The position numbers were made by a program, and so were the translations under genes. The notes below the pieces were generated by a model. It was not told the origin of the DNA, searched no databases, and saw nothing but the letters and a program-made list of their open reading frames with translations. A DNA stretch of 42,529 bases from Myxococcaceae bacterium (GTDB lineage Bacteria > Myxococcota > Myxococcia > Myxococcales > Myxococcaceae), in NCBI GenBank assembly GCA_020247085.1, contig JADCJJ010000460.1, positions 1 to 42,529 on the forward strand, in the 5' to 3' direction. Every line of letters starts with the position of its first letter. The stretch's first letter is position 1. This document shows, piece after piece, positions 1-42,529 of the stretch.

Positions 1-2
1 CA

Positions 3-1658
3 CCGGGCGAGGTGACCTACACGTGGCAACCACGGGCCATCTCCGATTGCAGTCAGTTCGACGCAGGCAGTCCCACCGGGTGCATCACCTCGCTTGAGCT
101 CGCCACAGCGACTCGGCTCGACGCTGGGGTTGCCAACTTCGTCGCGCCACCAGTGTCGCTCACCCAGACCTTTCGTACATCCGTCACGGCGCGCTTCGCG
201 GGGCTGGATGGCGGCATGCAATCACTCACCAGGGAAGTGGGTGTCCGCGTCGTGGACAAGAAGGCACCCTCTTGCACCCCATTCCAGCAATCCAGACTGA
301 CGTACCGACTTCAGTGCGACGAACCCGTGGTCGCCCGCGGGCTATTCCACGGCGAGGACGCCGGCCAGTCAGTCAAGGGTTTCTCATTCTACTTCATCGA
401 CTCGCTCGACCAGGATGGCGGTGTCGGCATCTTCTCCTTTGGCGAAACGGTCCCGGAGCTCGATGACACCCTGACGCCGAGCGTGACCGACCGGGCCGGG
501 AACGTCTGGAACTCCAGTTCCTTCGATGAGCCGGACCAACCGCCGGGCGACGACGGAGTCTTCCGCGGCCCGGTCTTGACGGCGACGTACAGTGGACTCT
601 CGGACGACTCAGACGCTGGCTCGGCGGTGACGTCGACGACGAACCCGAGACCGATGTGGGTGACAACCCCCGCTTCCGCGGGCGGTCAAGGAGAGCGCTT
701 CGTGCTCGCGCGACACACAGCCGACGGCGGCAATGGACTCGAAGCAAGGAGCGTCTGGCTTTCGTTTCAACAACCATGTTTCGGGAGCCGGTGTCATCAA
801 CTCGTCGACGCAGGCATGGGTGCGCCGTCCGAACCCGGGCCAGCGTTGTCGTCGGTCGTCGCCGATGAGCGCGCGTTCCTCGTCACCTCGAGCACGAGTT
901 CGCCTGCGCTCGCGAGCGTGACCAGAGGCGTGCCGTCCCTCATCAGTGTTTCGAACATGCCACCGCTCCTGGGCCTGTCAGCCGTCGGGAACGAGCTGTG
1001 GATTCTCGGCTCGACCGACGCAGGGGCGCTCTTTCGTCAACGCGTCGATGAGCTCTCGGACGGCGGCTTTGCCCTCTCTCAGGCGGACGTCATCGTCGAT
1101 GGCGGCTACAGCGGTGGTGCCGTCGATGTGTTCGCAAATCCAAGCGGCGGGAGGGTCGCCGCCGGCGTCTCGGTGAGCCATTCCGATGGTGGCGGAGCGG
1201 TCTACTTCCTCGAACATGATGCTCTCCAGACGCCATCCTGGTCCGATGTCGATTCGTCGCCGCTTGATCTTGCGTCGGGCGTACGTGGCACCTGGCTTGG
1301 CCCAAATGGCACGGACGTGGCATTGTTCACCGTCTCATCATTCTCGCTGAGGTATTCAACTTCTTTGGGGCGTGGTGACTTCAGCGCACCTGGTGTCGAA
1401 TCAGAGATCGACTCAGTCCGTTACGGCGACGCCGCCCTCGTTACCTGGGTGACGTCTGGCGCACGTCAGATTGGGCTGGCGCTCATCGGCACTGGTGAGG
1501 TGCTAACGCTCATCCAACCACCGACTCCGGGCGCTAACCAGGGCCCCAGGGTCTACACCCCACGCCTCGCCGTCATGAACGGCGAGGTGCTCCTCACCTG
1601 GTCTGAGATGCTCAGCCCGAACGGCCCCTGGGTCATCCGGGCGCAGGTCATTCACTGA
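3..1658 (+). CDS. Secreted beta-rich hypothetical protein, C-terminal part (5' end outside window)
   Basis: The reading frame is open to the left edge of the window (codons for P-G-E precede the first possible GTG at 12), so this is most likely the C-terminal part of a longer gene. The first ~80 visible residues look like an Ig/PKD-type beta domain (alternating polar and hydrophobic strands ending in VGVRVVDKKAPSC). The remainder contains many short beta-like segments with DGG, DAG and GGA turns and FLVTSSTS-type strands, as in beta-propeller or property-repeat surface proteins of myxobacteria. There are few charged helices and no membrane span. No enzyme motif was recognised. It ends with a TGA three bases before the stop of the convergent DoxX-like gene. 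Function unknown; extracellular or outer-surface location is inferred from composition. Confidence 0.7.
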   Translation, partial: PGEVTYTWQPRAISDCSQFDAGSPTGCITSLELATATRLDAGVANFVAPPVSLTQTFRTSVTARFAGLDGGMQSLTREVGVRVVDKKAPSCTPFQQSRLTYRLQCDEPVVARGLFHGEDAGQSVKGFSFYFIDSLDQDGGVGIFSFGETVPELDDTLTPSVTDRAGNVWNSSSFDEPDQPPGDDGVFRGPVLTATYSGLSDDSDAGSAVTSTTNPRPMWVTTPASAGGQGERFVLARHTADGGNGLEARSVWLSFQQPCFGSRCHQLVDAGMGAPSEPGPALSSVVADERAFLVTSSTSSPALASVTRGVPSLISVSNMPPLLGLSAVGNELWILGSTDAGALFRQRVDELSDGGFALSQADVIVDGGYSGGAVDVFANPSGGRVAAGVSVSHSDGGGAVYFLEHDALQTPSWSDVDSSPLDLASGVRGTWLGPNGTDVALFTVSSFSLRYSTSLGRGDFSAPGVESEIDSVRYGDAALVTWVTSGARQIGLALIGTGEVLTLIQPPTPGANQGPRVYTPRLAVMNGEVLLTWSEMLSPNGPWVIRAQVIH

Positions 1659-1661
1659 CCC

Positions 1662-2063
1662 TCACGCCTTGCCGAACAGCACCAAGGCCGCCACGGTGGT
1701 GAGGAAGTACGGCACCATCGCGGCGGCCGAGGCGTAGTCCTTCGCCAGGCGCTGCCCGAGGAAGAGGCTCACGATGCTCGAGGCGCTCAAGAACGCGCCG
1801 GCGAGGGCGAGCGTGGTCGAGCCCAGCAGCACCGTCGCCAGCACGCCCGCCGCCGAGGTGACGCCCGCCAGCACCTCGAGCGCCGTGATGACGAAGAACA
1901 GCACGCCCCCCAGCGGTCGCAGCGGTGTCTTCTCGAGGTACCCGGTGACGTAGGCCTTGTTGCCGCTCCAGTCGAAGACCTTGTCGAGCCCCGACTGCAG
2001 GAAGAGGACCGCCAGGAACGCGCCCACGAAGCCCTGCGCCAGGAAGAGACCGGTGTCTCGCAT
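1662..2063 (-). CDS. DoxX-like integral membrane protein
   Basis: A 133-residue protein with four predicted membrane spans (about residues 8-25, 48-70, 75-98 and 112-131). The first span is followed by LQSGLDKVFDW, the short helix and charged loop typical of the DoxX/DoxD-like superfamily, and the length suits that family. DoxX-type proteins are small four-helix membrane proteins often linked to redox or sulfur metabolism, but the substrate of this one cannot be told. Start ATG at 2063; the divergent hydrolase gene begins 67 bases away at 2131, so a shared promoter region is likely. No good -35/-10 pair stood out in that gap. Confidence 0.8.
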   Translation of the reverse strand: MRDTGLFLAQGFVGAFLAVLFLQSGLDKVFDWSGNKAYVTGYLEKTPLRPLGGVLFFVITALEVLAGVTSAAGVLATVLLGSTTLALAGAFLSASSIVSLFLGQRLAKDYASAAAMVPYFLTTVAALVLFGKA

Positions 2064-2130
2064 GGCCCGGCCCCATAGGCGCGTCGCGCTTGAAAAGCAC
2101 GCGGCAGCGGCCCATCAAGGCCCTCCGGCC

Positions 2131-2958
2131 ATGAGACTCCACGTCGACCTCGTGCAGGCGCCCGGCGCGACCCCCACGCGCGCCTTCCTCTTCCTCCACG
2201 GCATCCTCGGGCAGGGCACCAACCTGCGCACGCTCGCCCGGCGCTTCGTCGAGGCCCGCCCCTCGCTCCAGGCGGTGCTCGTCGACCTGCGCGCCCACGG
2301 CGCCTCGCAGGGCGTCGAGGGCGACGACTCGGTCGTCTCGGCCGCCGACGACGTCGCCCAGACCGCTCGCGACCTGGCCCTGCCCGCCGCCGGCGTCTGT
2401 GGCCACTCATTCGGCGGCAAGGTCGCCATGCTGCTCGCCGAGCGCGCCGAGGGCCTCGAGCACCTCGTCGTCCTCGACTCGACGCCCGGCACCCGCGCCG
2501 ACTTCCGCGGCTCCGAGACCACCCTGCGCGTCCTCTCTGCCCTCGACGACGCGCCGGCCCGCTTCCCCTCGCGCGACGCCTTCGTCGCCCACCTCGGCGC
2601 CGCCGGCCTCGACCGCGGCGTCGCCACCTGGCTCGGCATGAACCTCGAGCGCGCCGACGACGGCTTCCGCTTCACCCTCTCGCTCGCCCGCATCCGCGCC
2701 CTGCTCGCCTCGTACTTCGCCCACGACTGCTGGCCCCTGCTCGAGCGCCTGGCCCTCGACGCCGGCCCCGCCTTCCACCTCGTCGTCGGCGACCGCTCGA
2801 CGGTGTTCGACGCCCACGACCGGGAGCGCGCCGCCGCCCTCGCCGCCCGCTCCCACGGCCGCTGCACCGTCGACGTCGTGCCCGCCGGCCACTGGGTGCA
2901 CGTCGACGACCCCGAGGGCACCCTGCGCGTGCTCCTCGCCCGCGTGCCCGCCGCCTGA
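2131..2958 (+). CDS. Alpha/beta-fold hydrolase (esterase-like)
   Basis: The frame is open well upstream, but the ATG at 2131 is chosen because protein-like sequence begins there (MRLHVDLVQAPG), giving 275 residues. Motifs follow the alpha/beta hydrolase order: the oxyanion-hole loop FLHGILGQGTN near residues 20-31, the nucleophile elbow GHSFGG with Ser93, a late acid in the VVGDRSTVFD segment, and the catalytic His in AGHWVHVDDP near the C-terminus. The HGILGQGTNL and VDLRAHGAS pattern resembles the YbfF/PMME-like esterases, but substrate cannot be predicted. Not secreted: no signal peptide. It is followed after 36 bases by the cyclic-nucleotide-binding gene, so it may head a three-gene unit with that gene and hprK. 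Confidence 0.85.
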   Translation: MRLHVDLVQAPGATPTRAFLFLHGILGQGTNLRTLARRFVEARPSLQAVLVDLRAHGASQGVEGDDSVVSAADDVAQTARDLALPAAGVCGHSFGGKVAMLLAERAEGLEHLVVLDSTPGTRADFRGSETTLRVLSALDDAPARFPSRDAFVAHLGAAGLDRGVATWLGMNLERADDGFRFTLSLARIRALLASYFAHDCWPLLERLALDAGPAFHLVVGDRSTVFDAHDRERAAALAARSHGRCTVDVVPAGHWVHVDDPEGTLRVLLARVPAA

Positions 2959-2994
2959 GCCGCCGCCCCGGGCCGTGTGCTAACGCCGCCCCAT

Positions 2995-3432
2995 ATGGAC
3001 GAACTCACCCAGCGCACCAACGCCCTCAAGGCCATGCCCCTCCTCGCCGACCTGCCCCACGGCGAGCTCGAGAAGCTCGCGCGGCGCCTCACCGTCGAGC
3101 AGCACCGCCCAGGCTCCGTCATCATCAAGGAGGGCTCGAGCGGCGGCGCCGCGTCGTTCATCGTCTCGGGCAGCTGCGAGGTGCGCCGCGAGGGCAAGCG
3201 CGGCAGCAAGCGCATCGCCGTGCTCCGCCGCGGCGAGTGCTTCGGCGAGCTCTCCATCATCAACCCCGCCCCCCGCTCGGCCAGCGTCGTCGCCCTCGAG
3301 CCCGTCGACCTGCTCGTGCTCGGCGAGGGCGACTTCCGCGACGCGCTCCGCTCGAACCGCGCCGTCGCCCTGCAGCTCGTCCGCACCCTCGCCAAGCGGC
3401 TCCAGAGCCGGGAAGACGAGTTCGCCGCGTGA
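2995..3432 (+). CDS. Cyclic nucleotide-binding domain protein
   Basis: The ATG at 2995 is preferred over an upstream GTG at 2977, giving 145 residues that are essentially one cAMP/cGMP-binding (cNMP, CRP-type) beta-roll. The phosphate-binding cassette is visible at about residues 83-98 (FGELSIINPAPRSASV), with the conserved Gly-Glu and the Arg-Ser-Ala that contact the cyclic phosphate. No DNA-binding helix-turn-helix follows, so this is a stand-alone sensor rather than a CRP-type regulator. Its TGA overlaps the GTG start of hprK (GTGA, 4 nt), so translation is probably coupled. An inference is that it conveys a nucleotide signal to the HPr kinase or to a partner; nothing in the sequence proves that. 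Confidence 0.88.
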   Translation: MDELTQRTNALKAMPLLADLPHGELEKLARRLTVEQHRPGSVIIKEGSSGGAASFIVSGSCEVRREGKRGSKRIAVLRRGECFGELSIINPAPRSASVVALEPVDLLVLGEGDFRDALRSNRAVALQLVRTLAKRLQSREDEFAA

Positions 3433-4454
3433 TCTCGACCTCGACCACCCCCGCCTGCCCCATTCGCCGGCTCCTCGAAGACGCCCGGTACGACCTCAAG
3501 CTCGAGCTCGTCGCCGGCGCCCAGGGCCTCGACCGCCGCATCACGAGCGCCCGCATTCAGAAGCCGGGCCTCGCCCTCACCGGCTTCACCGAGCACCTGC
3601 ACCCCGAGCGCCTGCAGGTCTTCGGCAACACCGAGGTCTCGTACCTGCGCACCCTGAGCCGCGAGCAGCAGGTCACCGTGCTCCAGAAGGTGTTCGAGTC
3701 GAACCTGGCCGCCGTCGTCGTCACCAAGGGCCTCGACGTGCCGGGCCCCCTGCTCGAGGGCTGCGAGCGCACCCACCTCGCGCTGATGCGCACGCCGCTC
3801 GTCTCGTCGGCGTTCATCTCGCAGGTCCAGGCCTTCCTCGAAGAGGCCCTCACCGCCTCGGGCACCCTCCACGGCGTGCTCGTCGACGTCTTCGGCGTCG
3901 GCGTGCTGCTGCTCGGCAAGTCGGGCATCGGCAAGAGCGAGATCGCCCTCGACCTGGTGATGCGCGGGCACCGCCTCGTCGCCGACGACGTCGTCAACCT
4001 CGTGCGCAAGCAGGGCGACGTGTACGGGCACGGCAATGAGATGATTCAGCACCACATGGAGATCCGCGGGCTGGGCATTCTCAACGTGAAGGACCTGTTC
4101 GGTGTCGCCGCAGTGCGCGACCGGAAGAAGATCGAGCTCGTCATCGAGCTCGTCGAGTGGGCGCCCACCGCCGAATACGACCGCCTGGGCCTCGAGCAGG
4201 AGTCGATGAACATCCTCGGGGCCGAGCTGCCGCACGCCGTGGTGCCCGTGCGCCCGGGCCGCAACATGACGACCATCGTCGAGGTCGCCGCCCGCAACCA
4301 CCTGCTCAAGCTACGCGGGCACCACTCGGCCCAGGAGTTCGCCGAGCGCCTCTCGCGCGCCATCGCGAGGCCCGGCGGGAAGACGCCCTCACCCGGCCGC
4401 GCCGCGGCGCCGGCGCCGCGCCCCACCCCTCAGTACGAGGAGGACGTCGAGTAG
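3429..4454 (+). CDS. hprK: HPr kinase/phosphorylase
   Basis: A 341-residue protein from GTG 3429, which overlaps the preceding stop codon. The N-terminal HprK domain covers about residues 1-130 and the kinase domain about 131-310. Diagnostic residues: conserved His148 (TLHGV), Walker A GKSGIGKS at 163-170, the ADD acid pair near 185-187, and the family signature EIRGLGILNVKDLFG at 211-225. The C-terminal ~30 residues are a Pro/Ala-rich tail beyond the usual ~310-residue length. HprK phosphorylates and dephosphorylates the regulatory Ser of HPr. In proteobacteria it usually lies beside HPr, EIIA(Man)-type or rapZ genes; none of those is in this window. The neighbour here is a cyclic-nucleotide-binding protein. 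Confidence 0.95.
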   Translation: MISTSTTPACPIRRLLEDARYDLKLELVAGAQGLDRRITSARIQKPGLALTGFTEHLHPERLQVFGNTEVSYLRTLSREQQVTVLQKVFESNLAAVVVTKGLDVPGPLLEGCERTHLALMRTPLVSSAFISQVQAFLEEALTASGTLHGVLVDVFGVGVLLLGKSGIGKSEIALDLVMRGHRLVADDVVNLVRKQGDVYGHGNEMIQHHMEIRGLGILNVKDLFGVAAVRDRKKIELVIELVEWAPTAEYDRLGLEQESMNILGAELPHAVVPVRPGRNMTTIVEVAARNHLLKLRGHHSAQEFAERLSRAIARPGGKTPSPGRAAAPAPRPTPQYEEDVE

Positions 4455-4470
4455 CCCGGGCCTCACTCGA
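4447..4470. terminator. Stop-codon-spanning inverted repeat between convergent hprK and FHA gene
   Basis: TCGAGT at 4447-4452 pairs with ACTCGA at 4465-4470; the loop contains the self-complementary GCCCGGGC. Both convergent stop codons (TAG ending at 4454, and the - strand stop beginning at 4465) touch the arms. There is no T-run, so an intrinsic terminator is only a possibility; it may protect both 3' ends. Confidence 0.4.
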
Positions 4471-6046
4471 GCGACGCGGCCAGCTCGTCGCGCTCGTCGA
4501 TGGCCCGCGACTGACAGGGGTGCGCCCGGCTCGGGAAGAACTTCTCGACCCAGTCGAGCGTCGCCGACGCGGCCTGGTACTTCCGCTGCTGGAACTCGGC
4601 CCGCGCCTGCATCAGCAGCTTGTTGCACTGCAGGTCGAGCTCCCGCCGCGACTCCATCATGCGGTCGTGCGCCAGCTGGTACATCGGCCCCCGGTGCTCC
4701 GGCGGCAGCGCCTCGTAGAAGAGCCACGCCTCGCGGAAGCCCCGGTACGCCTCCCAGCGGTTCGAGGCGCCGATGTCGCGCTGCTCCCACTTGCCCTCGG
4801 CCCGGCGGTAGCGCTCCGTCGCGTCGGCCTTCAGCCCCTCTTCGTCCTTCTCGGGCAGCACCGTCACCTCGACCCACACGTTCCACAGGCTCCAGGGGTC
4901 GGCCTCGGGTGGGTTCTTCGTGTTGTCGAAGACGATGGTGTTCGTCGCGTTGCGCTTGAGGTGCCGCGCCGGAATCAGCAGGTCGTGGTCGATCTCGTTC
5001 GCGGCGAGCGTGTCCGCCGGCGCGAAGCCCATGTCGACGCCGTTGACGCTGATGCCGAGCTCGCCCTCGGACAGCTCCTTGCACTGGTAGTGCAGCACCA
5101 CCATCACCTCGACCGGCGACTTGAGCTCGAACTCGAACACCTTCTGGTCCACCCGCTCGTACTCGACGCCGGGCCCGACCCCGAAGACCTGCTCGACGGG
5201 CTGGTCGTTCAGCTCGCCCACCTCGGGGGCCTTGCGCTTCGTCTCCTTCGGCAGCGCCGCCTGGAGCAGCAGCCCCAGCACCAGCAGCAGGAAGACGCCG
5301 GCGGCACCTGCCAGCGCGAGGCGCTTCGCCCGCGACGCCTCTCTCCAGTAGAGCGCCGCCGCCCCGCCGGCCCCCTGCCGCCTGAGCCGCGCGCGCTCCG
5401 CCGCCGAGAGCCGCTGCTCGTTCGCGGCGCCGCCCACCTCGACGCGCGCGAGGCCCGGGTTCGTGTCGTCGGCCGACGCGAGCGCCACCGGGCCCGAGCG
5501 CACCAGCGCCGCCGTGCCCGGCCGGCTCACGCGAGGGCGGCTCCCGCTGGGCCTTGGCCCTTCGAGTACCCGCATCATCGCCGTCGGGCGTCGCTCGATC
5601 TGCTGCCGCTCGCCGGTGTCGACGCCCTTCGGGAGCGCCACGACCCCCTTGTTCCGCGACCGCTTCAGCTCGGCGGCGTTGACGACCCGGGTGTGCTGCC
5701 CACCGTCCGGCGGCGGCGCCTCGCCGGCACCGGCCGCTCCCTCGCCGGCCACCGCCGAGAAGGTGAACCGCACCGGCCCCATCGTGATGGCGTCACCGTC
5801 GCGCAGCGGCTGCTTCGCCACCTTCTCGCCGTTGACGATGGTGCCGTTCGCCGACCCCAGGTCCTCGACGGAGAAGCCCTCGCCCTCCTCGAAGATGCGC
5901 GCGTGACGGCGCGACACGCCGGCCTCGTAGAGAATCACGTCGCACTCGGGCGTACGGCCGATGACGACCGACCCCTGGTCGAAGACGAACTCGCGCCCGG
6001 CCTCTTTTCCCTCGGCGATGACGAGCTGGAACGCCTTCGAACCCAC
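4463..6046 (-). CDS. FHA domain membrane protein
   Basis: A 527-residue protein from GTG 6046. An N-terminal forkhead-associated phosphothreonine-binding domain covers residues 1-98, with the conserved GRTPECD (30-36), SRRHAR (45-50) and GSANGTIVNG (64-73) loops. A disordered Pro/Arg/Gly linker follows (about 100-235). One transmembrane helix lies at about 242-264, preceded by basic residues, so the FHA domain is cytoplasmic. The ~260-residue C-terminal part is then outside and has a beta-rich segment followed by helical, TPR-like sequence with W/Y-rich helices. The gene starts six bases after the stop of a WYL regulator, so the three genes form one - strand operon. FHA domains read Ser/Thr kinase signals; the kinase is not in this window. 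Confidence 0.9.
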   Translation of the reverse strand: MGSKAFQLVIAEGKEAGREFVFDQGSVVIGRTPECDVILYEAGVSRRHARIFEEGEGFSVEDLGSANGTIVNGEKVAKQPLRDGDAITMGPVRFTFSAVAGEGAAGAGEAPPPDGGQHTRVVNAAELKRSRNKGVVALPKGVDTGERQQIERRPTAMMRVLEGPRPSGSRPRVSRPGTAALVRSGPVALASADDTNPGLARVEVGGAANEQRLSAAERARLRRQGAGGAAALYWREASRAKRLALAGAAGVFLLLVLGLLLQAALPKETKRKAPEVGELNDQPVEQVFGVGPGVEYERVDQKVFEFELKSPVEVMVVLHYQCKELSEGELGISVNGVDMGFAPADTLAANEIDHDLLIPARHLKRNATNTIVFDNTKNPPEADPWSLWNVWVEVTVLPEKDEEGLKADATERYRRAEGKWEQRDIGASNRWEAYRGFREAWLFYEALPPEHRGPMYQLAHDRMMESRRELDLQCNKLLMQARAEFQQRKYQAASATLDWVEKFFPSRAHPCQSRAIDERDELAASLE

Positions 6047-6052
6047 GCCTGA

Positions 6053-6970
6053 TTAGCCTAGTGAGGCGCGCGCGGCCTCGCCAACGCTTCGCACCGCCCA
6101 CGCCGGGGCCACCACCTGAGCGTCGCCGCCGAACGACAGCACCCACCCGGTGAGCCAGCGCGCGTTGTCGCCGGGCACCGTCACCTCGAGGCGGCCGTCG
6201 GGCAGGGAGCGGGCCTCGCCGAAGCGCTCCCGCACGAAGGGCGCCCGGGCCGCCGAGAACACCACCGTCACCGGCTCGAGCCCCCGGTCTGGCACCCGGG
6301 CCGGCGCCGACTCGGGGCGGGGCTCGAAGCGGGCGTCGGTCACCTCGAGGGGCCCCATGCGGTCGACGCGATAGAGGCGCTCGGCGCCGCGGGCGACGTC
6401 GAAGCCCGACAGGTACCACTGGCCCTGGTGGCCGAAGAGCTCGGCGGGCTGCACCTGGCGCCGCTCGGTCTGCCCCCGCCCGGCGGCGTAGTAGTCGAAG
6501 CGCACCTCGCGCCGCTCGGCGATGGCCATGGAGACGGCCGGGAGCCCGGCCAGCGCGCTGCCCTCGACGTCGAGGCGCCGGTCGGCCTGGCGGAAGGCCT
6601 CACGGGCGCTGGGCGGGAGCACGCGCTCGAGCTTCTCGAGGGCGCTCGTGAGCGCCTCGGAGGCGCTCGCCCCGAGGAGCCGCGCGGCCGAGGCGAGGGC
6701 CACCCCCTCGGCCGCGGTGAGCCTCGGGGGCGCATGCAGCCGCTGGTCGAGCTCGACGAACACCTTGTCGTCCTCGACGTACACGTCGACGAAGTCGTCC
6801 GGCTCGAAGGGGGGCCGCCCGACGAGCGGGAGGAACTCGAGGGCCTCGAGCAGCTCGACGCGGCCGACGCCGAGCGCCGCCGCCACCTCGTCGACCGAGC
6901 GGCCCGGGTGCCGCGAGACGTAGGGCACGAGGAACAGCAGCTGCCGCAGCCGCTCGCTGGCCGCACTCAC
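6053..6970 (-). CDS. WYL-domain transcriptional regulator (second of a tandem pair)
   Basis: The open frame runs to 7843, but the real start is the GTG at 6970, which overlaps the TGA of the upstream WYL gene (GTGA), giving 305 residues. The N-terminal part (about 1-60) is a winged-helix-like segment (LLFLVPYVSRHPG, SVDEVAAALGV). The WYL part contains EVRFDYYAAG followed by QVQPAELFGHQGQWYLSGFD and then LYRVDRM, the order typical of WYL domains. A C-terminal WCX-like extension closes the protein. WYL domains are ligand-sensing modules, in several cases sensing nucleic acid. The arrangement of two consecutive overlapping WYL proteins resembles PafB-PafC, which act as a heterodimer in actinobacteria; that parallel is inference. 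Confidence 0.88.
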   Translation of the reverse strand: MSAASERLRQLLFLVPYVSRHPGRSVDEVAAALGVGRVELLEALEFLPLVGRPPFEPDDFVDVYVEDDKVFVELDQRLHAPPRLTAAEGVALASAARLLGASASEALTSALEKLERVLPPSAREAFRQADRRLDVEGSALAGLPAVSMAIAERREVRFDYYAAGRGQTERRQVQPAELFGHQGQWYLSGFDVARGAERLYRVDRMGPLEVTDARFEPRPESAPARVPDRGLEPVTVVFSAARAPFVRERFGEARSLPDGRLEVTVPGDNARWLTGWVLSFGGDAQVVAPAWAVRSVGEAARASLG

Positions 6971-7965
6971 GGGGCGCCTCCGTGGGCCTCGAGTACCCGC
7001 CGCGCGAGCGCCTGGGCGCGGGCGACGGCCTCGGCCGGCCCCGTCACCTTCGCCGCCGGCGCGAGCGACAGCACCGTCGTCACCAGCGCGTCGAGGTCGC
7101 TGGCGCGCACGGTGACGCTCGCGCCGGTGGACGTCTTCACCGGAGCGACGCCGAAGAGCTGGGGCGCCATCGGCTCGAGGTCTGGTGCGAGCGCGACGTC
7201 GACGTCGACGGGGGCGTGGAACCGGTGCTCCCACGGCCAGCGGGGGATGACGTCGCCGAGGCGGAAGTCGGCCGGCACCTCGAAGTCGGGCGGCTTCGCC
7301 TTCGGGTTCAGCACCTCGAGGCGCCTCACGCGGTGCACGAGGAACGTGCGCACGCCGCCGCGCAGGTGGCAGTGGCCGGCGAAGGCCCACGCGCCGCGGC
7401 GCAGCGCGAGGCCGTAGGGGTCGACCGCGCGCGCCGTCACCTCGCCCGAGCGCGGCGAGAAGTACTCGAGGGTCACGCGCCGGCGCGCGCGCACCGCGCC
7501 CCACAGCACGTCGAGGCGGTCGGCGAGCGATGCCGTGTCGACGGGCCCGACGGCCTGAAAACGCACCCGCGGCAGGGCGGGCAGGCGCTCCGAGTGGAAG
7601 GCCACCTTGCGCAGGGCGTGGGCGAGGTCGCCGGCGCCGGGGAAGGCGCCCGAGGCGAGGGCGGCGGCGCCGGCGGCGTACAGCACGGCGAGCTCGTCGG
7701 GCGAGAGGCCGGGCTCGGGCAGGTAGTACGCGTCCTTGTCGAGCGCGTAGCCGCCCTCGACGTCGCCGCGGGCCTTCTCGAAGCGAAGCGGAACGCCCAG
7801 CTCGAGCAACTCGACCTTGTCGCGCTCGAACTTCCGCTCGCACGCCTCGGGAGTGCCGGTGCCGTAGTCGTCCTTGAAGAGCTCGCGCAGCCGCGCCCAG
7901 GACACGGGGTGCTTCTCGGAGAGCAGCAGCGCCACGAGGTCGAGCAGGCGTTCGGTTCGGTCCAT
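6967..7965 (-). CDS. WYL-domain transcriptional regulator (first of a tandem pair)
   Basis: ATG 7965 (MDRTERLLDLVALLLSEKHP) is chosen over an upstream in-frame start at 8097 because the DeoR/HTH_11-type winged helix starts here; this gives 332 residues. The HTH covers about 1-70 (VSWARLRELF, then the CERKFERDKVELLELG recognition and wing region). The WYL core is recognisable in RRVTLEYFSPRSGEV, AVDPYGLALRRGAWAFAGHC and FLVHRVRRLEVL. A C-terminal WCX-like region follows. The start is about 165 bases downstream of the preceding - strand glycosyltransferase gene, so the regulator operon probably has its own promoter there. The stop overlaps the start of the second WYL gene, implying coupled, stoichiometric synthesis. 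Confidence 0.88.
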   Translation of the reverse strand: MDRTERLLDLVALLLSEKHPVSWARLRELFKDDYGTGTPEACERKFERDKVELLELGVPLRFEKARGDVEGGYALDKDAYYLPEPGLSPDELAVLYAAGAAALASGAFPGAGDLAHALRKVAFHSERLPALPRVRFQAVGPVDTASLADRLDVLWGAVRARRRVTLEYFSPRSGEVTARAVDPYGLALRRGAWAFAGHCHLRGGVRTFLVHRVRRLEVLNPKAKPPDFEVPADFRLGDVIPRWPWEHRFHAPVDVDVALAPDLEPMAPQLFGVAPVKTSTGASVTVRASDLDALVTTVLSLAPAAKVTGPAEAVARAQALARRVLEAHGGAP

Positions 7966-8130
7966 GGCCGGGCCATCGAAACGTACCAGAAGGCGCCCGG
8001 GCCGATGGAGAAGTGCGCGCGAAGGCGCTGTCGTCACGGCCGAGCCGTCGTCGCGCCGGCGGTCGGCGTCGACCCGGCCACGCGCTCCGGGGGGCACCGA
8101 CAGCGCCCGCCTCGCGCGCGAAGCCTCGCG

Positions 8131-9069
8131 TCAGCGGGCCGCATCGCCGAGGCCAGCCTGCGCGAACACCCGCGGCCAGCCCTCGGTGAAGAGGCGGAAG
8201 CGCACCGAGGGCATTCCGACGTAGTGGCGAACCACCTCGTCGGGGCGGGTGGGCCCGCGGCGCACGTCATACGCCGCGGGCAGGGCCGCGGCGCCGGGGT
8301 GGTGCGCGGCCATCACCGCGAGGTACGTCTGCGATGACCAGAGCTGGTTCATGTCGAGGCCCGCCCGCGACATGCCGCGCAGCGCGCGCTCGAGGCGCTC
8401 GAAGTCGTCGCGCCCGAAGCGCGGCGTCAGCATGAACCCGCAGTTGAGCCGCTCCGGGAGCTCGAGGCCGGTGGCCGCCTTCAGCACGTCGAGCGGCGCC
8501 GAGTAGCGCGTGCCGAGGTCGCGGTTCCACCGCGCTGGCGCGGCGCCGGCGTCGAGCCAGTCGAGCACCGCGCGCGGCGGCTGGAAGCAGAGCACGTCGG
8601 TGTCGAGCGAGAGGAGCCGCGGGGCGCGGGCGCAGGCGCTGAAGTCGACGGTCTGCTGCGCGGCCCAGTTTCGCGCGTGCCACCGCGCCACCTCGGGCAA
8701 CCCCTCGAGGAGCCGCTGTGACGCCGCCCGGGCCTCGTCCTCGCTGACGAAGCGTACCCCCGGCACCCGCGCCCGCCAGCGTGCCTGGCTCGCGCCCGAC
8801 AGCGTCCCATCCGAGTGCACCACCAGCGAGGCACCGGAGAGGAAACGCAGGAGGCTCCAAGACGACACCACGCCCAGGTCGGCCTGGGCATCACCCGAGA
8901 GCACGTGCACCTCGACGCGCGCGTCGTCGGACACGGCCACCGGCGGCAGGCGCTCGATGAGCGGCCCAAGGGCGCGACGGCGGCGCTGTGCCGACCGCGC
9001 CAGCGCGCGCCAGGGCCAGTCGTCGGCGAGGCGGTAGTGCCACAGTCCGAGCCGGTCGCGCAGCCGCAT
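8131..9069 (-). CDS. Putative glycosyltransferase (GT-A-like)
   Basis: A 312-residue protein from ATG 9069; a GTG immediately upstream at 9072 is also possible. No signal peptide or membrane span. The acidic metal-binding DxD motif typical of nucleotide-sugar GT-A enzymes is seen in LLSLDTDVLCFQPP (Asp156-Thr-Asp158), followed by the strand/loop NCGFMLTPRFG and later by HYVGMPSVRF near the C-terminus. This layout (LxxLDxD about mid-chain, then NxGxxL, then H near the end) fits GT8/GT32-like or hypothetical nucleotide-diphospho-sugar transferases. Substrate unknown. It lies 292 bases downstream of the glycosyltransferase-methyltransferase fusion on the same strand and probably serves the same glycan. 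Confidence 0.7.
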   Translation of the reverse strand: MRLRDRLGLWHYRLADDWPWRALARSAQRRRRALGPLIERLPPVAVSDDARVEVHVLSGDAQADLGVVSSWSLLRFLSGASLVVHSDGTLSGASQARWRARVPGVRFVSEDEARAASQRLLEGLPEVARWHARNWAAQQTVDFSACARAPRLLSLDTDVLCFQPPRAVLDWLDAGAAPARWNRDLGTRYSAPLDVLKAATGLELPERLNCGFMLTPRFGRDDFERLERALRGMSRAGLDMNQLWSSQTYLAVMAAHHPGAAALPAAYDVRRGPTRPDEVVRHYVGMPSVRFRLFTEGWPRVFAQAGLGDAAR

Positions 9070-9094
9070 CACAGGCTCCAGGGGGCAGGGGCCC

Positions 9095-9164
9095 GGTGAG
9101 GCCGTCGCGCGGGACGCCTGCGCCCACCAGCTGGGGCGAGTGCCTCCCGCGAGAGGCCCTCACC
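9095..9164. repeat. Imperfect 70-nt inverted repeat between two glycosyltransferase genes
   Basis: GGTGAGGCC at 9095-9103 faces GGCCCTCACC at 9155-9164 (one extra C). Pairing continues imperfectly inward around CGCGGGA / TCCCGCG, with a CCAGCTGGGG-type near-palindrome in the centre. It lies in the otherwise gene-free stretch 9070-9361. It could form an mRNA hairpin between the two - strand genes or be the relic of a small mobile repeat. No T-run is present. Confidence 0.4.
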
Positions 9165-9361
9165 GCGCCCGGCCGCGGCGACCGGCGCCACGGGCCGGGC
9201 GGAGAACGCCCCAGGTCTGGAGACCAGGGGCCCGACGCGCCCCGCCGCTCCCGTGCCCTCACGCGCGCGGCCTCTTCCGCCATGGAGCGCCCTGACGCCG
9301 CCGCAGCCACTTCGTCCGCGCAGGCAGCGCTGGTCGCGCCACGCGCTCCGCGCACAGGGGC

Positions 9362-10705
9362 TCATCGGGGCCGCCGCCACGTCAGCACCTGGTGCGAGCG
9401 GGGCGCGCGCGGCGCCCCGGGGCCCTCGCCCAGCCGGGCGCCCTCGCCCTCGACCCGCGCGCCGCTGAGCCCGGCGGCGGCGGCGGCATCGGCCAGCGCC
9501 GTGGCCCCGAGGTGAAGCCGGCGGTTGGCCGTCGCGGCGAAGGCTGCGGGCGCGTCGACGACGAACGTGGCCGCGAGCACCGTCAGCCTGCCACCGGGAG
9601 CCAGGGCCCGCGCCGCCGCCTCGAGCACTGCCGGCCGCAGCGGCGCGTCGAGCCGCTCGAGGACATGCTCGAGGCGCACCTCGTCGAGCGCCCTCCCCTG
9701 TGCCAGCGCCTCGGCCGCGTCGCCGATGGGGGACAGCAAGCCCCGGCTGAACTTCTCCTCGAGCCCCGCGCGCGAGGCGACGTCGACGCTCACCCACCCG
9801 TCGGCGACGCTGCGGTGGGGCGAGACCAGCAGCCTCGGCGTGCGCTGCAGTGCGCGCGCGAGGCGGTGCCGGGCCAGCGCGCCGGCCACGCCGGGGAGCC
9901 GCTCGCTCACGCGGGCCGCGCCATCGAGCAGCCGGCGCTTCACCCCCCACGACACCACCGTCTCGAGCTGCAGTGCCTCGAGGCGCCGCTGCGCCCGCGC
10001 GTCACCGTCGTCGGCGGCCGCCACGAAGCGCAGGTACACGGGGCTCTTCACGACCGAGGCCCCCACGAAGTGGATGAAGCCGGGCGGGTCGACCAGCGTG
10101 CGCAGCGAGGCCGGCCCGTGGCCGAAGCGCGCGAGGTGGTGCAGCACCACGCGATTGAAGACGGCCGGCGCCTTCGTGCCCGGCCGACACCCGTGCAGAT
10201 GAAACGAGCAGGGCCCCTGGTCCCATCGACCGCCCCAGTGACGGAAGACGTTGCCGAAGAGCCCTCCGTGCCGCTCGCGCTCGACGACGAAGAAGCCCGT
10301 GTTGACGAGCCACGGCGGCACCTCCGGGGGCGGAAGAAACCACGACCACTCGCGGTCCTGCGTCGCCTGGGCCGGCACGCCGTAGGTGTCGTTGTCCACT
10401 GCCAACCACCCCTCGTCGACCTGCGCGAATGGGTCCGGCGCGCCGCGCATCGTGAAGAGGTCGGCGTCGAGCCAGCACAGGCGCTCGTACGGCCGCGTCT
10501 GGCTCGCCTCGAACACCCGCAGCTTGTCCCAGCTCGGGTGCGGGTGGTCGACGCCACAGGGCGGCAGGCGACCCTCGAGTACCACCAGCGGCCGGCCGTG
10601 CAGCCTCGCGAAGCGCTGGTGCGACGGGAAGACGTGCTGGCGATACCAGCGGGCGTAGGCGTCACCGGCGACGAGGGTGACGAACGCCTCGGCCCTCGCC
10701 CTCAC
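9362..10705 (-). CDS. Glycosyltransferase fused to a degenerate methyltransferase-like domain
   Basis: A 447-residue protein whose ATG overlaps the stop of the 2OG-oxygenase gene (ATGA). Residues 1-~230 form a GT-A-like domain: FVTLVAGDAYARWYRQHV at the start, the DxD motif in CWLDADLF (Asp80-Ala-Asp82), NTGFFVVERE, and FIHFVGA near 211. Residues ~290-445 resemble a class I SAM methyltransferase of the type that begins with a Gly-rich strand, GWVNVDV, and EVRLEHVLEHL: here GWVSVDV (303-309), DEVRLEHVLERLD (341-353) and ALAPGGRLTVLA (367-378) are present. The Gly-rich SAM loop is replaced by LLVSPHRSVAD, so catalysis is doubtful. The tail may be structural, or may bind a substrate. Glycan target unknown. 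Confidence 0.72.
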   Translation of the reverse strand: MRARAEAFVTLVAGDAYARWYRQHVFPSHQRFARLHGRPLVVLEGRLPPCGVDHPHPSWDKLRVFEASQTRPYERLCWLDADLFTMRGAPDPFAQVDEGWLAVDNDTYGVPAQATQDREWSWFLPPPEVPPWLVNTGFFVVERERHGGLFGNVFRHWGGRWDQGPCSFHLHGCRPGTKAPAVFNRVVLHHLARFGHGPASLRTLVDPPGFIHFVGASVVKSPVYLRFVAAADDGDARAQRRLEALQLETVVSWGVKRRLLDGAARVSERLPGVAGALARHRLARALQRTPRLLVSPHRSVADGWVSVDVASRAGLEEKFSRGLLSPIGDAAEALAQGRALDEVRLEHVLERLDAPLRPAVLEAAARALAPGGRLTVLAATFVVDAPAAFAATANRRLHLGATALADAAAAAGLSGARVEGEGARLGEGPGAPRAPRSHQVLTWRRPR

Positions 10706-11439
10706 GGCGAGGTCAGCTTCCGCACGAACCGGCCGACGCGCGTCGACTTCTCGGCTTGCTCGAGGCTCAGGTTGAAGTTCACCACCACGCGCTCGCGCTG
10801 CCCGTAGAAGGGGAACACCTCATGGAGCACGTCGGCGGGCCACATCATCAGCAGCCCGGGCTTGGGCCGCACGAAGTAGTTCATCTCGCGCACGCGGAAG
10901 CTGAACACGCCCGAGTACTTCATGTCGGCCGCCGGGGCGCCGTCGTCGATGTAGTAGCCGCCGGCCCACATGCGGTCGAACCACGGCCGGTCGTAGCGCT
11001 CGTGGTTGTGCAGCACCTTGAGGTCCGAGTCCTTGTAGAACTGAATCCAGCTCTCGTTGAGGAGCGCCTTGCGCCCGTCGTACTGCTCGAGCACGCGAAG
11101 CGTCTTCACATACTCGATGAGGATGCGCTCACGCAGGCGCTTGACCGGCGCGTCGGGAAGGTCGAGGAACCCGTTCGTCGGCACGCAGTGCCAGATGCCG
11201 ACTGCTGGCGGGTGCTCCTCGGCCCAGCTGTGCGCCGGGAACGCCGGCACCTGCCCGAGGTCCTTCACGTGCCGCTCGTCGGGAACCTCGAGCACCGGGG
11301 GCGCAAAGCGCTCCCGGGCGATACGGACCAGCTCAGCGTGCCAGGCCGGCAGGTCGGGCTCGTCGAGGACGCGGTAGAACACGGGAATCGGCGCCAGGTG
11401 GTACAGGTCGCCGACGAAGGGTCTCAAGATGCCGTCCAT
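10702..11439 (-). CDS. 2OG-Fe(II) oxygenase family protein
   Basis: A 245-residue cytoplasmic protein from ATG 11439. An in-frame TAA lies just upstream, which fixes the start. Features of the 2OG-FeII_Oxy_5-type family are visible: SWIQFYKDSDLKVLHNHERYD around residues 130-150, with His144/His146 as the candidate first iron ligand, GGYYID (160-165), then GLLMMWPADVLHEVFPF with the distal His206, and RERVVVNFNL with Arg217 as the likely 2-oxoglutarate carboxylate anchor. Such enzymes hydroxylate small molecules, sugars or peptides. It is the first gene of a - strand unit with the glycosyltransferase-methyltransferase fusion (4-nt overlap), so it may tailor the same sugar or acceptor. Its upstream region is the 3' end of a group II intron remnant, so its native promoter may have been replaced. 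Confidence 0.82.
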   Translation of the reverse strand: MDGILRPFVGDLYHLAPIPVFYRVLDEPDLPAWHAELVRIARERFAPPVLEVPDERHVKDLGQVPAFPAHSWAEEHPPAVGIWHCVPTNGFLDLPDAPVKRLRERILIEYVKTLRVLEQYDGRKALLNESWIQFYKDSDLKVLHNHERYDRPWFDRMWAGGYYIDDGAPAADMKYSGVFSFRVREMNYFVRPKPGLLMMWPADVLHEVFPFYGQRERVVVNFNLSLEQAEKSTRVGRFVRKLTSP

Positions 11440-11454
11440 TGGTCGCTCGAGCTT

Positions 11455-12016
11455 CCCTTACTGCGGGTTGAAAGACACAGCGAAGGGAGCACGAACCCCG
11501 CCCAAAGCGTACGTGCGGATTTCCCGCATACTTCTGGCTCGCGTTCCCCAATCGGAAGGAGCCCCCCTGGAGTACGGGGTTGAGTGTCTCGATGACGCTC
11601 CGCAGGTCCTCGTGGCATCGGCCCCTCGGCGTCAGCTCAGGGATGCATTCGCATACGCGCTTCATGCTGTGCAGCGAGGGCCATCTCTGGAGGAAGGAGA
11701 CGCGCGTGCGCTCCCTCTCCCAGAGGGGCCCGCTCATCTTCTTCCGCAAGTGACACCCGAGGAAGTCGAAGCCCTGTCTTCCCAAAGACAGGTCGACTCG
11801 CCTCGTCTTCTCGGGATGCAGGGGCAGGTCGAGCTTCCCCATCACTCGCGTGCAGTGTCGCTCAGCCTCCTTGCACGCCGCCCTCGTGCTGCACGCGATG
11901 ACGACGTCGTCCGCGTACCGCACCAGCACGCCCAGATGCGCGTGCTTCCGCTCCCACTCCGCGTCGAGCACGTGCAGGGAGATGTTCGCGAGCAGCGGCG
12001 AGCTGACTCCACCAGG
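11455..12016 (-). mobile_element. Group II intron remnant: 3' part of reverse transcriptase/maturase plus domains V-VI
   Basis: Read on the - strand from about 12016, the frame gives PGGVSSPLLANISLHVLD, then VRYADDVVIAC containing the YADD catalytic box of reverse transcriptases, then FLGCHLRKK, and then the maturase X-domain pattern DLRSVIETLNPVLQG...RLGNASQKYAG ending near 11522. These are the standard 3' blocks of a group II intron-encoded protein. All blocks before the PGGV motif are missing and the X domain is cut short. The coding part runs straight into a domain V-like hairpin and a possible domain VI stem (GCGGGGTT facing AACCCGC). The 3' end lies about 15 bases before the oxygenase ATG. 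It is 5'-truncated and cannot be autonomous. The start codon used by an ORF finder (11971) is only a chance GTG. Confidence 0.8.
11503..11540 (-). other. Group II intron domain V-like hairpin
   Basis: On the - strand the segment reads GAGCC, then a lower stem, then TGCGG-GAAAT-CCGCA, followed by a two-base CG bulge and TAC pairing back. A GAAA-type loop and a 2-nt bulge on the 3' side are hallmarks of catalytic domain V. The basal stem pairs poorly, so the ribozyme is probably dead. Confidence 0.55.
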
Positions 12017-12338
12017 CTGTCGAGGTGCTGACTCGGCACGAGGACCTCACCGCCCAGTGCCTCGGCGACCAGGCCCGCCTTCGTGGTGAGCGGAACGGGG
12101 CCCTCGTCGACGTCGTCGACAGAGAGGGTGCGGCCCGCCACGGCAGGCACGCGAGGGGACCCCACACTCGCGGCTCCCGGTGCCCTCCTCTCACGAGCCA
12201 CCGGAGCCGACCTTGCTGCCGGAGCGCTGTCGCTCACGACATCAGGCGACGTCGGTCGAGTCTCGGCCTCTGGGGGAGGCTGCTTCGGCGTCGGCACGGG
12301 CAGCGGAGCCTTGCGGCTGCTCTGGAGAGGAGCGGGCT
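12017..12338. other. Gene-free junction between group II intron and IS630-like remnants
   Basis: About 320 bases with no recognisable gene. A - strand frame runs through it (Pro/Ala-rich, then VDDVDEGPVPLTTKAGLVAEALG), but it continues into the intron remnant in the wrong frame and has no recognisable domain. It may be the fragment of a host protein trapped between insertions, or non-coding. Confidence 0.4.
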
Positions 12339-12540
12339 TCACCTCACCCGCTCGACCACCGGCGCGCAAAGCCAACGGGCCTTCCACTTCCGAACCCACC
12401 GGACCGTAGCGCCAACGGAGGCCGCCACCTCAGATGCCGAGCAACCCTGACGAAGCGCGCAGGGCGCACGAGCGCGCTGGACCACCGCATGCGGCGCACT
12501 GCTGCTCCGCGAGAGCCGCTTCAGCTTCAACCGCTTTGCG
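12339..12540 (-). pseudogene. IS630-family transposase remnant (N-terminal helix-turn-helix)
   Basis: Read on the - strand, about 55 residues match the start of IS630/Tc1-type transposases: KRLSRSSSAPHAVVQRARA followed by the helix-turn-helix LRQGCSASEVAASVGATVRWVRKWKARW. The Ala-Ser-x-Val-Gly-x-Thr-Val-x-x-Trp spacing is characteristic of this family. The frame stops soon after the HTH and no DDE catalytic part is seen nearby, so this is a decayed fragment. It is joined in one open frame to the IS91-like remnant upstream, which is a chance fusion in GC-rich DNA. Confidence 0.6.
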
Positions 12541-12699
12541 CGTGTGGAGAAGTGAGGAAAGCGGGTAACCGAGGCGAGCGGCAAGCGACGGAGATGGGCG
12601 TCCGGGGCGCGAAACGGGCGTTGAGTCTCGCTGACGGAGGCGGAAGCGGCCTCGAAGTCAGGCGAGGGCCCAGGCGTGGCGAGCGCGGGGTTGCAGGTG

Positions 12700-13125
12700 C
12701 GTGAGGGACGTCGGGGCACCAGGGGCAGCTGAGGCTGCGCGGTGGACGGAGGGAGGACGGCGGCAGGGACGAGAGGGTGACCCAACTGGCGGAGACGCTC
12801 CTCTGCGGCGGAACGGGTGGAGTGGATGGCGTGGACGCTGCGACGGCGGCTGCAGGGGCAGTGCAGGACGTCGACGCCTTTCGGTTCGGTGGTGAAGGGA
12901 GGCCCAGTCCCGGCGGCGGGTGGGCCCGCGAGGCCTGCTGTTTCTTCGTCTTCCGCCACGAGGGAGTGGGCACCGGAGGCGGCTCCAGCCACCGTCACCC
13001 TCGGCCGGAGTGCGGCGTGGGGTGCGAAGACGCCGTGGTACCGGGTGAGGTGGAGGAGCGCCGGTGGCACCAGCGCGACGAGGCGACGGACAAGGGCAAC
13101 GGCCGAGAGGGTGAAGGGCTGGCCG
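12700..13125 (-). pseudogene. IS91-type (Y2) transposase remnant, C-terminal part
   Basis: Read on the - strand, the frame gives QPFTLSAVALVRRLVALVPP then HLTRYHGVFAPHAALRPRV, which matches the highly conserved block (RLAALVPPPR-HLVRYHGVFAP) of the putative transposase domain of IS91-type elements. It is followed by VDVLHCPCSRRRSVHAI and LRQLGHPLVPAAVLPPSTAQPQLPL, corresponding to the C-terminal VLRCPRCGG zinc-like motif and the LGLPTEPPP-PARPPPQ end of those proteins. The zinc motif has lost one Cys (CPCS instead of CPRCG) and the N-terminal catalytic His/Tyr region is absent. This is a dead remnant cut at about 13125, where unrelated membrane-protein sequence begins on the other strand. Confidence 0.68.
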
Positions 13126-13416
13126 CGCTGCTTCCTGGCGCTGTTCCTCCTCATCACCATCATCGGCATTGCGGTGGCGGCGGTGGTGTGGCCGGCGCTG
13201 GCCTTCTTCGTGCCGATGGGGCTGGCGGCCATCGCCAACGCGGTGGGCACGGCCATGCCGCTGGGCCGGGTGCGCCGCACGCAGGCGATGGTGCTGGGGC
13301 CGCTGGTGGTGTCGCTGGCGGTGTGCGTGTCACTGGGCGCGGCGCTTCGCACCCGACTGGGCGGGTTACCGAAGGCACTTCCCATGGCCGATTCCGTGCA
13401 GCAGCTCGGAGTGTGA
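13111..13416 (+). CDS. Possible membrane-protein fragment
   Basis: On the + strand, from GTG 13111, the frame encodes about 101 residues with two or three strongly hydrophobic segments (FLALFLLITIIGIAVAAVVW, then PALAFFVPMGLAAIANAVG, and VLGPLVVSLAVCVSLGAAL) and a short polar tail. The first ~15 bases overlap the antisense IS91-like remnant, so the natural start was probably lost when that element inserted. It may be the 3' part of a broken membrane gene. An SD-like purine stretch (GAGAGG) directly abuts the GTG, which is too close to be convincing. Family not recognised. Confidence 0.35.
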   Translation: MKGWPRCFLALFLLITIIGIAVAAVVWPALAFFVPMGLAAIANAVGTAMPLGRVRRTQAMVLGPLVVSLAVCVSLGAALRTRLGGLPKALPMADSVQQLGV

Positions 13417-13646
13417 CGCTCCGGCTCGGGTCTGAGACGCCGGCCTCCCCCCCCCCTCCTCCGGTGGAGCCCGGTTGCTGCGGAGAACGCCTCCAGCGCC
13501 TCAAGCGCGCGATGCGAAGAGCGTCGCGGTTTCGGCCGGCAACTGCGACGAGGTGATGCGGGCGCCCCTGACCCGGGACCTGGGCGACCTCCGACTGGCG
13601 GGCGAAGCATTGCGCACAGTGGCCGGGGTGGGCGAGAACCTCGACA

Positions 13647-14816
13647 ATGCCCCGCATCAACCAACGCCCCCAGAGCCCTGCCGTCACCCGCCCCACGACG
13701 CCTGCAACGCCGAGGTCGAGGAGCGCCACCTCGCCAAGCGCCTCCGCCACCACGGGCGCCTGGGGCACGCGCGGCACCCGACCGGCCCAGCGACCGGCCC
13801 TTCTTTCCCGCGTGGCGACGATTCAGACGCCCGACACCCAGGCGATCGGCCCCGCGAAGCTGCCCTCGAACACCATCGCCGGCGTGCCCGTGCGCTCGGC
13901 CACCGAGCTCCAGTTTCAGGGCCTCACGGGCGCCAACCCGCTCATGACGCGCACGCTCGACGTGCGCTTCGGCAAGCTCTCGCAGCCGCAGTTTGACGCG
14001 CTCAAGCAGGAGTTCGGCGGGCTGTCGCAGGTGAAGTACGACGCCGCGCGCGAGTACACGGCGGTCGACTTCCTTCCCCCGGTCATGCAGGGCCTCGTCG
14101 GGCGCGACCTCGACCCTGGAAATCCGGTGAAGGTGCCCGGCTCGGCGCGCTTCAACAACAAGATGAACGAGGGCGTGGGCGGCCGCGGGGACCTCGAGAT
14201 CGGCTCGACGCCCAACTGCCACGGGACCGCTTGGGAGATGATGCGTGCGTACCAGAACCCGACCTCGCCCCACGTGCACCTCCTGTACGGCGACGCCCAG
14301 CTCGCCGGGCCCGCGTACGAGAACGCGGAGCGCTTCGAGTCGCTCGGCAAGGCCGCGGCCGACGAGACGCCCGCCTTCTTGAAGGACCTCAGGCCCGGTG
14401 ACGTGGTGACCTTCCGCCAGGGCGAATACACCCTGCTGCACTCGGCGGTGTACGTCGGCGGCGGGCTCTTCTTCGAGAAGCCGGACACCGAGTCCGATCA
14501 ATACGACGAGTCGCCCTACCGGCTGGTGACGTACGACCAGGCCGTGGCGCCGATCGCCGAGTTCCTGGGTGGACCTCCGTCGGCCGAGGCGCTGCGCCCC
14601 CGCGGCGCGCTGCCCCCTGGCACCGAGGCGTTCAGCACGGGTGAAGACGCGCAGAAGTTCGAGGCGTGGGCCGCAACGAAGGGCCTGTCCGTCGGCAAGC
14701 AGCTCGTGCGCGAGATGGAGGTCGGCATGGGCGGCGGCATTCGTGGGCTGCACTTCAACGCCGTCGAGACCCGCCGCGTCGAGATCGGCGCCGACGGGCG
14801 CGGCGTCGTCCGGTGA
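13647..14816 (+). CDS. NlpC/P60-like cysteine peptidase or amidase (candidate effector)
   Basis: A 389-residue protein from ATG 13647. Residues 1-~55 are low-complexity Ser/Thr/Pro/Arg, without a normal hydrophobic signal peptide. The C-terminal part carries a papain-like arrangement: STPNCHGTAW with Cys191 at a helix start, LKDLRPGDVVTF (245-256), the His strand YTLLHSAVYVGGG with His265, and FFEKP with Glu277 as a third polar residue. The C...H...E order, the RPGDVV segment and the spacing suit NlpC/P60 (CHAP-like) hydrolases that cut peptidoglycan peptides. The family assignment rests on these motifs only. The stop codon overlaps the GTG of the next gene (GTGA), so the pair is translationally coupled. 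Either a housekeeping cell-wall enzyme or a toxin-type effector is possible. Confidence 0.6.
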   Translation: MPRINQRPQSPAVTRPTTPATPRSRSATSPSASATTGAWGTRGTRPAQRPALLSRVATIQTPDTQAIGPAKLPSNTIAGVPVRSATELQFQGLTGANPLMTRTLDVRFGKLSQPQFDALKQEFGGLSQVKYDAAREYTAVDFLPPVMQGLVGRDLDPGNPVKVPGSARFNNKMNEGVGGRGDLEIGSTPNCHGTAWEMMRAYQNPTSPHVHLLYGDAQLAGPAYENAERFESLGKAAADETPAFLKDLRPGDVVTFRQGEYTLLHSAVYVGGGLFFEKPDTESDQYDESPYRLVTYDQAVAPIAEFLGGPPSAEALRPRGALPPGTEAFSTGEDAQKFEAWAATKGLSVGKQLVREMEVGMGGGIRGLHFNAVETRRVEIGADGRGVVR

Positions 14817-15400
14817 CCCAGCGGCTGCGCGCGGGCCTGACCGCGAACGAGCTCGAGGCCCTGGTCAACGCACGCATGGAGGCCCTGACGGCGACGGGCC
14901 CCCGCGTCGAGGCCGCGGCCCGGTACGCGGACGCGCCCGGCGCAAGGCGAAGGAGCCCTGGTGCGACTCCAGGTCGCATCACCAGCGCTGGAGCGCCTGT
15001 CTCCGCGGCCGAGAGCCCCCCCCCGGGGCCGGTGACGGTCGAGGGCAGCGGGAATGCGGTCGCCATCGGCACCGTGGTCTCCTTCGAGCCCGCCGACCGG
15101 TCGCTCCTGGCGACGGGCGTCGGCCTCACCGACGGCGAGGTGGAACCGTCAGACGGCGGACAGGTGCGCGGTTGGGTCGACGCCATGGGCGCGCGCGGCC
15201 TTCTTCGAGGGGTCTGGCGCGAGCCCCGCCTCCATCGTGCTGCGCTCGCGCACGCCCGGCCCGGCCAAGGGCCAGACGTTCGACGTCGGCAGCTTCACCT
15301 GGTTCGGCGACCCGGCCGACCGCTGCACGCCCTTCGGCGACTGCCCGCCCGAGGTGGGCGTCATCATGGTTTGGCAACTGCTCGACCTCGGCAGGCGAGA
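14813..15400 (+). pseudogene. Frameshifted hypothetical gene overlapping the peptidase-like gene
   Basis: GTG 14813 overlaps the previous stop codon. The first frame gives MTQRLRAGLTANELEALVNARM, then a Pro/Ala linker, then beta-like sequence (VTVEGSGNAVAIGTVVSFEP, GQVRGWVDAMGA). Around 15187-15200, at the run GGGCGCGCGCGG, good protein-like sequence moves to another frame: AFFEGSGASPASIVLRSRTPG, GQTFDVGSFTWFGDPADRC and PPEVGVIMVWQLL, ending near 15400. The switch lies in a GC dinucleotide repeat, which is prone both to slippage mutation and to sequencing error. Either the gene is broken or the assembly has an indel. No known family was recognised; the C-terminal half looks like a beta-sandwich. 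Confidence 0.5.
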
Positions 15401-15952
15401 CCAGTGCCGGCGCACCACGGGTGCTTCACGCGACTGCCTGCCGTGGCAGCCCCGCGCCTTCCGCGCGCGAGCGGCTGACGAGCGGCGGTCACGGCCGCAC
15501 TGGCCACCTCGCGGCACTCGGAGGGCCCCGCGCGAAGGCGACAGCGGTGAGCGCGGTGACGGTGGGTCGGCAGGCGGCTCCGCGAGTGGAGGCGTCGCGC
15601 CGCTCACCTCACTCCTGCACGCCTGGTGTTCGACAAGACGGTGGTCGCGCCCCCGGCGCTGGCTCCGACCACCGTGGCGCGTCGCGTCGGTGGAACCAGC
15701 AACGGCACGCCCTCCATCACCGTGTCCCGAGGCCCAGACGTCGGCGCACGAATGGACCCACCCAGCCCTGGAGCCAACCGTCACACCGGGTGCGGCTTGC
15801 CCCTCGACCTCCCGCGTCTCGGCCGGCCGTGCCCTCGACGCCCCGATGGCCGAGCCCTCGCGGAGCCGCCCCCGCCGCCATCTGCGCCCGCTGCCGCCCT
15901 TCACTCGCTTGTCGCCCCGTCGCGCCCGGGTGAGACTCGCGCTTTGACCCCG
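15401..15952. other. Gene-free stretch before the GT-C-like membrane gene
   Basis: About 550 bases. Frames are open on both strands but the translations are Arg/Pro/Ser-rich and not protein-like. One short segment starting at 15626 (VFDKTVVAPPALAPTTVARR) looks more natural and may be gene debris. An inverted pair GGTGAGCG / CGCTCACC lies around 15546-15609. Nothing else is seen. Confidence 0.4.
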
Positions 15953-17449
15953 ATGGCTCCACCGCCGCGCGCGCTGCAGCTCTTCCTCGGCCTCTGGCTC
16001 CTGCAGGCGTCCGCCTATTTCATGCCCGGCGCCACCTGGAACCCCGTCTCCCGACTGGCCCTCACCCACGCCCTCGTCGACGAGGGCACCCTCCGCATCG
16101 ACGACTTCGCCGACGCCACCGGAGACCGCGCCCGCGTCGGTGACCACTGGTACAGCGACAAGTCCCCGATGGTGAGCTTCGCGGCGGCGCCGGCCTACGC
16201 CCTCGTTCGCGGCGTTCACCAGCGCTTCGACCGCCCGCCGCCAACCTTCACCGTACTGAAGACGACGCCCGCCATCCCCGCCATTCGCGTCGAGCCCAAC
16301 CGCACCTTCGCGCAGCTGCTCTACGTCTGTGCCGTCGCCGTGGGCGGCGTTCCCTTCGCCCTGCTGGGCGTGCTGCTGGTGCGCTTCCTCGCCCGCCGCT
16401 TCTCACTCGAGGCGGCGCTGGTGGGCACGGCCGTCACGCTGCTCGGCACGCCCCTCTACCCCTACGCCTCGTCACTCTATGGCCACGTGCTGGCCACCTG
16501 CGCGCTGTTCCTGGCCGTCGAGCTCGTCGACGCCGAGCCCCACCCCTCGCCCGCGCGCTGGCTGGCCGCCGGCGCTGCCCTCGGCCTCGCCGTCACGACC
16601 GAGTACCTCCTCGCGCTGCCCGGCGCCGTCCTCGCAGGGTGGGTGACGCTCGGCCACCCGGCACGCGCGAGGCCCACGGTGCGTGTGCTCTGCCTCGGCC
16701 TCGGCGCCGCCGGGCCCGTCGGGCTGCTGGCCGCCTACAACACCGCCTGCTTCGGCGCCCCCTGGCGCACCGGTTACCACTTCGTCGTCCTCGACGTCTT
16801 CGTCGAGGGCCACGCGCGCGGCCTCATGGGCGTCGGCGCGCCGACCCTCGAGGCCCTGTGGGGCCTGTGGTTCAGCCCCTCTCGCGGGCTCGCCGTCGTG
16901 GCCCCGGTGACGCTGCTGGCCGTCGTCGGCCTCGCCGTCGCGCTGCGCCGCCGGCGCACCGACCGGGCCCTCGTCGCCCTCACGCTCGCCTTCGGCGTCC
17001 TCTTCGTCGCCAACGGAGGGTATTACATGTGGTGGGGCGGCGCGGCGGCGGGCCCGCGTCACCTTCTCCCGGGGCTGCCCGTGCTGGGAGCCGGCATCGC
17101 CGCCACCTGGGAGCTGCGCCGCGCCCGGCCGCTCACCGCCGCCCTCGCCCTCACCTCCATCACGGTGATGGTGCTCTTCGCCGCCGTCGGCACCGAGGCA
17201 CCGGAGCACGCGCCGGTGCTCTCGCGGTACCTCTGGCCGGCCTATGCCACCGGGCGCCTCGCCGCGCATGCCGGAGCGTCGAACCTCGGAGTGCGGCTCG
17301 GCCTGCCGGTGGCTGGCTCCCTGGGGCCTCTGCTGGCGTGGCTCCTCGTCGGCGGCCGCGGGCTGCTCCGACTCACCCGCGACGTCGCGCCCCGGGTCGC
17401 TTCCCCCGGCGCCGGTCCCGCCCTCGAGGCGACGACGATGAACCCGTGA
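15953..17449 (+). CDS. Multi-span membrane protein, GT-C glycosyltransferase-like
   Basis: ATG 15953 is chosen because hydrophobic protein-like sequence (ALQLFLGLWLLQASAYF) starts right after it, while the upstream open frame is non-protein-like; this gives 498 residues. About ten to eleven membrane spans are predicted. After the first span comes a long non-membrane loop with HALVDEGTLRIDDFADATGD and GDHWYSDKSPMVSFAAAPAYA; the YSDKxP motif is found in membrane proteins related to GT39/PMT-like lipid-linked sugar transferases. Acidic residues in this first loop could be catalytic (family knowledge of GT-C enzymes). A second large loop follows FGAPWRTGYHF. It may transfer sugars across the membrane; substrate unknown. 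It stands alone on the + strand. Confidence 0.72.
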   Translation: MAPPPRALQLFLGLWLLQASAYFMPGATWNPVSRLALTHALVDEGTLRIDDFADATGDRARVGDHWYSDKSPMVSFAAAPAYALVRGVHQRFDRPPPTFTVLKTTPAIPAIRVEPNRTFAQLLYVCAVAVGGVPFALLGVLLVRFLARRFSLEAALVGTAVTLLGTPLYPYASSLYGHVLATCALFLAVELVDAEPHPSPARWLAAGAALGLAVTTEYLLALPGAVLAGWVTLGHPARARPTVRVLCLGLGAAGPVGLLAAYNTACFGAPWRTGYHFVVLDVFVEGHARGLMGVGAPTLEALWGLWFSPSRGLAVVAPVTLLAVVGLAVALRRRRTDRALVALTLAFGVLFVANGGYYMWWGGAAAGPRHLLPGLPVLGAGIAATWELRRARPLTAALALTSITVMVLFAAVGTEAPEHAPVLSRYLWPAYATGRLAAHAGASNLGVRLGLPVAGSLGPLLAWLLVGGRGLLRLTRDVAPRVASPGAGPALEATTMNP

Positions 17450-17557
17450 GCCACCCACCGCGCGCCGCCAACGCTTCGGCCTTCACGACGTCACGGCGAG
17501 CGAGCCCCTGAGCGGACGCACGCGCGCCCGAGTGCAGCAGAGCCGCCGGGAGCGGGC

Positions 17558-17806
17558 TCAGCCCGACGTCGGCATGTCGAGCTCGCACACGCCGTTCCGG
17601 CAGGTCGAGCCCGGGTTGCACACCACGCCGGTACAGAGCGGGTCTTGAGGCCCACCGTCGGCGGAGCGCCCCGCGTCCGTCGTGGAGGGAATGCCGCCGT
17701 CCACGCCCGCGTCAGCCGAGGGCATCGGCCCGCATGCAAGGTAGAACATCGAGGCGCATGCCATCAGCGCCGCGGCGACCAACCATCGCTGTGAGGCGTG
17801 CCCCAT
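17558..17806 (-). CDS. Small Cys-rich lipoprotein
   Basis: An 82-residue protein from ATG 17806. A lipoprotein signal peptide is clear: basic start, hydrophobic WLVAAALMACASMFY, and lipobox LAC before Gly. The mature part has a DAG/DGG-rich linker typical of myxobacterial surface lipoproteins, then a compact Cys module CTGVVCNPGSTCRNGVCE, in which Cys pairs likely form disulfides as in EGF-like or Kazal-like minimodules. Function unknown. It follows dcd on the same strand after a 236-base gap. Confidence 0.8.
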   Translation of the reverse strand: MGHASQRWLVAAALMACASMFYLACGPMPSADAGVDGGIPSTTDAGRSADGGPQDPLCTGVVCNPGSTCRNGVCELDMPTSG

Positions 17807-17873
17807 GAGACGAGGAGACTTAGCTGGCGCACCTCGCCGGGGTCAAGGGCGCTCGGCGCCACTTGTTGAGGCC

Positions 17874-17914
17874 CAGCGAAAATGTCCGTGCTACCGGTTC
17901 AGCGAACGTGTCCG
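17874..17914. repeat. Two 15-bp direct repeats resembling IS21-type terminal repeats
   Basis: CAGCGAAAATGTCCG (17874-17888) and CAGCGAACGTGTCCG (17900-17914) differ at two positions and are 26 bases apart. GCGAAAATGTCC motifs in short tandem are typical of transposase-binding ends of IS21-related elements. No transposase gene is nearby, so this may be a solitary IS end left in the gap 17807-18042. Confidence 0.35.
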
Positions 17915-18042
17915 AGCGAGCGGTCACGCGAAGCGGGCCGCAGCGTGAGCACCTGCCGATACCCACATCGCAGGGTTCAGGTCGGCACCAAGGCGCAGCG
18001 CTGGTCAGACACGGCCCCCATGGAGCGCCCCTGCGCCCGGAG

Positions 18043-18609
18043 TCAGGCCTTCGGCAGCGTCACCCCGGTCTGGCCCTGGTACTTGCCGCCGCGGTCGCGG
18101 TAGCTCGTCTCGCAGACCTCGTCCGACTGGAAGAAGAGCATCTGCGCCACGCCCTCATTCGCGTAGATGCGCGCCGGCAGCGGCGTGGTGTTCGAGAACT
18201 CGAGGGTGACGTGGCCCTCCCACTCGGGCTCGAGCGGCGTCACGTTCACGATGATGCCGCAGCGCGCGTAGGTCGACTTGCCCAGGCACACCACCAACAC
18301 CTCGCGCGGAATGCGGAAGTACTCGACGGTGCGCGCCAGCGCGAACGAGTTGGGCGGAATGATGCACTCGGCGCCCTTGATGTCGACGAAGCTGCGCGGG
18401 TCGAACGTCTTGGGGTCGACGATGGTGCTGTTGATGTTCGTGAAGACCTTGAACTCGTCGGCGCAGCGCACGTCGTAGCCGTAGCTCGAGGTGCCGTACG
18501 AGACGATTTTGCGCCCCTCGGCCTCGCGCACCATCTTCGGCTCGAAGGGCTCGATCATCTTGCGCTGCGCCGCCATGCGGCGAATCCATGAATCGGCCTT
18601 GATGCTCAT
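18043..18609 (-). CDS. dcd: dCTP deaminase
   Basis: A 188-residue protein from ATG 18609, close to the 193 residues of E. coli Dcd. Motifs: [13 protein letters not shown] (41-53), the P-loop-like GKSTYARCG (110-118) with Ser112 and Arg116, and [12 protein letters not shown] (129-140) containing the catalytic Glu137, then [11 protein letters not shown]. It converts dCTP to dUTP, feeding dTMP synthesis; a bifunctional dCTP deaminase/dUTPase cannot be excluded by sequence alone. It is preceded on the same strand by the short-chain dehydrogenase with a 110-base gap, so co-transcription is uncertain. Confidence 0.95.
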
Positions 18610-18719
18610 GCGGCGCGCGCTCCGGGGAGAGGGTGGGTCTGAACAGCGGGCGGCACCTTGCCAGAGCGCCCCCGACCCGTCACGGCGTCAGTCGGGCGCC
18701 GGCCTCGCGGGCCTGGCCG

Positions 18720-19466
18720 TCAGCCACGCCCCTTGAGGCGGGAGAGCCCACCGTCGACGCCCAGCACCTGCCCCGTCATCCACGAGGCCTGCGGCCCGAG
18801 CAGCCAGGCGATGGCCGCCGCCACGTCGTCGGGCTCTCCGACGCGCCCCAGCGGGTGCATCGCCGCCGAGGCCTTGAGGGCCGCCTCGGTCGCGGTGAGC
18901 CGGGCCGTCAGCGGCGTCTTCGTCAGCGCCGGGGCCACCGCGTTGACGCGAACGCGCCGCGGCGCGTAGGTGGCCGCCGCCGCGCGCGTCAGCCCCTCGA
19001 CGCCGGCCTTCGCCGCGGCCACCGCCTCGTGGTTCGACAGCCCGAGGCCCGCGGCGACCGACGACATGAGCACCACCGCCCCGCCCCCGTCGCCGAAGGC
19101 CCGCACGGCGCCGCGGAGCACCTGGAACGCGGTGACGAGGTTCGCGTGCAGCTGGGCGGCGAACTCGTCGTCGGTGGTGAGGTGCGCCGGCTTCAGCAGG
19201 AACGCGCCCGCGAGGTTCGCCACGCCGTCGAGCCGGCCGTGCTCCGCCTTCACCCGGGCCAGCGCCGCCTCGACGTCGGCGCCGACGCCGGGGTCCGCGA
19301 CGAGCGTCGAGATGGACGCGCTGGAGGCAAAGCGCTCGAGCCGCGCCGCCTCGCGCGAGGCGGCCACCACGCGGTGCCCCTCGGCCGCGAGCCGCTCGCA
19401 CAGCGCCCCGCCGATGCCGCCGGCGCCTCCGAAGACGACGTACACCCCGTGCGACGACTGGCTCAT
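18720..19466 (-). CDS. Short-chain dehydrogenase/reductase-like protein lacking the catalytic Tyr
   Basis: A 248-residue Rossmann-fold SDR from ATG 19466. The cofactor loop GGAGGIG (13-19), the NLAG strand (84-87), the Ser of VVLMSSVAAG (131-140), the helix Lys153, and the C-terminal WMTGQVLGVDGG are all present. The usual YxxxK catalytic pair is missing its Tyr: the sequence is SNHEAVAAAKAG, with Val149 four residues before Lys153; His146 or Glu147 could substitute. Canonical oxidoreductase activity is therefore uncertain. It is divergently transcribed from the ArsR-methyltransferase gene (164-base gap), which also carries the operator palindrome, though that lies far nearer the other start. 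Confidence 0.85.
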   Translation of the reverse strand: MSQSSHGVYVVFGGAGGIGGALCERLAAEGHRVVAASREAARLERFASSASISTLVADPGVGADVEAALARVKAEHGRLDGVANLAGAFLLKPAHLTTDDEFAAQLHANLVTAFQVLRGAVRAFGDGGGAVVLMSSVAAGLGLSNHEAVAAAKAGVEGLTRAAAATYAPRRVRVNAVAPALTKTPLTARLTATEAALKASAAMHPLGRVGEPDDVAAAIAWLLGPQASWMTGQVLGVDGGLSRLKGRG

Positions 19467-19590
19467 GCGGTGCTCCCCTGTGGCGGCGACGCGCCTCGAC
19501 GTGGCTCCCGCGGCGATGGGTAACCGGGCCCCAGCGCGCGCGCGACCTCTCGTTCCAGCCGCCGGGGCCCGGGGCGCCGTGCGGCGGCCC

Positions 19591-19630
19591 TTGCGCCGCT
19601 CCTCACATCGACGTACATCGATACGTCGAT
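19591..19630 (+). promoter_or_regulatory. Palindromic operator touching the start codon of the ArsR-methyltransferase gene
   Basis: ATCGACGTA (19607-19615) and TACGTCGAT (19622-19630) are perfect 9-bp inverted arms around CATCGA; with one mismatch the arms extend to 12 bp and include the ATG. An ArsR-family dimer would fit this size. A weak -35 candidate (TTGCGC, 19591-19596) lies 17 bases from a weak TACATC. No Shine-Dalgarno is visible, so the transcript may be nearly leaderless. Autoregulation is inferred. Confidence 0.6.
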
Positions 19631-20560
19631 ATGGAGTTGTCCGAGACCTTCAGCGCCCTGGGTGACCCGACGCGCCTGCGCATCTTGCGGCTGGTGGCCT
19701 CGGCGAAGCTCAACGTCTCCGAGGTCGTCTCGCTCATCGGCGTCGCCCAGTCGTCGGTGTCGCACCACCTGGCGAAGCTCAAGGCGCTCGAGCTCATCCG
19801 CGAGGAGCGGCAGGGAGGCTTCACGTACTACTCGCTGGCCGTCGACGCGTCCGATGCGCGGTGGCCGCTCATTCGCCTGGCGCGGGAGGGCGACGACACC
19901 CACGGCGACCAGGCGCGCCTCACCGAACTGCTGCGCCGCCGCGAGGACCGGCACACGCTGAACGAGCGGCTGCTCGAGCCCGGCCAGTCGTGGCTCTTGT
20001 GGGCGGCGGCGCTCTCGTCGCTGCTGCCCCGGCTCGACGTGGCCGACTTCGGCTGCGGCTCCGGGGTGCTGACGGCCGAGCTGGCGCGCTGGGCGCGGCA
20101 CGTCACCGCCGTCGACAAGAGCGCAGCGGCGCTGGAGCAGGCGCGGGCCCGCCTCGCGCGCGAGGGCCGGGGCAACGTGTCGTTCGTCGAGGGCGACCTC
20201 GAGGCGCTGCCGCGCGGCGTGCCCCGTCAAGACCTGGTGGTGTTGTCGCAGAGCCTGCACCACGTCGGCGACCCGGCGGCGGTGCTGCGCGAGGCCGCCC
20301 GCGTGCTGGTGCCTGGCGGCCGGCTCGTCGTGCTCGAGCTGATGCCGCACCGCGAGGCCTGGGTGAAGCCGCGCCTGGGCCACCAGCACCTCGGCTTCGA
20401 CCCGCACGGGCTCGAGAGCGCCCTGCGCGACTCGGGCTTCGTCGACCTGCAGCTCACCCCAACGCCGCGAGACGGGGGCTCTCCCTTCCGCGCGTTTCTG
20501 CTCACCGCGTCGCGGCCCGCCCGCGCCGCCCGCCGCGCCGCGCGAGAGGCGCGGGCCTGA
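19631..20560 (+). CDS. ArsR-family regulator fused to a SAM-dependent methyltransferase
   Basis: A 309-residue protein from ATG 19631. Residues 1-~75 are an ArsR-type winged helix: FSALGDPTRLRILRLV, the helix-turn-helix VSEVVSLIGVAQSSVSHHLAKLK, and the wing QGGFTYYSL. No Cys metal site is seen, so it is not a metal sensor. Residues ~115-295 are a class I methyltransferase with motif I VADFGCGSG (137-145), Asp162 in TAVDKSA, EGDLEALP (187-194) and PGGRLVVLELMP. It lies 19 bases before the split methionine synthase genes and clearly shares their operon. The SAM/SAH-binding fold suggests it senses the methyl-cycle state (compare the ArsR-type SAH sensor SahR); catalytic activity remains possible. 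The autoregulatory palindrome supports a regulatory role. Confidence 0.9.
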   Translation: MELSETFSALGDPTRLRILRLVASAKLNVSEVVSLIGVAQSSVSHHLAKLKALELIREERQGGFTYYSLAVDASDARWPLIRLAREGDDTHGDQARLTELLRRREDRHTLNERLLEPGQSWLLWAAALSSLLPRLDVADFGCGSGVLTAELARWARHVTAVDKSAAALEQARARLAREGRGNVSFVEGDLEALPRGVPRQDLVVLSQSLHHVGDPAAVLREAARVLVPGGRLVVLELMPHREAWVKPRLGHQHLGFDPHGLESALRDSGFVDLQLTPTPRDGGSPFRAFLLTASRPARAARRAAREARA

Positions 20561-20579
20561 CCCACCCCCGGAGCCCACC

Positions 20580-21635
20580 ATGACGTCCCGCAGCCAGCCC
20601 TTCGAGCAGCTCTTCTTCGAGCGCATCGTCATCCTCGACGGGGCGATGGGCTCGATGGTGCAGACCTACAAGCTCGAGGAGCCCGACTTTCGCGGCGAGC
20701 GCTTCAAGGACCACCCGCACGACCTCAAGGGCGACAACGACCTGCTGTGCCTCACCCGGCCCGACGTCATCGAGGCCATTCACCTGCAGTACCTCGACGC
20801 CGGCGCCGACGTCATCGAGACCAACACGTTCAACGCCACCACCATCTCGCAGGCCGACTACAGGCTCGAGCCCATCGTGCGCGAGCTGAACCTGGCGGCC
20901 GTCGCGTGCGCGCAGCGCGCCGTGGCCGCGGCAGAGGCGAAGACGCCGGGCCGCCGCTGCTTCGTGGCCGGCGCCGTGGGCCCGCTCAACCGCACGCTGT
21001 CGCTCTCGCCCGACGTCAACCGCCCCGACTTCCGCGCCGTCACGTGGGACCAGGTGGTGACGGCCTACACCGAGCAGGTGCGCGCCCTGCTCGAAGGCGG
21101 CGTCGACGCGCTGCTGGTCGAGACCATCTTCGACACGCTCAACGCCAAGGCCGCGCTCTTCGCCATCGAGGGCGTCTTCGAAGAGACGGGCCGGCGCGTG
21201 CCGGTCATGGTGTCGGTCACCATCACCGACCGCTCGGGCCGTACGCTGTCGGGGCAGACCATCGCGGCCTTCTACGCCTCGGTGCGCCACGCGCGGCCCT
21301 TCTCGGTGGGCATCAACTGCGCGCTCGGCGGCGCCGAGATGCGGCCCTACGTCGAAGAGCTCGCCGGCCTCGCCGAGTGCCGCATCAGCTGCTACCCGAA
21401 CGCCGGCCTGCCCAACGCCTTCGGCGGCTACGACGAGACGCCCGAGGACATGGCGCGGGTGCTCGGCGACTTCGCGAAGCAGGGCTGGCTGAACCTGGTG
21501 GGCGGGTGCTGCGGCTCGACGCCGGCGCACATCGCCGCCATCGCGCAGGCCGTGAAGGCCCACGCGCCCCACGCCGTCGCGCCGCCGGTGGTGGCGCAGC
21601 CCCTCTCGGGCCTCGAGCCCCTCACCATTCGCTGA
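20580..21635 (+). CDS. metH: Methionine synthase, homocysteine-binding subunit (split MetH, N-terminal domain)
   Basis: A 351-residue protein from ATG 20580, equivalent to the first domain of cobalamin-dependent methionine synthase. It starts with the [10 protein letters not shown] strand. The zinc ligands are at Cys247 (GINCALGG) and Cys310-Cys311 ([11 protein letters not shown]), the same positions as in E. coli MetH (from memory). The protein ends at [11 protein letters not shown], the point where the one-chain enzyme continues into the pterin domain. It binds homocysteine through zinc and needs the partner encoded 13 bases downstream for methyl transfer. Translation follows closely on the ArsR-methyltransferase gene, so all three are probably one mRNA. 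Confidence 0.95.
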
Positions 21636-21648
21636 AGGCCCACGACCC

Positions 21649-24333
<2,685 letters not shown>

Positions 24334-24442
24334 GCCCCACGCGCTCAGCCGCCCCCAGGCCGCGGCGAGCCCTCCGCGCGCCCGGCCGCCGTCACCGACG
24401 CCGCGGCGCCCCACCCGTCACCCCGGAGGCGGGCGCGGCGGG

Positions 24443-24471
24443 TTGCGCTCTGGATATAACGTCGTTATAGA
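24443..24471 (+). promoter_or_regulatory. Promoter with TetR operator upstream of tetR-type gene
   Basis: TTGCGC (24443-24448) and TATAGA (24466-24471) are 17 bases apart. The 15-bp perfect palindrome TATAACGTCGTTATA (24455-24469) covers the spacer and most of the -10. A bound repressor would block RNA polymerase. The predicted transcript start is at or near the GTG at 24478, so a leaderless mRNA is possible. Confidence 0.6.
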
Positions 24472-24477
24472 AGAGGC

Positions 24478-25140
24478 GTGAGTGGGCGCAGAGGTCACAG
24501 CCGGGCGGCGAGCGCGCGGAGGGAGCGGCAGGCGCCCCCTGCGGTGGATCGCCGGCGGCTCCTCGACGTCGCGAGCGGCCTGCTCGCCGAGGGTGGCCCC
24601 GCCGGGCTGACGATGCGCGCGGTGGCGGCGGCGGCCGGCACGTCGACGATGGTGCTGTACAGCCGCTTCGGGGGGCGTGAGGCGCTGGTCGAGGCGCTGC
24701 TGGCCGAAGGCTTCTCCCGCTTCGCGCAGGCGCTGGGGGCCGCGTCGGCGCCAGAGCCAGCCGCGCACCTGCTGGCGCTCGGGCACGCCTACCGGCGTTT
24801 CGCGCTCGACCACCCGACGTACTTCCGCCTCATGTGGAGCGGCGCTCGCGGCAGCCCGCCCCTCGGCGCAGCCCCTTCCGGCGGCGCACAAGAGCACGCG
24901 CAGCAGGCCTTCAGCGCGCTGCTGCACGCGGTCACCCGCGTCCTCGCCGCCGACGACCGCCCCGCCCGCGACGCCGAGCCGCTCGCGCACTGCGCCTGGG
25001 CGGCGGTGCACGGCTTCGTCTCGCTCGAGCTGTCCGGCGTCACCCCCTCCGGTCCGTCGGCCGACGCGCTCTTCGAGCGCACCCTGCGCTTCGCCCTCGA
25101 CGGGCTCCGGTCCCCGCAGCCGGGCCCCACCCGCCGCTGA
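24478..25140 (+). CDS. TetR/AcrR-family transcriptional regulator
   Basis: A 220-residue protein from GTG 24478; an in-frame GTG at 24544 would give 198 residues, a more usual length, so the start is uncertain. The TetR DNA-binding domain (about residues 25-75) has RRLLDVASGLLAEGG, the helix-turn-helix LTMRAVAAAAGTSTMVLYSRFG, and EALVEALLAEG. The C-terminal part has the WAAVHGFVSLEL helix typical of the TetR_C_33 (WHG) group. Palindromes of the same design lie just upstream of this gene and upstream of the next gene, so it very likely represses itself and the membrane/ABA4-like pair that follows 66 bases downstream. The ligand is unknown. Confidence 0.9.
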   Translation: MSGRRGHSRAASARRERQAPPAVDRRRLLDVASGLLAEGGPAGLTMRAVAAAAGTSTMVLYSRFGGREALVEALLAEGFSRFAQALGAASAPEPAAHLLALGHAYRRFALDHPTYFRLMWSGARGSPPLGAAPSGGAQEHAQQAFSALLHAVTRVLAADDRPARDAEPLAHCAWAAVHGFVSLELSGVTPSGPSADALFERTLRFALDGLRSPQPGPTRR

Positions 25141-25182
25141 CCCACGCCTTCACCCCTGCCGCACGCCGCTCCATGCCGACCA

Positions 25183-25197
25183 AATAACATCGTTATT
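25183..25197 (+). promoter_or_regulatory. Second TetR operator, before the membrane-protein gene
   Basis: AATAACATCGTTATT is a palindrome with 6-bp arms around ATC. It shares the core ATAAC-RTC-GTTAT with the operator before tetR. It sits 9 bases ahead of the ATG at 25207, just before the GAGG ribosome site. A TATTGA -10-like box overlaps its right half. Confidence 0.65.
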
Positions 25198-25206
25198 GAG
25201 GACCCC

Positions 25207-26103
25207 ATGAAACGACCCTTGCAGCACACCCTCGCCTCCCTCCTGCGCCTGAATCGCGACGCGTCACCTGCGGTGCGCGCCTTGAAGCTGGCCGGCGCGG
25301 CCTACGTGCTGAGCGGCCTCGCCCATGGGCTGGTCTGGCTCGCCGACGGCGCGCCCTCGCTCGACGGCCCGGTGTCGTGGCGCAAACCCATCGTCTTCGG
25401 GCTGTCGGGCGGTGTGGCGACGCTGTCGCTGGCGTGGCTGGCCTCGTGGGTGTCGGCCGCGACGACGCGCGCGCGCTGGACGTGGGTGTACGTGGTGACG
25501 ATGACGGGCGAGCTGCTGCTCATCGACGGGCAGCGCTGGCGGGGCGTCGCCTCGCACTTCAACCTTTCGACGCCCCTCGACACCGCGGTCTTCGCGGCCA
25601 TGGGGGTGCTCATCTGCGTGGCGATGTTCGCCGCCTGGCGGCTGGGGGTGGCGCTGGCCGCGTCGGTCGACTCGCCGGTCGACGTGCGGGCCGCCGGGGC
25701 GTGGGCCATTCGCTTCCTCATGCTGGGCGCCTTCATCGGGTTGGCGATGGCCGTGTACGGCGTCGTCGCCCAGGCGGCGGGCGGCACGCCGTCGGCGCTG
25801 AGCGGCGCGGGGAGCCTGAAGCTGGTGCACGCGCTGGCGCTCCACGGCCTGCAGGTCTTCCCGGCGCTGCTGCTGCCGCTGTCGGGACTGGGGCTCGACG
25901 CGGCGGGGCGCGCACGCAGGCTCGACCTGGCGGCCCTCGGCTACGCGCTGCTGTTCGTCGCGACGGCGGCGCAGGCGCTGCTCGGCCGGGCACCCGTCGA
26001 CCCGGCGCCGTCATCGGCGCTCATCGCCAGCGCAGGCCTGGCGTGCCTGGCCGCGGCCCTGCGCCCCCATGCGCCGCGCGTCGCCGCCGCGAGGGCGCCG
26101 TGA
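25207..26103 (+). CDS. Conserved-looking multi-span membrane protein of unknown function
   Basis: A 298-residue protein from ATG 25207 with a GAGG ribosome site five bases upstream. Seven to eight membrane spans are predicted. Polar motifs inside or next to spans are striking: GLAHGLVWLADG, SWRKPIVFGLSGG, RWRGVASHFNLSTPLD and HALALHGLQVFPALLLPL, with several His that could be heme, metal or pigment ligands (inference only). No known family was recognised with confidence. Its TGA overlaps the ATG of the ABA4-like gene (TGATG), so the two membrane proteins are co-translated. The upstream operator places it under the TetR-type regulator. Confidence 0.8.
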   Translation: MKRPLQHTLASLLRLNRDASPAVRALKLAGAAYVLSGLAHGLVWLADGAPSLDGPVSWRKPIVFGLSGGVATLSLAWLASWVSAATTRARWTWVYVVTMTGELLLIDGQRWRGVASHFNLSTPLDTAVFAAMGVLICVAMFAAWRLGVALAASVDSPVDVRAAGAWAIRFLMLGAFIGLAMAVYGVVAQAAGGTPSALSGAGSLKLVHALALHGLQVFPALLLPLSGLGLDAAGRARRLDLAALGYALLFVATAAQALLGRAPVDPAPSSALIASAGLACLAAALRPHAPRVAAARAP

Positions 26104-26552
26104 TGGACACGACGTTTCAGCTCGCCAACCTCGTCGTGCTGCCGTTCTGGCTCGCGATGATCGCCGCTCCGGGCCTTCAGGTGACGCAGCGCCTCGTCTC
26201 GTCGCCGTGGGGCGCGGCGCTGCCGGCGGCGGCCTACGCATGGCTGATGCTCCCGCGCGCCCTCGCCGTGCTGCCTCTGGTGGCCCGCCCGGAGCTGGGT
26301 CCCCTCACCGCGCTCCTGGGGACGCCCGAGGGCACCACGCTCTCGTGGCTGCACTTCCTCTCGTTCGACCTCTTCGTCGGCCGGTGGATCTATCTCGAGG
26401 CCCGCGAGAGGGGCGCTCGCGCATGGGTCTCGTCTCCCATCCTGGCGTTGACGCTCCTGCTGGGCCCCGTCGGCCTCATCACCTGGCTGGTGGCGCGCCA
26501 GCGGCTCCCGCCGCGTGGGGCCTCGGCCCCACTCACGCCGAGCGCGACGTGA
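26103..26552 (+). CDS. ABA4-like (DUF4281) membrane protein
   Basis: A 149-residue protein from ATG 26103, overlapping the previous stop codon. Four spans are predicted. Family-type motifs: FQLANLVVLPFWLAMIAAP at the start, LVSSPWGAALPAAAYAWLMLP, LLGTPEGTTLSWLHFLSFDLFVGRW (written in two conserved pieces: LLGTPEG and HFLSFDLFVGRWIY), and LLLGPVGLITWLV at the end. This matches the DUF4281 family named after plant ABA4, needed for neoxanthin formation in plants. In bacteria the role is unknown; a link to carotenoids or another lipid pigment is only a suggestion. No carotenoid gene is in this window. Confidence 0.85.
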   Translation: MDTTFQLANLVVLPFWLAMIAAPGLQVTQRLVSSPWGAALPAAAYAWLMLPRALAVLPLVARPELGPLTALLGTPEGTTLSWLHFLSFDLFVGRWIYLEARERGARAWVSSPILALTLLLGPVGLITWLVARQRLPPRGASAPLTPSAT

Positions 26553-26785
26553 CGCGTCGGGCCGTCGGGGGCCGCGCGCGCTCGCCTGGCCTCGAGCCGA
26601 CGGCCCGCGAGCGTCCCGGCGCTGGGGGCACCGCCCCCCCCAGCGTCGCGCGGGGCCCACGTCTGCTGGGCCCTCGACTGCCTGCGACCGCGGCCTCGGC
26701 GCGACCTCGCGAGGCGAGCCGAAACTTGGGTGGCGCCGCGTGCCGACGGTGCCGATGGACCGAGCCGCGCGCTGGGCCTCGCGCC

Positions 26786-27676
26786 TCAGGCCAGCCCGGC
26801 CAGCACGTCGTGCGCCTCGCGCGCGAGCTGCTCGACGATGGCACCGATGGGCTTCACTTCGTGCACGAGCCCGACGCCCTGGCCCGCGCTCCAGATGTCC
26901 CTCCACCGCCGGGCGCCCTCGGGTGAGCGGTCGGGCGTGAAGTCGGCGGGCACGGTGGCCTTGAGGAAGTTGGCGTGAATGCCCGAGATGGCGTCGGTGT
27001 AGACGACGTCCTCGGGGCCCGACGTCACCACGAGCTGCTTGTAGGCGTCGCTCGCCCCGCACTCGGTCGAGGCGATGAAGCGCGTGCCGAGGTAGCAGAG
27101 CTGCGCGCCCAGGCTGAGCGCCGCCACCACCTGCCGGCCGTCCGAGATGCAGCCCGCGGCGATGATGGGCACCTTCAGCGCCTCGGCCAGCCACGGCACC
27201 AGCACGAAGGGTGAGATGCGCCCCGCGTGACCGCCGGCGCCGGCGGCCACCGCGATGATGGCGTCGACGCCAGCGGCGACCGCCTTCCTGCCGTGGTGCA
27301 GCGAGATGACGTCGTGGAACACCAGCCGCTGCCGCTCGTGTGCGCGGCGCACCACCTCGCTCGGGTTGCCGTAGCTGGTGAGAATCACCGGCACGTCGTA
27401 CTCGAGGCACGCCGAGAGGTCGGCCTCGACGCGCTCCGGCGGGGTGAGCCCGAGGGTGAGGTTGATGCCGATGGGCTTGTCGGTGCGCTGTCGAACCCAC
27501 GCCAGGTCGTCGCGGAACTGCTGCGGCGTGCGCGCGTTGAGCGACGGCATGCACCCGAGAATGCCCGCCTCGGCCGAGGCGAGGAGCATCTCTTTGTTCG
27601 AGATGAGGAACATCGGCGCCGCCACGAAGGGGTAGCGCAGGCCCAACTGCTTCGAGAGGTCCGTCGACAGGCGCAT
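26786..27676 (-). CDS. NAD(P)H-dependent flavin oxidoreductase / nitronate monooxygenase-like enzyme
   Basis: ATG 27676 (MRLSTDLSKQLGLRYPFVAAPM) is chosen; the open frame extends upstream to 27862 with non-protein-like sequence. This gives a 296-residue TIM barrel of the 2-nitropropane dioxygenase family. Landmarks: PFVAAPMFLISN at the start (FMN site), GINLTLG (66-72), the AAGAGGHAGRISPFVLVP segment with the conserved Gly-Gly-His, AAGCISDGRQVVAALSLGA, and LGTRFIASTE phosphate loop. FMN enzymes of this family oxidise nitronates or act as enoyl reductases; the substrate here is unknown. A 233-base gap without features follows on its 3' side, up to the ABA4-like gene. Confidence 0.9.
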   Translation of the reverse strand: MRLSTDLSKQLGLRYPFVAAPMFLISNKEMLLASAEAGILGCMPSLNARTPQQFRDDLAWVRQRTDKPIGINLTLGLTPPERVEADLSACLEYDVPVILTSYGNPSEVVRRAHERQRLVFHDVISLHHGRKAVAAGVDAIIAVAAGAGGHAGRISPFVLVPWLAEALKVPIIAAGCISDGRQVVAALSLGAQLCYLGTRFIASTECGASDAYKQLVVTSGPEDVVYTDAISGIHANFLKATVPADFTPDRSPEGARRWRDIWSAGQGVGLVHEVKPIGAIVEQLAREAHDVLAGLA

Positions 27677-27713
27677 GGCCCGCCACCATGAACCAGCCGC
27701 GCCGTCTTCGCAC

Positions 27714-27740
27714 GGCCCTCGTCGGGGCTCCGTGAGGGCC
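27714..27740. repeat. Perfect 7-bp stem-loop upstream of the flavin oxidoreductase
   Basis: GGCCCTC (27714-27720) and GAGGGCC (27734-27740) enclose a 13-base loop, 38 bases before the ATG at 27676 on the - strand. It could be part of the 5' leader or an operator. No T-run. Confidence 0.3.
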
Positions 27741-27887
27741 AGCGCTGACGCCGCGCCAGGGCCCCTGCTCCGAGCCGGTGGGCCTCGGACGCCTTGCGGG
27801 GTGCACCCGCCGCTCCGCGCGGCGGACGACCACGACCTCGACCGACCGAGGCCTCCGTTCACGAAGGACAGGACCTCGAGCGCAGCA

Positions 27888-28430
27888 CCAACTGGTTCAT
27901 CGTCACGACCGCGGTGCAGGCCGTAGCGACGACCACGCTGGGCTTCTTCACCCGCTGGAGCACCCGCGCCTGCGGCGGCGTCAGCGCCTGGCGCGGCGCG
28001 AGCCGCTCGACGAGGGCGACCTGCTCACCCTCTACCTGGGCGGGCGGGCGCTCGCGGTGAACCTCGAGACGCGCAGCGTGCCCGGCGCCTTCGTCATCGC
28101 GCGCTCGCCGCCGGCGGACGACGGCGTTCAGGCCGCCTTCGGCGCCCCGACGATGCACCTCCGCCTCCCGGGCGGCGGCGGGGCGACGGTCGACCTCGCG
28201 CCGCTGCTCACGCCCGTCGAACTCGACCAGAAGCCGGTGGCGCGGAGCTGGTGCTTCGTCGCCGCGCCCCTCGACGTGGACCTCCTTGACGACGCGGCGC
28301 GTGCGAGCGCCCTTGGGTCCGGCCGCGCCGCCCACCCTCGAGCCCGCCCCCCCCGCGCGGTGCCCGCGTCGTCGTCGAAGGCGCCCCGGGCGTCTGGCAG
28401 GTGCGCGGCGGGGCGCACCGGGCGGTGGCC
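27888..28430 (+). pseudogene. Decayed hypothetical gene with several frameshifts
   Basis: Natural-looking protein sequence runs through this + strand region but hops between frames. It starts with STNWFIVTTAVQAVATTTLGFF in one frame, moves to EGDLLTLYLGGRALAVNLET, VPGAFVIARSPPAD, TVDLAPLLTPVELDQKPVA and SWCFVAAPLDV in a second frame (about 27990-28290), then PAAPPTLEPAPPA and finally GARVVVEGAPGVWQVRGGAHRAVA in a third (about 28350-28430). Each piece has normal codon use for this genome and joins sensibly to the next. No stop-free single frame covers it. It looks like a dead gene for a protein with one N-terminal hydrophobic helix and a beta-rich body; several sequencing errors in one spot are less likely. 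Family unknown. Confidence 0.45.
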
Positions 28431-28497
28431 CGGGCCCCGACGGCAAGGCCCTCGCCCCGGGGGGACAGGCGCCGGCTTCTGTGCGAGGGAGCCCCGC

Positions 28498-29964
28498 GTG
28501 TCTGCCCTGTGGAACGCCCACCGCCCCTGGTTCGCCGTGCTGGCGCTCTTCCTCGCGCTCGGCCTCGCCGCCCGGCTCCACGCGGCGCTGACCGACCTCG
28601 GCGTCTACTGGCCCGACGAGGTGTACCAGTCGCTCGAGCCAGCGCACCGGCTCGTCTTCGGCACCGCGCTGCTGCCCTGGGAGTTCGTCGTCGGCGCCCG
28701 CAACTGGCTGCTGCCGGGACTCATCGCCGGCGTCTTCGCGCTGTCGTCCGCGCTGGGGGTGCGCGACGGGCAGCAGCTGCTCCTCGTCGTGCGGGTGCTG
28801 TTCGCGCTCACCTCGTTCGGCACCGTGCTGGGGGTGCTGCGCCTGGGCCGGGCGCTCGACCTCGCCTGGCCCGCGACGGTGGCCGGCGCGGCCGCGCTGT
28901 CGGCGATGAGCCTCGACGTGTACTTCGCGCCGCGGGCCCTGGGCGAGGTGGCGGCGGCGCTGCCGGTGACGTGGGGCCTGGGGCTGCTGCTCCACCGGGG
29001 GCGCCGCTGGCACGTCGTCGCCGGCGCCTCGCTCCTGGGCCTCGCGGTGCTGCTGCGCATTCACTGCGGCCTCTTCGCCGTCTCGGCGCTGGTGGGCCTG
29101 GCCTTGGCCGGCCGCCGGCGCGACGCGCTCGTCGCCTTCGGCGTGCTGTGCGGCTGGGCCCTCGCCTACGGCGTGCTCGACCTCGTCACCTGGGGCCGCT
29201 TCCTGCACTCGGCGCAGCTCTACCTGCGCTTCAACGTGCTCGAGGGCCGGGCCGCCGACTGGGGCGTGCAGCCGCCGGCCTTTTACACCAAGCACCTCGT
29301 CTCGAGCCTGGGGGCGCTCTGGGTGGTGCTGGCCACCGTCTCGGTGGTGGGGCTGCGGCGCGCCGCCTTCGTGGCCGTGCCCGCGGCGCTCTTCCTCGGC
29401 GCCCACATCGCGCTCCCCCACAAGGAGCTGCGCTTCATCATCCCCATCCTGCCGCTGGTGTGCGTGGCCGCCGCGGCGGGCCTCGACGTGCTGGGGCGGC
29501 TGCGGCCGGCGCTGGGGGTGTGCGGCGCGGCGCTGCTCCTCGGCCTCGGCGCGCGCTCACTCGCGAGCCACCGCGACCTCACCTTCGCCCAGGTGGGCCG
29601 CCTGAGCGAGACCGGCAGCGCGTGGGACTCGGGCGGCCCGGTGACGCGGCTCCTCTTCCTCGCCGGGCGGCAGGCGCGGCTGTGCGGCGTGGGCCTCGTC
29701 GGCTGGTCGCGGCACACCACCTTCGCCTCCACGGCGCTGCACCGCGACGTGCCCTTCTACGAGGAGCCGCTGCCGGCGGCCGACCTGGGCTTCTACGACG
29801 TCGTCATCGCGCCCGCGGGCCGGCAGCCGGGCACCGTGCTGGGCCGGGTCGAGGGCTTCGAGCTGGTGCGCCTGCCAGACCGCCCCTGCGCGAAGGACCC
29901 GGCCTACGAGCCCTACCTCGACGAGCGCACCGCCCGGCTCGCGAAGGACCCGTCGGCGCTGTGA
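28498..29964 (+). CDS. GT22-type mannosyltransferase-like membrane protein
   Basis: GTG 28498 is chosen, preceded by a GAGGGAG ribosome site; the open frame extends upstream to 27778 but with unrelated sequence. The 488-residue protein has about ten spans. The first lumen-type loop has YWPDEVYQSLEPAHRLVFG (37-55) followed by WEFVVGARNWLLPG, the acidic HPDE-xxQ-xxEP and WE-x-RSW-xxP pattern of GT22 enzymes (Alg9/PIG-B type mannosyltransferases using dolichyl-phosphate mannose). A later loop has PHKELRFIIPILPL, matching the conserved HKExRF motif. This family is best known from eukaryotes. A bacterial member would use a polyprenyl-phosphate sugar. Substrate and acceptor unknown. It converges on the esterase gene with a shared 22-base hairpin. 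Confidence 0.85.
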   Translation: MSALWNAHRPWFAVLALFLALGLAARLHAALTDLGVYWPDEVYQSLEPAHRLVFGTALLPWEFVVGARNWLLPGLIAGVFALSSALGVRDGQQLLLVVRVLFALTSFGTVLGVLRLGRALDLAWPATVAGAAALSAMSLDVYFAPRALGEVAAALPVTWGLGLLLHRGRRWHVVAGASLLGLAVLLRIHCGLFAVSALVGLALAGRRRDALVAFGVLCGWALAYGVLDLVTWGRFLHSAQLYLRFNVLEGRAADWGVQPPAFYTKHLVSSLGALWVVLATVSVVGLRRAAFVAVPAALFLGAHIALPHKELRFIIPILPLVCVAAAAGLDVLGRLRPALGVCGAALLLGLGARSLASHRDLTFAQVGRLSETGSAWDSGGPVTRLLFLAGRQARLCGVGLVGWSRHTTFASTALHRDVPFYEEPLPAADLGFYDVVIAPAGRQPGTVLGRVEGFELVRLPDRPCAKDPAYEPYLDERTARLAKDPSAL

Positions 29965-29983
29965 GGCGCCACGGGCCGCCTCA
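29962..29983. terminator. Perfect hairpin containing both convergent stop codons
   Basis: TGAGGCG (29962-29968) and CGCCTCA (29977-29983) form a perfect 7-bp stem with an 8-base loop. The first three bases are the stop of the GT22 gene; the last three are the stop of the esterase gene on the other strand. There is no T-run; a bidirectional 3'-end structure is likely. Confidence 0.5.
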
Positions 29984-30715
29984 GGCGAGCTGCGCGAGGT
30001 AGTGCACCGCCTGCTTGCGCCACCAGGTGTACTCGTGGCGGGCGTCGCGCCCCCACACGCCGAGGTGGTGCGGTACGCGCTTCCGCTCGAGCCAGCCGCC
30101 GAGCTCCACCGTCTCGGGCAGGCAGCTGCCCTCGAAGGCCCCGCGGCCCACCACCAGGGTGAGGTGGGTGTTGCGTCGCACGCGCTCGAGGGCGGCGCCG
30201 GCGAGGTTGGGCACGAAGGCGAGCGGGTCGTTGTAGTACAGCTCGTCGTGGTACCCGCCGCGCACGAACGAGGCGCCGCGGTACCGACCCGACAGGCACA
30301 GCCCGCTCTTGAACGTCTCGGGGTGCTTGAGGGTGAAGAGCGCGGTGTAGAGCGCCCCCATGCTGCAGCCGGCGGCCAGCATGCGTGCGTGCGGCGAGCG
30401 ACAGTCTTCGCGCACGAAGGGCACCAGCGTCTCGAGCACGAAGCGCTCGTAGAGGTGGTGCCGGTGCATGCGGTCGGCGAGCGGGCCGTGGCCCGAGAAC
30501 GACTGCGAGATGTTGCTCTCGGGGCAGTACAGCTTGAGGCGCTGGGCCGCCAGCAGGGGCGCCAGCGCGTCAACCATGCCGCTCTGCTGCCACTCGTGCG
30601 CGACCCCGGCGTTCGACGGGAAGACGATGACGGGCTGGCCGACGTGGCCGAAGCACCAGAGGTGCACGCGGCGGCCGAGCGCTGGGCTGTCGAGGAGCAG
30701 GTGTCGCGAGCTCAT
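29981..30715 (-). CDS. Esterase-family (alpha/beta) protein
   Basis: A 244-residue protein from ATG 30715. It matches the putative esterase D-like group (PF00756): HLWCFGHVGQPVIVFPSNAGVAHEW in the first strands, the nucleophile elbow AAGCSMGALYTALF with Ser118, LCLSGRYRG after it, and GRDARHEYTWWRKQ with the likely catalytic His227. The WWRKQAVHYL ending is typical of this group. No signal peptide, so it is cytoplasmic. Small-ester or acyl substrate unknown; a non-catalytic role cannot be excluded. It is divergent from sppA with about 137 bases between starts. Confidence 0.85.
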   Translation of the reverse strand: MSSRHLLLDSPALGRRVHLWCFGHVGQPVIVFPSNAGVAHEWQQSGMVDALAPLLAAQRLKLYCPESNISQSFSGHGPLADRMHRHHLYERFVLETLVPFVREDCRSPHARMLAAGCSMGALYTALFTLKHPETFKSGLCLSGRYRGASFVRGGYHDELYYNDPLAFVPNLAGAALERVRRNTHLTLVVGRGAFEGSCLPETVELGGWLERKRVPHHLGVWGRDARHEYTWWRKQAVHYLAQLA

Positions 30716-30852
30716 GGGCCCAAGTCGTACTCGGAAGCCCGCCGTCCGGTCACCTCGGGCGTGCGCCTGCCCGGTCGACCGGCGGCGCCCCCCGCCGGCT
30801 GGCCGTCAGAGAGGGTCGACTCGCACGCAGCGGGCGGCTAACCCTCACCGGC

Positions 30853-32739
30853 ATGAGTGACCCCGCCGCGTCAGCCCCGCCCCCGCCGCCTCCGGCCCCG
30901 CAGCACCCGCCGCGCCCGCCCTCGGCGTCGACGGCGAAGAGGTCGTCTCGGGCCTGGTGGCTCCTCGGCTGCGGCGGGCTCCTCGCGGTGGGCGTCGTCG
31001 CCGTCACCATCGCCGCGGCCGCGGGCGGGGCCGCCTCGGTGTCTGACGGGGCGGTGCTGAAGCTACGGCTGGGCGGCGAGATTCCCGAGTACGTGGCTGC
31101 CGAGGGCCTCGACGAGCTGTTCGGCCCGAAGGTCGTCACCGTGCAGCAGCACGTCTTCAACCTGAAGAAGGCGGCCGCCGACGAGCGCATCAAGGGGGTG
31201 CTGCTCGAGCTCGAGCCGCTGCTGGTGGGCCCGGCGAAGGTCGAGGAGCTTCGCGACGCCCTCGTCGCCTTCAAGCAGAGCGGGAAGTTCGTCATCGCCT
31301 TCAGCGAGTTCATGAGCGAGCGCGAGTACGCGCTGGCCATCGCCGCCGACACCATCGTCATGCCCCGCGACAGCCGCTTCGAGTTCAACGGCTTCGCCAC
31401 CGACCTCGCGCACTACCCGGGCCTGCTCGAGAAGCTGGGCATCGAGGTGCAGTACTTCCGCTTCGGCAAGTACAAGTCGGGCTCGGGCGAGCAGCTGGGC
31501 CGCAAGGCCTTCTCCGAGCCGGTGCGGGAGATGATTTCGAGCAACCTGGCCCGGGGCTTCGAGCACTTCGTCTCGGCGGTGGCGCGGGCGCGCAAGCTCG
31601 AGCCCGACGTGGTGCGGACGCTGGTGGAGGAGGCCGGCGAGAAGTCGGACTGGGCGCTCGAGAAGAAGCTCATCGACCGGCTGGCCTACTGGGACGAGGT
31701 CGAGGCCGAGCTGCGCGCGAAGACGGGCCTGAAGCCCGACGAGAAGGTGAAGTTCGTCTCGGCGGCGAAGTACCGCGGGGTGAGCGGGAAAGAGGCCGGG
31801 CTGCCCGAGGGCAAGCACACCTTCGCGCTCATCTACTCGGTGGGCCTCATCGTCGCAGGCAAGGGGGGCGTCGACCCCTTCTCGGGCGGGGCCTCGCAGG
31901 GCGCCGACCCCATCATCGCGGCGCTGCGCAAGGCGGTGGCCGACGACGACGTGAAGGCCATCATCTTCAGGGTGGACTCTCCGGGCGGCGCCGGCCTGGG
32001 CTGCGACTACGTGCGGCGCGAGGTGGAGCGGGCCCGCGAGAAGAAGCCCGTCATCGTGTCGATGAGCGACGTCGCCGCCTCGGGCGGCTACTGGGTGTCG
32101 ATGGACGCGACGGCCATCGTCGCGCAGCCGTCGACGTACACCGGCAGCATCGGCATCTTCTCGGTCGTGCCGAACCTGGGGCCGCTGTACGAGAAGCTCG
32201 ACCTCAACAACGAGACGTTCAAGCAGGGCGCCCACGCCGACGCCGTCATCGGGGCGCGGAAGATGACGGACGACGAGGCGAAGCAGTTCGAGGCCAACCT
32301 CTTCACCTCGTACCGGCGCTTCGTCGAGCTGGCCGCGAAGGGCCGCAAGAAGTCCACCGACGAGCTCGAGGCGGTGGCGCAGGGCCGCACCTGGCTCGGG
32401 GACGAGGCGCTCGAGAAGGGGCTCGTCGACCGGCTCGGCGGTGTCACCGAGGCCATCGAGCTGGCGAAGGAGAAGGCCGGCCTGTCGAAGGACGACCGCG
32501 TGAAGCTCGAGCTCTTCACGCCGAAGAAGACCTTCCTGCAGGCGCTCCTCGAGCAAGACGAGGAGGGCGCCCAGGACCCGCTGGGGAGCGCCGCGGCGGC
32601 GGTGGCGCGCCGGGCCCTGTCGGCGTCACCCGCCGGCGCCCTGCTGCAGAAGGTGCCGCACCTCGGCGTCTTCAGCGAGCGCGTGCTGGCCGGCGAGCGC
32701 GTCTTCCCGATGATGGAGCTCGCGGTCGACGCGCGCTGA
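30853..32739 (+). CDS. sppA: Signal peptide peptidase SppA (long, tandem-domain type)
   Basis: A 628-residue protein from ATG 30853, close to the 618 residues of E. coli SppA (protease IV). A Pro/Ala/Ser-rich cytoplasmic start (1-30) is followed by one membrane anchor (about 34-60). The two Clp-type domains carry the Ser/Lys dyad: Lys208 in FGKYKSGSG (first domain) and Ser410 in SDVAASGGYWVSM (second domain). VDSPGGAGLGCDYVRREV (374-391) is the preceding conserved block. It degrades cleaved signal peptides in the membrane. The Pro-rich N-terminal extension is unusual compared with E. coli. Its stop is in a hairpin shared with the convergent LysM gene. Confidence 0.93.
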   Translation: MSDPAASAPPPPPPAPQHPPRPPSASTAKRSSRAWWLLGCGGLLAVGVVAVTIAAAAGGAASVSDGAVLKLRLGGEIPEYVAAEGLDELFGPKVVTVQQHVFNLKKAAADERIKGVLLELEPLLVGPAKVEELRDALVAFKQSGKFVIAFSEFMSEREYALAIAADTIVMPRDSRFEFNGFATDLAHYPGLLEKLGIEVQYFRFGKYKSGSGEQLGRKAFSEPVREMISSNLARGFEHFVSAVARARKLEPDVVRTLVEEAGEKSDWALEKKLIDRLAYWDEVEAELRAKTGLKPDEKVKFVSAAKYRGVSGKEAGLPEGKHTFALIYSVGLIVAGKGGVDPFSGGASQGADPIIAALRKAVADDDVKAIIFRVDSPGGAGLGCDYVRREVERAREKKPVIVSMSDVAASGGYWVSMDATAIVAQPSTYTGSIGIFSVVPNLGPLYEKLDLNNETFKQGAHADAVIGARKMTDDEAKQFEANLFTSYRRFVELAAKGRKKSTDELEAVAQGRTWLGDEALEKGLVDRLGGVTEAIELAKEKAGLSKDDRVKLELFTPKKTFLQALLEQDEEGAQDPLGSAAAAVARRALSASPAGALLQKVPHLGVFSERVLAGERVFPMMELAVDAR

Positions 32740-32755
32740 GGCGCGGGCGGCTCAG
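32736..32755. terminator. Inverted repeat spanning the stops of sppA and the LysM gene
   Basis: CTGAG (32736-32740) pairs with CTCAG (32751-32755). After a G/G mismatch, CGC pairs with GCG. The TGA of sppA lies in the left arm and the - strand stop lies in the right arm. No T-run. Confidence 0.4.
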
Positions 32756-33630
32756 AGCGAGGCGAGGGCCTCGTCGCGCTCGGCGACGAAGCGCTGGGCC
32801 ACGCCACGCTGCACCGCCCGCGAGCTCGACGAGAAGTACGCGAGCTCGCCGCCGGCGTCGCGGCGGCCGCGCTCGGCGTACACGGCGGTGATGACCTCGG
32901 CGTCCGTCAAGCGGGCTGGGTCGCGGCCGGCGAGGGCGCGCGTGAAGACGGTGACGGCGCCGGCCTGCCCGTGGTGCACCGCCGTGCTCCACAGCACGTC
33001 GTTGAGCGCGACGCTGCGCCGGGTGAAGTCGAGGCCAGGCAGCCGCGCGCGGAGCTGGGTGCGCGCGGCCTCGTAGTACCGCTCGCCGACGAAGCGGTGC
33101 TGGGCTTCGAGGAAGGCGCCGGGCGAGGTGCGCGCGAGCTGCCGCCAGGCGTTCGAGAAGGCGGCGGTGCCGGGGGCGAGGCCGGCGAGCGGGCGGCCGA
33201 GGGTCGGCGAGGTGCGCTGCAGCCAGGCAGAGAAGGCCCGCGCGGCGCCGACGTTGGTCGAGAACTGGTAGGCGCCGTAGCTGATGCCGCCTGGGTCACC
33301 CCGGCCGCCCGACACCGCGCCCGGGTCGCCGTTCGACTCGAACCTCGCCGACAGCGAGCCCAGGCCGGCGATGGAGGTGGGGCCTCCCGGCGGTGGCGGC
33401 GGTGGGCGTGGCTCGGCGGCGCGGCGCGACCGGCGGCCCGGCGGCGCCTCGGGGGCCCCGGCGTCGAGGGCCTCGTCGCTGGTGAAGACGTCGGGCACCC
33501 GCAGCCGCTGGCCGGCCGCGAGGCGGTCGGGGTCCTCGATGCGGTTCGCCCGCGCGAGCCGCTCGACGGTGGTGTCGTACCGCTTCGCCAGCCCCCAGAG
33601 CGTGTCGCCGCGTCGCACCCGGTGTTGCAT
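32752..33630 (-). CDS. LysM-domain putative peptidoglycan hydrolase
   Basis: A 292-residue protein from ATG 33630. Residues 1-48 are a LysM carbohydrate-binding domain (HRVRRGDTLWGLAKRYDTTV, NRIEDPDRLAAGQRLRVP). A Pro/Arg-rich linker (about 50-88) follows. Residues ~88-290 resemble lysozyme-like phage or phage-tail hydrolases: LSARFESNGDPGAVSGG then GDPGGISYGAYQFST, with the candidate catalytic Glu near residue 98 in FESNG, a pattern seen in muramidase-like proteins. There is no signal peptide, so export by a nonclassical route, a phage-tail-like device or lysis would be needed if it acts on the wall. Family identity is by motif only. Confidence 0.72.
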   Translation of the reverse strand: MQHRVRRGDTLWGLAKRYDTTVERLARANRIEDPDRLAAGQRLRVPDVFTSDEALDAGAPEAPPGRRSRRAAEPRPPPPPPGGPTSIAGLGSLSARFESNGDPGAVSGGRGDPGGISYGAYQFSTNVGAARAFSAWLQRTSPTLGRPLAGLAPGTAAFSNAWRQLARTSPGAFLEAQHRFVGERYYEAARTQLRARLPGLDFTRRSVALNDVLWSTAVHHGQAGAVTVFTRALAGRDPARLTDAEVITAVYAERGRRDAGGELAYFSSSSRAVQRGVAQRFVAERDEALASL

Positions 33631-33728
33631 CGAGCCGGAGTCTGCCCCGGGAGCGGGGGGCGTCGTCCACCACTTCCGGCGCCGGGCCGCTTGTCACCAT
33701 GGGCGGGGGCCGGGGTAAGAGCCGCGCC

Positions 33729-34067
33729 ATGACACGAGTCCTTGGCGCCGTCCTGGTCCTCTCCGCGCTCGCCGGGTGCGGTACCCCGTGCTCCCGCATC
33801 GCCGCCGCCGAGCAGGCCGCCGACGACAAGGGCTCGGGCTGCAACTCGAGCCGCAACGCGTGGACGCCGAGCCAGGTCACCACCTGCGAGGGCAACCTCG
33901 ACGACTGCACGCAGAACGACCTCAAGCAGCTCGACCTCTACGCGCAGTGCCTCAACGCGCTCCCGCGCTGCGGCGAGGGCCAGCGCACCTCATGGGAGCT
34001 GCAGCGCTTCGCCTGCGCCAGTGACAACCTGTTGCTGAAGGTCAGCGCGCGCTGCGCGAGCCGCTGA
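33729..34067 (+). CDS. Small Cys-rich lipoprotein
   Basis: ATG 33729 gives a 112-residue protein with a clear lipoprotein signal peptide (basic start, VLGAVLVLSALAGC lipobox). The mature part has eight more Cys spaced through short helices (TPCSR, SGCNS, TTCEGNLDDC, AQCLNALPRC, FACAS, ARCAS). This repeated Cys pattern resembles small disulfide-bonded lipoproteins of unknown function in myxobacteria. It is on the + strand, 98 bases from the LysM gene start (divergent) and 155 bases before the MMPL gene. Confidence 0.8.
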   Translation: MTRVLGAVLVLSALAGCGTPCSRIAAAEQAADDKGSGCNSSRNAWTPSQVTTCEGNLDDCTQNDLKQLDLYAQCLNALPRCGEGQRTSWELQRFACASDNLLLKVSARCASR

Positions 34068-34222
34068 GGCGATCGCCAGGGCCGGCCTGGACGTCCGCGG
34101 AGTGATGGGCCTGCGCCTCGTCGGGCGACGCCCCCAGCGCCCGGGCCGCGCCTGTGACGCGAGCCCGCGCGCTCCTTTGCCGCTCGCTTCCCTCCACGCG
34201 CGGGATAGGGTGCCGTCCGCCC

Positions 34223-36871
34223 ATGAGTGACACCTCCTCCTTCGTCACCCGAGCCATCTCCGCGTACGCGAGGCTCGTGGTGGCCTTCCCGGGTCGGTTC
34301 CTCGCCGGCGTGGTCCTGCTCGGCGTCATCACCGGGTACCTCACCTCGAAGCTGACCATCGAGTCCGACCAGCTCGCGCTCATCTCGCAGGACCTGCCCG
34401 AGGTGAAGGCGGTCAAGCGCGTCATCGACATGGTCGGCGGCACCGGGTACCTCCAGTTCGCGCTCCGCAGCGACGACAAGGCGGTGATGAAGAAGGTCTC
34501 TGACGACCTCGTGCAGCGCATGAAGGAGGCCAGGCAACCCGACGGGACGCCCTGGGTGCGCTTCATCACCTACAAGGTGCCGGTCGACTTCATTCAAGAG
34601 AACATGGTGCTGTTCATTCGCACCGAGGACCTCGAAGAAGGCCGCAAGCGCATCATGGCCTACCTCAAGGACCAGCTCCGCCGCGCCAACCCGTTCTTCA
34701 TCGAGATCAAGAAGACCGAGCCGGTGAAGCTCGAGATGGAGGACCTGATTCAGAAGTACTCGTCCGTCGGCAAGAAGAGCATCCGCGACGACTACTACAT
34801 CAGCGACGACGGCAAGATGGTGCTGATGCTGGTCAAGCCGATGTGGAACTCGACCGACCTGCAGAAGACCGAGAAGTTCGTCGAGTTCCTCACGGGCCTC
34901 ACCTATGACGCCACGCCGCCGCCGAAGATGGAGGCGAAGGGGCTCATCGGCGAGAGCGCGAAGGCCACGGGCGTGAAGCTGCTCGAGGACTACGACGCGA
35001 TGGGCGACGCGCAGACGGTGTATTTCGGCTTCTCGGGCTCGTACAAGACGGCGCTCGACGACAGCTACGCGATTCAGCAGTCGCTCGACGAGGTGCTGCT
35101 GCTCGCCCTCGTCGGCATCGCGTTCTTCACCATCGTCTTCTTCCGCAAGGTGTTCCCGACGTTCCTGGTGCTGTCGGGCGTCATCATCGGCACGGTGTAC
35201 ACGATGGGCTTCGCCAAGCTCGCGTTCGGCGAGCTGAACATGATCACCTCGATCATCGCGGCCATCATCATGGGCTTCGGCATCGACTTCGGGCTGCACT
35301 TCACCTTCCGCACCCGCATCGAGCTCGGCATGGGCAAGGGGTACGAGCAGGCGGTGCACGACGCGCTCATCAACGCGGGCCGCCCGGCGCTCGTGGCGGC
35401 GGTGGTGACGGCGGGCAGCTTCTTCGTGCTGCTGGTGTCCGAGTTCCGCGGCTTCTCGCAGTTCGGGCTGCTGTCGGGGGTGGGCACCTTCCTCACCGGC
35501 GCGTGCCTGTTCGCCTGGTGCCCGGCGGTGCTGCTGCTGCTCGGCCGGAAGAACCCGGCGTGGCCCGAGAAGCTCATCGGCAAGATGACGCCGCCCAGCG
35601 AGTCGATGCAGACCGGCGTCACCCGCATCCCCTCGCCGAAGCTGGTGCTGCTGCTCTGCACCGCCGTGGTGCTCGCGGTCTGCGCCTTCGCCGTGCCGTG
35701 GAGCGACGAGCCGCTCCCGAAGGACCGCCCGGCGACGCTCCTCGAGAAGCTGAAGGCCGGCATCACGTTCAACTACAACACCCGCGCCCTGGTGCCGCCG
35801 GGCCAGCCGGCGATTCGCCTGCAGGACGAGATCTCGGAGCGCTTCAAGATCTCGTCCGACCCCATCGCCATTCCCACCGCCACCGTCGAAGAGGCGAAGG
35901 AGGTCTGGGACGCGCTGGTGAGGGACCCGTCGACCGACTTCATGCCCGACGCCGAGAAGTGGAACACCGTCGACCAGGTGGTGAGCGTGTACAGCTTCGT
36001 GCCGCCGCCGAAGACGGCCGCGGCCAACGCGAAGATCCTCGCCGAGTGGAAGGCCGAGCTCGAGGCGATGGAGATCAAGGTCGAGGCGCTGCCGCCCGAG
36101 ATGCAGGACAAGGCGGGCTTCTTCATGAAGGTGCTCGAGAAGAAGCCCTTCGGCGTCGCCGAGGTGCCCGACGTGTACGCGTCGAACTTCCGCAGCCTGC
36201 CGACGACGAAGCCCGAGAACCAAGGATGGCTCACGTTTTTGTACCCAAAGGTCTCGCTCTGGGACAACAAGAACCTCATCGCGTTCGCGAAGCAGACGAA
36301 GGTCGTCCGCACGGCGAGCGGCAAGGAATTCCACGGCGCGGGCCTGGCGCTGCTCTACGCGCAGCTGGCCGAGATCGTCCTCAAAGACGGCAAGCTCACG
36401 GTGCTGCTGGCGGCCATCTGGATTCTGGTGATGCACTACCTCGACTTCCGCTCGGTGAAGCTGGCGGCGGCGTCGGTGATTCCGCTCGTCATCGGCATGG
36501 TGATGCTGCTCGGCATCATGAGCCTCATCGGCGAGAAGCTGAACTTCATGAATCTGGTGATGATGCCCATTCTGCTCGGGTTCGGTGTCAGCCATGGCCT
36601 CTACCTGCTGCACCGGTTCCTCGAGGGCACGCCGCCGCTGGTGGCGTTGCGGAGCGTCGGCGCCGCGGTGGCCTCGTCGACCCTCACCACCGTCGCCGGC
36701 TTCGGCTCGCTGCTGGCGGCGCAGCACTACGGTCTGCAGTCCATCGGCCTGGTGGCGATGATCGGCCTGAGCACGACGCTGCTCGTCTCGTTCACCGTGC
36801 TCGCGGCGGTGCTCCAGGTCATCTACGACGCCCAGCGTCGGGAGAGCGCCGCGCCCGCTCCGGCGAAGTAG
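34223..36871 (+). CDS. MMPL/RND-superfamily transporter
   Basis: ATG 34223 gives 882 residues with two repeated halves, each one span, a large periplasmic domain and five or so spans. N-half: first span about 22-42, periplasmic domain ~45-285, then spans including the RND motif GFGIDFGLHFTFRTR (351-365) with Asp355 in the usual proton-relay position. C-half: span about 463-483, periplasmic domain ~500-715, then spans including LLGFGVSHGLYLLHRF (784-799). The equivalent Asp is replaced by Ser790. Family members export lipids, such as hopanoids (HpnN) or mycolates. The lipid substrate is unknown; no hopanoid genes are in the window. The asymmetric proton-relay motif suggests only one half couples to protons. 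Confidence 0.9.
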   Translation: MSDTSSFVTRAISAYARLVVAFPGRFLAGVVLLGVITGYLTSKLTIESDQLALISQDLPEVKAVKRVIDMVGGTGYLQFALRSDDKAVMKKVSDDLVQRMKEARQPDGTPWVRFITYKVPVDFIQENMVLFIRTEDLEEGRKRIMAYLKDQLRRANPFFIEIKKTEPVKLEMEDLIQKYSSVGKKSIRDDYYISDDGKMVLMLVKPMWNSTDLQKTEKFVEFLTGLTYDATPPPKMEAKGLIGESAKATGVKLLEDYDAMGDAQTVYFGFSGSYKTALDDSYAIQQSLDEVLLLALVGIAFFTIVFFRKVFPTFLVLSGVIIGTVYTMGFAKLAFGELNMITSIIAAIIMGFGIDFGLHFTFRTRIELGMGKGYEQAVHDALINAGRPALVAAVVTAGSFFVLLVSEFRGFSQFGLLSGVGTFLTGACLFAWCPAVLLLLGRKNPAWPEKLIGKMTPPSESMQTGVTRIPSPKLVLLLCTAVVLAVCAFAVPWSDEPLPKDRPATLLEKLKAGITFNYNTRALVPPGQPAIRLQDEISERFKISSDPIAIPTATVEEAKEVWDALVRDPSTDFMPDAEKWNTVDQVVSVYSFVPPPKTAAANAKILAEWKAELEAMEIKVEALPPEMQDKAGFFMKVLEKKPFGVAEVPDVYASNFRSLPTTKPENQGWLTFLYPKVSLWDNKNLIAFAKQTKVVRTASGKEFHGAGLALLYAQLAEIVLKDGKLTVLLAAIWILVMHYLDFRSVKLAAASVIPLVIGMVMLLGIMSLIGEKLNFMNLVMMPILLGFGVSHGLYLLHRFLEGTPPLVALRSVGAAVASSTLTTVAGFGSLLAAQHYGLQSIGLVAMIGLSTTLLVSFTVLAAVLQVIYDAQRRESAAPAPAK

Positions 36872-37396
36872 CCGCTCGACGTCCCCGGGCCCGTCGAGGC
36901 CCTCCAGCAGCCCCCCTGAAGAACGCCGGCCGAGCTCAACGTCGAGCGTCGAGCCACGCAAGGACGAGGCGCGCAGCAAGACTGGTCTGTAGCTCGAGGG
37001 CCGCTGACGCTGCCGGCGAAGGAGTTCGACGTTCTGGCGACCAGAGCGCCTTCTTCAACGGGCAGCTCACGCCAGGCACCGTCCATGAATCGCGGCGCCT
37101 GCTCACCGCCGACCCGACGAGGGCGCCTTCGGCGGCCTGCGTCACGGCTCGCGCGCCGCCCCGCCACACGCGAGAGGCCATGGCGCCGCGCAGGACAGCC
37201 TCTGCGCGAGGCCACCTCACACCCCACCTCAGCGGATGACCCGCCGCGCCAACGGCAGCCACGCCCTCACGACCGCCACGCCCGCTCCCTCCGCCTCGAC
37301 GGATGGCCCGTGCCCCTCGACGACCGCTCGAACGGTTGCTTTTCCGCCACGACGGATGCTATCTGTCATGCCGGAACATTCTCCGCCGAGGCAGAC
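36872..37396. other. Gene-free stretch between the MMPL and DUF4395 genes
   Basis: About 525 bases without a convincing gene. Short open frames exist on both strands, but the translations are Arg/Ala/Pro-rich. One short + strand segment near 37020-37090 (GDQSAFFNGQLTPGTVHESRR) looks somewhat protein-like and may be debris. A weak promoter candidate (TTGCTT, 18-base spacer, TATCTG) lies about 37340-37370, before the gene at 37397. Confidence 0.4.
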
Positions 37397-38104
37397 ATGA
37401 CGACCGCGACCACGTTCTCCGCAACGCCCATCGACAACCGCGACCTGGCCATCATCGATGCGCGGGCGCCCCGCTTCAACCAGGCCATCGTGGCCGTCGG
37501 CTCGGCGGTGGCGGTGGCGACGGGCGCCTGGCCGATTCTGCTGGTGCTGGGCACGCAGCTGGCGGTGTCGGTGCTGCTGGGGCGCCAGTACTGCCTGCCG
37601 TGCCTCTTCTACTTCAAGGTGGTGCAGCCGCGGCTGGGGCCGGGCCCCGTCGAGGACTCGCGGGCGCCGAAGTTCGCGAACACCCTGGGCGCGCTCTTCC
37701 TGCTGTCGGCGTCGGCCGCGTACGCCGGCGGCCTGACGTCGGTGGGCTTCGGGCTCGGCGCGATGGTGGCCGGACTGGCGACGCTGGCCTCGACGACGGG
37801 GCTGTGTGTGGGCTGCGAGGTGTACCGCGTCATCGCGAAGGTGCGCGGGGTGCGGGGCGGCGCCATCGCGAGGGTCGACCTCGAGGCGCTCGGCGGCGAC
37901 AAGGCCGACGGGGTGGTGCTCTTCACGCACCCGCTGTGCAGCGACTGCCAGACGCTGGGCCTGGCTCTCGAGGCGAAGGGCGAGCGCGTGGTGCGTGTCG
38001 ACGTCTCGAAGCGGCGCGACCTGGCGAAGAAGTACGGCGTCGCCGTGGTGCCCCTGGCGGTGCGCGTCGACCCCGCGGGCCGCGTGACGGGCCGCGTAGG
38101 CTGA
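37397..38104 (+). CDS. DUF4395 membrane domain fused to a thioredoxin-like domain
   Basis: ATG 37397 with a GAGG site just upstream gives 235 residues. Residues 1-~150 are DUF4395-like: DARAPRFNQAIVAVGS at the start, two pairs of spans, APKFANTLGALFLL, and GLCVGCEVYRV at the end. Residues ~155-235 look like a thioredoxin or glutaredoxin fold: GVVLFTHPLCSDCQTLGLAL, then VVRVDVSKRRDLAKKYGVAVVPLAV with the cis-Pro at 219. Three CXXC motifs are seen: Cys66/69 (YCLPC), Cys137/140 (LCVGC) and Cys181/184 (LCSDC). The layout suggests passing of reducing or oxidising equivalents between membrane and soluble domain (inference). Physiological partner unknown. Confidence 0.8.
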   Translation: MTTATTFSATPIDNRDLAIIDARAPRFNQAIVAVGSAVAVATGAWPILLVLGTQLAVSVLLGRQYCLPCLFYFKVVQPRLGPGPVEDSRAPKFANTLGALFLLSASAAYAGGLTSVGFGLGAMVAGLATLASTTGLCVGCEVYRVIAKVRGVRGGAIARVDLEALGGDKADGVVLFTHPLCSDCQTLGLALEAKGERVVRVDVSKRRDLAKKYGVAVVPLAVRVDPAGRVTGRVG

Positions 38105-38136
38105 CGCCACGGCGGTGCGCTACGCTCTCGCGCATC

Positions 38137-38337
38137 ATGGGCGCTTATCGCCAAGACCGGCGCGCCTCGCCGGTGCCGAGGCTGAACGCCATCACCAAGA
38201 ACGAGGCAGCCGAGGGCTCGGACGTCGAGCGGCAGCGTGCGTACGAGCGGGCCCGTGAGGCGACAGCCGACGAGCTGCGGCGCCAGCGTGAGGGGACTCG
38301 GAAGAAGTCTTTCGCCGACCTCGTGAAGAAGCGGTGA
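38137..38337 (+). CDS. Small charged hypothetical protein
   Basis: ATG 38137 to TGA 38337 gives 66 residues, rich in Arg, Lys and Glu (VERQRAYERAREATADELRRQREG), so mostly helical and probably cytoplasmic. It ends SFADLVKKR. It lies 32 bases after the thioredoxin fusion on the same strand. No known family. The small size and charged helix would suit a regulator or binding partner, but that is a guess. Confidence 0.5.
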   Translation: MGAYRQDRRASPVPRLNAITKNEAAEGSDVERQRAYERAREATADELRRQREGTRKKSFADLVKKR

Positions 38338-38601
38338 CGCCCGCCCTCCCCGGGGGCGCTGGCGACGACCGGGCCGCGCGCTGACGCGGCCGCTCGGGCG
38401 GCGGGAGCGGTGAAGGCCAAGGCACGGCGCTGACCGCGACGCGCCGAACAACGCGTCGACCGCCAGCGCCACCACCTCGGCGGAGCAGACCTCTCAGCGG
38501 CGCGCGCGACGGGCACCTCGGTGGAGGCCGGAGCTCCGGGGCTGACCGGGGCCCTGGTGTCTGCAGCGCCGCGACGTCGTCAGCGCTGAACGCTCCACGC
38601 C

Positions 38602-41600
38602 TCAGCGACGCCGGCGGCGGAGCGCCAGCACGGCGAGCCCCGCCAGCGGAAGGACAACGTCGGTCTGCGTGCAGCCGCAGCCGCTCCTGCCGTCGGGTGG
38701 CGGGCCGTCGGGGCCAGCGTCGGCCTGCATCGAGCTGCCCGCGTCCGGTGTCATCGGGCCTGCGTCGGGCCCGCCCGCCCCTGCGTCCGGCGTCGTCGGG
38801 CCCGCGTCGGCCGCGCCCATGCCTGCGTCCGACGTCATCGCGCCCGCGTCAGGAGGCGCCACGCCTGCGTCCGACGTCATCGCGCCCGCGTCAGGAGGCG
38901 CCACGCCAGCGTCGACGCCTGCGTCCATCGCCATCGGTGCCGTCACCCGAACGCTGGCCACCGCGTCCACCGTACCGCTCGTCGCCCGCACCGCGTCACC
39001 GTAGTCGCCCGCCAGCGCGCCCGCGGTGAAGAGGCCCGCGGGGCTGATGACTCCGGCCGTGGGGTTCGCCGTCCACGTCACCGCGGCGGGCACCGGGTTG
39101 CCGAAGGCGTCCTTCCCGGCGGCGCTGAACTGCTGCGTCATTCCCACCAGAAGCGACGCGGAGGCGGGCGTCAGTTCGAGGCGCACGAGCGGGCCGGGGG
39201 TCACCGAGACGGTGGCGAAGGCGGTGACGCCGTTCGACTCGGCGCGCACCGTGTTGGTGAAGGTGCCGGTCGCCGTGCCCGCGGTGAAGACGCCCATCGC
39301 GGAGATGGCGCCGCCGCCCCCGACGACGGCCCACGTAACCACCGGCGTCACCGAGTTGCCGTTGGCGTCGCGGCCCGTCGCCGTGAAGGCCACCGTGCCG
39401 CCGGCCTGCGTCGTGGCCACCGCCGGCGAGACGGTGAGCTGGGCCAGCGCACCGGCGTTGATGACGACGTTCGCGGTCGCGCTCACGCCACTCACCGTCG
39501 CCGTCACCGCAGCCGTGTACGTGCCCGCCATGGCGCCGGCGGTGAAGACGCCGCCCTGCGTGATGGTTCCGGCGCCCGCGCTCGCGCTCCAGGTGACGGG
39601 CGCGCTGACGACGTTGTCGTTCGCGTCGAAGGCCTGCGCCGTGAAGGTGCTCGTGCCGCCGGGCGCCAGCGTCGTCGTCGCCGGCGTCACCACGACGCGC
39701 GTGACGGCGCCGGGCCGCACGATGACGGTGGCCTGGCCGCTGACGCCGCTGATGGTGGCGCGAATGGTGCTGGTGAAGGTGCCCGCCACGGTGCCCGCGG
39801 TGAAGACGCCGGCCTGGGTGATGGAGCCGCCGCCGCTGACGACGCTCCAGGTGGGCGTGCCGGCCACCATGTTGCCGGCCGAGTCGAGCGCGACGGCCAT
39901 GAAGTTCGTGGTGCCACCGGCGACGACCGTCGCCGTCGCCGGCACGATGGAGACCGACGCCACGGCGCCACCGGTGACGGTGACGTTGGCGGCGCCACCG
40001 CGAGTGACGGCGCCCTCGGTCGCCGAGGCGGTGACGCCGCCGGTGAACGTGCCGGGCGAGGTGCCGGCGGTGAAGAGGCCCGCGCTGCTGATGGTGCTGC
40101 CGGGCACGGTCGTCGCGTAGCTCACCGCTGCCGTCACCGCGTTGCCGCAGCCGTCCGCAGCGGTGCCGGTGAACTGCCGCGTGGCGTTGATGGGGAGCGT
40201 CACGTCGAGCGGGCTCAGCGTGACGGACGAGAGCACACCCGGGGCGACCGTCACCGACGCGCGGCCCGTGATGGCGCCGACCGTGGCGACGATGGCGTTG
40301 GCATAGACACCCCGCGAGCAGCCGGCCGTGTAGAGCCCCGCCGCGTCGATGACACCCGCGCTGCCCGTCGCCGTCCACGTGACCGCCGGGCTGACGAGCA
40401 GGTTGTTGCACGCATCGAAGGCGGTGACCGTGAACGGCTGCTGCTGCCGCGAGCGCACCGTGGCGCTCCCCGGCGTCACCACGAGGCTCGCGACGGGCGC
40501 CGTGGTGACGGTGACGTTCGCCGACGCGCTCTGGCCGTTCGAGGTGACGGTGACGCCGTTGGTGACGCTGCCGGGGGTGCACGAGGCCGTGAGCACGCCG
40601 CTGCTGGTGATGGCGCCGGCTGCCGCGAGCGCGCTCCAGGTGAAGGCGGCGTTCGGCACCGGGTTGTTCTGCGCGTCGAAGGCCGAGGCGGTGAAGGTGA
40701 AGGTGCCCCCTGCCGCCACCGTCGCGCTCGTGGGGGCGATGACGACGCGCGAGACCGGGCCCGGCGCGAACGAGATGGCTCCGAGGTCGCTGCCCTGCGT
40801 GCCGGCGCCACGAGCGGGCGAGGTCGACTGGAGGCGGAAGTCACCCGTTCCCGGCGAAGCGAGGAGCGGGTCGCTCGTCAGGGTGTTCGCACCCGTGGTC
40901 GTCAGGTACGTCGGGGAGTTGAAGAGCAGGTTCGACGAGTTGGTGATGGTGACGGCGCCCGACGACCGGTAGAGGCCGTAGCTCGAGTGCGTGGTGAAGA
41001 TGGAGTTGAGGACGCCCACGCTCCCCGCCGAACTCGCCGACCACACGCCGTAGCCGTTGGCGTACAGCGTGTCGTGGTCCATCGTCAGCGCGCCGCCCTC
41101 GGCGTAGGCGCCGTAGGAGTTGCCATCGAGGATGGTGAAGTTCACGGTGAGGCTACCGGCGGTCGCGCGCGCGCCAGAGGTGTTGCCGGTGAGGCGGCTG
41201 TTGGTGAGGGTCGCCGTGCCGCCCGCGGCCTGGACGCCGGTCAGCGCGCGCTGAATGAGCGCGCCAGAGAGCGCGAGCGACCCGCCCGCGGGCACCCAGA
41301 CCCCCGTCCATGAGCCAGCCGTCGCCCCCGTGCTGGTGAGGGTGATGGGCGTCGACCCCAGCACGCCCGAGCCCTGCAGCGAGCCGCGCACGATGAGCTC
41401 GGTGCGGCTCGAGTCGCTCCCCGACGACATGATGTCGGAGGTCGGCGCCGTCAGCGTCACGCCCGGCGTGAGCGTCAGCGTCACGCCCGGCGCCACCGTG
41501 AGGTCTCCCCCGAGCGTGGTGCTGGTGGAGACCGTCGTGTTCGACCACAGCGTACCGTAGAGCCCGGGCGTCGCGTCGCTCACGTACGGAAAGGCGCCCA

Positions 41601-42529
41601 GGTCTCCCGCCGTCGAGTCCGACTTCCGGGCGGGCGAGTTCGAGGTGAGGCGGTAGCTGGTGCCGCCGACGTAGAGCGGGTTGGAGGAGAAGGAGCCGGT
41701 GCCGGCAGAGGCCAGGTAGTAATCGCCCGACGAGTTCTGCCAGACGTCGTTGTAGGTGTTGGTGATGCCAGCCGACCCGCTCGCGCGGTACACCCCATAG
41801 CCGTTCCCCGTGACGATGGAGTTGCTCACGGTGAGCGAACCCGACGAGGTGCTCGAGTAGACGCCGTAGCCGTTCCCCACGAGGGTCGAGTGGTCGACGC
41901 TCAGGACGCCACCCGCGCCCGTGGCGCCGTAGGCGTTGTTCAAGAAGAAGCCGCGCGTGATGGTCGTCGTGCCCGCCTGCGAGCGGACCCCATAGGTGTT
42001 CGTCGACAACGTCGCGTCGGTGAGCGACACGTTCGCCCACGCGTCGACGCCCTGCTGCGCGCGCATGATGGTGACGCCCGTCAAGCTCGCGGCGCCGCCG
42101 CTCTCGACGCGAAGGCCAACCCAGGACGAGTTCGTCGTCCCGGTCGAGGTGAAGACGACCGGGCTCCCCGCGGTCGCCGACACGTTCAGCGTGCCGCGCA
42201 CGATGAGCTCGACGCGGCTCGTGTCGTTGCCCGACAACATGATGTCCGAGAGGGGGGCGGTCAGCGTCACGCCCGGCAGGACGGTGAGCGTCACGCCCGG
42301 CGCGACGGTCAGGTCGCCAGTGAGCGTGGCGTTCAATGAAACGGTCGTGTCCACCCAGAGCGTGCCGTAGAGGCCGGGCGTGGCGTCGCTCGTGTAGGGG
42401 AAGGCGCCCAGGTCGGTGCCGGTGGCGTCCGACCTCCGGGCGGGCGAGTTCGAGGTGAGGCGGTAGTTGGCGCCGCCGACGTAGAGCGGGTTGGCCGAGA
42501 TGGAGCCGGTGCCCGCGGAGGCCAGGTAG
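38602..42529 (-). CDS. Surface protein: beta-helix modules, seven Ig-like repeats, DAG linker, MYXO-CTERM (N-terminus outside window)
   Basis: The - strand frame is open to the window edge, so the N-terminus is missing. The visible ~1300 residues begin with tandem right-handed beta-helix modules (NGYGVYSSTSSGSLTVSNSI-type rungs, period 270 residues). These are followed by seven Ig-like domains of ~88 residues with the pattern VxxVxVTPxxATVxxGGT, F-xA-x-DAxGN, VTW, GxxTxxGVFTAG and ANVTV (about 38945-40765). Then come ~70 residues of DAG-rich linker (about 38735-38935) and a C-terminus with GCGC, a hydrophobic span and five Arg, which is the MYXO-CTERM sorting signal. Such proteins are secreted and anchored at the outer surface after C-terminal processing. 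Binding target unknown; adhesion is plausible. Confidence 0.92.
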   Translation of the reverse strand, partial: YLASAGTGSISANPLYVGGANYRLTSNSPARRSDATGTDLGAFPYTSDATPGLYGTLWVDTTVSLNATLTGDLTVAPGVTLTVLPGVTLTAPLSDIMLSGNDTSRVELIVRGTLNVSATAGSPVVFTSTGTTNSSWVGLRVESGGAASLTGVTIMRAQQGVDAWANVSLTDATLSTNTYGVRSQAGTTTITRGFFLNNAYGATGAGGVLSVDHSTLVGNGYGVYSSTSSGSLTVSNSIVTGNGYGVYRASGSAGITNTYNDVWQNSSGDYYLASAGTGSFSSNPLYVGGTSYRLTSNSPARKSDSTAGDLGAFPYVSDATPGLYGTLWSNTTVSTSTTLGGDLTVAPGVTLTLTPGVTLTAPTSDIMSSGSDSSRTELIVRGSLQGSGVLGSTPITLTSTGATAGSWTGVWVPAGGSLALSGALIQRALTGVQAAGGTATLTNSRLTGNTSGARATAGSLTVNFTILDGNSYGAYAEGGALTMDHDTLYANGYGVWSASSAGSVGVLNSIFTTHSSYGLYRSSGAVTITNSSNLLFNSPTYLTTTGANTLTSDPLLASPGTGDFRLQSTSPARGAGTQGSDLGAISFAPGPVSRVVIAPTSATVAAGGTFTFTASAFDAQNNPVPNAAFTWSALAAAGAITSSGVLTASCTPGSVTNGVTVTSNGQSASANVTVTTAPVASLVVTPGSATVRSRQQQPFTVTAFDACNNLLVSPAVTWTATGSAGVIDAAGLYTAGCSRGVYANAIVATVGAITGRASVTVAPGVLSSVTLSPLDVTLPINATRQFTGTAADGCGNAVTAAVSYATTVPGSTISSAGLFTAGTSPGTFTGGVTASATEGAVTRGGAANVTVTGGAVASVSIVPATATVVAGGTTNFMAVALDSAGNMVAGTPTWSVVSGGGSITQAGVFTAGTVAGTFTSTIRATISGVSGQATVIVRPGAVTRVVVTPATTTLAPGGTSTFTAQAFDANDNVVSAPVTWSASAGAGTITQGGVFTAGAMAGTYTAAVTATVSGVSATANVVINAGALAQLTVSPAVATTQAGGTVAFTATGRDANGNSVTPVVTWAVVGGGGAISAMGVFTAGTATGTFTNTVRAESNGVTAFATVSVTPGPLVRLELTPASASLLVGMTQQFSAAGKDAFGNPVPAAVTWTANPTAGVISPAGLFTAGALAGDYGDAVRATSGTVDAVASVRVTAPMAMDAGVDAGVAPPDAGAMTSDAGVAPPDAGAMTSDAGMGAADAGPTTPDAGAGGPDAGPMTPDAGSSMQADAGPDGPPPDGRSGCGCTQTDVVLPLAGLAVLALRRRRR
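38824..38907. repeat. Two perfect 42-bp tandem repeats in the DAG linker
   Basis: 38824-38865 and 38866-38907 are identical. Each encodes 14 residues (VAPPDAGAMTSDAG in circular reading). Such linker repeats can change in number by slippage; sequence around them is similar but diverged. Confidence 0.8.
41545..42354 (-). repeat. 810-bp beta-helix module repeated in tandem
   Basis: The segment TTVS...GDLTVAPGVTLT starts at 42354 and starts again after 810 bp at about 41544, with GLYGTLW before each. The end of another copy (SNSPARRSD, DLGAFPYTSDATPG) is seen at 42355-42529. The next copy downstream is diverged and runs into the Ig-like part. The protein repeats are obvious; DNA identity is partial. 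Confidence 0.75.

Follow-up and report, generated by a model that had tools for sequence, protein, structure and literature searches.

The window, the whole stretch of 42,529 nucleotides of Myxococcaceae DNA that was analysed, carries a cassette in which a gene for a TetR-type repressor is followed by two genes for membrane proteins, with similar palindromes before the repressor gene and before the first membrane gene. The parts of the cassette, in order of position, are:

24443–24471, plus strand: putative tetR promoter, TTGCGC-17-TATAGA; operator 1 spans the spacer and extends into the beginning of the −10 element
24455–24469, no strand assigned: operator 1, TATAACGTCGTTATA, a 15-bp dyad before tetR
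24478–25140, plus strand: tetR, 220 aa, GTG start, a repressor with TetR_N and TetR_C_33 domains
25183–25197, no strand assigned: operator 2, AATAACATCGTTATT, a 15-bp dyad directly upstream of the MEM Shine-Dalgarno sequence
25207–26103, plus strand: the membrane gene here called MEM, 298 aa, eight predicted transmembrane helices, a new family
26101–26105, plus strand: TGATG, the stop/start overlap of the MEM and ABA4-like genes, a one-base overlap read from the sequence
26103–26552, plus strand: the ABA4-like gene (PF14108 / DUF4281), 149 aa, about four transmembrane helices

An earlier, sequence-only reading of this DNA had described a TetR-controlled cassette of two overlapping membrane genes with paired operators. 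Both palindromes and the TGATG overlap lie where it had placed them, and the cassette itself is confirmed. The tetR product matches PF00440 (TetR_N) with an E value of 7e-12 and PF13305 (TetR_C_33) with an E value of 1e-20, which places it in the TetR family. The 149-aa protein passes the curated cut-off of PF14108 (E 9e-36, 123.5 bits against a cut-off of 27), its residues 4–127 aligning with positions 2–126 of the 127 in the profile. A scan of the window against Rfam gave no match. Elsewhere in the window (20580–24333) lies a split MetH, consisting of a homocysteine S-methyltransferase of 351 aa and a pterin-binding, B12-binding and activation protein of 894 aa, with 13 bp between the two. 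Directly upstream of it, at 19631–20560, an ArsR-type HTH is fused to a SAM-dependent methyltransferase (309 aa), and this protein is a possible regulator of the methionine cycle.

Operators 1 and 2 have in common the core ATAAC-RTC-GTTAT, as had been noted from the sequence. When the 15-bp motif was searched for across the whole genome (7,356,658 bases), exact matches to ATAACRTCGTTAT were found only at these two sites, 728 bp apart, and nearly all of the remaining matches carried two mismatches. At up to two mismatches the window contains four matches, against 0.04 in shuffles of the window. The promoter of 17-base spacing proposed for tetR stands in part: TTGCGC-17-TATAGA is present, but the two hexamers agree with the consensus at only 3/6 and 4/6 positions (7/12 in total) and a sigma-70 consensus scan of 24300–26800 returned no promoter. 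In relatives, a canonical TTGACA is found at or near the operator (loci L012, L056, L066, L090, L165, L017, L018 and L020–L022), and from this anatomy a promoter overlapped by the operator is likely in the window also. Transcription of tetR is likely to start at or near the start codon, giving a leaderless message, since the start codon comes directly after the operator at several loci in the Myxococcota.

The operators are a recurrent feature of related loci, where their absence had been named as the observation that would speak against the cassette. Sixty related genomes were searched with MEM, 14 of which matched, the window's own genome included, and the flanking regions were read. Paired operators of 15 or 16 bp recur at the loci of relatives in the Myxococcota, Chloroflexota and Deinococcota. 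When 1,006 kb of loci, with overlapping loci counted twice, were scanned for dyads of two 6-bp arms around a 3–4 bp spacer, 36 matches were obtained, most of them in intergenic promoter regions of tetR or membrane genes. Eleven loci with a collinear upstream tetR were picked by gene order rather than by motif; at ten of these, like dyads precede both tetR and the first effector gene, an arrangement reproduced in at most one of 200 dinucleotide shuffles of each locus. The exception is L014, where the pair GTTTACGTATGTAAAC and GTTAACGCGCGTTGAC was seen by eye only.

The sequence of the arms differs between groups of loci. TATAAC arms occur in the window, L009 and L027, and are also listed for genome G007; GTTAAC arms occur in L012 and L014–L016, with sites of this type in Deinococcus as well; CCRAAC arms are found in three Chloroflexota (L056, L066 and L090); and GTTGAC arms in L022, L082, L099 and L100, the site being common to divergent genes in the Acidobacteriota and in L022. 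These groups differ in the recognition helix of TetR too, the operator sequence shifting roughly in step with the helix, as would be expected if the adjacent TetR reads the sites. We infer that the adjacent TetR binds both operators. Conserved paired operators of changing sequence are, moreover, a useful natural data set for the study of TetR recognition. Regulation by a TetR with paired operators is of a known kind. The tetR–tetA and qacR–qacA pairs are TetR–effector cassettes, and they resemble the window in that a locally encoded TetR has similar operators at its own promoter and at that of the effector. The effectors in the window, by contrast, are a new membrane family and an ABA4-like protein, and include no known transporter.

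The larger membrane protein has no counterpart in the family databases. The window's MEM matched nothing in Pfam or NCBIfam, and among the matches listed for 76 members against Pfam no family occurred in more than two of the 76, the best E value being 1e-4 for a single member. No match to PDB sequences was obtained at E values up to 10, no relatives were found in phages, and no homology was detected between MEM and ABA4. Scanning of a genome collection with a 13-row MEM alignment nonetheless returned at least 462 relatives. The 80 loci that were kept come from Myxococcota, Actinomycetota, Chloroflexota, Thermomicrobiota, Bacteroidota, Acidobacteriota, Ignavibacteriota, Chlorobiota, Bacillota and haloarchaea, to which plasmid-borne copies add Deinococcus and Alphaproteobacteria. 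The window's own protein falls in a subclade that has a long branch and a short loop between TM5 and TM6. Both the MEM family and its partnership with ABA4 appear to be undescribed.

Thirteen residues are invariant in 76 aligned MEM sequences: W58, K60, P61, F64, S67, E102, Q109, G113, S116, H117, H208, H213 and Q216. The His-rich polar motifs that had been ascribed to this protein are thus partly borne out, H117, H208 and H213 being the histidines that are invariant. The AlphaFold2 model has eight membrane helices (pLDDT 92, pTM 0.88), and the charges of the inter-helix loops fit a topology with the N-terminus inside and the invariant residues near the outer face. The model suggests that these residues lie mostly near one face of the membrane, at or near helix ends; the order of the helices places them on one side, and the loop charges point to this side being extracytoplasmic. 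The MEM membrane family, widespread but lacking a model in Pfam or NCBIfam, offers a clear set of residues for mutation.

The ABA4-like protein is modelled by AlphaFold2 with about four helices (pLDDT 93) and has the conserved residues W82, H84, D89, G93, P122 and G124. Comparison of its fold with the PDB gave nothing useful, and a search for literature on prokaryotic ABA4-like proteins or DUF4281 found nothing relevant. In plants ABA4 is required for the formation of neoxanthin, although it is not established exactly what ABA4 and NXD1 do (PMC8770946). According to that paper, and to PMC10004953 together with reference 36 of the latter, the ABA4-like family includes proteins of plants and algae with links to neoxanthin or fucoxanthin. 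Arabidopsis ABA4, which is needed for neoxanthin, and the 149-aa protein belong to the same family, PF14108. The window's protein differs in being prokaryotic and encoded in a repressor-controlled operon, and in having in MEM a partner that is not named in the plant literature consulted. In large myxobacterial genomes (G033 and G012, at loci L123 and L124) a further ABA4-like gene lies away from MEM, and no common neighbours are evident.

The sequence-only reading held that the two proteins form one membrane system, and conceded that rare adjacency in other genomes would count against this. In each of the 20 further surveyed genomes that hold both genes, as in the window's own, an ABA4-like gene adjoins a MEM gene. 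Among 146 Myxococcota genomes, MEM occurs in 11, an ABA4-like gene in 11 and both in nine, the window's own included; the two are adjacent in all nine, and their co-occurrence has a Fisher p of 5e-11. Three of 198 Actinomycetota genomes, one of them the centre of the survey, hold both, again adjacent in each (3/3), while co-occurrence in this phylum taken alone is not significant (p 0.05). The genomes reached through individual loci tell the same story, with adjacency in nine of the nine that hold both. Six of these were entered via a MEM gene with no ABA4 beside it, and in all six the ABA4-like gene was found elsewhere, adjoining a second MEM paralogue; the other three, entered via a MEM with ABA4 beside it, agree. 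Within the 80 kept loci, 32 have an ABA4-like gene on the same strand and within 300 bp of MEM, in either order. The Myxococcota and Actinomycetota surveys, being unselected, are stronger evidence than this last count. In six actinobacterial genomes (G165, G166, G168, G170, G171 and G182) there are three MEM paralogues apiece, and just one of the three lies beside an ABA4-like gene.

Gene fusions lend further support to a two-protein system. In the myxobacterium G029, known from one draft assembly, ABA4 and MEM are fused in a single open frame with tetR and paired operators upstream, and in the haloarchaeon Halorientalis marina a MEM–ABA4 fusion of 429 aa (WP_246989230.1) is annotated as ABA4-like. 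The domain orders of the two fusions are opposite, and the topology implied for ABA4 is not simple. In the Halorientalis protein (L164:4863–6152) the ABA4 part begins right after MEM helix 7, and the weakly conserved last helix of MEM appears to have been replaced. The pair is not obligatory, since many MEM genes have no ABA4 partner and some genomes have ABA4 and no MEM. On a quick tree the state of having ABA4 beside MEM changes about 15 times, at least eight of these changes being forced by well-supported branches. The MEM–ABA4 partnership is an old one that recurs repeatedly, and losses are common.

Apart from ABA4, the recurrent neighbours of MEM are for the most part local regulators, and these belong to unrelated families. 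Besides TetR at loci such as the window's, Actinomycetota and Chloroflexota have a NarL-type kinase and response regulator, several Actinomycetota have MerR, Pedobacter and Mucilaginibacter have cNMP-binding regulators, some Bacteroidota have a LytS-like kinase, haloarchaea have HTH_10 proteins and one Streptomyces plasmid has MarR. The orientation of tetR also varies, being collinear with the effectors in the window and divergent in some relatives. No recurrent biosynthetic pathway was seen among the non-regulator genes of these neighbourhoods, for which genes were called approximately with a simple script. That a single effector pair is placed under so many sensors agrees better with a self-contained response module than with one step of a fixed pathway.

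The operators and their conservation, the linkage, the fusions, the predicted topology and the conserved residues are the observations on which a mechanism can be framed, and comparison between genomes leaves both the putative regulation and the MEM–ABA4 partnership well supported. We consider it probable that TetR represses an operon whose two membrane proteins form a complex, that this complex modifies or moves a lipophilic substrate, and that the same substrate, or damage to the membrane, induces the operon. TetR would bind the two like 15-bp operators, at its own promoter and before mem–aba4, and so repress both; a small hydrophobic ligand or a product of membrane damage would release it. 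MEM and the ABA4-like protein would thereupon join in the cytoplasmic membrane, forming a complex of two subunits with about 12 helices in all. In the model, K60, E102, Q109, R112, H117, D125, H208, H213 and Q216 lie near the predicted extracytoplasmic face and are the most likely active or binding site, at which a lipophilic substrate would be modified or moved. The descriptions 'ligand-induced' and 'acting on a lipid', already offered in the sequence-only reading, are inferences from the type of regulator. A bolder and more tentative extension is that MEM is the ancient prokaryotic partner of ABA4-like proteins, that the two together constitute a new class of integral-membrane enzyme, and that plant ABA4 derives from its small subunit. 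Were this so, the bacterial pair could open a way into the unexplained chemistry of neoxanthin formation. If prokaryotic ABA4-like proteins do work with a partner, then the bacterial or archaeal pair and the two fusions would provide simple biochemical test systems.

An alternative is that the two proteins counter a lipophilic toxicant, as a system of efflux or permeability whose substrate TetR senses, in the manner of tetR–tetA or qacR–qacA. Operators of the autoregulatory TetR type at both promoters, the swapping of local regulators between lineages and the combined total of about 12 helices would all suit such a system, as would the xenobiotic-type neighbours seen at two loci (DoxX, carboxymuconolactone decarboxylase, FMN reductase and an MFS transporter). 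The MEM model, however, finds its best PDB matches among oxidases rather than transporters, and the E, D, K, R and three His conserved near one face resemble a reaction site more closely. Efflux seems an unlikely role.

A role in pigment metabolism, in which the pair would modify a carotenoid or isoprenoid with MEM as the catalytic partner and TetR sensing the pigment or a precursor, is decidedly doubtful. It draws on the neoxanthin and fucoxanthin links of plant and algal ABA4-like proteins, and CrtI-family proteins do exceed the cut-off in 12 of 13 carriers of MEM or ABA4, but this figure covers carriers only and so the presence of CrtI is no test. No carotenoid gene recurs beside the pair, and G029, in which the pair is fused, has no CrtI-family match above the cut-off. 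The earlier suggestion of a pigment substrate finds no support in this evidence, the idea deriving from the plant name only.

That MEM is a reduced relative of haem-copper oxidase subunit I, binding haem or metal in a redox complex, is highly improbable: the leading PDB matches of the model are mostly haem-copper oxidases (bo3, COX1, NOR and ba3; probability mostly between 0.85 and 1, TM up to 0.60 over the query) and three histidines are invariant, but the best Foldseek E value is 0.036, no PDB sequence matches, and the MEM–COX1 profile–profile score of 22 is reached by about nine of 100 block-shuffled COX1 profiles. The haem and CuB histidine set of COX1 includes an HxH pair in helix X. The invariant histidines of MEM are limited to H117, H208 and H213, the last two of which lie five residues apart, and the HxH and other COX1 ligand histidines have no invariant counterpart; nor was PF00115 (COX1) among the Pfam families listed for MEM. 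MEM and ABA4 together have about 12 helices, and the likeness to COX1 is a weak one of fold, without significant profile similarity or the haem and copper ligand set. Kinship is not claimed, the profile comparison being no better than shuffled controls.

MEM genes without ABA4 include one on a plasmid of Streptomyces sp. NBC_00826 (L166), which lies between an NRPS gene and an Ebo-type cluster encoding EboA, a prenyltransferase and inositol-3-phosphate synthase, and which has relatives on many Streptomyces plasmids.
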